Positions 1 through 64,000 of a stretch of DNA of 64,000 nucleotides are shown one piece after another. This DNA comes from Cephalotus follicularis (Eukaryota; Streptophyta; Magnoliopsida; Oxalidales; Cephalotaceae), in assembly GCA_001972305.1 (NCBI GenBank), contig BDDD01002880.1:46739-110738 (forward strand), written 5' to 3'. Under the pieces are notes generated by a model. That model did no database searches. It saw nothing but the letters and a program-made list of their open reading frames with translations, and had not been told where the DNA came from. How positions within the stretch are numbered: position 1 is the first letter of the stretch; each line of letters opens with the position of its first letter. The position numbers and the translations under genes are program-made.

Positions 1-493
1 ACGTAGGTTACACAATGACGTTGTTGTCATATCCAACGTGCCCAAGTTTTTCTGAAATGTTCGATATGTTTTCTCCAGCAACATATCCTCGGTGATAACT
101 TCACCACACATTTTCAATTGTGATACAATTTTGAACAACGTGGAATTATATTCCGAAACTGCTTTAAAGTCTTGAAATCGTAGCTGTGCTCGCCTTTGGC
201 AGTACAACAGCTTTCAAGTGCTCAAACCTATCATTTAGGTTTTGCCACAATTCAAGTGGATTTTCAACAGTTAAATACTCATATTTCAGGCCATCATCAA
301 TATGATGCCTTAAGAAAATCAATGCAGTGGCGCGTTCCTCATTTGTGGCTGCATTTTCTTCCTCAATCGTGTGCCTTAATTTCTTAGCACTCAAATGCAG
401 TTTCACATCAAGTACCCAAGATAGATAATTCTTTCCAGAGATATCAAGGGCAATGAATTTTCGATTCTCAATGTTTGCCATTTTTATACTCAA
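1..493 (-). pseudogene. Partial copia gag (second Copia-A copy, cut by window edge)
   Basis: The minus strand from 493 encodes the start of a copia-type Gag (begins MSIKMANIENRKF, with SGKNYLSWVLDVKLHL typical of the copia-like N-terminal domain). It is a near-identical relative of the intact Gag at 5075-5797. About 11 bp are missing near 185-195 compared with that copy, which shifts the frame and ends the open frame at 164. The rest of this element lies to the left of the window. Its primer-binding region and LTR follow at 494-705, so it is a separate insertion or a tandem copy of Copia-A. Confidence 0.85.
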
Positions 494-529
494 ATCTCAG
501 TTGGATAGAGACTCGTGCTGATAACGTGT

Positions 530-973
530 TATAAACTTCTGGAAATATTAACTCACAAAAGAAAATTATACTAGAGAGAAATTGAGAGAGAAAGTAAGAG
601 AGAGAATAGGAGATTTCTTATTATCAATTCCTTCTTAACATTACATTCCTATTTATAGGAGTTTGTTGAAATAGTGTTTGGAATAGTAATTCACTATTTA
701 GGCGGCTGGCGGCTGCTTTTCAACAACGAAAGAATATTGCATTATAAAATGATTCAGAGAGAAATTGAAAAAATAAAAGATTTTATTATTATGAATTCTC
801 TTTTCAACAACGAAAGAATATTGCATTATAAAATGATTCAGAGAGAAATTGAAAAAATAAAAGATTTTATTATTATGAATTCTTTAACTTTTTCTTAACA
901 TTATACTTCTATTTATAAGAGTTTTAGTGGTTGTTAGAATAATAATTCACTATTCATATTTGACAATTTTACA
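530..973 (-). repeat. Rearranged composite LTR shared by two Copia-A copies
   Basis: This block joins two pieces of the LTR seen intact at 6288-6493. The piece at 530-700 follows the primer-binding region of the left partial element; the piece from about 717 to 973 precedes the polypurine side of the main element. Both contain the TATA region of the LTR (ctatttatag-type, minus strand). Between them lies a short unrelated stretch, ggcggctggcggctgc (701-716). The arrangement fits a tandem pair of elements joined through one LTR, later rearranged. Confidence 0.7.
717..884. repeat. 84-bp tandem duplication inside the LTR
   Basis: Two consecutive 84-bp copies (about 717-800 and 801-884), each starting ttttcaacaacgaaagaat and ending at gaattct. 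The intact LTR at 6288-6493 has this segment once, so the duplication is specific to this copy. A 74-codon frame across it is only the translated repeat. Confidence 0.9.
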
Positions 974-1127
974 ATACTCTCCCTTAAATTTCTATTCCAT
1001 ATTACTATGACTGACTCGTTAAAACCTTGCTAGAAAAAACCCATTACGATAAAAACTTTTGCGAAGGAAAAATAGTACAGTCTCCCCCTGAAACAAAACT
1101 TCACAAGTTCTTGAACTGTCTTAATGA

Positions 1128-1930
1128 AGATTTTTAATCTGACGCATCTCAATATCATGTCTGAGCTTCTTGAATGTAGTACCTGGTAATGCCTTCATAA
1201 ATAAATCCGCTAAATTATCACTTGATCGGATTTGTTGTACATCAATATCACCATTTTTCTGAAGCTCATGAGTGTAGAAGAATTTTGGTGAAATATGTTT
1301 CGTTCGATCACCCTTGATATATCCTTCTCTGAGTTGTGTGATGCAAACAGCATTATCATCATATATTACAGTGAGATTATTTCTAATCGAAAATAGTTCA
1401 CATGATTCTTGTATATGTTAAATCATTGATCTCAACCATATACATTATCGGTTTGCTTCGTGAATTGCAAGGATCTCTGAATGATTTGAAGAAGTTGCTG
1501 TCATTGTCTGTTTTGTTGATCGCCATGATATAGCAGTGTCACAAAAGGTAAAGATATAACCGGTTTGTGATCTTGCTTTATGTGGATCAGACAAGTATCC
1601 AGCATCAGCATATCCAATCAATGTTGATTTTATGCCCCTTGGATAAAATAGACCCATATCAGTGCTTCCACGCAGATAGCGCATTATGTGCTTAATCCCA
1701 TTCCAGTGTCTTCTTGTTGGTGTAGAGCTACATCTTGCTAGCAAATTAACAGAGAATGCAATATCGGGTTTTGTGCAATTTGCAAGATATAATAGTGCTC
1801 CAATTGCGCTAAGATAAGGAACTTCAGGTCCAAGTATTTCTTCTCCTTCTTCTTGAGGACGAAATGAATCTTTCTTGACATCAAGAGATCGAACTACCAT
1901 TGGAGTGCTTAGAGGATAAGCTTTGTCCAT
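1128..1930 (-). pseudogene. Copia-A RNase H domain (broken)
   Basis: The minus strand encodes the copia RNase H region: YLANCTKPDIAFSVNLLAR, then GYADAGYLSDPHKARSQTGY and SWRSTKQTMTATSSN. The open frame ends at 1445 but recognisable sequence continues to about 1130 with the usual copia tail (SSDNLADLFMKALP), so stop codons split the domain. It overlaps the RT frame (1909-2418) in another phase, marking a frameshift. RNase H would degrade the RNA strand of the hybrid during reverse transcription. Confidence 0.85.
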
Positions 1931-2913
1931 GTACTAAGAACCTTTTCAGTGTATGTGGATTGATGGATGAAGATCCCAGATGATATGTGCTTCACCTGTA
2001 TACCAAGACAAAACTTTGTTTTTCCAAGATCTTTCATTTCAAACTCACCTTTTAAATAGGTTGCAGTCTTTGTAAGTTCTTCAGAAGTACCTACAAGATT
2101 TAAGTCATCCACATATACTGCAATAATAGCAAATCCATCGTTAGATTTTTTGATAAAAATACATGGACATATTTGATCATTTGTGTACCCTTCTTTGATT
2201 AAATATTCACTTAGTCGATTGTACAACATTCGATCAGATTGTTTCAATCCATACAACGAACGTTGTAGCTTAATTGAATACATGTAGCGAGATTTGATCG
2301 ATTCAGGAACTTTAAATCCATCAGGAATTCTCATATATATGTCACTATCAAGTGACCCATATAAGTATGCTGTTACTACGTCCATAAGACGAGTTTCAAG
2401 TCCGTTTGAAGCAGCCATACTAATTAGGAATCAAAAAGTGATTCCATCCATAACTGGAAAATATGTTTCATGGTAATCAATACCTGGTCTTTGTGAGAAC
2501 CCTTGAGCTACAAGTCTTACTTTGTATCTCACGATTTCATTTTTCTCATTTCGTTTTCGAACAAATATCCATCTGAACCCAACAGGGGTTACACCATTTG
2601 GTGTTTGAATTATTGGTTCAAATACTTCTCGTTTGGACAAATATTGCAACTTTACTTGTACTGCATCTTTCCATTTTGACCAATCATTTCTTTGTTGACA
2701 TTGTTAAACACTTTGTGGTTCAGGATCCATAACAGGATTTGCAATATCCAATGCAATGACATAGACAAATTTGTCATTAACTATAATCTCATCTCGATTC
2801 CATATTTGTTCATTATGTGCATAATTAATCGAGACTTCTTGATTTTGAAATCCCACAACCTCTTCAGGGCTTTGTACTCTCTCTGGAGTCAATGTAGGTT
2901 CTAACAATAACAC
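1909..2913 (-). pseudogene. Copia-A reverse transcriptase (broken)
   Basis: Minus-strand RT in pieces: the upstream linker at 2704-2913, the fingers at 2431-2649 (PVGFRWIFVRKRNEKNE, YKVRLVAQGFSQRPGIDY) and the palm at 1909-2418, including the YVDD catalytic motif (IAVYVDDLNLVG). A stop near 2425 and a frame change near 1915 interrupt it. Order and motifs match plant copia elements. It would copy element RNA into cDNA in cytoplasmic particles. Confidence 0.87.
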
Positions 2914-4277
2914 ATTCTCTTGTGTTAATGTTATTTCAGAATTTGTACTCCACCCTTATTTGCCTTTCATTTTCGTGGTACAATATCTTTGGCTCCAATT
3001 GGTCTACCACGTTTCAACTGTGGTTTGGACTTTAATATATCGATGGAGCTTTCACTAGCTTTAGATATATCAATTCTTGTTGGAGCATTCACAGCTGGTA
3101 TATAAGATTTTACCACTTTTTGAGCATCATTAAATGCATTTGGCATTTGATTAGCAATATTTTACAAATTAATGATCCTTTGAACTTGTAGTTCACATTC
3201 ATTTATACGTGGATCAAAACTATGTAATCTTGATGCTTTCCATGAATTTTCATTTTCATTTTTCAATAAAATCTTGTCTCTCCCTAACGCTGGGAAAACC
3301 AATTCATCAAAGTGACAATCTGTATAACGTGCAGTAAACATGACACCTGTTAATGGCTCAAGATACCTTATAATTAATGGAGAATCAAATCCTACATAAA
3401 CTCCAAGTCTGCGTTGTGGTCCCATCTTACTCCGCTGAGTAGGTGAAATAGGGACATATACTGCACATCCAAACACTCTTAAGTGAGATATGTTTGGTTC
3501 TTGACCAAGAACAAGTTTCAATGGAGAATATTTATGATATGCAATCGATCTTATACGTATAAGATCTGCGGTATGCAATATCGCATGTCCCCAAGCTGAA
3601 ATGGGTAACTTTGACCTCATCAACAAAGGACGAGCAATAAATTGAAGTCTCTTTATAAGAGATTCGGCTAACCCATTTTGGGTGTGTACGTGAGGAACAT
3701 GATGTTTAATGGCAATTCCTATTGCCATGCAATATTCATCAAATGCTTTGGAACAAAATTCAGCAGTATTATCTAGCCGAATAAACTTTATAGGATGATC
3801 TGGAAATTGTGCTCCTAATTTATTTATTTGAGCCAATAGTCTCGCAAATGTAACATTGCGAGTTGAAAGTAAGCATACATGCGACCATCTTGTCGATGCA
3901 TCTATTAAGACCATGAAATATCGAAATGGTCCAGATTGTGGATTAATCAGTCCACAAATATCTCCTTGAATTCTCTCTAAGAATTTTGGAGATTCTGCAA
4001 CCACTTTTGTTGTAACTAGTCTTATAACGAGTTTTCCTTGCGAACAAGCAACGCAATGGTTCTCGTTATTCAATAGTATTTTCTGCTTTTTAAGTGGATG
4101 GTCATGTGAACTTTCAATGATTCGACGCATCATTGTCACATCTGGGTGGCCTAGCCGTTCATGCCAAATCATGAACCCTTTTAAGTCTATGACTTTTGAA
4201 TCCACAACATTATGAGATTCAATTGCTCTAATTTTCATAATATATAGCCCATAAGAAAGCCCAGGGAGTTTCTCCAA
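2914..4277 (-). pseudogene. Copia-A integrase
   Basis: A 371-residue open frame (3162-4277) holds the pre-integrase zinc region (WHERLGHPD and CVACSQGKL) followed by the integrase core. The three acidic catalytic positions are visible in GDICG, RLDNTAEF and NGLAESLIKR. The region after the core (GVYVGFDSPLIIRYLEPLTG) is the usual copia C-terminal extension. The frame is open but separated from protease and RT by stops, so the polyprotein is not continuous. The less conserved linker to RT fills 2914-3161. Confidence 0.88.
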
Positions 4278-4286
4278 TATTTGCTT

Positions 4287-4637
4287 TCAGCTGGAAGCAT
4301 TACCAGTGATATAAAGATATTCTTTACCATTTTCATTTGTGGTTTCAATATGATAACCATTAAGACGAATATCTTTGAAACTAAGCAAGTTTCTTCTAGA
4401 CTTTGTCGAATATAAAACATTTGTGATGCGCATTTGTGTTCCATTTGATAACACAAAGCTGGCCATCCCAGAACCTTCAATTAGGTTTGATATACCAGAA
4501 ATTGTTCCAACATTAGCCTTTGCTATTGTTAAATGTGAAAAGTATTTTTCACTCTGGAGTATTGTGTGTGTTGTTGCACTGTCAGCTATGCATATATCTC
4601 CAATATTCATTGTATGATGATCTATAGATAAAAACAC
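4287..4637 (-). pseudogene. Copia-A aspartic protease region
   Basis: The minus-strand frame contains CIADSATTHTILQSEKYF, the active-site region of copia aspartic proteases, which normally cleave Gag-Pol. The catalytic triplet reads DSA rather than the common DSG or DTG. The frame ends just before the integrase frame begins, one phase away. Confidence 0.8.
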
Positions 4638-4729
4638 ACATGTTATTAATAAATATAACTATATTACATTTATTATTTTATAAGCACTTTATTCAAAAGT
4701 GATAAACATTAAAACAATGGCATACAATA

Positions 4730-5797
4730 TCAACCGAGATGGAAGTCTTCGTCGGCAATTACTTGGTCCATTTTCTCATTTGGATCAGTTAAGAAATCAG
4801 CAATGTCCAAATACGTTGTACCCATTGAAACAAAGTCTGATTGTGTAGTTTCCAAAGGATTACAATGACCTATAAAATTTGTTTCAATTTGTTTTCCTTT
4901 CTCATTTAGAGAAGCTTGGTACAAGTCTACCTAATGCTTCGTTGTGCGACAAGTATGGTACCAATGACCTTCCATTCCACATCGGTTGTATTTTCCCTTT
5001 CTATTTTGGGCTTGTCCAGCATTGCTGGATTGTCCAGGATTGCGCCACTTTTGACGTTGTTTTGTATCCGGATTTTACCATTTTATGCTATTATTATGAC
5101 GTGGTCCCAAGAAATTTTGATTTCTTCCATTGCCAAGTCCTCTTGCACGACCTCGTCCACGCCCTCTTCCTCGTCCTCTAAAATCTGATGATGTTGCATT
5201 TACCTCTGGTAAAGGGGCTGAACCAGTCGGACGACTGTCATGATTTTGCAGGAGTAACTCATTATTTTGCTCCACAATAAGAAGAGATCCAATTAGTTCA
5301 CGATACTTTTTGAACCCGTGCAACATATACTGTTGTTGCAGTAACACAATGGATGCATGAAATGTTCGATATGTTTTCTCCAGCAACATATCATCGGTGA
5401 TAACTTCACCACACATCTTTAGTTGTGATACAATTTTGAATAACGTGGAATTATATTCCGAAACTGTTTTGAAATCCTGAAATCGTAGTTGTGAACAATC
5501 ATTCAATGCCTTTGGCAGTACAACAGCTTTCAAGTGCTCAAACCTATCGTTTAGGTTTTGCCACAGTTCAAGTGGATTTTCAACAGTTAAATATTCATAT
5601 TTCAGGCTATCATCAATATGATGCCTTAAGAAAATCAACGCAGTGGCGCGCACCTCATTTGATGCTGCATTATCTTCCTCAATTGTGTGCCTTAATTTCT
5701 TAGCACTTAAATGCAGTTTCACATCAAGTACCCAAGATAGATAATTCTTTCCAGAAATATCAAGGGCAATGAATTTCCGATTCTCAATGTTTGCCAT
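4730..5797 (-). pseudogene. Copia-A gag, with decayed zinc-knuckle tail
   Basis: A 240-residue minus-strand frame (5075-5797) starts MANIENRKFIALDISGKNY and covers the copia Gag core (LWQNLNDRFEHLKAVVLP, CSQLRFQDFKTVSEYNS) followed by an Arg/Gly-rich stretch (RGRGRGRGRGRARG). After a stop, the zinc-knuckle region continues near 4930-4970 (NRCGMEGHWYHTC), but the first Cys of the CCHC motif is not there. The stretch at 4730-4924 (YQASLNEKGKQIETNF) is the usual Gag-protease linker. Gag packages element RNA; this copy could not do so fully. Confidence 0.85.
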
Positions 5798-5866
5798 ATT
5801 TACATTGAATCAAAAGATAAAATAAATGTCATTTAATCATAATAAATAAACAAAGTTTACTGCAAT

Positions 5867-6032
5867 AAAAAAAAATTGGGACCTCATTAGTGCAATCATA
5901 GGCCATACTCACTTTCACCCGATTTAATCAGAGCATGAGACCACTTGAGCATAATGGGGCTTGCCGAGACTCGAATGCCGGACCTCATGTATGAATGAGT
6001 GGCTTCCTACCACTAAGTCACCACCTCAAGTG
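5867..6032 (-). mobile_element. tRNA-derived SINE
   Basis: Read on the minus strand, this stretch starts TGAGGTGGTGACTTAGTGGTAGG, with the A-box-like part within it (6003-6024), and has a B-box-like GGCATTCGAGTCTCGG (5964-5979) about 30 bp on. It ends in a run of T (A on the plus strand, 5867-5875). Paired RNA polymerase III boxes at tRNA-like spacing plus a simple 3' tail are the hallmarks of plant SINEs. It has no counterpart in the left Copia-A copy (494-529), so it inserted into this element. No clear target duplication was found. Confidence 0.68.
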
Positions 6033-6243
6033 ATGATGACCGTTTCCAAGATTAAATATATATAGATATATGGTAATATTCTTACTTACATTATTAAATA
6101 GATCAAATGTTAGATAATTGTAATAATTAAAATTGATCATAAAGCAAATAATGTAAATATATAAAGTAGTAAACGGGTTCTCACCTATGTATACATGTGT
6201 ATGTATATATATGTATACATATATTTGAAATACTAATTTAAAT

Positions 6244-6287
6244 TACCTCAAATCTCAGTTGGATAGAGTCTCGTGCTGATAACGTGT
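6244..6287 (-). other. Copia-A primer-binding region
   Basis: Directly inside the 5' LTR the minus strand reads ACACGTTATCAGCACGAGAC. The same motif flanks the LTR of the left copy at 490-529. Its place next to the LTR end and its conservation in both copies mark it as the primer-binding region; the priming tRNA was not identified. Confidence 0.6.
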
Positions 6288-6493
6288 TGTAAACTTAGGA
6301 GATTAACTCAAAAGAATATTGCATTATAAAGAGATTCAGAGAGAAATTGAGAGAGAATAATAGATTTTCTTATTATGAATTCATTAACTTCTTCTTAACA
6401 ATACATTCCTATTTATAGGAGTTTTAGGGGGTTGTTGGAATAGCGTTTGGTTGTTGAAATAGTAATTTACTATTTATGTTTAACAATTTTACA
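6288..6493 (-). repeat. Copia-A 5' LTR (206 bp)
   Basis: On the minus strand this begins TGTAAAATTGTTAAAC and ends AAGTTTACA, giving TG...CA ends. It carries a TATA-like box (plus strand cctatttatagga, about 6409-6421) that would drive element transcription. The left-hand relative at 530-973 is duplicated and rearranged. Confidence 0.85.
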
Positions 6494-7132
6494 ATACTTT
6501 TTATGTATTGGTATTTATCCATCTTTGTATTATATTTTATAAATATAATTGTTAAATTTTAGATTATATATATATATAAATTATGTATATTTAAGACGAC
6601 TGAATGTCTATAGATTATCGATTTTATGCACGGTAATTTAATCATGATAGGAATTTCTCTTGAAAAAATTTATATAACGGTTGAAATTATTATGAGTAGA
6701 TATAACAGTTAGAAATATCCGATTAACTTAAAAATTTATATACATGGTCTACATAGATAAAACCTGAAATCTAATAGTTAGATTTTATAAAATATAAATT
6801 ATGAACGAACGAAATACCAATGACTTGGAGGAAGTTCCTCCATGTCGTTGTGAAGTCAAGTATTATTCATTAATAAATATTAGATTGAAAAATTCTTAGA
6901 TAGAGATAACTCGCATAACTAATCATAAAATGACATATCATCATTTAGTTGACTATTATTCTAAAAACTTTCAAAATTGATGATATCCATTTATATTATT
7001 GGTTGTGTTCATGCTCTACTAATATAACAGCTCAACCAATAAAAAAGTAAAAAATAAAAATTTTTATGGAATTGATTAAATCTTTACATGTCAGTCACAT
7101 TAGTTTTAATTGATTTTAAATTTGATTACAGT
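6494..7132. other. AT-rich spacer between Copia-A and Copia-B
   Basis: I see no gene, repeat array or transposon end in this stretch. It is AT-rich with scattered short runs and no long open frame. Confidence 0.5.
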
Positions 7133-7310
7133 TGATACAAATATTACGATATTTTTTTTGGAAATTTTTTTTGGTAATAATTTATGTGTAAAACTTTATA
7201 AAGGAGAACTCTTTACATATCGTTTGGAAATAAGCTAATATTAAGTACAATAAGAATATTAAGTATAATAGTAATATTAAGTATAATAGGAATTCATAAT
7301 ATACATTAAA
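7133..7310 (-). repeat. Copia-B 3' LTR
   Basis: Starts tgatacaaatattacg and ends atacattaa, next to a decayed polypurine tract (minus strand TTTGAGCGGG, about 7311-7320). It aligns along its length with the right LTR once the solo LTR there is removed. Confidence 0.75.
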
Positions 7311-7329
7311 CCCGCTCAAATTCAAGATG

Positions 7330-7956
7330 GAAAAGTATAACCCAAGTTCAGTTTGAAAACTAAGATGCAGAATTGGTCCGAAGGATGAGCTTTGGTGAAG
7401 ATAGCTGATCAACTAAGGTAACAAGCGACAGATGAAAAGTACGTTGCTGCAGATGGTGACGAACAAAGTGACAATCTAATTAAATGTGTTTTGTACGCTC
7501 ATGAAACACATTGTTATGAACAATCTGGATTGCACTTTGATTGTCACAGTGACTGGTAATGCTGGTAGTCTGAGAAATCCCCATATCCTAAAGTAGCCAT
7601 TGAAGCCAAAGGAGCTTAGAGATAGTGTCTGTAATAGCCTTATACTCTGCCTCAGTACTAGATTGAGATACCACTGTTTACTTATTACTACGCCAAGAGA
7701 TCAATGAAGAACCAAGAAAGAAGTAATAGCTCGTGGTCTAACGACGATCAGTAGGATCACCAGCCCAGTCAGCATCATAAAAGGCATGAAGGTTAATGAA
7801 ATATTTGAAGAAAAATGAAGGACATAAAATATAATTCACTTGATATATCTCAAAATACGAAGGACCGCAGCATAATGACTAGATCAAGGTGCGGTCATGA
7901 ATTGACTGACCAAGTGAATGACATAAGCAATATAGGACGAGTCACTGTCAAATATA
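7330..7956 (-). pseudogene. Copia-B RNase H tail
   Basis: The minus strand contains the typical end of copia Pol (DQL-DIFTKA type, near 7385-7412) and RNase H sequence up to about 7900, interrupted by many stops. There is no usable reading frame. Confidence 0.65.
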
Positions 7957-8893
7957 CTAGACTACCAACCAACTAACAATAAAGAGTGTGATTAGGCAGT
8001 AACTCCCTATCAACATATCAAGTTTGACATTATGCTCAAGTGGAGATGTAGATGTAGATGTTTTACTGTATGTCAAGCATGCTCGTTCTAAGACATCAAA
8101 AGCATATTTGACCTGAGATAAGTGAAACCCACTAGAGTCAAAAGAAACCTCAAGGCCTAAGAAATAGCTAAGATTACCTAAATCTTTCATATCAAAATGA
8201 TTATTAAGAAAAGTTTTGAGTTCCTGAATACTAGTCAGATCATCCCTTGTAATAATCACATCTCCAATATATAAAAGGAGAAGAGTAAAACCAGTAGAAG
8301 TGGAGCGAGTAAGTAAGGCTGAATCATGTGGATTGGAGTGAAACAAAAGCTGAGAAATAGTGGAGCTAAATTTGACAGATCAAGCCCTAGGTGCCTATTT
8401 CAAACCATAAAGAGCACGCCGAAGATGACATACCTGATGAGGAGGATGCTCATAACTAGGAGGAGGTCACAAATACACTTCCTCAACCAAATCAACATTA
8501 AGAAAAACATTATTCACATCCATCTGAAAAAGCTTGCCATTTACAAGATACTACAATGGCAAGTAATAAACAGAGAGAAGTAAGACAAGCAATAGGAGCA
8601 AAAGTTTTCTCATAATCAATCTCATACTCCTGAGTAAAACCCCTAGTAACAAGACGAGCCTCGTAACATTCCACAGAGTCATCAGATTGAGTTTTGATCT
8701 TATAGAGTCACTTGCAATCAATTATTGATTTACCTTCAGGCAACTCAACCAAATTTCAAGTGTGTGTTTTCTAAAGAGCATTAAGTTCTTCTGTCATAGT
8801 TTGCTGCCAAAGAGCATTAGAATGAGTGTTGCAAAAACTACGAGGCTCATGAAGAGTGACTAATGATGGAAATGGCTCTATGCAAGAATGGGA
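7957..8893 (-). pseudogene. Copia-B reverse transcriptase (broken)
   Basis: Minus-strand translation gives ordered RT motifs: EPRSFCNTHSNALWQQTM near 8800-8880, a fingers-like region, a MDVNNVFLN-type segment near 8510, ALYGLK near 8400, and a palm frame at 7957-8346 with LLLYIGDVIITRDD, where the YVDD box is altered to YIGD. The altered box and stop codons show it is dead. At about 8894 the sequence changes abruptly, marking the edge of the nested insertion. Confidence 0.8.
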
Positions 8894-9559
8894 CATTTAG
8901 GATTCAGGGTTAAAAACAGAAATGTTCGTTTCTTTTAAATGCAGAGGCGTGATATGTCCTTGAACTAATTGTCCCATTATGCCCAATGATCAATAATTAG
9001 GGTTTCAATTGAACCAAACAAACCAGCCAAGCAAGGTGGGGTTTGGGTGGAGCTAGGGTTTCACTAACCCTAGCATAGGTCACTCCACAAATTGATGTTA
9101 GGGTTACACACAAAAACCCTAACATCAATCCACCAAACACGAAACCCAAACATCAACACAAAATCTATAAACAAGGATGTTAGAATTCCATTACCAAAAT
9201 TCTTTGCTCATCCACTTGTGTGTGTTCCCTCAAGCTTTGATTCAAAGCTTTTGTCTTCACCAAAGTTGCTGCCCAAACCCACGACTATAAGCTTTGTTCT
9301 TCTCTTCTTAAGAGCTCCAAACTCTGTCAAAGTCCTCTGATGAAAGAAGATGATATGGGAGAGATAAAGTAGAAGAGAAAAGATAGAGCTTTTTGGATGG
9401 GTTCAAAACTCGTTCGAATGAGAGATATCTCAGTAGTGTGTAAGATAAGTCAAGCAAATATCTTTATAGCCTTATGACTCATACATTAGGCTGATGACTC
9501 ATCAAACAATATCTCATTTAAGCTTACAGACTCTGATGTCTACTTATGAGTTCCGAAGT

Positions 9560-9850
9560 CTTGACTTTGTACATCGATCTCCCAGCTCTGCCAACGAAGT
9601 CTGAGCTCCAACCTCTACCACTGAGGTCTTCCCTTGAGGTCTGAGGTCTGATCTCTACCATTGAGGTCTGACCTCTGCCCTCTAAGGTCTGCCCTCTGAG
9701 TTTGAGGTCCGCCGCCCCTGAGGTCTGCCCTCTACCTCTGAGGTCTGTCATCGACCTCTGAGGTTTGACCTCTGTCTCTGAGGTCTGCCAACGACCTCCG
9801 AGGTCTGACTTCCGCTGCGAGGTCTAACTTTGAGGTCTGACTTTCGCCGC
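9560..9850. repeat. Degenerate minisatellite (cctctgaggtctg type)
   Basis: Many imperfect copies of a short unit around cctctgaggtctg occur in a row, with unit spacing varying from about 13 to 25 bp. A 75-codon minus-strand frame here (9524-9751) is only the translated repeat. Confidence 0.75.
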
Positions 9851-10037
9851 TAGATCTGCTTTCATATAAACCCGTATTTAAGCTCACTCAACAAATAAAT
9901 ACCCACTGTATTCATATGTTAAAACAAACAACTCTTCGCATGAACATTCTATCATGGTGATACTCAAACTCACTTCTAAAGAAGTGATATATGTTCAACA
10001 AACAAAATGTTCACTAGCAAAGAAACATCTCCTCGAT

Positions 10038-10830
10038 TAGGGATGGCAATTTTCCGGGACTATTAGGGTATCCGACCTGTCCCGACCCTAATAAGACCCG
10101 TTTATAAAATCCTAATAGGATTTAGGATGGGTTTGGGATTTAAAAAAAAATACCCGTTATGGTTTGGGATGCGATTGGGATTTGACCCTAGGATACCCGC
10201 TACCCGAACCCGTTTATTTGTTATAATCATACTATAATATGTTTTTCTAACTTCTGTAGGTGAAGTGCAAAAAGAAATTTACATGAGTTGTGTAATTGAA
10301 AATTGTTGTTTATTGTGTTGGACTTGTTTATGGTATTAGTGTTAAATTTGATCTTTTGTAGTTGATGTATATTGGTCACTTGGTATACTTGAATTGTTTA
10401 GAGTATTATATTGAACTATGATTTGATTTTTGTTGTTGATTAGCATTGTGATGTTGAATAGGATGTTAAATTTGTTGATGATTGAGTGAGATGCTAAATT
10501 TGCTGTTAATGAATAGTGTAATGTTGAATTATTATTAGGTTTATAGTGATAGATGATATTAGAGACTTATTTATTTATTTTTCTTTTTTTTTCCAATCAA
10601 CTCTCTTTAAATTTCGGGTTTCGGGTCGGGTTTCGGGTATCCTACCTGGTTAAATGATAATCGGGTGAGACGGGTAATTAACAGGTATAGCGGGTTTGGG
10701 ACGGGACGGGTTTGGAAAATTATTATAAAATTTAAACGGGTTTAGGACGGGTTTCGGGTTTGGGATACATAAACGGGTTCGGGAATGGGATGAGCAATTC
10801 TGCTGGGTACCCGACCCGTTGCCACTCCTA
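10038..10830. mobile_element. hAT-type non-autonomous element (793 bp) with perfect 8-bp TSD
   Basis: The ends are inverted repeats (tagggatggcaa at the left; the right end reads TAGGAGTGGCAA on the minus strand). The 8-bp direct repeat tcctcgat flanks it exactly (10030-10037 and 10831-10838), the target length of hAT elements. Subterminal regions are full of cgggt/acccg motifs, as expected of transposase-binding repeats. There is no coding capacity, so it depends on a hAT transposase supplied elsewhere. It is nested inside the insertion in Copia-B. Confidence 0.93.
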
Positions 10831-11990
10831 TCCTCGATGCTAATATCTCACTAAATGACATGTGTTTCACACACATCAACCTGTTCAAAAATCAGGTGGG
10901 ACCTGAAAGCTCGGTTGGTTCCCAGTACAGTGATAGATTTCCCAGAACATCCCTAAGTTATGGTACAACCATCCTAATAGTCCCAAACTATCAAAACAAC
11001 CCTGGTATGATATCCAATCATCCCCCGGATCCGTGAACTTCCATGTTTATCATCCATTAGCCGATTAACCGGTACTTTATCCAGTCATCGTTTTATGTGT
11101 CATGTATCCCTCGTCATACTTGGCTCCTACAGCCAACTAGGGCTCGGATAAATGTCAACCCTAGGTAAGACCACGATAACTATAAATCTATGAACGCATT
11201 GAGACTATCGGCAGACCTCCCCTGAAATCTCATTTCCAGTCTGCCTATACATGGCCAGGATTTAAGTCTACAACGGTCACAGATATTATAGAGCCGATCA
11301 CTACAGTTGTGATGATCCTTTGTTGCACACTCACCCATCATCTCAATGCAGCTCCTATAAGGCCTAAAGACAACTCTTTTGCTCACTCATGGTTAGTACG
11401 AGGGAAGGCGGAAATCAAAACCAAGTGGTTACCACACAACTCATGTCAGCCGCTCATGACTAAGGACACAATGCAGGTCACGTATGACCTACTAGTCTCC
11501 ATCGACTATACACTACTGAGACAATAGGAATCCTATTGACAAAGGTAATGACCATCCAAATCGGTTTATTATGGTGGGTCAGTTCAGTGCCATGCTCTCT
11601 AGCATGCACCCCGTATTAGTTTTAGGGTAAACCCAAATGGTAATAAGTTGATCCATCCTTCACATGACCCAGGAGCAAGCATAACACAGCAAGTCTATCT
11701 GGTTCAGCAATTGCCCTAAGAAAGTGAACCTATGACTTGGAACATTTTGTCAGAAGGGAGTAAGGATCTCATGCTCATAACATCCCAGGCACGAGATCCA
11801 ACCCTTTATCAACAAGGTGCTATATATGTATTCAGTTAACATGGTTATTAACTGATTCGTAGTAACGGTTTGAGATATTACATATAGCAAGTGCCATTTT
11901 TACGGGAATATGTACATAAAACATAACTGGAACTAAGAATGTAGATATAAGAGTGTAACACATGTGTAATACACATGCTTGCAGCCACCT

Positions 11991-13520
11991 CTTGGCTTGC
12001 AGGGACACCCTAATCTAACAACTAAAACATAAGAACAATGAAAATCATGAAATTGGGTATTAGGCTGTCTTACTCTGGTGGATCGATGGAATGGTGGTGG
12101 AACATAGTGAGGAACAGGATTCGAGGCCGATACAGCAGGAGCAAGTTTGTCCCATAAGTGGAACGAATGACCACTCAAGGTCCCTATAGGAATGTTAGTA
12201 GTATCTGAAAAAAATAAAGAGATCTGTGAAAATGCACGGTGATAAGACATACATTGGAGATAAACTGGTTAACAACTTATGTTCCCAAAAGACAACATGT
12301 ATAGAAATATGAAGGCATTTTGACACAGGATCATCACACCAATAGCCTTATGTTTTATTCCATAACACAAAAAAAAAAAAGGACAAACGAGTCCAAGGTT
12401 CCAGTTATGTATGCTCATGAGGCTGCAAAAGAACAAAATATGCACCCCAAAAATCTTTCAACATATGATAGTTATGAGCGGTAGTATACAAACACTCATA
12501 GGAAGAATTCTGATCAAGAGTAGGTGTAAAAATTCTATTAATTGTGTATACTGCTCTAAGAGTAGCTTCTCCCTGAAAGTGTTCAAGGATAGGAGGAGAA
12601 ATGCGCTAACAATGTCTAGGATATGACGATGTTTTCTTTTTGTACTACCATTTTGTTCAATAATACTAGGACAAAATCTATGGGATAAAGTACCATCGTT
12701 TTTAACATAGATTGGAAGGTGGAGTCAATATGCTTAACAACATTATCAGATATAAAGTTTTTTAATTTTACGAGTGAATTGAGTGTGAACCATATTATTA
12801 AACCCGCAAAAAATATTTAATAGTTCAGATCTTTGTTTAAATAGATAAAACCAGGTATAACGAGAATAATCATAAACAAAAATTACAAAATAATGTGAAC
12901 CTTCAAGAGTTGGAGTAGGTGTAGACCCTCAAACATCAGAAATACACAAGATTAGTAGGTTAAGAAGAACATGATTCACTTAAAGAAAAAGGTAAAAAAC
13001 TTTGTTTTCCAATTTGACAGGACGTACTTCCAATTTTATTACTAGAAACAGAGCCTAAAAATCTACTAGAATTAAGAGTTTTAACTCTACAAATAGAAGC
13101 ATGCCCAAACCTAGAGTCTCATAACTGTAAAGACTAAGAATGGGGAACTGCAGCTGAAATGTGACAAGGAATGTGCAAAGAGGTGAGCTCAAACATCCTT
13201 CCAACCTTACGATGGTCCTAACCTGCTGACCCGTCTAAGGATCCTGTACAAAACAACTATCAGGAGAAAACAATATGTTATAACCAATGTCACATAACTG
13301 TCCAACAAAAATAAGAATAAAAGATGAAATTGGAACAAGATATGTATCATGTATAGTGAGAGTGGGAGTTTGAACAATATCAATATGACAGACAGGCTTA
13401 TGGCACTATCACCCGTGTGAATAATAGAGCCATTAGCTAGAGCAAATTTAGATGTTAAAGAGAAGGAATTGGAAGTCATATGGTTGCAACAAACAGAATC
13501 AAATAACCAAGAGTAACATG
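11991..13520 (-). pseudogene. Copia-B protease and integrase remnants
   Basis: On the minus strand, 12000-12130 encodes HRSTRVRQPNTQFHDFHC, the linker between integrase and RT in copia elements. Integrase-like sequence with many stops covers roughly 12240-13200. The frame 13207-13533 has WLFDSVCCNHMTSNS, matching the protease active-site region. None of it is intact. Confidence 0.7.
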
Positions 13521-14430
13521 GAGTGACAAACATAGCAGTGGACTAGAGAACCTTTACCAGATAAAATCTGATTAAGCAAAGCCTGAAGATCATCAGTAAA
13601 TAGCTGGTGAATTAGAGAAGATGGTGTAGGAGTTGATGGATCTATGTTAGTTACAACATCTATCAAAAAAATGTCCAGGGCATTTGTAGAAAGTGCACAT
13701 CGGTCTAGTGGATGGAGCCTAGTGTTTGGCAGACTGAGATTGAGATGCTTGAGATGCTTGAGGTGCATGAGATGTCTGAGACTGAGGTGTCTGAGACTGA
13801 GATATGTGAGTCTGTTGAGAAGTAACAGTAATGATAATAGAAGACTGTCAAGGCATGGCAGCAGTAAGTCTAGTCTCCTCAAAAATCAATTCAATAATAG
13901 CAGTATCCCAAGATGGCAAAGACTGCCTGTTCAAGAGAGAAGCCCGGGTAGACTCAAAATCATCTCTGTGAGCCATAAAAAACTGAACTAAATGCAGTAT
14001 ATGCCAATAAGCAATAAACATATCACTATCCTCACTATATAATGCTATTTTGGTTAAAAAAAAAGACAACAAACTCCAAAGATAACTCATTGAGAATGAA
14101 AATATCAATACTCTGACCAGGTTCCTGTCAGAGACGATCAAACTGACCCATCTGATAATGATGAGAAATATAAGTAGAAGTATACCCTGTGGCTAAGAAA
14201 TCTCAAGCTTCTTTGGCAAGTTCAAATCTACAATGCATATTAATATAGAAGGCAGAGATGAATTTGTAACCAAGTTAAAATACGATGGTTTATGTTGTCC
14301 CATTCCTCTAGAGGATCTAGAAAAAGTTACAGGAATTTCAGTTGATATTCGTTCAGTAGTAGTACGTTCCCTGTTGATTGTACACCATAATTTTCTACCA
14401 TTTAGAAAATTTCTCATTGCAACTGCCATA
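13499..14430 (-). pseudogene. Copia-B gag remnants
   Basis: Overlapping minus-strand frames (13499-13882, 13848-14141, 14193-14429) give Gag features such as FFMAHRDDFESTRASLLNR and LPSWDTAIIELIFEETRL, typical of plant copia Gag. Frame changes and stops separate them. A region rich in Leu/His repeats near 13720-13800 may reflect local repeat expansion. Confidence 0.7.
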
Positions 14431-15040
14431 TAGGATAATTTGATATATCTAGAATAATAGTAATAGGTTGAGCATGTTCATGTTGAAGAAGTAGGACTAA
14501 CATGATGAGAAGATGTTTGTTTTGGGTCAATGGTCCACATTTTGGTCAACGACTGACTCGATTGAGGGCTGAATGGCTCGGGTTGGCTAGTGCAGCTCGG
14601 GTCGGGTCGGATCAAAATTGAGTTGAAGCTGGACTGAACCAGCAAATAGAGGACCATGCACACTAGTCGATGTGTGGGAGGCATGTGTCATCATCCGCTC
14701 TTGTTTTGCAGTGAAATTTCACGGAGATGCAGGTCGGAGGCTGAAGATTGCAATGGTGCTACTACATTGCCTGAATCTCACCATAAACGACGAAATGAGA
14801 TGACATATCTAAAGGTGAACAAAAGCAGTATGTGAGGGAAAACGGAAGCTCTAATGACAACAAAAATTTGCATACAAGTAGACGTTGATCTTGTAAGTCC
14901 AAGGGTGTATAAGGTGTAAAAAACGAAAATGTTTCATGATTCATACAAAAATAAAATGCACATTAAAAGCGTCGAAATAAAACAATATGCACAATCGATA
15001 CTGCTCAAGGTGTTTAGAATCTTTTGAGTTTATCAACAAT
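14431..15040. other. Copia-B untranslated leader
   Basis: Lies between the gag remnants and the primer-binding site. I see no coding domain in it; short frames here are not conserved-looking. Confidence 0.45.
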
Positions 15041-15055
15041 CATGCTCTGGTACCA
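15041..15055 (-). other. Primer-binding site of Copia-B
   Basis: The minus strand reads TGGTACCAGAGCATG directly inside the 5' LTR, close to the TGGTATCAGAGC complement of initiator tRNA-Met used by most plant copia elements. Confidence 0.85.
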
Positions 15056-15730
15056 TAATACAAATATTACGAATAAAACTAAAAAAATATGTTTGTATTA
15101 ATTTATGTATACAAAATTATATAGGGAAACATTTTATATTAGGTTTGAAAAGAAACTAATACTAAATACAATTAAAATACTAAGTGATATGGGAAAAATC
15201 TCCCATAAAAATACCGACACGTGTCATCTGGAGAAAATGCCAAATGTCATACAGAGCTATAGACACGTGGACAGACGTTTTCCAAAATCTGAGAAGATAA
15301 CGCACAATAATGCTCCGACGTAAAATCAGGTGGAGAATCAGGAAAATGGCGAGATACTCGGGATTTCCTTAGGGGTTCAATAATCATCTCAGCAAGTCAA
15401 TGAAGGCAGTTACAACTAAGCTCCTATAAATACAAGAATCAAACATTTTACAGAGGTCCGTTATTTTTATATACTTAAAGCATCTTTGTATTGTCTTCAC
15501 TGTATTTTCTGACTTAAGTATCGGAGAGTCCTCAGGAGTGAAACCTCATGAACCTACAATTAGTTTGCTTCATTTGTGCAGGGAAAACGATCAAACACTA
15601 ACCAAAACACTATCTCTCGGAGGATTAGCAGTACTTACTCTACAAATCAAAACTCTATACATGTACTATTGAGGAAGTGATTTCGGTATCAACACTAAGT
15701 ATAATATAAATAGACAATATACATTAATAA
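15056..15730 (-). repeat. Copia-B 5' LTR, split by a solo LTR
   Basis: The segments 15056-15184 and 15695-15730 together align with the left LTR. The interruption is the Tat-type solo LTR at 15185-15694. Confidence 0.75.
15185..15694 (+). mobile_element. Solo LTR of a Tat-type Ty3/gypsy element (510 bp)
   Basis: It begins tgatatgggaaaaat and ends ggtatcaaca, the same ends as the LTRs of the full element at 38801-50211. The 5-bp repeat ctaag flanks it exactly (15180-15184 and 15695-15699), showing an insertion that later lost its interior by LTR-LTR recombination. Confidence 0.92.
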
Positions 15731-16681
15731 TAGTGTCTATAGCCAATTGTTTTGTTTTTAGATCACTATCAAATGATTCTGAAGTCATTAATGAAAAAAT
15801 ATATAACATGGTTTGTATTGATGCTCCACTATTCATATGACTCTAATATGTAACAAGTTATTTTGTCGGATGTCCCCGAAGGGACTAATGTAACCAGTTA
15901 CAAATAGGTTACATTTGTGGATAAAAGGTGATTTGTTTTGTGTTAAATGCTAACAGTTGTGCTAAGCATCTGGAAAAGATCAGATCATGGGTGATCATTC
16001 CAGAAAGTTCTTGTTCAATATTTTAATCTCATCTCTTATTTCTTATCATACAAATTGTTATAATAATCAAAGGATAAGCTTGGAATCTGAAATAGTGACA
16101 AAACGACAGATTACCCGCATAACAAACAAGTAGGCTTACGAAGACCTAACTACCTTTGCTCGGCCTATGTTGTTAACAAACGATAAGAAATTTGTGATTT
16201 TTTAGTTTTCTTTTTGGTTCTTTATCAATTTGGAACCAGCGCTTTGGTTAACTTTCTTGATAAGAAATAGTGTTGTTATAAAGTAAAGGAAGTAAAAATG
16301 GCCATCACTTCTGAGCTAGTAATGCTAGTATCTCCGTATAAAATAGATTACCTTCTATTAAATAAAAAAATTAAAAATACTGGACATGATAGAAAAACCT
16401 TCCTCCTCCTGGCCATATAGACGTATACCATGGATGGACGGATAGCTATATACCTAAATCAAGATGTATAACATAAGTAGTGACTGTCACTCGGTTTTTG
16501 AAGTTATTGGCCAAGACCAACCTTATATAATTCCCACACAACTATTGCTCACTGTAAAGTAGCCGTGACCTTTTAAATGGCTTGGTGCTAAATTGATAAA
16601 AGGCCCGCGAATTAGGCTCCATTATTGAAGCTGCACTCTCCAAACTATCAAAAAGCATACTAACAAGCACACATAACAAAA
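15731..16681. other. Spacer downstream of AN, left part
   Basis: No gene or transposon protein is visible. There are AT-rich stretches and a short palindromic segment near 15890-15925 (taaccagttac / gttac). No structured RNA was recognised. Confidence 0.45.
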
Positions 16682-16989
16682 GGGTAGAGGTATCTTTACA
16701 CCCATTTTTAGTCCATCCACAGCAACTTTTGATTTTAGTGTGCATTACCTAAAATTGGGTGTGACATTACCAATAACCTAGTCGTTATGCCACACCCTTT
16801 TTAGTCCATCCACACTAATCAATTGAGATCCCCAGTTGTACTTTGTACGACATTCTCAATTGATTAGCAACTAAAATCCTCTGCTACATTTTATACAATA
16901 GAGAATGCTGCATTTAATGCGACAAAGGGTCTCAATTGCACACTAATGTTGTGGATTTAACAGAAATGGGTATGGCATTATCCCTACCC
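16682..16989. mobile_element. Probable MITE with about 42-bp imperfect terminal inverted repeats
   Basis: The left end (gggtagaggtatc...cacccattttt...atccacagcaac) pairs with the inverse of the right end (gttgtggattt...aaatgggtatgg...tccctaccc) over about 42 bp with mismatches. The inside also has a perfect small inverted pair around aatcaattgaga. I could not find a clean target duplication, so superfamily is undecided. Confidence 0.6.
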
Positions 16990-17262
16990 ATGACTAAATG
17001 GCAATATCGTCTAGAAAACACACCAATGGGGGGTAGTTGATTGATCAGCCGGAGTAGAAACAGGCAGCAAATGAGAAACTCTCATTCATTGTACATGCAC
17101 GAATTACCCACAACTCAAAAGGCATACAGAGCTGAAACATCAATAAAAAACCAAAAAGTAAAGATGAAAAAAAAAATCAAAAAGATGCTTTACAAATTGT
17201 TTTGAACTAACACAAGCCTCGAGAATTAAAAAATGGGCAGGATTGCAACTTTGTTCATAAAC

Positions 17263-20200
17263 CTAATCAAGCCAACGAGTAACGCCATCGTCTTCTCCTA
17301 CTGCTGCAAGAATTTCAATATGTACCTCCAACACAGCCTGCAATTTGAAACCGTAGAAGCAATTCAAGAGAAGGGAAAAAGGATAGGGGAAAGCAACATA
17401 GTGGTGATGAGTCAGCAGTGGATGGTTTTATTAACCTTTTTTTTTTATTAATTTTTTTTTGTTGGTAAATGATGGTTTTATTAACCTGAAACTGTTTATA
17501 TAAATGCATGTATGCTCATGTTAGCAGATGGAAATGATCAACCCTAGAAAGGTATCTAATTTACCGCATTAAGGTGGTCAGGGACAATAATGGAGATATA
17601 TAAACCATTTCCTATTTTCACATTCCTTAGTGTATTAATTCTCAGGGTAGCCTGGTACGTTGTAATATTAAGGACGGTATGTGAGATACGAGGGTATGTA
17701 CAAATATAAATTCATTTAGTATATCACTTTACAAAATTATTTGGCTACCTAAATTTTACTATGGCATTATATCATTCCTATAAAAAAAAGTTTGAAAAAC
17801 AGAATTCAATTTGAAGGGTATATCAGATAACCCTCCACATTACAGCATAACAAGTGACCCTTAGTATTGAAGAGTTAATGTAAGAACCATTGCAGCCCAA
17901 CCAGCTGGCAACACACAAAAATTAAGCGTTCAAAACAGAACTTACCAAGGGATTTCTGCAATTGACCAGTCTACATTCCTCCAGAGGACCTTCCAGTGTC
18001 CAACTCTCCCAAACATCAAAGCTGTGACTGGCAAATACAAATTCCATTCTTCTATTAATCTGCAATGTCAACAACAGAAAATTTTAAATTTAACAACATT
18101 TTCTTTATGTTGATGAATACAATATTGATTTTGGAACAAGATTATATTGAACAACTTGTACGCTTATCATAATTGCTCCTACTAAATATTGGGCAAGTCA
18201 AGTTTAGATTTTAGGTTCCAAATCCACAACTGGAAATGTACTTGAATGATTGGTGGATTTTGGAATCTGATGTGGATTTGTGGTTGAACCTAAATTGCAA
18301 ATCCACATTTGTACTACCTAATGTGGCAATTCGCATTAAAGGTACTTTAATGATAAAACACATGTAAGTTTCAGTATTCGTCATGAGTGGAGAAATACAT
18401 ACCACATCATTTGGGAAATAAAAGTTTGTAAAAGTGTTGAGACATCTAGTATTATTACCATGAGGCAAGAAGATGATTATGGAGTAGCAGTTTATTCCAG
18501 CAAAGCTGGTGCATTCCCATGTCCCCACATATATATACAAGTATATGACTCCTGAAATGTCCCCTTTTCTATAACTATAGACCCCTACAAATTAAGATGC
18601 TCACAATCCGGCAACAACCACGGAATTAAAACCTTGTTTCACAGTCTAAGATACCAATGTGAAAAGTGTTGATTTACCATAAATACTAAAGCAAACAACT
18701 AGGAATAACACCAAAGTTCTATTGTCGTCAACCATCTTACATAACCAACTTACCCCCAACTTCCAGATTTATATTTTTCACCAAAATGCTCCACTTTTTA
18801 CCTATTCTTGTAGTGTTATCTATGATAGTTTAGAGCCTCTTAAAATTGTATAGGATGATAAATACAAAGTCAGGCATTATAAAGGTCCTCACACAACACT
18901 CCACAAAATGCATCATGTACGAGTATAAGTACCTGCAATAATTTCCCACCAGCAGCGAAAGAACGCAAACCAATAGTGTCCTGAAAAGTTCATCCATATC
19001 ATCATATTAGCTAACAACAATTATCCCATTCAAAGCCTGTTGCCACATATTCTAAGTATTGGCTAAAACTTAGGCCCAAAGAAAAGACAAAATCTTCCTA
19101 TCAAACCTTGCCTCTGCAGACAAAAAGGAACTGCGCAGCAGGATCCCTTTTTGTTACATTTGACATGGTGTCCAGGAACCAACCACCACCTTTAACTCTT
19201 TGCCTGGAGACATGGAGTGCAGGGCGATCTCTTGCATATAAGGCTATAACATAGCCATCCTTCAGCAGGTCACCAGACTTTCCACTGAGCCTCTTGCTTG
19301 ATTTAAGAAGCTGAACAGAAGTTGATTCTTGCATTGCCTCTATAGGTGTTTTCCTGCTTCTTGAGTCTTCAGGGGAAGCAAACCGAGAACTGGAACTTAA
19401 CACTTGATCAGTGCCACTCATAGCAGTATCATCTTCTCGGTGTGAAGTACTTTCTCGTTCTAACGCAGGATTATCTGATTTCTGTAACGATTTTTGACGA
19501 GCATGCCTCTTTTTGGCCTTCTTACCTGATCTGCTGCGTCTTCCGTCAGATTTAGGGGCTGAAGTTTGTGACAATCCTGCACCATGATGCTGGCTAGAAG
19601 ACTCTTTTGATTGACTGGCACCCTTTTTCTTGGAGCTTTCAGCACCTATTTGAATATCATCTGTCAATCTGTTACCAACAGAACCCTGAAGAGCAATTTC
19701 TTTGTCCTGCTCATCATGCTCATTCTCATTTTCATTTTCATCAATTAATTCACTTTCCTCCTCATCCTCATCAGAGACAGCAATCTTAGGAACAACCCCA
19801 TCTAAGAAGTACGTCTGCAATATAGAAATGGCTTTATCTCTAATCTCCAACCACACTTCTTCACTGTAATCCGCACTGCGTGGAAGTATCAAAACATTTG
19901 GCATCTCCCTTACCTAGAGCCAACTAACAATGAGATAGATTAGTGACACCATGATATATCACACTGCTAGTCAATATGACACTGCACTACAGATATAGGC
20001 AACACATTTTATAATAATAACCCACTATCAATTCCAAATGTGCCCCATTTCTGCAAGGTTTCAAATTGAGATTACTAATGACGGATGGGAGGAAATGCCA
20101 CCAGTGATTACAAAGATTATAAATAGAGAGTACAGGGGTTTTTCCACTTTGAAGCTCAAAGATACATTTTTAGTCTGTTACAACATATATATATATATGT

Positions 20201-23200
20201 GCCCCATTTCTGCAAGGTTTCAAATTTTGATTACTAATGACGGATGGGAGGAAATGCCACCAGTGATTACAAAGATTATAAATAGAGAGTACAGGGGTTT
20301 TTCCACTTTGAAGCTCAAAGATACATTTTTAGTCTGCTACAACATATATATAATCAACATTGTACAGCTTATAATCAACATTCCAGAGCAAGGCCGCATA
20401 CTCAGTACTAATTATAAAGTTTCACAATTAAAAACACGGTTATTGAGAGGAAGAAAAAAATGAAAAATGGCTAAAAAGCATACAAGGTTTGGAGTTTTCC
20501 AGCCATGATTAAACAAAACATAATGTTACAACACCAGAGCGCATGCAACAATCATATATCGCAAACAACATTTACAGAACGGGTGAAATGAAATGGCAAC
20601 CGGAAGATCACTCAACTAAGGTTGGCAATATGACCCATCTCAATGAGGATTGCCTTGGCGGACTCAATGTGGGGAGGGGATTCCCGTTAAAAAATGGGGG
20701 GCGGGGCAGGCAACATAACTTGCCCTGCTGTCAGCTCCAAAATTACACTATCTACGTACAAGTATATTCTTAACCTAACTACATATAGTTTAGTTATATA
20801 TTTATTGCTAAATAAAAGATACCTTTATTCATGAAAAAATACGCATTTCATATTGAAATATAATTAATTTAAATCTTTAGAATTTTTAAAAAATAATGTG
20901 ATTTGATTTTAGATTATAAGGAGTTAAAATGAAATCCAATGTCGATATTTCTTGCATATTATTGAAAGAGAGTAAAATGTGAATTTCTATAGGTATTGAC
21001 AATTAATCTAGATATTGCAAAACGAGGATAGAGAGCGAGGATGGGGATTGGCCTATCCATGCCATCTCCATAGATGGGGCAAGGAAATCAAATATTGAGC
21101 GGGACTGGCAAAATACAACCCACCCCGTTATAATTCCTACACTCAACTCTTTATTTCTTTGCTAATTTTATAAAAATTTCATCCTCTATCTTTTCATTGA
21201 CCTTGTAGGAAATGAACTTTCAGCCACATGAAGAAGATAAAGGAGGAAATCATTGAACTCCAGACTCTAGAGAAGGAGTCCTCAAGGCGGTGGGGAATTA
21301 GATTCAACCTCCAAAAACCAAGCAATCATGGGCTAGCATATATAATACAGACAATAACTAATACTTGACCCATAAAACAATAGATCCAATATTATTAACT
21401 CATACCCTAAGAATAGTATCATACCCATGCTTCCATCCATTGTGGCCCTTCAGCACCATCCAAGGCACAGCCAGCTAGGGTACCATCAATCAAAAGCTGC
21501 TTCAGAGCACAATCATCCAACAACTGACTGCTACCCGTATTTATAAGAAATGCCCCTGTATGAAATAGGGAATCATTCCCACTTGCATGCTCACAGAAAT
21601 AATAATAATAATAACAAAAAACTTCAGTAAACAATGATCTCAAAAAGGTAAACGTAATTATACCAGGTTTTAGGTGCTGTAAACATTCGGCATTAATAAT
21701 CTGAATCGTTTCATTTGTTAGATCACAGTGAAGCGAAACAAGATCACTTGCAGCTAGTAAGTCGTTAAGAGTATCCATTCTTCTTGCAGCAGATGGAAAT
21801 GTTACTTTTCCTTTCCCCTGCATTGTAAGAAAAAGAGAACGGTTTAACCAAGCGAGTTATGATTTTAAATATCCCCAAACAAAAAATATATGCAAAAAGG
21901 TATTGAAAATCTGAAAAGCATAGGAGTTTCCAACCAGCACCATAAGAATGATCAACAAAAGCATGCAAGCAAAATATATACACAAACCTGACAGGTAAAT
22001 TCCATTTCCAACACATTTGATTTGACGCCAGAATCAAGCTGCTCTCATACTACTAATCAGTAAATAATCCATAAAAAGGAAATACAACATAGAGATCCAC
22101 AACGGAACTGCATTTTGTTTAATGCTAAGGTTAACTCTATCTCAGTGGAACCCTCAAAGGAAACTTAGCACCACATAAGCTTTAATAATTCATTTCGGTG
22201 TATAGAATGCACAGTACAATACATTTCTCGTTCCTACACCGATAATGATGCAAACTGTCCAATCTGCAAAACATGTAACATTACATTGTTATCCACCAAA
22301 TGCACCTCTCGTCAAAAGATTCACTGGGAGCTAACCTTCGACTGGATTGAAACCCTAACTAATTTGGCCGTGTAAAGTGGAACAAAACGGGAACAACTGA
22401 ACGTATTAGCTTAAACTCAACAAAACTAATCTACAGTCAAGATCCAATAACAACCAACACTCAATTCAGTTCTTTTGTTAATCTATGAATCCTAATAACA
22501 ATCAGCACATAAATTGTAATAACAGATAATGGGCATATTAAGACTTGTAATAGAAGACAATATGCTGGATCCTACCAACTTCAAGATTAGAAAATGAAAC
22601 AAATAATCTACTTAGAGGCAACAAATTGTGATACAAGAGCACTGAAAAAAGCATTTTTCACTAGAATTCGACTACTTCCAACGCTACCTTTTGTATGAAT
22701 GCTACTTCCATCAAATAAGCATATCAAATCTTCACGACTAATAAATGTCAAAGCAAGGTCCATTCTTAATAAATACTCACCAAAATTGCATATTAGCGAC
22801 TAAATCCCTAATCAAGAAAAACACAAACATCGAAGCACATTTATATCTTTTGATTCTCAATTACATTTAATTTACTAAAAATATATACTAAAATGGAAAA
22901 AACTGTGGTACTAATCAATCAACATTTTTTTTAAAAAAAAAAATTATACCTTGTGAACGTCAAAATAAAGCACACTCATTCTAAAAGCCAAGCTCCTGCT
23001 AGCCAAAGACCGAGCCGACGGAGATCTACCAACGATCCCCAAAACAAGACCTCGACACCGCCTCATTCCTCGACAGAGCGGCTGCAGCGAGCCGAGCCAT
23101 CCCGAAGCAGAGAGAGCGTGGCGCGAGAGCAAATGCGTCCGCCGGAGCAATCCGAGAACCAGCGCCATCACCGTGTCAGCGATCTCCTCGGCTCGTGAGG

Positions 23201-23507
23201 TGTCGACGTGAACGAGGCGGAGGCCGAGGTCCGCGGCAAGGGCGGAGTCAACGGAGCGGTCGGCGGAGCCGAGGCAGAGGATTAGCTGGTAAGGACGGAG
23301 GCGGCGCTGGGCGGCGCGCGGGAGGAACGCGAGGGAATGGAGGAGGACGGCTGCGGCGGACTCGATCTTGCCATCGGATAAGCGACTGAGAGGCACGTGC
23401 TCGACTTCGGCGATTCCGGCGAGGGATTCTTGCTCGAGGACGCAATCTTCGATGCAGTTGAGAGTGACCACAAAGGGATTGGGTGTAGGGTTGTCACGGT
23501 GTGGCAT
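17263..23507 (-). CDS. AN: ANGUSTIFOLIA, plant CtBP/BARS-family protein (seven exons, 628 aa)
   Basis: Coding exons on the minus strand: 23507-22950, 21817-21664, 21555-21425, 19913-19107, 18980-18933, 18059-17946 and 17337-17263. All introns are GT-AG and phases join exactly (1887 nt with stop; Arabidopsis AN is a little over 630 aa). Exon 1 has the substrate-like N-terminal half and LGIVGRSPSARSLASRSL, the degenerate nucleotide-binding loop. Exons 2-3 carry AARRMDTLNDLLAASDLVS and NTGSSQLLDDCALKQLL. Exon 4 has an acidic stretch and a basic nuclear-signal-like RSGKKAKKRH. Exons 5-7 give FAAGGKLLQ, RRMEFVFASHSFDVWESW and the end DDGVTRWLD. AN is known to control polar leaf-cell expansion and trichome branching and is linked to cortical microtubules and the Golgi region; it is not thought to act as a dehydrogenase. 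No breaks are seen, so it is probably functional. UTR ends were not determined. Confidence 0.95.
18207..18297. repeat. Imperfect inverted repeat in AN intron 5
   Basis: Arms around ttttaggttccaaatccac and gtggatttgtggttgaacct face each other about 50 bp apart, giving a possible hairpin. It could be a tiny MITE remnant. No target duplication is evident. Confidence 0.4.
20037..20355. repeat. 159-bp tandem duplication in AN intron 3
   Basis: Two near-identical copies start at about 20037 and 20196 (each begins atgtgccccatttctgcaag) and differ at few positions. The 141-codon plus-strand frame through them is an artefact of the repeat with no recognisable domain. The near-identity points to a recent duplication within the AN intron. 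Confidence 0.92.
20618..21139. mobile_element. hAT-type MITE in AN intron 3
   Basis: About 522 bp flanked by an 8-bp direct repeat actcaact (20610-20617 and 21141-21148; one more base, c, also matches on both sides). The left end reads aaggttggcaatatgaccc and the right end ...cgttataattcctac, resembling decayed hAT ends. Subterminal GC-rich blocks (ggggcggggcagg; caacccaccccgtt) contrast with the AT-rich middle. It is non-coding and lies inside the 1.5-kb intron between AN exons 3 and 4. Confidence 0.8.
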
Positions 23508-23870
23508 TGTTGCAGAGAATCAGCTCACTGTAGAATATGGTGGTTGCGAGTGTGGTTAGGATTTAGAGTGGTAATTATAGGCATTTTTTAGGACAAATGT
23601 GGAAAGGCCATCCATTATGCTATGGTTGTGTGAGTGTTGGAGGGAGAGACATTATGATGCGTTGCGTTGTATTTAGATTTCATTCTCTTTTGCGTGTTAC
23701 AACACAACCATAACTCTGAAATATGCGAAATTAAAGAAAACTTATTCAAATTTGATTTGTAATCCACCCGATCAATTTTATTTACTCTTGTTTAGTTTAT
23801 TATAACTTAATTGATACCAATATTATAGAATGAAAGTTGCAGGGAATATATTTATATTAATTTTTGTACG
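23508..23870. promoter_or_regulatory. AN 5' flank and presumed promoter
   Basis: The stretch between the AN start codon and the edge of the degenerate gypsy LTR is about 360 bp. It must hold the 5' UTR and core promoter unless these extend into transposon sequence. I did not identify a convincing TATA box. Confidence 0.4.
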
Positions 23871-24110
23871 TGTGACTCTCACGTTTCGGGTACGAGTTAC
23901 GACCAAGTCTAATAAGCATAATTATCAGTAAAAACATAAAAATAAATAAAAAACTTAACAAATAATAACTCTATGCAAAAATCCATTCCATTAACTTATC
24001 ATAATTTGAATACTAAAATATTGGCATTCAAGCCATTCAAATATACAAACAGTTAATTGATCAATCAAACCGTGGAAACAACCATGCCAAATACTGAATA
24101 TAAGTCAAAG

Positions 24111-24186
24111 TCTGATACAATTCTAAAATACATGTTAAAGAAATTGAATCTAATACAATTCTCAAATACATGCTAAAGAAATCAAA
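24111..24186. repeat. 38-bp tandem duplication
   Basis: Two copies of tct(g/a)atacaattct...aaagaaat at 24111 and 24149, with four or so differences, within the presumed gypsy LTR. Confidence 0.8.
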
Positions 24187-26159
24187 TCAAACATCAACTA
24201 GTCAAATTACAAATCAAATATGACAACTGTTCCATACAAGCTAATACAACTCAAGTCTAAAACAAAACAATAAAATAATGACTAGTCCTTAATCCAAGTA
24301 GCGATAGCCAATCCAGTTATTGTTCATTACTCCCTGTTCTCCAATATGATCATAATCAATGCACACACGCTCATTACAAAGAATGGGTCAACCATACAAT
24401 CCAATAGAATAACCACATGCAATATCAAGTGAACAAGTATTACAGATATATGCATATCATGTTATATGCATGAATGATAGTTGTGGTCGACTATTCATAT
24501 ACAGTCGTCCCTTACCGGGGTATATACAATATGTTCTAATCATACTATCCTATCCATATATCTATCAGACAATATCTATCATGTGTGCGAGCACATTAAC
24601 ACATACTTATAGAGTGAACGACCTCCCATAAGATACATAATCTAAACCCCTTGAGGTTTGTGTCCACAAGAGTTAGGTTTAGATGATGTAGCCACCTATA
24701 GTTTATGTGTACAAGAGCTCGGACTAAATGCTTAGTTGCCGATAGTTCGTGTCTACATGAGCTCAATTAGAATAACTGAAGTCAATCAGCTAAAAGAAAA
24801 ACCAATCAAGGCAAATGACTATATAGTCAGAGGGATCAATGAGACAAACTCCGACGCCTAACTTGCCTAAGCTAGAAGTTACAAAAGATTTCACTCGAAT
24901 AGGTTCAAACAAATAGAAAAAGCAATGCCAAACCATAAACATCTCATTCCATACTATTCCTTGAAAATCCATAACAGTTTGGTGAAAGTTGATTTAGGAT
25001 CGTTTCGCGATAAAATGAAGTTTAATTCATTCTTGAAAACCATTTTGGAGGCAATTTCGTAAACCGTCAAAACTCATCTCTTTTTAATCATTTGAGTAAA
25101 ACCTTAGGGGATGTTTAAAATGGATAAAACATATTTAGGAGAGTGTAATTTGAGCCTTGGAAAGTCTCCATTGAAAACCATTTGAGAAAAGAGCAAAAGT
25201 TACAAAATATGATTTTCGAACAAAAAAGTACATAACAGCTAACTGTTTAAAAAAGTGAACGTCAACTATCGAGGTTCCAGTAGCTTTTTAAAATTTTTGT
25301 TATAGGAGACAATCGACTACAGAGTAAAAGAGATAGTTGACTGTCCGCTACTAGAAACGAAAAAAACCAGATTTTTCAAAGTTCAAATCCGAGCCAAAAT
25401 TCAATTTTGATATCTTTCTTTAATCCGTTTGAAATGAAATCTTGGGGGAAGCATATAGGTATATCTGAGGACAACATATCTCAATTCCAACCCATTTGGT
25501 CCGTTAAAACGTCAAATGTCACTAATTGAAAAATCTAAATTTGTGACCTCAAACTCAAAAACTCAATTTCATCCAATTTAATCTATTCCAATTTATTTAA
25601 TCACATCCCATACATATGTGCTTGTCAAGGCACAACAATTTATACAAATTATAAAGCATTCAAACTATATATTCACGATACATTTTAGGTAGAGAAATTA
25701 TACAACTTGCAAAAAGCTTAAGGTTGAAGATGAAGTATTATCAAGCTTCAATCAAACTTCAAGTTAATTGATTAACTAGTTAAAACCAACCCCCTTTCCC
25801 TTTTTGATCTTCCTAGTTCAGTTGAGAAAGATTGAGAGGGTGACATTGTTTTGTTTTGGGTGAGAAAGAGAGAGAGAAATAAAGAAATGGGAAAGTGAGG
25901 TGAAAAGAGAGTGAAGTTTAGTATTTTTATTAAGCCGTAAATTACCCTTTTGCTCAAAACGCTAATAATCATCCATATAAACTCATTTGATAAATACTCT
26001 CATATCATGCATTAAAAGTATTAACACTAATCAATTATATTCACATAGGTATATAAATACCTCGAATACCATACCATATGTCATAAATATCCACACTGAT
26101 GTCACATACACATACAGATAATTCAATACCCCAAACATCATATAAAAGTATATAAATGT

Positions 26160-26163
<4 letters not shown>

Positions 26164-26223
<60 letters not shown>
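26164..26223. repeat. Microsatellite (GT)n then (AT)n
   Basis: About 37 bp of alternating GT directly followed by about 23 bp of AT. The frames across it on the minus strand (Tyr-Ile and Thr-His runs) are not genes. Confidence 0.97.
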
Positions 26224-26225
<2 letters not shown>

Positions 26226-27233
26226 GCACCCATAAACCCATAGACTCTTAAGAGTACCATAATGCAAATAAAGGACGCTTAACAAGAACCCAATTTCTAC
26301 ATTCTCTCATCTTTATAAGAATCTAGTCCTAAGATTTCACTTGCTCAATAACAAAAGAGTATCCTTCTCTAAACTACCTTTCCTTTACACACGCAATTCT
26401 CATATTTGAACTGATCATGTTTCCTTCATACTATCACTTGGGCAACCCTTCGCATCTTTGAAGCAAGATACCCAACATTTCGCATACTGATAACCCACTC
26501 CATCATTATTGTTCAAAGATTTACTACCATAATGCCATTAATAACAGTATCCATATGATTGTACCAACTATTTGATGTTAAAGGTCAACTAAACGATCCC
26601 TTATGTCACTGATGGAAATAACATCGTACCTGACTAAGCATCTATATTGACTGCCACTCTATTACTATAAGTAGAATCTCGGATTCAATTTTGATATAAA
26701 ACTGATTAGGTACATGCAACCTGAAATCCCGTGTTCTTGCGTATGAGTCAACCATATCCTACCGCAAGTCAACTTAATCTAGAAGAAAGAGCTTACTTTC
26801 AAGAAGGGTCAATGATAATCTAAGCCTTAAGTCAACTGTCGTGCAACTCATCATGGTACTTTCCTTCCCATGACAACCGTAATACCGCCGTTATCTATCT
26901 CTTTCATACACTGACGGTACTTCATTATACTGATTACTGTACTTGAAACTACTACTATCCGATACCCGAGTTTTTTCCCTATTTACCACTTTCAACGTAA
27001 CTTATTCCGCATATACCACTTTTATCAAACTATTTCTCAATATACCACTCCGAACCTAATTTTTAAACCGAACCTAACTTTTAGAGCTGTCAAGTGGTCT
27101 GCCTTCGCTCACATAGTCTGCGCTCTTACATGATGAAAATGCTTTAAACCTTGTCAATCTTCGTTAAGAGAATTTCGTGATATTTTTGTTTGGAATATAA
27201 ACACTCAGTTTCACACACTTCCTTTTCCTTTAC

Positions 27234-28513
27234 ATGAAACTGCTTTCTCATTCTAAAAAAATGTCTTATTTTAAAAACCTCTTCTCTTTCTCCTCTTTAC
27301 CATCATCTCCTTCGGCTACCAATGACAGTGGCAATGCTGGTAATTCCGTCAACCATCAAGACATCCGCCGGAGACTCACGCTCCAAAGAAAACTGAGGCA
27401 CGTGAGCGACGACGAGATCGGGTTGCCGCTCAATGGTCCGACTTCTTACTCCTCACCCGCTTCGCCCCGGAATCCACGGTCCCCGGGCGAATCGGAGCAC
27501 TGGTCCGCGTCTGACGTGCCAAAACCGTTGCCGCTCCCTGAATATGATTTTTTCAAAAATGCCAGTCAACGGGTCTGAATTCGGGTCACGATAATCTTGG
27601 ATCGCCCGAAGAAGGACCGAGCTCGACGAAAGGAAGGAAGAGTGTAGATCTTGGTGTCATTCATTCAGTCAAGGCCAAAGGCAATCAGTGTAGGAGATGC
27701 TCTCAAGATGTGAATGCTCAAAGTGTTAATTATGAAATAAGGGTTGGTGTTCTGGCTGGAAGCCCACCAAGTAATAATTTTTTGAGTGTGTATGATAGTC
27801 CTCGAAGATCAAATGGTGCGGACATGTTCCCTTCTTGCACTCCTACCAGTAAAACCAAAATTTCAAGCAATTTTTGTAAGGATTTATCTCAGGATCTGAC
27901 TAATGAGAACGTTAGTTGCAACTTTGAGCAGAATGTGACACCCAAGAGTGCTCCAACTAGCAGTTTCCCAAGTCCTGCAGTTAGCCCAAGAAGATAAAAA
28001 GCTGGAGATCATCCTTCTTCTGTGGGCAAGCATGAACAGGCATGGTCACCCTTTGAGGTTTCAGACCTAGGTAGGCCAACTGGGTGTACTTCACCGGTGA
28101 AAAATGTTTGTAGTCCTGATCATTCTCCACGTCATAACCTAACTGTACAAAGTCATCTCAATCCCAGAAGTCCCTGTAAATTTTCATTTTTGGTTCATAA
28201 TAAATTGAACCCAGAGAATTTTAAGGGTCGCCCTGATGGTTATAGCCATGTCCATGCCCACCCCCTGCCACTACCTCCTGGAGCTCTAGCTGCATCTCAT
28301 ACATCTGCTCCGTCACCATCAGCTGTTGTGCATCACATTACAGAAAAACCAAATGCATTACCAATGAGAAGTCAATGGCAGAAAGGAAAACTTATAGGAC
28401 GTGGTACATTTGGAAGTGTTTATGTTGCAGCCAACAGAGAGACTGGAGCTTTATGTGCAACCATTATACCAAAATCTGGAATTCCCACGATGACTTCCTT
28501 TTGCAGACGATGA
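27234..28513 (+). pseudogene. Captured MAPKKK fragment (N-terminal region plus kinase P-loop)
   Basis: Plus-strand frames match plant MAPKKK proteins of the MAPKKK3/5-YODA type. The N-terminus has RRRLTLQRKLRHVSDDEIGL and DVPKPLPLPEYDF; the middle is Ser/Pro-rich; the 3' part has HAHPLPLPPGA and the kinase P-loop QWQKGKLIGRGTFGSVYVA followed by NRETGALCA. Homology stops there, so the catalytic kinase core is missing. A frameshift near 27570 and an in-frame TAA at 27995-27997 break it. No intron-like gap separates the N-terminal region from the P-loop, so the fragment came from one exon or from spliced RNA. It sits centrally between the Pack-MULE ends and cannot encode an active kinase; a truncated or regulatory RNA remains possible. 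Confidence 0.9.
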
Positions 28514-28599
28514 GTCCAACTTGTTCAGACAATGGCTTTTCTAGGAAACAACTTCCTTTAACAAACACAAGCAGCAACCATAACAATACAAAAGCAGTA

Positions 28600-28800
28600 G
28601 CTCCACACCATGTAAGAGCGCTGGCAGGTTAAGTGAGCGAAGGCAGACCACTTGAGAGCGTTGGAAGACCATGTAAGGGCGCTAACAGAGCTCCTAACAT
28701 GAGGCAGACCTCGGGAGAGCTCTGGCATACCATGTAAGAGAGCTGGCAGAGCTCCTAGCGTGAGGCAGACCTCGGGAGAGTTGGCGCACAGACTAGCAGA
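28600..28800. repeat. About 60-bp repeats in the Pack-MULE subterminal region
   Basis: Three degenerate copies containing accatgtaag(a/g)g(c/a)gct occur at about 28608, 28669 and 28729, the last two followed by gaggcagacctcgggagag. Such GC-rich subterminal repeats are usual next to MULE ends. Confidence 0.8.
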
Positions 28801-29179
28801 CAAGCATCAATGCGGAGCACATCGTTGCAGACTAGCATTGCAGAGCACGACTTCGCAGATTATCAGACTAGGAGAATATTAGCGCGGAGCAGACTTGGAT
28901 ATTATGAGTAGCATAGCAGACCATGGAACGTCGTTAGAGCAGACTTCGTGGTAGCATGGTGGAGCAGTCTTTGATAAGGAAGAAGGGAGAGAAGAGGGAG
29001 CGTTTTTGAGAGATAGAGAGAGAACGTGTATTAGAGAACGTCTTATTTGTTTGCTAAAAGTTAGGTTTGGTATAAAAGTTAGGTTTGGAGTGGTATATTC
29101 AGAAATAGCTTGACAAAAGTGGTATACGTGGAATAAGTTACGTTGAAAGTGGTAAATAGAGAAAAAACTCCCGATACCC

Positions 29180-31499
29180 CATAGCACTGACTGACTGTAT
29201 TTCGTAATCAGAACTTCCTTTATACGCCATCGGTACTTTTACCCAATGATCACATCTCGAAACTTGTCACTCTTTGTTGCCATGTAGGACCCACTACTTG
29301 TACCCGCGTTCAAAATCATATGGTTACGTCAACTATAACTAGTTAAAACATCTCATGATTAGTGCACCCTTATTTCTCATTGTTAAATCGATCCTCGCGA
29401 ACTTGAGTTACACTCTCTAGTCATCAATATGACCCACAATTTTCGGTACTGTTCGAGCTACCCACACACAATCATGTACTTCAACTCAACTATAGGAGAC
29501 TAATTTAAAGCATTGAAATACTCATATAATAAACTCACAAAGAATCTAGTAACTAGATTTGAAAATCAGTGAATCAAGATAGGAACAACTGAATAAAGAA
29601 GTCCCCACTTCATTAGCAATCGGGCAACATCATCTCAAGATCGTTCGACTTCAAGTAACAAAACTAGAAAGGAAAACAAGAATCTCGTATCATGATCACT
29701 AAGGATGCAATCAAGGAGCCCGAGACACTGTTATAAATCACCTACTGTCAATCGGACTGCCATCTTACACTATGTATAACCCATCTGAATCGTTGATAAA
29801 AAGAAGTATGTGATCGTTAAAATAAATGACACAATAAGTTGCTTCAATAAAACATATCGTGGATTCAACAACGATAGTACAATAAGAAAATCTTCATGAG
29901 TATAGAAATGCCCTATGATATAGATGTCATTTCATCAGAAGATAAACTGATACGTATTTCAGGAGATAAACTAAGATAAAGAGATGATACAAGAACTCAT
30001 ATGAAGCTTTGATCGTAGAATAATAACCCAATGTCTATATTAGGATACAAGCAAGCTTGAAAATATGAGAAGATTTCAAAGGCTCCACTACGATGTTGTA
30101 TATGAGAAGATTTCAAAGGCTCCACTACGATGTTGTATACCTAGAACGATAGGAAGAAATATGCTCTATCAACTGTATTCGCTAATACCGTAGTTGCATT
30201 GGTAAATAAAAACCAATGATCTCTATCAGGTACTCAACTCTCCAATAGAAATCAACTCTGTTACGACGTACAACCATCAACCCATATCTGTAATGACAAC
30301 AAGATTCTCTCGAGAAGAGAGGTCAATGAGTAGATAAATTTTCATCAAATACTGTAGCAATGCCAGTCTCTATTGTTAACCAAAATCAACAATCCCCTAT
30401 GTCGTACCTCTTCCATGTATAGCAGTCATAACCCATGAGCTACCTTCCTTTTGTTCAATCTCCTAAAGATTGCCTATAATTGTCGCCATACGACTATCTA
30501 TCTCCTATGTAATTGTACCAGGTATTCTCATCAAACCCTTATCGAAATGTCAAATAAAGATCCTTTTTAAAACCATAATGCTCTGATGTAGATTAATCCA
30601 TCCTATCAATGTTCTCTGTCTCAACCATGACTGACCTACCTCTATGTCTAACTGTCCATCTCAAATCACGTTACTTTGTTCGGATAACGATACCCATCAT
30701 TGACAACTTATTTTTCAAAACTGTGCTGTGGGGTAGATATAATTGTCTCTTCTCTTGGAGTACTTGACTCCCCATAAACTCTACTTCCTTTGAAGCATAG
30801 ACAATCGCTTACCATTTCGATAGAAAGATGCAACTCCATTCTGTCACTTTAAAGCATAGATCGCGATCAGAAGATAAATTGATCGTATCTTTGAAGATAA
30901 ATAGAGGATTTTCATCTCAGAAATAAATAAAAACACATAAACTCTCTGAAGAAGAGAAGACCAGATCTGTAAACGAATTCTCGTCCGACACCATGACTGT
31001 AGAGGTTGCATTCTTCTGCCCTTAACTAACAAGAACCATATGGAGTATCTACTCTTGGAACACAAACAGCATAAAATCAACAGGCAAAGTCTGTTCCATA
31101 CAATAAGCAAAACATATATGTAACGCTATGATGAGTGTATATGCAATGTAAAATAAAAGACGTTAGATCTACCCCAAGAGTACGTACTAAGTTGAAAACT
31201 GGAAGGTGTACCTTCCCAAGAAGTGGAAAAACTTGTAGTTGCTTTTTCATGTATCATTTTGTCCCAATCATCTACCATCGGTGGAGTAACCATACCCTCA
31301 TCCCAAGACTGTCTTGCATTTACTGGACGTTGATGACAAAACTTCATGTGATTAGAAGCTATGCACCTCACTAGTTTCCACCAACATTCCACTCATGGGT
31401 GGTTTACTCGTCCACAGTGGACACATGCATCTTGAGTAAACTGAATCGTCTATCCTTGTAGTTCAAGACTGACTCCCCTGTCTGTTAACTCTAAATCAA
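29180..31499. other. Decayed gypsy interior without usable frames
   Basis: Right-hand continuation of the degenerate gypsy element after the Pack-MULE. I could not assign protease, RT or integrase motifs here. It includes a 37-bp tandem duplication at 30063-30136. Confidence 0.4.
30063..30136. repeat. 37-bp perfect tandem duplication
   Basis: The unit beginning atatgagaagatttcaaagg occurs at 30063 and again at 30100. Confidence 0.93.
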
Positions 31500-31810
31500 C
31501 TCCTCTGTCGAGAACCCCGTGTTAGAGTTCCTACCCTATGAAGCTTTAAGCTGACTCCCCTGACCCTGATATGCAAAAGACTGCCAATCAGAATTAATGG
31601 GTCCAGGGTCGCCAACTTGTGTTGCTCGACGCCTGATGTACTCTCCCACTATCTTCGTCTCTCTAGCCTTGTTCACCACTGTTGAGAATATGTCTAACTG
31701 GAAAGATATCATCCTCATCCTCTATTTGGGACTCGACCCCTGAAGAAACCCTTGCATCCCCCTTACTTCACTGTCCATCTCTGTGAACAGGTTTTGAAGG
31801 AAATAGAATA
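31500..31810 (-). pseudogene. Gypsy Gag remnant
   Basis: Minus-strand sequence reads LFTEMDSEVRGMQGFLQG, then ISFQLDIFSTVVNKARETK and EYIRRRATQVGDPGP after a frame change near 31720, the pattern of plant gypsy Gag before its zinc knuckle. It is truncated at its N-terminal side near 31810. Confidence 0.6.
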
Positions 31811-33062
31811 TCCATAAGAGCGTGAAAGTGAAATAGGTAACGTTATTACTTTCCTGAGTCCCTAAGTCCGAGGGACTATTGTTGTAGATTCTATTAATAG
31901 CATTCAAAGTTAAAATGAAGCATAATTTGATTTTACAAGCAAAACCTTCATTAGCGTGCAATTGACACTTTGAATTTTAGAAAGAAAAAGAGAAGTATGA
32001 CCTAGGTTCCTCAAGATTTAAGTGTGCATAAATGATGGATGGCAGACTTAAATACTAACATCGAAGCCAGGTTCATTTTTGTTTGATGCAAAAAGTACAA
32101 AACATAAGTTTAGACCATCAGATGGGGTATGCAATAAATAAACCAGCACTCATCACACTTGAATTTATACTGTAGCAAAAGCAACAACTGCGAAATTTTT
32201 TTGTTCTTACAATGGATTCGGCTTATGAAAAATATGGCAAGCAACCCTTGGTTAAGACACAACATTGAACCCAAAAAACAGGAGTGACCGTCTTCCTACA
32301 AGTTGGACAGAAGATGAAAAAAAATTTCCAATCACAATTATCACGGATAACAAAGAAGATAACAAAAGTCACCAGACTCACCACAACCCCATAAGTTAAA
32401 AAGAAACAATTAAGGTAATTTAAGAAATGCAACACAACTTGCACTAATGAATTAAATTAGAAGAAAGAAAATCATACAAACAAAAGATAACAATGATACA
32501 TTCCCTACAAAAAAAGAAAAAAAAGAAAAAAAAAAGAAACCAGATATGAACTTCCCCACGTAATAACTCCGATCAACACAATTTCAACAAGACATGAGAG
32601 GATGATATGCATCTTTTGGTAAACATACTCGCATCCCGCAAGCTTATTGTGCTGGATAATGAACAAGTCTCTATATGTCCCGCAGGCTCATCAAGTGACA
32701 GTTGTACTCTAATCAAGTTTCCAGAGGCAGTTCTGGTCCAAGGACAGAAGGAACACCCACCCACCATTCTAACATATTCACCCTCTATAAGCAGCCATGG
32801 GAATGGGAAGGAAAACTGTCAGCAGCTCTCTGGAGAGCTTTATGTCAAAAAACATATTGAAACCACCAAACAAAAATTCTGTACAGCTTCCACGCCAACC
32901 AGAAACAAAACTCATGCTTTAACAACTTACGATTACTAGCTTACATCATTCTTTTCTTCCTCGGCAAAATACAGAAATCTTTCACACATTCCTTGAAAAC
33001 CCTGAAAGATTCCACTACTTATTGAACCAGCATAACATATTTCCCAATGAACAAATACCAAA
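31811..33062. other. 3' flank of the At1g01500-like gene
   Basis: Presumed 3' UTR and intergenic DNA. It contains an A-rich run near 32510-32540. The small frames on both strands here (for example 32607-32939 plus) show no recognisable domain, and I do not call genes. Confidence 0.45.
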
Positions 33063-35028
33063 TCAGATAAATCTCCTCCTAAAATTCCTGGTGGTAGCTT
33101 GATATGAACGCATGAGCAGTCCAACACCAATACCAATCCCAAGACACATGCCAAGGCCAATTCCAACACCAACTCTAACACCAGCATTAAACCATGAGAG
33201 CTGGCCATCCTCACCATAATACATGTCTTCAGAGTAGTAACTGTTTCCAATTTTTCCGTCCGAATCATAATCATCGACTTCTGCTTCCGTAATCTGCATG
33301 AGCACCAAAAAGGATGACAAGACACAACAATGGTAAAACACGCACTTCCACCAAAAACTTGGCTATAAATAATTGACTAGTATTAGAAAATCTCTCAAAT
33401 ACATAGGCAAAATCAGGGTTCTATTTCAATGCATGCTACAGTCAAATCCCCTATGGTTCATCAACAAGTGGAAAAATTGACAACAAACTAGGCAATAAAT
33501 GAGCCTGCATTTATTTGAATTGGTTAAATTATCCATTTAAACGGTAGTTGAGCTTTCACAAAGCACTGAACTTCTGAAAACATTATTAGCAGTAGGATAT
33601 CCAAGAAAACCACAAACATATTGCTTCCAAGTGCCAATTATGTTCAAGTGTAGGAGAAATAAAGACCAATGGCACTTGGATCCATATACATGTGTGAATT
33701 TTAAGTAGAATGTAGTTTAACAACTAAAAAACATTTACACTTATAATATAGTAAAATCCATACTATCTAAACCCAAATGGACATAGTATACAGATTGATT
33801 ATAATTTAACAGGCTACATGGGTAGTATGCACATGATTGTTCCATCTCATATATTAATATTTTCCCTCTTATTTTCTCCAATTATTGACAATAGTCTCTA
33901 TTATCATAGAATTTGAATAACAGGTTTGTTGCTAAATTCTTTTAGTTTAGCAAAGCATAGTGCAGTTTGTATGGATCTTTTTGATTTCTAGGTAGCATGC
34001 ATCAAAACGGTTATACCACAATAATAAATAAGGAATAAGCTAATGCAAGTGACAAACAATGTTACTTGCATTTCCCCAAACATCAAAAAAGTAGAAAACC
34101 TTCTACAAACCCAGAATTTCATATGGACAACAAAACACATTATTCACACAGCATTACCATTAATTGAAAGCGGTATCATAGCTGAGGTATTCGAAACCAC
34201 ATTGGTTAAAATTAAAAGATCATTCAATACATGACCGATATTGTTTCTATACCCCAGGTTGGATGATATCGCACATGCGTTCAGTAGCATTACTGATTGA
34301 AAGCATATGGTTACCTGCAGTTTCCGTTGGCGAATTAATCCACTGGCAGCAGCCTTGTGGTCTTTCCTCACCTCATCATCACCATCATCCTCAGGAATGG
34401 CGTCCAACATACCATGCCTCGATACCTTTCGTCTCGGGCTCACCTGAATCGTTTTCGTCAATATAACGGGCACACCCCCACAACAGCCCGCCACATATAC
34501 CTCGATCGACGGGGACAAAACCCCGAGTTTCGGCTGAAAAAACGCCGAATTTCCCGCCCCGATCCCCGATGCCATGAAACACTCCATGCTCCACCCCGCC
34601 CTCTCCTCAATCCCCCACGCGGTCCCCTCCATCCTCTCCAGCGAGCCGCAGAGCAGCATCATCATCCCTTCCTTCTCCCACACCTCCAAATCCAACCCTC
34701 CCGTCACGCGCACCGTGTCCGTGCTCACGTACGTCACCTCCGAAGACTCCTTGTTGACGCGGTCTAGCCGGAGTGTCAGCGACGCCGAATCGGACGACGC
34801 CGGAACGCGCGAGCCGTTGATCTCTAGGGATACGCCGATATCTCTACGCACGTGGCGGAGCGTGAGGTGGTCAGGGACGCTGGAGATCACGCATGGCGTG
34901 ATTCGCACGTAGAAGAGCCGCGTCTCGAGCCACGCCGAATTGCTCAACGAGGGCTTGGTTATTAGGTGATATGAATTTAAGCTCTTTTTAGGAACCGTAA
35001 TCGATAATTCCTCTTCTTTGTGATCCAT
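33063..35028 (-). CDS. At1g01500-like protein of unknown function (two coding exons, 314 aa)
   Basis: Coding exons are 35028-34315 and 33293-33063 on the minus strand, joined by a GT-AG intron of 1021 bp in phase 0 (945 nt with stop). The first Met (MDHKEEELSI) follows upstream stops. Exon 1 holds the conserved body: AWLETRLFYVRITPCVISS, SLEINGSRVPASS, WSMECFMASG and EVYVAGCCGGVPVILT. Exon 2 is acidic, then has a Gly-rich hydrophobic stretch (VGVGIGLGMCLGIGIGVGLL) that could be a membrane segment, ending RSYQATTRNFRRRFI. The Arabidopsis homologue carries the label erythronate-4-phosphate dehydrogenase family, but I see no dehydrogenase fold here, so I leave function open. Exon 1 is GC-rich compared with its surroundings. 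No damage is seen. Confidence 0.88.
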
Positions 35029-35690
35029 GAAAACAAAAAAAAAAATCTAATAACAAAATTCAATGATTTTGAATTGGAGAATTATATGACATTGTAAAAT
35101 TAAGGAGTGGATTGAAGCGATCATGTGATTGTTGTCAGGGTTTTGGTATTGGAGAATTAATAAAAGAGGGTTTTTGGTGTTGGTTGTGATTCAGGTTTGT
35201 TAAGATATTTTTGTTAAAAGACGAGGAAGACAAAGTCATAAACATATCACAGAAACGACACAACCGCCATCACAATACCAAGTGTCTGTTTGTTACACGC
35301 GTCGTTTCATTCTTGCGATGATGGATTGCTGGCTTTAACGTTGTTTAACGCCGTTAATTTTATTGATGGGCCCAGACTTCGATGTTGAGCCCATATAATA
35401 CTAACTCTTAACTAAGAGAGCCCATTAAGGTAATTCTCTCCATCACATAGTTGGTCCAATATCACAACTTTTTTGGGTCTATGAATGTAAAAACTTATTT
35501 ATCCATGGTACACAATAGAAAAATATTATTAAATACAAATAAATAATGATGATCAAAATATCATTAATGTACTTAAAAATACTAATAATATTTTAATACA
35601 TTCGTAATAAATTTGTGATATTACATCATTCGTGATTAATATCATTATACTTTCGTCACATTGAAGGCACATTGAAGGCTCACATATACA
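35029..35690. promoter_or_regulatory. 5' flank of the At1g01500-like gene
   Basis: Presumed 5' UTR and promoter. It has AT-rich and pyrimidine-rich parts, but no core element I can assign with confidence. Confidence 0.4.
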
Positions 35691-35892
35691 AATTATTAAA
35701 CCTACTACATTTTAATTTGGACCGGTTTTTTTATAAAATCAAAACTGAACCGAAATTCCAGTTTTTTCACGTTAAAAAATTGAAACCGAATCGATGCTTA
35801 TAAAAACCGAGAAAAACCAAACCAAAATAATTGATTTTTCTGCCTGATTTGATGCTTATAAAAAATCAGTTCGGTTTACCGATTTTGAGCTT

Positions 35893-35927
35893 TTTTTTTG
35901 TGTGTGTGTGTGGGGGGGGGGGGGGGT
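35893..35927. repeat. Poly-T, (GT)n and poly-G run
   Basis: A run of T is followed by alternating gt and about 16 consecutive G. The exact G count should be treated cautiously because such runs are error-prone in sequencing. Confidence 0.9.
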
Positions 35928-36589
35928 AATTTTTTATTCTAATTTGAAATTGATATTAAAAAAACTTTTGGGCCAACATTACCAGTTTTTAACCAAGTTA
36001 TTATAACCTATTAATTTGTTGGATCAAAGCCCATAAACACATTTTGCCATACCGATGCCCACCCAACAATTAAACATACATCATTGTATTACAGATTACA
36101 GTAAAGTCTAATGCTCCAGATAACAAAGAATAAAAGAAAGTCTACTGTTCAAAGTAAAACATCAAATCAAACACAACACTAAAATTAGATATCAAATCAA
36201 CTAAACTACGATAAAAGCTAAATCTTTGAACTTAATAATTAGGGCTTATTTCCAAAATCTTCTCACAACCTTGCAAAAATTCTTTCATCCACAAAATACA
36301 AGAAAGCATCCTTCACTGTCCATTGAAAAAATTAATTAATTAACTAAACATTTTTTTGTTACCCATATCCAAAAAAAAAACAATTGATAAATATTTTATA
36401 CCTTGAGCAAACCTTACGAATTCAATCATCAATAATCAAATCCGCCAAACCTAAGGATAAGATGTCCTTCAAATCTACAATGTTCAACCAAACAAACAAT
36501 TTAGTTCAAAATAACCAAAATTCACTTAAAGAAACAATAAATCAATTCTAATATATTACCATTTTCAAGTCTTTGAAGATCTTCAAAAT

Positions 36590-38674
36590 TTTCCTTAATC
36601 TCGACTAGACAAGGCGCAGATCTCAACCGATTTTGTGAACAAATGCGAGCCCCTACCATCCTTGGAGTTAAAGATGTACGTAATGCATCAAGCATACGAC
36701 CTCCAATACTAAAAGCTGATTACGAGGAAACTATAGAAACTTGAATAGCTAACACATCTTTAGCTATTGTTGCAAGCACTTTAAATCTAAAAGAATTCAC
36801 CTTTCACCAATTTAATATATCAAAGCTCTTGTCTGAACCATCTTCGGTTGCTTCTTTCAAGTACCTATCCAACTCTGATTTTCCTTCTAAACATTGCTCT
36901 CTGCCCTCTTTTTCTTATATTTGCCTCGATATAAGAGTTATTATCATCAATTACTGAATCGATATTAATTCCTTGGACAAATTGAGAATTTTTTTTTCTT
37001 GATTGGATCGTGAAATCCCCCAAAATAGAGCCATAAATCTCAAACAATGACAACAAAGATTCCTTCACCTCAGAAAGTAACGTCACAACTTTACTAGCCT
37101 CATAAACCTCCTCAATAACAAATTCCACATAACCAAATTTACGTCGAGGATCAAGTATCACATAAATAAACAACATCATGTTCATATTTTTTGGGTTATC
37201 CCAATACTTATCATGCTTGCCTTTCATTCTTGAAGCCATAAGACTACGACTCAAATCCTCACTATGTATGCTATCAATTATTTTCCAATAAACACCATAT
37301 ACCTCATTTAAATATGAATTAGCAGTGACATATAAAGAACCTGACATACGCACAATAGCATCATAAAAGTATTTCAAAAAAGGTAACAATTCGCGAGCAT
37401 AATCCCAATCCTCTTTTGTAGACAAACCCCTATTTCTATTACTCATAAGCTCTGAAATAAACTTAGGATCTTCCTCTCCTAACCTGTCAAATGCAGCTTC
37501 AAACTTCAAAGCGGCATCCAACATCATATAAGTGGAGTTTCACCTCGTTTCAACATCTAGATACACAAGGCTTTTACTTTCAATTTTTACTTCTTCTATA
37601 CATACTTTAAACCTTTGTAGTCTAGCAAGTGATGACCTCACATATTTCATGGTAGAACAAATTCGAAAAATTGAATCATTTATCTCTTGCAAGCCTTCTT
37701 TCACAGTAAGGCTCAAAATATGAGAACAACATCTCATGTGAAGATACTTACCACCTAAAACAGCCCCTTTCCAATTTTTTTATCCTTTTTTGCAAATTAT
37801 CAATACCAATATTATTAGAACTAGAATTATCTATAGTAATAGTGAAGACATTATCAATTCTCCACTGCAACAAACATTTCTCCACTGTCTTACCAATCAC
37901 CTAACCCGAATGACCAGAAATAAGACAAAAGTTTAACAATTTATTATGCAATTTCCAATCCCTGTCAATGAAATGCGCGATGAGGAACATGTAACTAAGA
38001 TTTTGTCCAGATATCCATGTATCAGTAGTGAGACTAACCCTTTGAGATGTTTTAGTCAAATAATCTTTCAATCTTTTCTTTTCCTCCATAAAGAGATCAT
38101 AGACATCTCTAGTAATAGTGGTACGTGAGGGAATTTGAAACCTAGGTTGGGTTATATTAATCCGATCTTAAAATCCCTCCTGATCAACATGTCTAAATGA
38201 CAACTCATCAATAATGATCATTCTAACAAAATATTTTCTACTTACCTCTTTGATTAAATTTCCAAGTAACAAGTGTGTTAGTAACCTCCCCTCCCCTCCC
38301 CACAACCACATTTTTCATGTCCTCTAATGTTCTGTTTCTTGTCTGCTACGACACCTCTTAAGATGATTACGCAAACAACTAGTACCATTTTCAGTTGGAC
38401 ACTTCATAATCGTACCACAATAATGGCATGAAGCTGTCAAATCTTTGGGAGTTTTACCTTCAATTCTAGTGTAGTGATCCCAAGCATTAGAAGTGTAGTT
38501 TGCCTTTTGCTCCTTCCCTTGGTCTGTTTTCGTAGCTGGTTCTAGTGGATAATCATGTTCAGGGGCTGTTTCGTCGTCAATTTCCATTGTAGAAGTAGGA
38601 GGCTCCTTTGACCGTGATTCATTTGTAGCCATGTCTGGATATGGTTGAAACAGATCATGATTAAAAAAAAACAT
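36590..38674 (-). pseudogene. hAT transposase (BED zinc finger, DDE core, dimerisation domain)
   Basis: Domains appear in order on the minus strand. 38324-38674 gives a BED-type zinc finger (CHYCGTIMKCP ... LRNHLKRC). 37901-38089 gives LKDYLTKTSQRVSLTTDTW, including the first catalytic Asp region. 37540-37737 gives CCSHILSLTVKEGL. 36865-37527 gives the RNase-H-like and insertion region with YKH-like WKIIDSIHSED and FIYVILDPRRKFGYVEFV. 36590-36860 gives the C-terminal dimerisation part (SELDRYLKEATEDG ... GGRMLDALRTSL). Several frameshifts and stops separate these pieces, so no active enzyme is made. Confidence 0.87.
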
Positions 38675-38800
38675 TAGTTACATAAAAAATGAGAGAAAAA
38701 TATGAACAATGCAATAAAACCGAAAAAAAAAATAGCACTAAAAAATTACCGGCAAGTAAAACACTAAACTGACACCAGTGAATAAATAATCCAAAACATG

Positions 38801-39427
38801 TGATATGGGAAAAATTCGTTTTGAACCCTTTGACACGTGGTCCGAGGGGAGCACGCCAGCTGTCCCCTAAGAGAATGATGGTCTGACCTATGGGTCTTGT
38901 CGTCAATTAAGGGAAAGGCCTCTTCTGGCACACAGAGGGTAGGAGTCTGCACGCCCTCGCAGCCATAGTTGAGGGGATAGCCCATCATCACATCAATGTA
39001 AGAGAATGGACAGACAAGCCACCATAGCCCTCCCATTCATTAATGGGCAGGCGGCTACGCACACCAAAGGGGGAGGAGTCCAAGGGGAATGTCAGGGTCA
39101 CTGACGTCCTCCCCCCAGGGGCAGCCACTCCTGATTGGACACTCATCAATCACAAGCATCTCTATAAATAAGAGAACGAAACGCAATACAGAGGTCAGCC
39201 ATTTTTTCTCTTCTTCTAACAGACAAAGAACCCATTATTCTCTGTACTGCAACTGACTTGAGCTTCGGAGTGCCCCCGAAAAAATAACCTCCTGGACCTT
39301 CTTTCACTCTCTCTTGCTTGTGCAGGGATCATCAACCCCCTTTCTCAGACAGATTCACGCATTCCCCAAATACAAATCACGCCCCTACACGCGGGGTACT
39401 GTTGTGGAAGAGATTTCCGCATCAACA
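38801..39427 (+). repeat. Tat-1 5' LTR
   Basis: 627 bp, begins tgatatggga and ends gcatcaaca. It contains a TATA box TATAAATA at 39163-39170 within tctctataaataagagaac, the presumed promoter for genomic RNA. Confidence 0.95.
39163..39170 (+). promoter_or_regulatory. TATA box of the Tat-1 LTR promoter
   Basis: TATAAATA, kept in the 3' LTR copy (49947-49954). A gattggac CAAT-like motif lies about 30 bp upstream. Confidence 0.75.
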
Positions 39428-39428
39428 G

Positions 39429-39448
39429 TTGGCGCCGTCTGTGGGAAA
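39429..39448 (+). other. Tat-1 primer-binding site
   Basis: ttggcgccgtctgtgggaa lies directly after the LTR end. This sequence is common at this place in plant Tat-type gypsy elements. The priming tRNA was not assigned. Confidence 0.85.
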
Positions 39449-39472
39449 CGCGGCGAAAAGTCATCCAGAATC

Positions 39473-42400
39473 ATGCCTCCGAGGAAGAACACTATCAACC
39501 ATTCCATAGCAAGTGGAAGCCAACCTACGGCGGGGAATGACACGGCCCAAACTAGCCAAGCCCCCCTGGGTGTCGAACAAGTCCCGGTCACGGGCGAGCA
39601 GTTTAATCGCCTATTCCAGGTGGCAGAGCGCATCACCGACTTGCTGGCCACAACTATAGCCAACCAACAGCAACAAGCCGGGCGTGTAGAGCAGGTGACC
39701 TGAGGAGTTTCCGACCCCAACCGACCAGAGGTGGAGGCACGGCGCCCACGAGGTGCTAGGCGAAACCCGTCGAGGGGAGACGAACTTCTCCTTGGGCGGT
39801 CAGGGGACAACAATCCTCTGGGAAGAAGACCCGAGATCAATGCATCTCGCCGGGCGGAGTCCTCGACCGCCCGGTATCAACCTAACGACCCCAGGAGGGC
39901 GCCTCCGGAGCGTCGGGCGATGGATATAGACCCCCAGGTGGAGGCCGGAGGCATAGAGCAGGCGCCGGCGCGCACCAACGCCTCGTGCAGAGCGGGGGCA
40001 GAGCAGGGGAGTAGGCGCGACCACACAGCCGCGGTGGCCGCGGGGTCGTGTGTTTCTAGCAGGGTCAGAAACATCGAAGATGTGGAGCAGGCAATGAACA
40101 TGAGGCTTTCGGAGGTGGAGAAAAGGCTCCAAGGAGCCGAAAAACCGAAAGGATACCTGGCGGAGGTACGTAATCTCACCGCCCATCCGTTCACAGCAGA
40201 CATCATGGCAGAGCGCATTCCTAGTGGGTTTCGGCTCCCCAGTCTCGACAAATATGACGGGTCCGCGGACCACCTCCAGCATGTCCGGACCTATATCCAA
40301 ACCATGCTAGTATGCCAGGCTTCGGACGCCACGCTCTGCCGAGGGTTCCCGTCCACATTAACCGGGGCCGCACAGTCCTGGTTCTCAGCCCTGCCCCAGA
40401 AGTCAGTTGGAGACTTTGACCAGCTTAAGGAACTGTTTGTCACCAAATTTCTGAACAGCACCACGCAGAGGCGAAACGCAACCCACCTGATCAATGTGGT
40501 GCAAGGAAGGGACGAGTCCCCGAGGGACTACCTGACCAGGTTCAACAAGGAATCCCTCACAGTGAAAGACCTAGAGCCCTCCTTCGCCATGGCTGCCCTA
40601 ATCAACGGCCTGAGGAACAACTCCTCTTTCACGTTCTCTCTCTTGAAGAGACCTGCCCTGGATATGGCCGACCTGCTGAGAAGAGCAGAGAGGTATGTGA
40701 TTGCAGAGGAAGAAATGGCGGCCAGGAGACAGAAAACCCCCTGGTCGGACCATCAGGAGGAAAGAGGAGGGCACCCCCGAAATTTCCCCGGTAAAAGGGA
40801 GAGGAAGAGGGAGAGGTCGGACCTGACCAAGGACGACCTCCGGCACAAGCTCTCCAGGAGGGAAGGCGCGGCTCAGGGGGGAGCGCCTGCCCCTTCCTAC
40901 AATCACTTCGCCCCCCTCCTGGACACCCGCACCAAGATACTGGCCATGGAGCAAGACAAGGTCCCCATTCAGTGGCCAGAGAAGTTGAGGTCCCCGGCAG
41001 AGGCAAGGGATGTGGCGAAATACTGCCGGTACCATCGTGATCATGGGCATGATACCGAGGGATGCAGACAACTGAAAAATCAGATCGAGGACCTGATCCG
41101 GAAGGGGCATTTGCGTAAGTATGTGGACAGGGAAACTCCCAGAAGGAGAAGGGAGCAGAGGAGGGAAGAGTCTCCCCATCGAGAGGAAGAACCGCAGCAA
41201 AAGCCCAGGGGTGTTATCCACACCATCTCTGGAGGGGTCGCATCTGGCGGAGACCATAAGAACGCCCGGAAGGCCTATGGAAGACAATCTCTGGCGGTAC
41301 AACAGGTCCACCACAGCAAGAGGCTAAGGACTGGGGGAGATGAGGAGGCAATATCCTTCTCCGAGGCGGACTACGAGGGAGTACGCCTCCCTCATGATGA
41401 TCCAGTGGTAGTGACCCTCATGGTAGAACTTTTCACCACCAAGAGGATCCTGATTGACAGTGGCAGCTCAGCCGACATCCTGTACAAGCACGCCTTTGAC
41501 CAGTTAAAGATACCCGTCGACCAGCTGAAGCCCGTGAAGACCCCTCTTGTCGGATTTGCGGGAGAAATGGTCAACCCCCTGGGGGCTATCGACCTATCAG
41601 TAGTGGCGGGCACGGCCCCTCGCCAAACTCAGGTACAAATAACTTTCTTGGTAGTCGACAGGCCCAGCCCATACAACGCTATAATTGGGCGCCCGGGGCT
41701 AAACCTGATGGAGGCGATAGTGTCCACGAGGCACCTGCTTATGAAGTTCCCCACGAGATTTGGGGTAGGAGAAGCCAGAGGAGACCAGCAGGCGGCCAGG
41801 CAGTGTTATAAGACAGCCGTTGCGGACCGGGGGAAAGAAAAGATCCTCCTCATCACCAATGTAGAGCTCAGGGGGGACGTCGAGCCTGAACGCCCGAGTC
41901 CCGTAGAAGACGTGGTCCAAGTGCCCCTAGAAGTGGGCAACTCCGAGAGAGTCTTCCAAGTTGGCTCACATCTCGGAGAGGCGGAGCAGGGGGAATTGAT
42001 AGCATTCCTCCGGGGCAACAGAGATGTCTTTGCCTGGTCCGCGAGGGAGGTCCCCGGGATCAATCCCAACGTAATAACTCACAGACTAAGTGTGGATCCG
42101 GCAAGGACCCCGACCAGGCAGAAGAAGAGGAATTTTGCTCCCGAGCGCCAGCAAGCAATAGCCGATGAGGTGAGCAAGCTTATACAGGCGGGATTCGTAC
42201 GGGAGCTACACTACTCTGACTGGCTGGCGAACCCCGTCCTGGTCAAAAAGGCGAACGACAAATGGAGGATGTGCATTGATTTCACGGATCTTAACAAAGC
42301 CTGCCCCAAGGATCACTTCCCTCTTCCGAAGATAGACCAACTGGTGGATGCGACCTCGGGCTACGGGGTGTTAAGCTTTTTGGACGCTTACTCGGGGTAC

Positions 42401-45127
42401 AACCAGATCCCTATGCACGAACCCGATGAGGACAAGACAGCTTTTATCACCGACCGGGGGATGTATTGTTACAGGGTCATGCCCTTCGGTTTGAAGAATG
42501 CAGGGGCCACCTACCAGCGCCTGGTCAATAAGATTTTTGAGTCCCAGATAGGGAGGAACATGGAAGTTTACGTTGATGACATGCTAGTCAAGACCCCGGG
42601 CGGCAGCCCCCACATCAAAGACCTGGGGGAGACGTTCGAGGTTCTAAGAAGGTACCAAATGAAGCTCAACCCCTCTAAGTGTACTTTTGGGGTCTCCTCG
42701 GGCAAATTCTTGGGGTTCATGGTTTCAGATAGAGGGATAGAGGCCAATCCGGAAAAGATCTCGGCAGTCCAAGAGCTAAGGCCCCCCCGGACTATCAGGG
42801 ATGTGCAAAAGCTGAGCGGGAGGATAGCGGCCCTGAGTCGGTTTGTCTCGAAATCGGCGGAGAGGTGTCTCCCGTTCTTCAGGGTGCTGAGGGACCCCAA
42901 GGGGTTTTCTTGGTCAGATGAGTGCCAAGCAGCAATCGACAAGCTGAAGGAGTACCTGGCTTCACCGCCCCTGATCTCGAAGCCTGAAAATGGCAAAAAT
43001 CTGTATCTATACCTTGCTGCCGCTCCGGGGGCCGTGAGCGCCGTTCTGGTCAGAGAGGAAGAGCAAGTTCAGAGGCCGGTGTATTACGTGAGCAAGGCGT
43101 TGAACGACGCCGAGGGGAGGTACCCGGAGGTAGAAAAGTTCGCCTATGCACTGATCATTGCGGCCCGGAAGCTGAGACCTTACTTTCAAGCTCACCCAAT
43201 CAAGGTTTTGACCGACCAGCCGCTCCGACAGGTCCTTGCAAGACCTGACACCTCGGGCAGACTGGTTAAGTGGTCGGTAGAGCTGGGCGAATATGATGTG
43301 AAGTTTGAGGCCAGACCAGCGATCAAGTCACAAGTCTTGGCTGACTTCGTTGGAGATAATACACCCACGGAGTGTATGGAGGAGAACCCCTCAGAAAGCG
43401 AGAGGGAGATCTGGATGTTATCTGTAGACGGCTCCTCCTGCCTCACGGGCAACGGCGCGGGTGTGCTCCTGGTAAGTCCAAGTGGGTGGACGTTGGAGTA
43501 TGCCCTGAGATTTGGTTTCAAGGCCACAATCAACGAAGCTGAGTGGGAAGCCCTCATAGCCGGGCTGACAATAGCAAAGCACCTGGAGGTACGGAGGATT
43601 GAGGCCTCCAGCGACTCCCAGCTAGTGGTCGGCCTGACCAGTGGAGAATACGAGCCCCGAGAGGAGTCAATGGTGAAATACCTATCACACTTCCAGGGTT
43701 TGAAGCCCACCTTCGAAGCCCTCAGTGTTACGAAAATACCCAGGGCGGAAAACGCCCGGGCGGACCAGCTATCCAAACTGGCCACGGCAGGGGAGCTGGA
43801 AAGGAACCATACCGTAATGGTACACTACCTGGACAGGCCAACCATCTCTGTAGCAGATGTCATGGACGTAGACATACCACAGAAGTCGAACTGGATGACC
43901 CCTTTTATATATTGGCTGAGGGACGGAATCTTGCCCGAAGACCCCGCGGAGGCAAGGAAATTGGTGTACAGAGCAAACAGATTTCAGCTTCGTGGGGAGG
44001 TTCTCTACAAGAGATCTTTTTCATTCCCCTGGCTGAGGTGCCTGGCCCCACAGGAGGCCGATTACGCTCTAAGGGAGGTCCACGAAGGGGTATGTGGCAA
44101 CCATACTGGGGGCAGGACGTTGTCCCACAAGCTGATAAGACAAGGCTACTATTGGCCTACCCTACACCAAGATGCAGTCGATCTAGTGAGAAGATGCGAC
44201 AACTGTCAGAGCAATGCCAACGTAAGCAGAAGACCTTCCCAACCCCTGACATCCATAACGGCCCCCTGACCCTTCGCACAATGGGGGATGGATTTCGTAG
44301 GGCCACTTCCAATGGCCACGGGACAGAGGAAATTCCTCATCGTGGCAGTAGATTATTTCACCAAGTGGGTAGAGGCGGAGCCCCTGGCCACCATCATAGA
44401 AAAGAACACGGAAAATTTCGTATGGAAGTCCATCGTTTGCAAATTCGGAGTCCCCAGGATCATAGTTTCGGATAATGGGAAATAGTTCGACTGCCAGGCT
44501 TTCCGTGACTTTTGCCAAGAATGGAGAATAGAGCATAGACTAGCCTCAGTGGCCTACCCTCAATGCAATGGCCAAGCAGAGGTAATAAATAGAGAAATCA
44601 TTTCGGGCTTGAAAAAGCGCCTGGAGGACAGCAAAGGAAGATGGACGAAGGAGCTACCGAGCGTTGTGTGGGCATACAGGACTACTCCCCGGACAACCAC
44701 GGGGGAGTCCCCTTTCAGCCTTTGCTTCGGGGCGGAGGCCATGGTACCTGTGGAAATTGGTGTCCAGTCACCAAGGGTCGTGCACTTCACAGAACAGAAT
44801 AATGAAGAGGGACTCCGGTGCCTTCTCGACCTAGTAGGAGAACTCAGAGACAAGGCCGCCATCAGAGTCACAGCCTACCAGCAGAGGGTGAGCCGTTACT
44901 AAAACAAGAGGGTGAACCCCAGACCGCTGCAGCGGGGGGATCTGGTCCTGCGTAACTCCGCGGTCTCAGACCCCACGGGGACAAGAGGGAAGCTAGCCCC
45001 TGCCTGGGAAGGGCCATACAAGATCACCAGAGTACTCCGACCCGGAACATTCAAACTCGAAACTCTGGGGGGGAGGGAGATTGCCAGAGCTTGGAATGCC
45101 GAGTATATGAGGAAATATTACCAATAG
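39473..45127 (+). pseudogene. Tat-1 gag-pol polyprotein, one frame with four stops
   Basis: A single frame runs from ATG 39473 to 45127, open except for stops at 39701 (TGA), 44267 (TGA), 44483 (TAG) and 44900 (TAA). Gag core is at about 40230-40660 (GAAQSWFSALP, DYLTRFNKESL), followed by a CHC-type CRYHRDHGHDTEGC (41023-41070). Protease has LIDSGSSADIL (41450). RT spans about 42130-42720 with VYVDDMLVK (42566). The first RNase H ends near 43350. A second, archaeal-type RNase H at 43420-43790 starts SVDGSSCLTGNGAG, a Tat hallmark. Integrase has an HHCC region (about 44070-44200, ending CDNCQ), then VDYFTKWVEAEP, VSDNGK and NGQAEVINREI, and a C-terminal part ending at 45127. No frameshift is needed, so the polyprotein decayed only by point changes. 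It is probably inactive. Confidence 0.95.
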
Positions 45128-46214
45128 TCGAATGTACACAAACTCGAAGTGGAAATAAAACTTTTTGACAAAAATTACATTTAAGATAGTTCCAAGTTTG
45201 CAAGGGCCCGGAGGTCCAATGTTCATGTCCTTAAACCTCTGAACAGCCGCCGATCAGACAAGACCTCCCTACCAGGGGAGCAATGCAAAGGACCCCCCGG
45301 GAGGGGGACTGTTGGGACAGCATTAAGCAAGGGGAACCTGACCAACCTGCACTAACGGTCCATCTCTCCACCACGGCCGAGTAGCCAGGGGTCCCACCGA
45401 GGCGCAAGGGACAAAACCCCTCCGAGCTCCAAGCTGGTCCGGGATTGGGAGCGTGCCCAAAGCCACGACAGACTCCCTCTTCTTCCCAAGAACCCCGAAC
45501 AGGCCCGGGCGCCCTGCTCATTCCTAGCCGAAAGCCTTCCCCCGGGGAGCGCGCGAAGGCTCTAATAGAAGGCGTAAGACTCCCCAGGGAGCACCCCTCG
45601 GTCGACAACCCCACAGGAACTTGTCCGACCGAACCTAAAGTCGTGACTTGAAAGGCGAACCCGTAGGAACTCGCAACGACCAAGCTCGCCGGACTGAGCA
45701 CTTTAATACAAGTGTCCCTAAGTGGACTGAAAGCTCAGTCGACATGTCCTAAAAACTAATAGGTCAGACGATATTCTCCTCGGCAAACCCATAGGAACTT
45801 GTCCGAGCAGACCAAGAGCTCAACCTATGAGTATGATAAAGTTGTTTGAAGACTGAGTTACAGTTGCATAAGCGCTCTCAAACTGGAAGAATTGATAGTT
45901 GGGGTTAAGTTGAAGTTTCTAAGGAGACTGTTGATGTATGTATACCCACAAAAATCAAAGCACATAAGGCAAGAGACTAGCCGGGGGCAAACTCCAAGGA
46001 TACAGGAAGGTTTATAGCAACATTTCTGATTAAGTCACTCTGCTTCTATGGGAAGTCAGAGGATCCGGTGTGTAAAATCCCCAAGGGGAGTTGTCAACAT
46101 ACATCAAGCCCACAACGCAAAAAGGAAAGACAAGCAAAGTGAAAGAAAACATCTCTTTTTATTGATAATTGGAAGATTATAGTACAAAAGAAAAGAAAAA
46201 ATTACAAGATAGGC
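45128..46214. other. Tat-1 spacer between pol and the antisense gene
   Basis: Non-coding. It contains loosely repeated segments around aggaactt/cgtccga (45240-45860). A possible gag-pol poly(A) signal aataaa lies near 45153, and the antisense gene's AATAAA lies on the minus strand at 46158-46163. The roughly 156-codon minus frame at 45231-45701 has no recognisable domain. Confidence 0.6.
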
Positions 46215-48475
46215 CTAGGCCTCGTCCCCCGAGGGAATGTCCACTATCTGGGGGGTCGGGGGAGGGGCGTCCTCTTCCGTGGGAGGAGGAGGAGGAGGAG
46301 GATAGTAAGGGTGCCCGCCGGGAGGAGGAGCTGGATCACTCCCGGACGCCTGCATAGGGGCGGACTCCTCGGCCAGGATCCGCGAGAGGGGCGCAGCGTT
46401 GAAGGCCATCCCGGCAGAAGCAACAAAAGGAACGAGGTCGTGACCGTTAGGCGACCAGGGGGCGTCTCGAGTTTGGCTCTGCTCTTCGTCGTAGACCCTG
46501 AAGGCCTCGTCCTCGGCCTCCTGGACCCCCTCCGGGATGAAGTCATACTAGGCGACAGCGGGGCCGCATACGAAGGATTCCAAACGGAGGTCCGCGAAGC
46601 ACTCCACCATGTTTCGACAGGCGTAATACCCCCTACGAAAGTTGGCCGAGGACTTCTTCAGAACCTCGCGGTTAAAGTCCTCGGAGGTCTTGTATTGCTC
46701 CACGGCTTGATCCATCTCGTCCCGATACTCGGCCGAGGCTTTGAAATCAAGGACAGCCCTCTCCGCAGCGGCCCTGGCCCCGGCATCCCCAAGCTCTTGG
46801 CACTTGGCCAATTGCTTGGTCAGAGCATCGATCCGGACGTCAAGCCTGGCCGCCCGCTCGACCGAGGCGATTTTGAGCCCCCTTTCCCTGTGGGCTTCCT
46901 GGACAGCCTCCTCCTTCTCGGCCGCCAGTCTTTCCTGCGCGCCCAGCACCTCCTCCAACTGAGCGCGAGCCACAGCCAAGGACCTGCTCAGCTCCGCGTT
47001 CTCAGCCCCCAGCTGCTCATTCAGGCTGGACTCCTGGTCGGTCCTCTCCATCAGGAGATGGCCGTTGATCATAGCCTATGTAAAAGCGAAGATGTTAGTA
47101 CAAGAAACTAAGTTCAAAAAAGACAGGTTGGAGGCAAGAAGGCTTACCCGCTCGCAGCTCTGGAAGAAGCTAGTCCAGAGCTGACCCATTGTCCACTCCG
47201 CCCTCAACCCAACCTCGTGGGGAAACATGGGAGCCCTGCCCAGCTCCACGGCCACCCCCGGCGTCCTTAAGCACACGCCCGCGCGCCCAAGCTCCTCGCA
47301 TCCGCGCGCGCGGTCGCCCTCCTCTCTGACGCCCTTCGCGTCTTTTCCAGGGCCTTCCGCCTTCGCTCATCATCTCTCCTCTGGGCCTCAGGGTCCTCGG
47401 ACTGGCCCTACTCGCGCCCGGCCCTCAGCAGCTCCATGGCAGAGTTTAGTCGGGCCATCTCTGCACAAGCGAAAGGAAAACAATTAGACACAGAAAAAGT
47501 TGAACACTCGCAAAAATAAACTAGTCCTAGGAAAAGCATAGTACGGCTATCTCCGGGCAGGGCCGCGGAGGTGGCAGCTCCCTCCTGGCTGCCTTGTCCT
47601 CTCTCTCTCTGCTGCGTCCCCTGGCCCCTCTCCTCGGCATCCAACTCCAGACTGACCCGGCGGCCCACGGACATGCTCAGCCCATGCCTTCGCAGGCGGC
47701 CCTCGGACACGACCTTCTCCACGTCCTCCGGCCCCAGGGCTGAGAGCCTTGTCGCACCCTCAGCTTCTTCCCTGGACAGATATGACCTCTGGTTCAGCCG
47801 TCCGATGTCCAGGGAGTCTGCCCAAGGGCACGGCGTGAAGCCCGGGAGGTTCCTGACTAGGAAATACTTTTCCCTCCAATGCTTGATGGATTTGTTGTTC
47901 TCGGCCAGCAGTCGGGGGCGGCCCGGACGTGACTTAAAGTGGAAGCCACGCTTCTTGGGGGTGGGGGCCACGGTGTGGAACTCCTTGAATAAACCTACGG
48001 TGGGTGTCACTCCTGCTTCCATGCACCGCACAAGGAAGCCCACAATGAACCCCCAGGACTGAGCCTGCAGCATGGAGGGGTGGATCTGGTATTGCCTTAG
48101 GACGGCGATGGCGAACGGGTGCAGGGGAAGCCTAAGTCCGTGCTCCAGGGCGTCTTTAAACACCACGAAGTGCCCCGGCCGGCTCACGGTGGCATCCCGG
48201 GGGTCAGCTGGAATCTCCAAGTCCAGACCGCCAGGGATGGCGTACTCCCTGACCAGCTGCGCCAGTTTTTCTGGGCGCATGGAAGACTCTTCAAAATCGG
48301 CCCGAAAAACATGTACCCCGGCCCCAGTTGCCTCAACATTGGGGTTCCCGGCAGCGGAGGCCCCCATCTCCACCTCCATATCTAGGGGCCGGGCTGCCAC
48401 CGTAACCCCCTCGGAAGCACGGGCGATCGCTTCAGGGCATCGAAAGGGCCTCCTCGTCTGCTTTGTTCTCGCCAT
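46215..48475 (-). pseudogene. Tat-1 antisense accessory gene; product starts with a histone H3-like tail
   Basis: Three coding exons on the strand opposite to gag-pol: 48475-47545, 47460-47148 and 47075-46215, all with GT-AG borders. Exon 1 starts MARTKQTRRPF; after Met removal seven of the first eight residues equal histone H3. The rest of exon 1 (FVVFKDALEHGLRLPLHPF, QSWGFIVGFLVRCMEAGV, KKRGFHFKSRPGRP) matches the plant putative gypsy-type transposon domain. Exon 2 is Lys/Arg-rich but has frame damage. Exon 3 is a coiled coil (QLGAENAELSRSLAVARAQL) ending in a Pro-rich tail, with one in-frame TAG at 46548. The start is supported by a 5'-UTR intron (48562-48480) that removes the upstream ATGs, and by the parallel gene at 61200-63591. 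Function is unknown; a chromatin role is inferred only from the N-terminus. Confidence 0.85.
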
Positions 48476-48479
48476 TAGG

Positions 48480-48562
48480 CTGCCAGACAGAGAGGGCGAT
48501 GGAGATGAGGTGGTCATAGGAAGGCTCGAAAGAAGGGGAAAGATAAACAGAGACAGGCTCAC
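48480..48562 (-). other. 5'-UTR intron of the Tat-1 antisense gene
   Basis: Minus strand GTGAGCCTG ... TCTGGCAG, 83 bp, ending four bases before the ATG of MARTKQT. The same layout occurs at 61093-61199 in the second element. It contains the ATGs that would otherwise lengthen the frame upstream by 29 codons. Confidence 0.7.
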
Positions 48563-48685
48563 CTTTTTCCTTGCGTTCTGGAGAAGATGAAGGTAAGGTT
48601 TCTTGGGGATCAGGAGCTTTTCTCTATCTCTAAGGCTTTTAGGGATTATGGGTGCGTAAAGAGTCTCTTTGGGGAAGAAAAGGGG

Positions 48686-48693
48686 TATTTAAA
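48686..48693 (-). promoter_or_regulatory. TATA-like box of the Tat-1 antisense gene
   Basis: Minus strand CCTTTAAATACCCC, about 125 bp upstream of the 5'-UTR intron. The relative at 60939-60946 has TATAAAAG in the same place, so the antisense gene appears to have its own promoter. Confidence 0.6.
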
Positions 48694-49046
48694 GGCCCCT
48701 AGAGCGAATCTGGGCCGTTGATCCCAGAATTCACCAAGGGTGGAGTTCCTCCTGCCAGCTCAGTGGTGGTTAACGAAGGGACGCGCACAAGGCCTGAAGC
48801 GCCACGCCTTAAAGGCTGGTGTAAGAGCACGCGCGAGTATCGAAACGTCAAACGTTTGAAGTCCCGAAGGGACGTGCACGAAGACCGAAGCATCAGGCGG
48901 TTAAGGAAAATTTAAGGCGCAATGATGGATATTTAATGATGGGGGGCGGCTCGAGGTGACACTTGTCACACCCTACCTCGTTTGACGATTGGGCTAGTTT
49001 GCTAGGTGTAAACCTAGTTCACCCAATTCGTGGACCTAAAAGGGGG

Positions 49047-49313
49047 NNNNNNNNNNNNNNNNNNNNNNNNNNNNNNNNNNNNNNNNNNNNNNNNNNNNNN
49101 NNNNNNNNNNNNNNNNNNNNNNNNNNNNNNNNNNNNNNNNNNNNNNNNNNNNNNNNNNNNNNNNNNNNNNNNNNNNNNNNNNNNNNNNNNNNNNNNNNNN
49201 NNNNNNNNNNNNNNNNNNNNNNNNNNNNNNNNNNNNNNNNNNNNNNNNNNNNNNNNNNNNNNNNNNNNNNNNNNNNNNNNNNNNNNNNNNNNNNNNNNNN
49301 NNNNNNNNNNNNN
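49047..49313. other. Assembly gap (267 N)
   Basis: Undetermined bases. The gap borders a tandem-repeat array, which probably caused it. Frames reported across it are meaningless. Confidence 1.
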
Positions 49314-49520
49314 CTTCACCTGGCCTGCCCAGGCACGCTCAACGCGTCAGCCCGGGAGGAGCCCGCGGCCAAGTCTTCACCCTTCACCTGGCCTGCCCAG
49401 GCACGCTCAACGCGTCAGCCCGGGAGGAGCCCGCGACCTGGTCTCAACCCTTCACTTGGCATACCCGAACACGATCGACGCGCCAGCCTGGGAGGAGCAC
49501 GCGAAACAATCCCAATTTTT
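49314..49520. repeat. 68-bp minisatellite in the Tat-1 3' region
   Basis: Copies begin cttcacctggcctgcccagg at 49314 and 49382 and cttcacttggcatacccgaa at 49450, a 68-bp period with the last copy most diverged. The array probably continues into the N gap on its left. Tandem arrays in this part of the element are a known trait of the Tat lineage. Confidence 0.9.
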
Positions 49521-49570
49521 CACCAGACTTGACTATGTTCCCCCTTCTCTGGCACGCCCAGAGAAGCCGG

Positions 49571-49584
49571 ACCAGGGGGGTATA
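49571..49584 (+). other. Polypurine tract of Tat-1
   Basis: accaggggggtata directly precedes the 3' LTR. The second element shows the matching motif (plus strand tatgcccccctggt at 60532-60545). Confidence 0.85.
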
Positions 49585-50211
49585 TGATATGGGAAAAATT
49601 CGTTTTGAACCCATTGACACGTGGTCCGAGGGGAGCACGCCAGCTGTCCCCTAAGAGAATGATGGTCTGACCTATGGGTCTTGTCGTCAATTAAGGGAAA
49701 GACCTCTTCTGGCACACAGAGGGTAGGAGTCCGCACGCCCGCGCAGCCATAGTTGAGGGGATAGCCCATCATCACATCAATGTAAGAGAATGGACAGACA
49801 AGCCACCAAAGCCCTCCCATTCGTTAATGGGCAGGCGGCTACGCACACCAAAGGGGGAGGAGTCCAAGGGGAATGTCAGGGCCACTGACGTCCTCCCCCC
49901 AGGGGCAGCCACTCCTGATTGGACACTCATCAATCACAAGCATCTCTATAAATAAGAGAACGAAACGCAATACATAGGTCAGCCATTTTTTCTCTTCTTC
50001 TAACAGACAAAGAACCCATTATTCTCTGTACTGCAACTGACTTGAGCTTCGGAGTGCCCCCGGGAGAATAACCTCCTGGACCTTCTTTCACTCTCTCTTG
50101 CTTGTGCAGGGATCATCAACCCCCTTTCTCGGACAGATTCACGCATTCCCCAAATACAAATCAAGCCCCTACACGTGGGGTACTGTTGTGGAAGAGATTT
50201 CCGCATCAATA
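49585..50211 (+). repeat. Tat-1 3' LTR
   Basis: 627 bp, same length as the 5' LTR. Ends gcatcaata where the 5' copy ends gcatcaaca, then the target duplication acatg. Confidence 0.95.
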
Positions 50212-50216
50212 ACATG

Positions 50217-50418
50217 TATTAATGTAATATATAACAAACACTAAACTAAAAGCCCAAAAGTAAACAAAAATAATTGAAAATAAAGAACAATTAGTTAATA
50301 TTGAATTATCTTTTGTTTTACATGAATCACTCCTCACCTGCCCAGACCAAAGACACGCATGGGTAGAGAGAGTGTGTCTTCTCAAGGTCTATTTGAGTGA
50401 AAAAGTGGAAATGGGCAT
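50217..50418. other. hAT leader segment between two insertions
   Basis: Short remainder of the split hAT transposon between Tat-1 and the solo LTR. No coding sequence recognised. Confidence 0.45.
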
Positions 50419-51387
50419 TGTTGATACAGAGATCCTTCTCTTAACAGTATCCTACGTAGATGACTTTTATTTGTTAAGAGAAACGCTTGTCAACGGATGC
50501 CTTGAGGAAGAAGTTGATCTCGGACACCTGCACAAGGTAACAACAATGGTGGAAGTCCAGGAGGTTGTTCTCCCGGGGACACTCCGACGCTCAAGTTAGA
50601 CAAGATGCAGGTGAAATAATGCTATCTTGAATGTAAAAATTGCTGACCTTTGTTCAGTATGTTGAACTTGTATTTATAGTGGTGTTTTGTAACTGATTGA
50701 GCATGAAGTTCGGAATTGATGGCTGTCCCCTAAGGAAATTCCGAGGATCTCGGGATTTCCCTTATCTCCACCTGAGTTATCTCTTCTTTCCTTTATCGTC
50801 TCCTTAATTATCTCCTTTCCTTTGTTGTAGTTGATCAGGATTCTATCTCCTTGTTTAGATAAGTGTAGATCCCGTGAAATCTGTTGAAGTTAATCCCCTT
50901 ATCCCATAGATAAGGTTGAGGTCCTCCGTTTGCAGGACTATTGGAGGTACTGATTATAACACTGCAGCCGAGGTCATGGTCTTCATTGGTCCGAGAAGAA
51001 AGGTAGTTTGGATACGTCCGAGGAGGAGCTTGATAGTTTCTGTGTAGTGAATGTCTCATGTTCCATGTCTGGTAGGTTCTCTGAGCCGAGGGAGTCCTCG
51101 GCAAAGTTGCTTCAAATGATATCATCGGACATGATGCCAAGGAGGATGAACTTTGTATTACAATTATTGGGTCGGTCCTCGACACTTGTGCCGAAGAGAA
51201 CGACGTACTGGAATAACTGGCTGTGTCCTCGGCACTTAGCCGAGGAGAAGTCCTCCTTATATCGCCTTTTTGTTAGACAACAGGTTTCCTCTGCCTTTAA
51301 TTCATCAATCGTTGTCACTTTGGACATCTGGCTGCGCTTGCATAGGACACGTGTTACTTTTGATTTAACTTAATTTTTCCCATATCA
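50419..51387 (-). mobile_element. Solo LTR of a Tat-type gypsy element (969 bp)
   Basis: Plus strand begins tgttgatacagagatcc and ends aatttttcccatatca, the inverse of the TGATATGGGAAAAATT...TATCAACA LTR ends. It closely resembles the LTR at 59607-60531. The 5-bp flanks are ggcat (50414-50418) and ggtat (51388-51392), a target duplication with one change. Confidence 0.88.
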
Positions 51388-51392
51388 GGTAT

Positions 51393-52245
51393 TTTAGCTT
51401 TTGTTTTAATCTCATAACATTTTATGCTTAATTAATTCACTGTTTCCACGGGGTTCTACCTTATGATATATATCTGATTTTTATTTAATTGAATTACGCC
51501 TTTTTGGAAAGACAAAAATTAGTACAGAAAATTATAAGATGTTACTTGCTAGAAAGATAAATGAGTGATAAAAAAGATATAATATGCTCCATTTATTTTT
51601 CAAAATCTTGTTTAATCTCTACAAGTCTCTCGATTTAAACTCTTCATAGTTGAAAAAAAAGGAAAAGAGAAAAAAGTAAAAGAAGAATGACGAATGAAGA
51701 AAAAAGTAAAAAAAAACCAACCTTACGAAATGCGAAGCTCCTCCTCCTCGGTGCGCAACGATGGTGAGAATTGAGAAATAGATGATGAAGAGATGGTCTA
51801 TTGCAGAGATTAGAGCGGTTGAGAGATAGATAGTGACGAAGAGATCACTGATGTTATGTTATGAGATTGAGATACGTTTAGGTTTTTGAATTTTGACATT
51901 TCTTATGTCACTATACTCAGTAATGGGCCATGGTTCAAATTTTGATTTTAGTTTTAAGTTTTTAATATGTTTGTTATGTTAGTACAGGCCCAAATTTAAT
52001 ATTTGAAGCCCACTGTATATAAATATATATTTATATTAATATAAAATTATATTGAATAATATATATTAACTCTTGTTCGGTTTTTGTGGTTTTTCATTCT
52101 TTAAACTGATACTGAACAAGTTCCCACGGTTTTTAATTTATTGAACCGAAACAGAACCAATTTTACATGAATTCGAACCAAACCGAAATGAATAGTCCGG
52201 TTTTATTCGATTTTTTGATTTTTTTTTTTTGTTCACTTGAGCCCC
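51393..52245. other. 5' terminal region of the split hAT transposon
   Basis: No coding sequence. It includes a possible leader exon with a minus-strand splice donor near 51720 (GTAAGGTTGG), and ggttcggttt/aaccgaa subterminal motifs at 52070-52215. The terminal repeat may end at about 52245 (gagccccccta). Confidence 0.45.
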
Positions 52246-52589
52246 CCTACGAATTATTGTCCAACGAGTAAAGAGTAAATAATAATAATATATGTGTTGA
52301 CACAAGTTATATATATATATATATATACACCCGATTCATTCATCTTTGTGAATAAACAACTAGTAATCATCATAAGATAATGCAAATTTCTAAAATAAAG
52401 TATAACACATGAATTGAAAAATAAGTTTTGTAAAATAAATATAACATTCAATAATAGTTTTCTTAGATGTTTGCTGCAACTAAATATACTGAGTAAAAAC
52501 AATATCACATTTGAATGAATTGTAATTTTTTAGAGGCATGCTTACTTATATTGTCCCCACTTATTTACGTTTCAAAACATCGAATGAGT
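52246..52589. other. AT-rich spacer with an (AT)n run
   Basis: Contains a short (at)n microsatellite at about 52308-52326. No gene seen. Confidence 0.5.
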
Positions 52590-53619
52590 TGTCGGGCTTG
52601 GCTCGTTTTTTGGTGTAAAGGCCTAAATTAATGTGAACCACATGATAGTTCTGTCTTTGTTGATTTTGACTTACTTTTGTGATAGGTATTTTAGAAACAA
52701 GTTTATACATATATATATATACACACTAATTAACAAGAAACAAATCAGTATGGTTACGTCAAAAGCAAAAAGACAGCGGCCGTAAGAGTCATAAATATTA
52801 TAAAATATTATTATTAGGTTTCGTAATTATTTTCCCTCCTATTTGAATGGGTCAAAATTTTATGAAGTATTTATTTGGGTCTTAATATAATATAATTTAT
52901 GACATTGGACTTAAGAAATTATTTTCTTCTTTTTGGGCCGAATTTAGTTATGGCAAGTGACAATTGGGTTTTAATGTGAAAAATGCAATTTGGACCAATG
53001 GGAGGCTGGCCCAAGGCATGGAGTTGGTCTGCACCCGTAAGAAATTTTCTCAACAATTCTAGACTCTTCCAATGGTATTTATAAAAGGGGAAAGGGACCT
53101 AGGAGACATGCTTTGGCCATTCTTGCACAATTTGATATAGAAAAATCGAGAGAATGAGAGAGTGAAAGATGAGGACATGGTAGGTGCTGTCCAAGTGAGC
53201 CACATGTCCCCTGCACTCCAATTGTATATAAACACATTCTCTGAGAGCAAGGATTTGTGCAAGGAAGGAGAAATTGGCAAAGCTAAGAGTGTGCAGTCCC
53301 CAGCTTCAAGGAAATCTAGAAATATTAGGCGATCTCCGTTTCCAACCTTTACCCAGGTAGGTTGCTCCATGTCCGAGTGCCTACTAGCTTGTGTGTGTGT
53401 GTTTGCTATGTGTGTTTTATTCTTTGTATGTTGGTTATATTGTTGTTTGCTTAGTGTGTATTTCACTGCTTGCTTGATGATGTGTTAGGATTTTATTGTT
53501 TGTAATTATATTAGTAATGCAAGGGTTGAGCACGTGATCCCTGGTGCATTGCATTATACGTCCCTGTGCACACCAACATTGCGTCCTACACGTAGGCGTT
53601 GTTGCAGAGACACCACAAG

Positions 53620-54080
53620 GTGCGCCCGAGCTCCCCTGGCCATGCGTCCGAGCATGGCGACAAGCCGAACTCCTCCTCGGTGGACACCCGAGCTCCCCTC
53701 GTCGCCGACGTGCACTGTGCATGCGTCCAAAGGCATGCAACATATGGCGCCATACTTCCATGCCAAGCCTACATTGAGCTCCACTGCCAACGCCTGGGGT
53801 GCCGAGGAACCAGGTATGCGTCGGGATGGTACGCCTGAAGTGAAGTGTCGAGCTCCCCTGCCATGGCCGAGCTCCACTACCTTGCCCGAGCAGCCATGCC
53901 GAGCTCCATTGCCATGCCGGGGTGCCACTGCTATACGCCGTGGTGCCGTGCTGAGGTCCTTAGCTCTCCTCTGCAATGGCGCCCGAGGTGGTAAGGTGTT
54001 GAGCAACCATGATAGAGGCGCCAAGCACCCATGGCTAAACTGCCCGAGCTCACTAACGCATGCGTGTCCCCTGGCATAGC
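53620..54080. repeat. Degenerate cccgagctcc/gccatg repeats within the solo LTR
   Basis: Many imperfect copies of gagctccc(c)tgccatg occur in this GC-rich stretch. They create long frames on both strands that are not genes. Confidence 0.6.
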
Positions 54081-54535
54081 TCCCCCCTGGCATCCCGTGC
54101 ATACCACCATAGCTCTCCACTACCTCTTGCATGTGTCTCGAGAATGCCAGGGTGCAGTGGTGAAGCGCCAGTGGTGCCGTGATGGTGAGTTAGAGATACT
54201 GAAATGATACACCAGGGATGCCACTCGCCAGAGGTAAAACGCCATCCTCTGCTTTGTGCGAACTACAGTGCCTGACATGTTTTTCCCTACATGCGCCCGA
54301 GAAGAAGAGGCTATCACGTGCATGTACACATGCGTCCTTTGCATGCACATGCCCAAACAACACCCATACGTCCCCTGGCAGGCGTTGTGAGATGGATATT
54401 TGTCCTGCATGCTCCATGCATACGTTCGACGTGGATAGTGAGCATGAGAAGGTACCATGCTCCTTTTATACCCTGGACGTGCTTATAGAGAAAAAGATAA
54501 GTGGAAATAAGAATAGATATATATAAGGATGATCC

Positions 54536-54765
54536 CAGGCAGATGAACCCAACTGGGGAGAATTCCGTCGAGCAGGTGAACCCAAGGGGCGAGACAGGTG
54601 GTCCTCGGGCGAATCCGCCTAATGGTGAACCTAAAGGTGAATTCCGCCAGAGCTGGTGATCCAAATGGTGAACCGTAAGAGCAGGTGAGCAAAGGGAGAA
54701 TTTCGCTCAGCAGGTGAACATGGAGGAGAATTCCGGGGGCAGGCGAGCCTAAAGGTGAACCTTAC
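54536..54765. repeat. Degenerate gcaggtgaac/gaattccg tandem repeats in the solo LTR
   Basis: Repeated units around gcaggtgaaccc and gagaattccg, with irregular spacing of about 40-60 bp. Confidence 0.6.
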
Positions 54766-55684
54766 ATATTGGCCAGATCATAGGATGACCCGGACCCGAC
54801 TCCTCTGTAATGTGATTGATATGTATGGCTTGAGTAGAGTAGTCCGAGGATAAAAGATAATGATTTTATATTATGGATTGTGGTCTGCCTTTATGGTACA
54901 TATGCATTATATTTCCCCCTTTGCTTTTATAGGTTGTTTCCTCTGGTATGTGCCCGTATATGTGGTAACCTACACAACCCCCAGGGTTGTTGACCCATTC
55001 TTTTGAATGGGCAAGGTACGGGAACATGTAGTGGTGGCACGTCGCAACAACATCAATGATAAAGATATTGTAAGTTCCTCCACCTCAGCAGTGCGCTTCT
55101 ATGGTCAGACTTGCAAGAAATAATTATGTAATTATTTATATTACCTGCTGGATGTAGCAGTGTATTTTTAATGTATTGAACCGGATTTGTATGTCCACAC
55201 ATTAAATAAATGGTTTTGTTTATGATTATTAAGTTTCAAATTTTTATGGTTTATGATTATGATAAATTGTACGGATTGCCACGTGTCGGGTCGTGTGGCT
55301 CATCCCACGGTTCGGGACGTGACAACGGCGGCCAGAGGACAAAAAATAATAGAGAAGTCAATATGTGTAAGGATTTGTTATTTGAGTTGATAGAGGCTGT
55401 ACAAGAGTTTTGTGAGATTGAATTTTGGGGACAAAAACTCAATTATTATCTTGTACTAATATTTCTCATAAGGAAAGAATATGTTTATCTCTCCGTGAAC
55501 GTAGACAGGGTTTGCCGAACCACGTAAATCTGGTGTTATCTTGTGTTTGCTCAATCTTTTATTTATTTTTATCTAATTTATTTATTTTCGTTGGTTGATT
55601 GAACTGTTGATTTGATATTGGTGTGTGTGGGTGTTTTCTCACCGAGTGATACAAAAGGAAAATGATCATATATTTTCTAAAAAG

Positions 55685-55696
55685 TGGTATCAAAGC
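55685..55696 (+). other. Copia-C primer-binding site
   Basis: tggtatcaaagc lies directly after the left LTR and differs at one position from the usual initiator tRNA-Met complement. Confidence 0.85.
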
Positions 55697-55720
55697 GAAA
55701 AGTTCTTTTCGGTTAGTATA

Positions 55721-56639
55721 ATGGCTTGGTCTACTGCTACGAAAGTTGAAGTTAAAAAATTAGATGACAACATCAATTTCAGTTTATGGCAAGTGCGTAT
55801 GATGGCGTTTCTAACCCAATAAGGTGTGAAAATGCCTTGTGGGAAAAAGCGAAGAAACTGTATACGATGTCGGACATTGATTGGGAAGAGATGGATGATA
55901 AAACACTTTTGGCACCTTCGTACAACCATCTCAGGGATAGTATGATATATGGCTGGGATTCGATCTCGGTGGAGGATGTCAAAGTTAATAGAAGATGATG
56001 GGCATCAGAGATATTGTCTTGGAAGTTGTTGGGCGAGGAAGGTCGACTGACAGTGGATTTAATAGAAGTAGGTCTAAATCCAGGGACAGTGGAAATGACA
56101 TACAATGTTATAACTGCAAGGAATATGGGCACATCAAGCGAAATTGTCCTCAACAGGCAAAAGATAATGGTAGTTCCCAAATTGAGGCAATGGTGTTCGA
56201 TGGACAGGACTATGGAGATGAACTCATCACCATCTTTAAAGGTAAAATCATTTCTTCTTCTGAAAATGAATAATTTATTGATTCCAGGTGTTCTATTTAT
56301 GTTTGCTCCGGGCGGGATTATTTTGACACTTTCCAATAATGCAAGGATGGTGTTGTATCATTGGGAGACGGGTCCACATATGGCGTGGTCAGGACATGAA
56401 CTGTTAAAATAAAAATGTTTGATGGAGTGGTACGTACTTTGGGCTGTGTGACGTATGTCCTAAAGATACGTGAGAATTATGTTTCGGTTAGCCAATTTGA
56501 CTCTGGGAACTGTAGAACTATAGTTGATCGTGGAGTTGTTAAAATCACACATGGTTGCATGGTTCTGGCAAAAGAACAGAAGTGCAATAAATTGTATTGT
56601 TTGGACAGGAGTACGGTGACTCGTGTTCCCAAGATCTAG
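55721..56639 (+). pseudogene. Copia-C gag and pre-integrase remnant
   Basis: ATG 55721 opens MAWSTATKVEVKKLDDNINF, a copia Gag N-terminus that stops at 55822. Later frames give a complete CCHC zinc knuckle, CYNCKEYGHIKRNC (about 56100-56142), and the protease/pre-integrase stretch VRTLGCVTYVLKIRENYVSV (56415-56639). Frame changes and stops separate them. The rest of pol is deleted. Confidence 0.85.
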
Positions 56640-57002
56640 ACGAATAATTGGAGACCGGGTACAGGTAGTAAGATCTCACGCAAAGTCTTCTTCGCAATTG
56701 GTGCAGAGACATTGGCAAATGGTTTTCAGGATGCAAACGATGAAGGTGAGAAGATACCTGTTGCGGGAATGATAGCTTGAGATCCATCTCCAACAGTGAC
56801 TATGGAGTCAACAGGTTTGGCACTTACACATGTTCATTGGTTGTAGTTTTGAAATAGTTGGAGTCATGATCGTTTGGTTTTCTGGTTATGTGTAGTTAAT
56901 AGTTTGGAAGGCCAATGATTTTTTCTTTGTTTGTGGTATTCGCAAGTAAGGTGGAATTACAACAAATCTTCAAGGTGGCAAAATTACTCCCAATGTGGAG
57001 AT
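56640..57002 (+). other. Copia-C 3' untranslated region
   Basis: Non-coding run to the right LTR, ending with aaggtggc...caatgtggagat next to the LTR start, the usual polypurine-side sequence of copia elements. Confidence 0.6.
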
Positions 57003-57528
57003 TGTTGGGCTAGGCTCGTTCTTGGTGTAAAGGTCCAAATTAATGGGAGCCACATGATGGTTTTGTTTTTGTTTTTGTTGACTTGTTTTTGTGATAGTTT
57101 TTTAGAAGCACATATATGCTGACAAAAAACAAATCAGTGTGGCTGCGTCAAAAGTAAAGAGGAAAGCAAAAAGACAACGGCGGCTAGAGGACAAAAAACG
57201 AGAGAGAAGTCAGTGTGTGTGAGTTTGTTCTTTAGGTTGAGAGAGAGTGCACAAGGGTTTTGTAGGATTGGGTTTTGGGGATAAAAATTCAATTGTTATT
57301 TTGCACTGATATTTCTCATAGTGAAATAACATGTCTATCTCTCCGTGAATGTAGGCAGGATGTTGTCAAACTACGTAAATATGATGTTCTCTTGTGTTTA
57401 CTCAATCTTTTATTTATTTTATTTAATTTGTTTATTTTCGTTGGTGGATTGAACTGATAATTTGATGGGCGCGTGTGGGTGGTTTCTCACCGAGTGGTTC
57501 AAAGGGAAAAGGATCATATTTCCCAACA
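57003..57528 (+). repeat. Copia-C 3' LTR (526 bp)
   Basis: Starts tgttgggctaggctcg and ends tttcccaaca. It is uninterrupted and serves as the reference that shows where the solo LTR entered the left copy. Confidence 0.87.
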
Positions 57529-57595
57529 TGACCATGCTGTAATTTTAGTGATTTAAAGAAGGAATGTTGCCGCTCTGTTTGTACTTTGTACAAGT

Positions 57596-58790
57596 TAGAG
57601 GTGGGCATACCGGACAGTGCCATTTTTTGCGGTCTTAACACTGGTCCTTCTGTCCAGGACCGAAAAGGACTGGTCCAGATACGGGCCTGGACAACCATAA
57701 CCATAACCGATCAACTGGTTTAGACCAGTACCAACGCGTACCGGTCCGGTCAGTTTTTAAATTTGAACGTCTAGTATTTTTTTAAAAAAAACTAATTGTT
57801 TTTCTTTTTTAATTGCTCTTTGCTTTTTACTTTATTACAATTTGACACTTTTGCCTCTCCCAACTGTTAGAAAATGACTACTTTTAGGGGTATTTGAGTA
57901 TTTATGTTGTGAGGCCACTCTTATAAATACTCAATCCATTTCATTCAGATAATCGAAATCTCAACTCTCTCTAACACTATTTCATTTCAAGTTCAGGCTC
58001 TCTAATTTCAATCCTTCTTATATTTTCTTTTGTTACAATTACATAATTATATAGAAATGTCAAAATCTCAAGGCTCAGGCTCTTAAGATATAATCAAAAC
58101 TAGAGATCGTCTGCAATAAATGCTTCAAGATGCTTTTGAGCTAGCGGTAATTGAATTATCGATACCACACATGCAATACGATGATGATGAAACTCATCCT
58201 CTAAATGATGACTGATTTCAATAATTCTACGATGAAAATCTTGCATTTCAACCTCAATGAAGATATTGACACACCATCCGATGCTGTCTCAACCCGCAGT
58301 TAGGCCAGCTAGGTTGGTAAGCAGAAACCCTCTTCGTGTTTACTCTCTCCACTGTCAACCCGCAGTTAAGATAATCGTATCTTTTTCCTCAACTTTTCAT
58401 CATGTTTACTATCTCCACTTCATTGAAATATGATGATGTTGTACTGTTAGAAATATACCGTGGTCACAACTGCTATTTGATGATTCCAACGATTATTCAT
58501 TTGATCGAAATAGATAATAAACGAATTTTGTGCGTGACATATCATACCGATTTTTTTCAACAAACATTGATAGAAAACCGTTTAAAATGACACTAACATT
58601 GATCAAACCGTACTTGTATTTGACTCAAACTTGCTCTGAACCATACTTAGAAAAAATTCGATTCAGACTGGATCGCAATTGATATGATTAGATCCAATCT
58701 GAATATAAATATTTTGCAATCTTTCAACGATCCGGTGGAGTTCCGGCCCGCAACCTGACCGGACCGCTAAAAGCACCACGCTAGTGACTA
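57596..58790. mobile_element. hAT-type derivative (about 1.2 kb)
   Basis: Starts tagaggtgggcataccggac and ends ...gaccggaccgctaaaagcaccacgctagtgacta, with accgg/ccggt subterminal motifs at both ends. The 8-bp flanks gtacaagt (57588-57595) and gtgcaagt (58791-58798) differ at one base, a hAT-length duplication. The interior has a leader-like pyrimidine-rich stretch and a short MSKSQGSGS start (58057) that stops at once, suggesting an internally deleted autonomous element. Confidence 0.65.
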
Positions 58791-58798
58791 GTGCAAGT

Positions 58799-59606
58799 AA
58801 ACCATGCTTTTGAAACACTATGCTCCTTCACGCATTAAATTGATTTTGACAGATGAGAGACAGTAGAAGGGATTTGGGGATCTGTGTTTATATTTTGTTA
58901 TTTTGCTTATGTGTTGTATGCAAGCACTGATTTGACTGATTCATAAAATGAACATAAACAACTCAGAATTGTGGTCAACGATGCAATTTCTTTTATTTTC
59001 AATACAAATGGATGCCAATTGTTCATATGAATTAATAAAAAAATAAAAAAGAAATCAGAACTGTTGCTGACAACAAACGTTTAGAGGTCACAATTGGACC
59101 TCCCGTACTGTGACATGACAATATACATAGGCCGGCTAGGTTAGTCTTTCACTTTTCTACGCTTGATAGCGAAAGATTCGAATTCATCATTGTCGACAAG
59201 AAAGTAGAGAGAACTGCCATAAAAGCATGGCTCACGTAACCGAAAACGATAAGGGTTATCTGTTAAGTGTACGTGTTTATATTTTCCCTTACTAGCCAAA
59301 ACCCGAAACAGAAATTCTTTATTTGCGTTTAGTTACGTAGTTTCATTTCCAATTTTTTTTTTTTGGGTTTTCAAATTCAAACAATATTTGTTAATGCGAG
59401 CAATAATAATCAACCTAAAAAAGCAATGGAGGTTAAGCTTTTTCTATAGAAAATACATTTAAAATCACAATATTATTTGAACACATGACACACGGAATAA
59501 ACTTAAAAAAGATTAACATATAATATATTATCATGACCTTCCGAATAAAAATCTTAATTTCAATTGAAAAGAAATCAAATTTAAGATATGTACGCTTAAT
59601 CAATAC
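58799..59606. other. Spacer
   Basis: AT-rich sequence with no gene or transposon feature that I can recognise. Confidence 0.5.
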
Positions 59607-60531
59607 TGTTGATACAGAAATCCTTCTCTCAACAGTATCCTACGTGGAGGACTTTGATTTGTAGAGAGAAACGCTTGTCACTGAATGTCTTAAGGAAGAG
59701 TCTGATCTCGGACGCCTGCACAAGTAGCAACTATGGTGAAGGCCCAGGAGGTTGTTCTCCCGGGGACACTCCGACGCTCAAGTTAGTCAAGTGCAGATGA
59801 AATATTATACTCTCTTCAATGTAAAAATTGCTGACCTTTGTTCAGTGTGTTGAACTTGTATTTATAGTGGAACTTTGTAACTGATAGAGCGTGAAAGTCA
59901 GATGTGATGGCTGTCCCCTAAGGAAATTCCGAGGATCTCGGGATTTCCCTTATCTCCACCTGTATTTTCTCTTCTTTCCTTTGTTGTAGTTGATCAGGAT
60001 TCTATTTCCTTGTTTAGATAAGTCTAGATCCCGTGAAATCTGTTGAAGTTAATCTCCTTATCTTATCTTCCATATTTGTTGATGGTCATCCTTATCTTCT
60101 TAGAAGATAAGAATCCCTTGAATTTGGGCTAACTCTTTGTCCTCATTCCGTAAATGAGGAGGAGGCCTTCTGTCCGAGGAGAGGAGCTGCTGTGAGGCTA
60201 ATGAGATGATCAGCACTTGGCTTCTAAATCTTCCTCTTGCGCAGATATGCACTTGAAATAGATGGCGTGTTATGTCGCCGAGGGTGTCCTCAGCTAGGTC
60301 GTTTCAAATGGTGTCCTCGGACCTGGATCCGAGGAGAATAATGTTTGTACTGGAAACATCGGGTGTGTCCTCAGCACTTATGCTGAGGAAGAATCCTCCT
60401 TTTACCACTGTTTTTTTGGTGTACATGCTTCCTCTGCCTTTAATTCATTAATTCTTATCTCTTTGGACACTTGGCAATGTGATCAAGAGGACACGTGTTG
60501 CTTTGAATTTGACTTAATTTTTCCCACATCA
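59607..60531 (-). repeat. Tat-2 3' LTR (925 bp)
   Basis: Plus strand starts tgttgatacag and ends aatttttcccacatca, followed by tatgcccccctggtcc (inverse polypurine tract). It is highly similar to the solo LTR at 50419-51387. The left target sequence would be aatac; the right end is outside the window. Confidence 0.9.
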
Positions 60532-61199
60532 TATGCCCCCCTGGTCCTTGTTCTCTGACCCTGGTCAGAGGAGAAGGAGCAGAGTTGAGAGCCGTAGCCC
60601 AGGCCATCCACCTCTGCTGAGCTTGCTATTAATCCTCCTGCTATGCACCAGCCGAGAACAAAGACTTTGTATTATATTTTTTTGAAGAATGTAGAAATAT
60701 TGCACGTGCCTGGGCAGAGGATCAGAGCTGCCCCCCTGTCTTCTCATTTCCCATCCGTTGGTCCTCGTGCTTTGAATCCTCATCATTACCCCTAAGTAAC
60801 GTATCAAACTCACTTAACACATGGCACCAGCAGAGCGTTTCCCGCCTCTGTCGCTTCGTTTCCCGCGCTTGGAATGTCGGTTGGTTTCTTGACCATTGAA
60901 TCTTCACTAGATGGAGGGCCAGGATTAGATCTAGGGTCTATAAAAGAAACCCTAGATCACTAAGCCACTCTTTTACGCTTTCTTGCTCTCTTGCTTTCTT
61001 GCTTTCTTGCTTTCTTGCTAATACCAGAGAATCTCCAAGACCCACAGTTCTTCAAACCTCGTTTCTTCGCCTTTTAATCATCTTCAACCAAAGTAAGTTG
61101 TTGATCTTTGTAAGTTGTTGATCTTTATACTGTTCTTGAACTGATTCTTGTCTTTCCTTTTCCCTTTTTCTTTCATCTCTCTTGTTTCCTTCGACATAG
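60532..61199 (+). promoter_or_regulatory. Promoter, leader and 5'-UTR intron of the Tat-2 antisense gene
   Basis: A clear TATA box, TATAAAAG (60939-60946), is followed by a pyrimidine-rich leader with a run of ttgctttc repeats (60978-61020). A 5'-UTR intron follows at 61093-61199 (GTAAGTTG ... GACATAG), ending directly before the ATG. This is a complete plant-type promoter and leader on the strand opposite to the element's gag-pol. Confidence 0.75.
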
Positions 61200-63591
61200 A
61201 TGGCTAGGACAAAACGTACCGCTAGGGTTTCTCCTCCCCTGGAGGTTGAACCCTTGGCTATGGTGATCCCCCCTACTGAGGGTCCCTCTGTTGAGAGTCC
61301 CCTCCCCTCTGAGGGTAGCTTGGGGGCTGCTGTGGGTGAACCTGTTATCCCTGAGACCGAGGCTGACTCCTCTGCCCCTGATGGCTTTGGTGTCAGTGCT
61401 CTCTCAGAGGAGGAGGTAGTTGAACTAACCACCAGGTTCAACTTCCCCTCTGGGCTGAGATTCCAACTCCCTAAGGACCCTCGGATGGTCACCAAGAGTA
61501 AAAAGGGCATTTTCGTTGTCTTCGAAGGGGCTCTTACTCATGGTTTGAGGATCCCCATTCCTAACTTTGCTTTGTCAATTTTGGAGACATTCCAAGTCCA
61601 CCCTTCTCTTCTCCAACCCCAGTCGTGGAGTTTTATAATAGGATTTCTCGTTAAGTGTCTCGAGTCCGAGGTGACTGCCACAATGGGATTGTTCCAACAA
61701 TTTCACGTCATCTCTTCCTCGCCAGGGAAACGTGGCTTCTTCTTTAAATCACGTTCTGGTATTGCCAAAATTCTCACCAAACCAACCCAATCAATCAAAC
61801 ACTAGAAGACCAAGTATTTCCTCATAAAGAACTTCGAGGGGTTCGTTTCTCCCGTGTGGTGTGACTCCTTGGACACCACACGTCTTAACAGGAGGCCCAC
61901 TTTGACCGCGGCCGAGGACCTGGACCTCAGTAAGCTTATCCAACTGGTGCCTGAGGAGGTGAACTCCGTGGTTGCCGAGGAGCGTCTGGTCCGAGCTGGA
62001 CTAAGTGTGGCTCCGAGACAGGGGTCACACTCGGCCGTGGTCGAGGAAGCCTCAGGGGGCGAAAGGTCCCCTGCTCAATCCCTGCCCCAAGAGATGGGGG
62101 AAAACTGTATAAAGCTTTCATCTCCTCCGTCTTACTTTTTGTCTACGCATTTCTTTCTAACTTGATTAATTTTGAATTACTAACGCTTTTTAACCTCTGT
62201 CTGTGCAGCTATGTCTTCTCGGAGAGGATTCAACACTCTGTTCTCTGCATGCAAGGCCTCCAAGTCTTCATCTGTCATTGCTGCAGAGAAGCAAAAGGAA
62301 GCCGAGATGGACGCCAGGCGAAAGGTTGCCGTGGAAGTGGCTAGGAAAAAACTTGCTGAGGAGGAGGCAGCCAAGAAAAAGGCTGCAGAGGGGGCCAAGC
62401 AAAGGGCCAAAGATGCCTTGGTTGGGGCCAAGCAGCTAAAGAAAAAAGGGGTTACATCCAAGGGGAAGGGCTCCAAGCGCCCTGGCAAGGAGCGCTCCTC
62501 TGACAAGCTTACCAGTAAAAGGGGGAGGCTCATCACTGGGTCCGAGATGGACTCCATCCTTGGACGTGCTGAGGACGTCCCCATCGTCTTGCCCCCCTCT
62601 CGGGACGTGGGGAGGATGATCAAGGAGCTAGAGGGGGTCGGGATTGGCTCCTCTAGCCTAAACACTCAAGGGGTGCCCTTTGCCCTTAGCTCGCTCTGTA
62701 TGTTCCCGGACGAGTTGAAAGCAAAGGAAGAATGGTCTAGCAAAGACCTTGTACACAACTGCCTTCGAAGCCAATTCGAGGTAAATGAAGATCCTCCTCT
62801 TGTACAATTTATACTTGTGTTTTCTGTTCTAACTTCATTCTTCTCTGCAGGCTTTGAATAACAACCACCTTTTGGTTGAAAACTACTCCATCATTTTGGA
62901 GAGGAATGACAAGCTGAGGCTGGAGGTGATGGAGGAGAAGGAGACTTCTCGGATCGCCAAGGCACAATTGGAGGAGGTCTTGAAGGCTCAAGAATCCACT
63001 GTTGAGGAGAGGAACAAGGCCGTTCTGGAGAAGGACGAGGCCCAAAAGGAGCTTGCTAAAGCTCAATATCTGTTCAAGTCCTTGCAAAAGCAGCACGAGG
63101 ATACTTTGAGGAGGTATGAAGAGGCCATGAAGAGGAGAAAACCAAGGCCGTGAAGGATGCCCTCGATGAGTTTAGGTCCTCGGACGAGTTCATAAGTCTG
63201 ATGGAGGCCTCCGTAGAGGACTTCAAGGCTTCTGATGCCTTTGGCGAGCAGATCGTCAAAGAATCTGCTGAGAACTATCGCCGAGGGTTCTATACTTGCA
63301 AAAACTGGGTCCAGGCTTTGCACCCGGAGGTTCCCCTGGACGACATCGCCTTTTGCTCGGCTGCTCAGGCCTTCGATTTTTATCCAGATGGATACGAGGC
63401 TGAATAGGAGAAAGCCGAGGAGGCCTTGGCCAGGTACACTGGGCAAGAAGTTGAAGTGGCACCCGAAGCTGAGCTTGGCCGCGAGGATCCTGCCTCAGAG
63501 ACTACCATTCCTCCTCCTCCTCAAACTGAACCTGTTGTGCCTCCTGCTCCCGAGGATGACACCTCTGCTGATCCTTCAACCTTAGCTTAGC
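61200..63591 (+). pseudogene. Tat-2 antisense accessory gene; product starts MARTKRTAR
   Basis: Exons 61200-62106, 62209-62780 and 62851-63591, with GT-AG borders and the same phases as in Tat-1 (phase 1 then phase 0 here). The ATG follows a splice acceptor whose TAG is also an in-frame stop, so MARTKRTAR is the certain N-terminus. Exon 1 carries FVVFEGALTHGLRIPIPNF and QSWSFIIGFLVKCLESEV (gypsy-type transposon domain). Exon 2 is Lys-rich (KKKAAEGAKQRAKDALVGAK; KGKGSKRPGKER), with nuclear-signal-like clusters. Exon 3 is a coiled coil (LERNDKLRLEVMEEKETS; AQKELAKAQYLFKSLQKQ) with a Pro-rich end. It is broken by a TAG at 61803, a frameshift near 63130 and a TAG at 63405. Role unknown; possibly nuclear and chromatin-associated. 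Confidence 0.85.
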
Positions 63592-64000
63592 TTTCTCTCT
63601 CTTTTTTGTTGCAGTAACCTTCTCCTTTCCAGTACTTGTAATTTTTCTCATATGAATAAAGGGAACTTTTTTCGCATCCTCTGCTATCTTTACTTTTTTT
63701 GCACTACAGACTTGTGGTGGTTGCACTTAGCATATAAGTTTATAATTCCCTTAGGGATTTTGTCACTTGGGACCTCTGACTTCTCGTAGAAGCAGACACT
63801 CCTCCAAAGTGACTTAAAAGTCACTTAAGGAATATTAAAAGTGAACCTTTAGTAATTTCTTCCAAGCACTAATAAAAGAACTTCCTTTCTATGGACTTAG
63901 GATTGAACTTTTCTTGTTGTGATTAATCTTTGCATTGTTGCGCTCATTAATAATTCCCTTAGGAATTTTGGTCTTCATGGTACTCTCGGACTTCTCCCAT
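63592..64000 (+). terminator. 3' UTR of the antisense gene and start of the Tat-2 spacer
   Basis: A poly(A) signal AATAAA lies at about 63655 after a T-rich stretch. Two similar segments containing ataattcccttagg(g/a)attttg at about 63741 and 63950 suggest a roughly 209-bp tandem repeat running past the window end. Confidence 0.6.

Follow-up and report, generated by a model that had tools for sequence, protein, structure and literature searches.

An H3-like N-terminus conserved on the antisense Transposase_28 proteins of Cephalotus retrotransposons

Does the antisense gene of an LTR retrotransposon in Cephalotus follicularis encode a protein that imitates the tail of histone H3? The question arises from a stretch of 64,000 nucleotides (the window), in which an earlier note, made from the sequence alone, read the antisense protein of the element Tat-1 as starting MARTKQTRR and as matching H3 at residues 1-6 and 8. 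Both readings hold. The minus strand from 48475 to 48449 reads ATG GCG AGA ACA AAG CAG ACG AGG AGG, and comparison with the H3 tail printed as ARTKQTARKSTGG in the available text of PMC3022755 gives 7/8 identical residues, namely 1-6 and 8. The chance that one random N-terminus matches H3 in at least 7/8 positions is about 1e-8 to 3e-8 under a composition model with two compositions, one of them typed from recall; this figure applies to a single tail and leaves the many other noticeable tails uncounted, so conservation is the better test.

Table 1. Positions of the features in the window
Feature	Position	Strand	Remarks
5' LTR	38801..39424	+	TG...CA ends
gag-pol frame	39731..44269	+	gag, RT, RT_RNaseH, RVT_3, integrase zinc-binding domain (Pfam)
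Downstream exon candidate	46548..47072	-	long charged frame, coiled-coil-like by eye; Pfam match below cut-off only
Antisense open frame from the ATG of the H3-like start	47408..48475	-	355 aa
Transposase_28 (PF04195) domain	47969..48166	-	residues 104-169, E 1.2e-12
H3-like N-terminus MARTKQTRR, family A	48449..48475	-	read from sequence
Predicted 5'-UTR intron, family A	48480..48562	-	83 bases, GTGAGC...GGCAG, ends 4 bases before ATG
Predicted TATA-like box TTTAAATA and exon 1, family A	48563..48693	-	no ATG within
Tandem array	49314..49504	.	68-bp unit, 2.8 copies; adjoins assembly gap
3' LTR	49585..50208	+	TG...CA ends
TATAAAA box, family B antisense gene	60939..60945	+	prediction
Predicted 5'-UTR intron, family B gene	61093..61199	+	GTAAGT donor at 61093 or 61110; ATAG directly before ATG
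H3-like N-terminus MARTKRTAR, family B	61200..61226	+	second antisense gene in window
Second antisense frame to first stop	61200..61805	+	201 aa; Transposase_28 residues 106-170

The element in the window is a Ty3/gypsy retrotransposon, in which a Pfam scan finds gag, RT, RNase H and integrase domains in this order between LTRs with TG...CA ends (Table 1). RT_RNaseH lies at residues 1089-1188 and RVT_3 at residues 1233-1350 of the gag-pol frame, so a second RNase H is present, and an RVT_3 domain after RT_RNaseH is a mark of the Tat lineage. The antisense Transposase_28 gene is placed between pol and the 3' LTR. By its sequence, the element is of the Tat/Retand type. The two LTRs differ by 15 mismatches over 628 aligned bases (K2P 0.024), and no clear direct duplication of the target site is visible by eye at their ends. 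No integrase core domain was found with Pfam in the frame 39731-44269, which was the part searched, and because this frame stops at 44269, shortly past the integrase zinc-binding domain, the pol of the window copy may be defective. A possibly defective pol contrasts with the young LTRs of the same element. The 68-bp tandem array sits between the predicted antisense promoter and the 3' LTR; it adjoins an assembly gap of N (49047-49313), so that its 2.8 copies are those of the assembly and the real number may differ.

The antisense gene of Tat-1 belongs to a family that we call A, and another antisense gene of the window, which represents family B, also has an H3-like start; the two are 45% identical over residues 1-269. 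The last part of the 355-aa frame of Tat-1 probably runs through an intron. Among the five antisense frames scanned, PF04195 is the only domain above the Pfam cut-off, and a histone fold was not found.

The 1.58-Gb Cephalotus assembly was searched for relatives of these genes, and the matches number at least 114 for family A, at least 150 for family B and at least 146 for a third family, C. Starts were read in 40 copies of family A (41 copies, from which the frame-shifted L062 was dropped) and in 39 copies of family B, window copies included. The counts for these two families lean to kept tails, because their queries contain the tail and most of the loci were among the best-scoring ones. Family A keeps A1 in 38, R2 in 39, T3 and K4 in all 40, Q5 in 38 (the two others being stops), and T6 and R8 in 39 copies, with R in 29 and K in 11 at position 7. 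Family B keeps A1 and T3 in all 39, R2, K4, A7 and R8 in 38 and T6 in 37 copies, where L053, with one codon lost in the tail, is counted as it stands. Position 5 in family B is R in 32 copies, L and C in 2 each, and Q, I and T in 1 each; L048 of this family reads ARTKQTAR exactly.

Family C was sampled blind to the tail. The query for it, P0006, covers only sequence well past the tail, so that the selection of matches was independent of the tail, and 40 of the at least 146 matches were taken in two batches of 20 picked before any starts were seen; the second of these batches came from the matches of lower similarity. Starts were placed by DNA alignment to the reference copies L083, L095 and L097, themselves among the placed copies; this gave a start in 38/40 copies (L098 and L121 have no aligned start), and since the tail codons belong to the reference stretch, copies whose tail is entirely different could have been missed at this step. 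In the 38 placed copies, K4 is kept in 37, T6 in 36, Q5 in 35, R8 in 33, A1 and T3 in 31 each, and R2 in 30. The substitutions include T3 to V, R2 to K, and A1 to P or V, each in 6 copies, and position 7 is K in 21, A in 9, S in 7 and V in 1. Likeness to ARTKQTAR is 8/8 in 4 copies, 7/8 in 11, 6/8 in 19, 5/8 in 3 and 4/8 in 1; L107, one of the four exact copies, has ATA instead of ATG. Across the families, position 7 is R, K, A, S or V and is free, and this, together with R5 in most of family B, makes the match to H3 incomplete in most families. The earlier note had proposed to align the N-termini of related elements and to look for random first residues; within the related elements of this one genome, the first residues are kept, their neighbours are not, and random starts were not found.

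The comparison of codons locates this conservation. The pN/pS ratio in family C is 0.22 over codons 2-7, 0.31 over codons 2-9 and 0.62 over codons 10-40, while pS is 0.585 for codons 2-9 versus 0.530 for codons 10-40. The tail value is below that of codons 10-40 in 60/60 bootstraps over copies, which are related to each other, so that this is not a formal probability. We also compared five representatives, namely both genes of the window and three family C copies with an open frame, those three chosen with knowledge of their tails. Pairwise agreement among them is 56/60 at residues 2-7, 205/498 at residues 10-60 and 468/660 in the Transposase_28 stretch. Their codons 2-7 show 37 synonymous versus 4 non-synonymous differences, or 41 third-position versus 4 first- or second-position differences, and these synonymous differences indicate a constraint on the peptide and not on the DNA. 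In a tree calculated with the tail left out for 58 copies (10 of 30 from family A, 10 of 30 from family B and 38 from family C), the branch to family B measures 1.11 changes per column and that to family A 0.58, and the tail is kept across both. One branch (99/99) sets apart the four exact ARTKQTAR copies together with L100 (AMTKQTVR), and another (99/97) the six family C copies with V3 (L105, L108, L110, L111, L112 and L117). The change from R2 to K arose at least twice separately in family C. On these comparisons, the start is held at the protein level while its surroundings turn over. The tail sequence, its conservation in one genome and the protein-level constraint are observed directly, as is the gene architecture as far as the sequence gives it.

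Exposure of the tail would depend on where translation begins. The window copy of family A has one in-frame upstream ATG, 14 codons up, inside the predicted intron 48562-48480. The claim that the upstream ATGs lie within a 5'-UTR intron therefore stands for the predicted spliced message of this copy, whose first ATG is that of the H3-like start; it does not extend to 14/41 family A copies in which the acceptor AG is gone (4 of L001-L030 and 10/11 family A copies in L061-L080). These 14 copies, mostly of a MARTKQTKR subgroup, retain the upstream in-frame ATG, so that 14 additional residues might precede and bury their tail. In L001-L030, the donor GGTGAGC is present in 29/30 and the acceptor GCAG in 26/30 loci, and indels put the upstream ATG out of frame in two of the 30 (L006 and L008). 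Family B has the GTAAGT donor in 30/30 loci and AG before the ATG in 28/30, and the predicted exon 1 of its window copy contains no ATG. In 29/30 family B loci, the codon just ahead of the ATG is an in-frame TAG or TAA, so the N-terminus cannot be extended there from unspliced RNA. The start codon of family C is ATG in 32/38 copies and lost in 6/38. Within the 200-256 upstream bases examined, 32/38 placed copies have no in-frame Met, and L111, L122 and L123 have no upstream stop, which makes a Met further up possible in these three. AG directly precedes the ATG in 16/38 family C copies, and a GGTGA donor string lies about 100 bases upstream in 25/38. In both window genes and in part of family C, the predicted intron thus reaches the ATG or stops a few bases short of it. 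The position of the 5'-UTR intron looks homologous between far-apart families, and a free ARTK end is plausible if, as we infer, this intron is spliced out. The start architecture speaks for such an end in family B and in much of family C, and the 14/41 family A copies without the acceptor AG speak against it.

What such an end might do can be framed as follows. On balance, we lean towards the reading that the antisense Transposase_28 protein carries a selected mimic of H3 residues 1-8, a free and unstructured end that would engage host H3-tail proteins against silencing. Met before Ala is normally removed, and since the first six residues are those of H3, co-translational processing should resemble that of H3. 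Removal of Met would expose ARTK[Q/R]TxR on a protein that also has a Transposase_28 domain and a coiled-coil-like region. Most likely, the exposed tail would then be bound by host factors specific for the H3 N-terminus, either PHD-type readers (for instance of the UHRF1/VIM class) or H3K4 modifiers; this could take place on the DNA of the element itself or titrate these factors away, and silencing of the element might be weakened or its transcription favoured. An AlphaFold model of weak confidence (mean pLDDT 54.3) has residues 6-59 under 50 and is more ordered from about residue 61, a pattern that fits what a tail would need. The variation would limit the partners that fit: K4, T6, Q5 and R8 are the most constant positions in family C, and family B is variable at position 5. 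Some of the changes that family C shows at A1, R2 and T3 would not be accepted by several H3K4 readers.

The same conservation could have other causes. The tail might have been selected for nuclear or nucleolar targeting, as a basic N-terminus that contacts RNA or DNA, or for N-terminal stability, the likeness to H3 being incidental, which we consider unlikely. The tail is basic, K and R are exchanged at position 7 and at R2, and the product of the maize Grande antisense gene is reported as nuclear in the available text of PMC7264820; however, a signal of charge only would not keep T3 in 31/38, Q5 in 35/38 and T6 in 36/38 family C copies, and it would not give an exact 8/8 match to H3 in one clade. 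A mitotic or centromeric mimic, with ARTK serving as a substrate of Haspin or as an imitation of CENH3 that tethers the products to mitotic chromosomes or centromeres, appears improbable. Haspin is the H3T3 kinase, and T3 is present in 40/40 copies of family A and 39/39 of family B; in family C, moreover, the tail of L105 is ARVKHTAR, reminiscent of plant CENH3 starts. Plant CENH3, too, can begin MARTK, as poplar CENH3 does with MARTKHPVARK... (PMC11288735, available text), but Q5 and T6 of the tail agree with H3 and not with poplar CENH3, and the well supported V3 clade of family C has lost the phospho-acceptor, which disfavours a role of phosphorylated T3.

Two further explanations invoke no function of the peptide. 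If a host H3 gene fragment had been captured once, the tail could be an inherited relic, and one family C clade and L048 of family B do match H3 1-8 exactly. We regard a mere relic as very improbable and rejected it, since it would decay like the following 30 codons, yet the pN/pS of the tail is half theirs, and no clear likeness to H3 is seen by eye past residue 8. To a constraint on DNA or RNA, such as a splice acceptor or start context that happens to keep the tail codons, we give next to no credence: the motif does lie at or close behind the predicted splice acceptor, but third positions vary (41 versus 4) and pS in the tail is no lower than in the codons that follow. This explanation was rejected as largely refuted by the synonymous differences.

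For the reading as a selected H3-tail mimic, several known systems offer comparisons. Histone-tail mimicry is already known, and its carrier here, the antisense protein of a plant LTR retrotransposon, seems to be new. The antisense protein shares with histone H3 residues 1-6 and 8 in the window copy, and all of residues 1-8 in five copies, four of them from family C and one from family B; it differs in that its body is Transposase_28, with no Pfam histone domain and no clear likeness past residue 8. The histone-mimic tail of influenza NS1 is C-terminal, and VANDAL elements are DNA transposons. According to the available text of PMC12704277, the PHD finger of UHRF1 recognises H3 1-ARTK-4 and PAF15 1-VRTK-4, which means that a maintenance-methylation factor can read such an N-terminus on a protein other than a histone. 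PAF15 is a cellular precedent in carrying H3-like residues (VRTK) at its very N-terminus, but it is a host replication factor of an animal system, and its likeness is shorter. The H3-like tail of NS1 from influenza A H3N2 acts against PAF1C (PMC10222983, available text) and is likewise a parasite-encoded tail directed at host chromatin machinery, but on another protein and in an RNA virus of animals. VANC of Arabidopsis VANDAL, an anti-silencing protein encoded by a transposon, often has tandem repeats of its element as targets, and the element here also contains a tandem array, of 68-bp units; VANC is a different protein from a different kind of transposon, and the available text mentions no H3-like tail (PMC5735166). 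The UHRF1/PAF15, NS1 and VANC precedents and the 68-bp array together favour an H3-tail mimic anchored to DNA, for which the anchoring relies on a DNA-binding role of Transposase_28 predicted in the available text of PMC11963269. In a more specific form, which we offer tentatively and hold to be doubtful, the protein would be a dedicated antisense chromatin effector that joins the H3 1-8 mimic to sequence-specific binding of Transposase_28 to the element's own tandem repeats and diverts the H3-tail machinery, an old and possibly widespread counterpart of VANC. If true, it would be old enough for families about one substitution per site apart to have it in common, and it might be widespread in flowering plants.

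The Retand TRP28 proteins resemble the protein described here: their gene is antisense and lies between pol and the 3' LTR, they carry PF04195, and about half of the Retand elements have tandem arrays in this part of the element. A regulatory role has been proposed for these proteins, which differ from the one here in that the available text of these accounts mentions no H3-like N-terminus (PMC11963269, PMC7264820). The antisense TRP28 domain occurs in 97% of recently active Retand clusters, and its function is given as unknown in the available text (PMC11963269); a selected H3-like tail would be a concrete lead to the role of this near-universal protein and would extend histone mimicry to retrotransposons as an answer to host silencing. 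The earlier note knew of no H3-like tail on a transposon protein, and none is described in the literature that we searched by titles and abstract openings, with subscription papers and preprints mostly outside it. Protein searches with the antisense protein (6 among the best 7,999 candidates) and with the family profile (14 among the best 8,000) returned only Cephalotus matches, and distant plant relatives may have been missed by both. A search with residues 1-60 alone gave no match at E up to 10 among 50 candidates, and the viral contigs and prokaryote genomes scanned contained no relatives. Against the PDB, the tail sequence gave only 2 weak, unrelated matches, and profile A1 gave 8 matches (E 0.15 to 0.82), none of them a relative.

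Several minor observations concern the annotation and the surroundings of the two genes. None of the 12 Cephalotus gene models read (P0002-P0012 and P0014, of 14 deposited) begins with an H3-like tail; where the deposited models of these antisense proteins could be aligned, they start at a residue inside the protein. Behind the Transposase_28 frame of family B, at 62211-63600, there are K/E-rich open stretches that look coiled-coil-like by eye and match the place of the Tat-1 frame 46548-47072. Two LTR-like stretches in the same orientation, at 50419-51387 and 59607-60531, are 77 to 85% alike in pieces. The former lies just behind the 3' LTR of Tat-1 and is possibly a lone LTR, and the latter lies close before the family B antisense gene.
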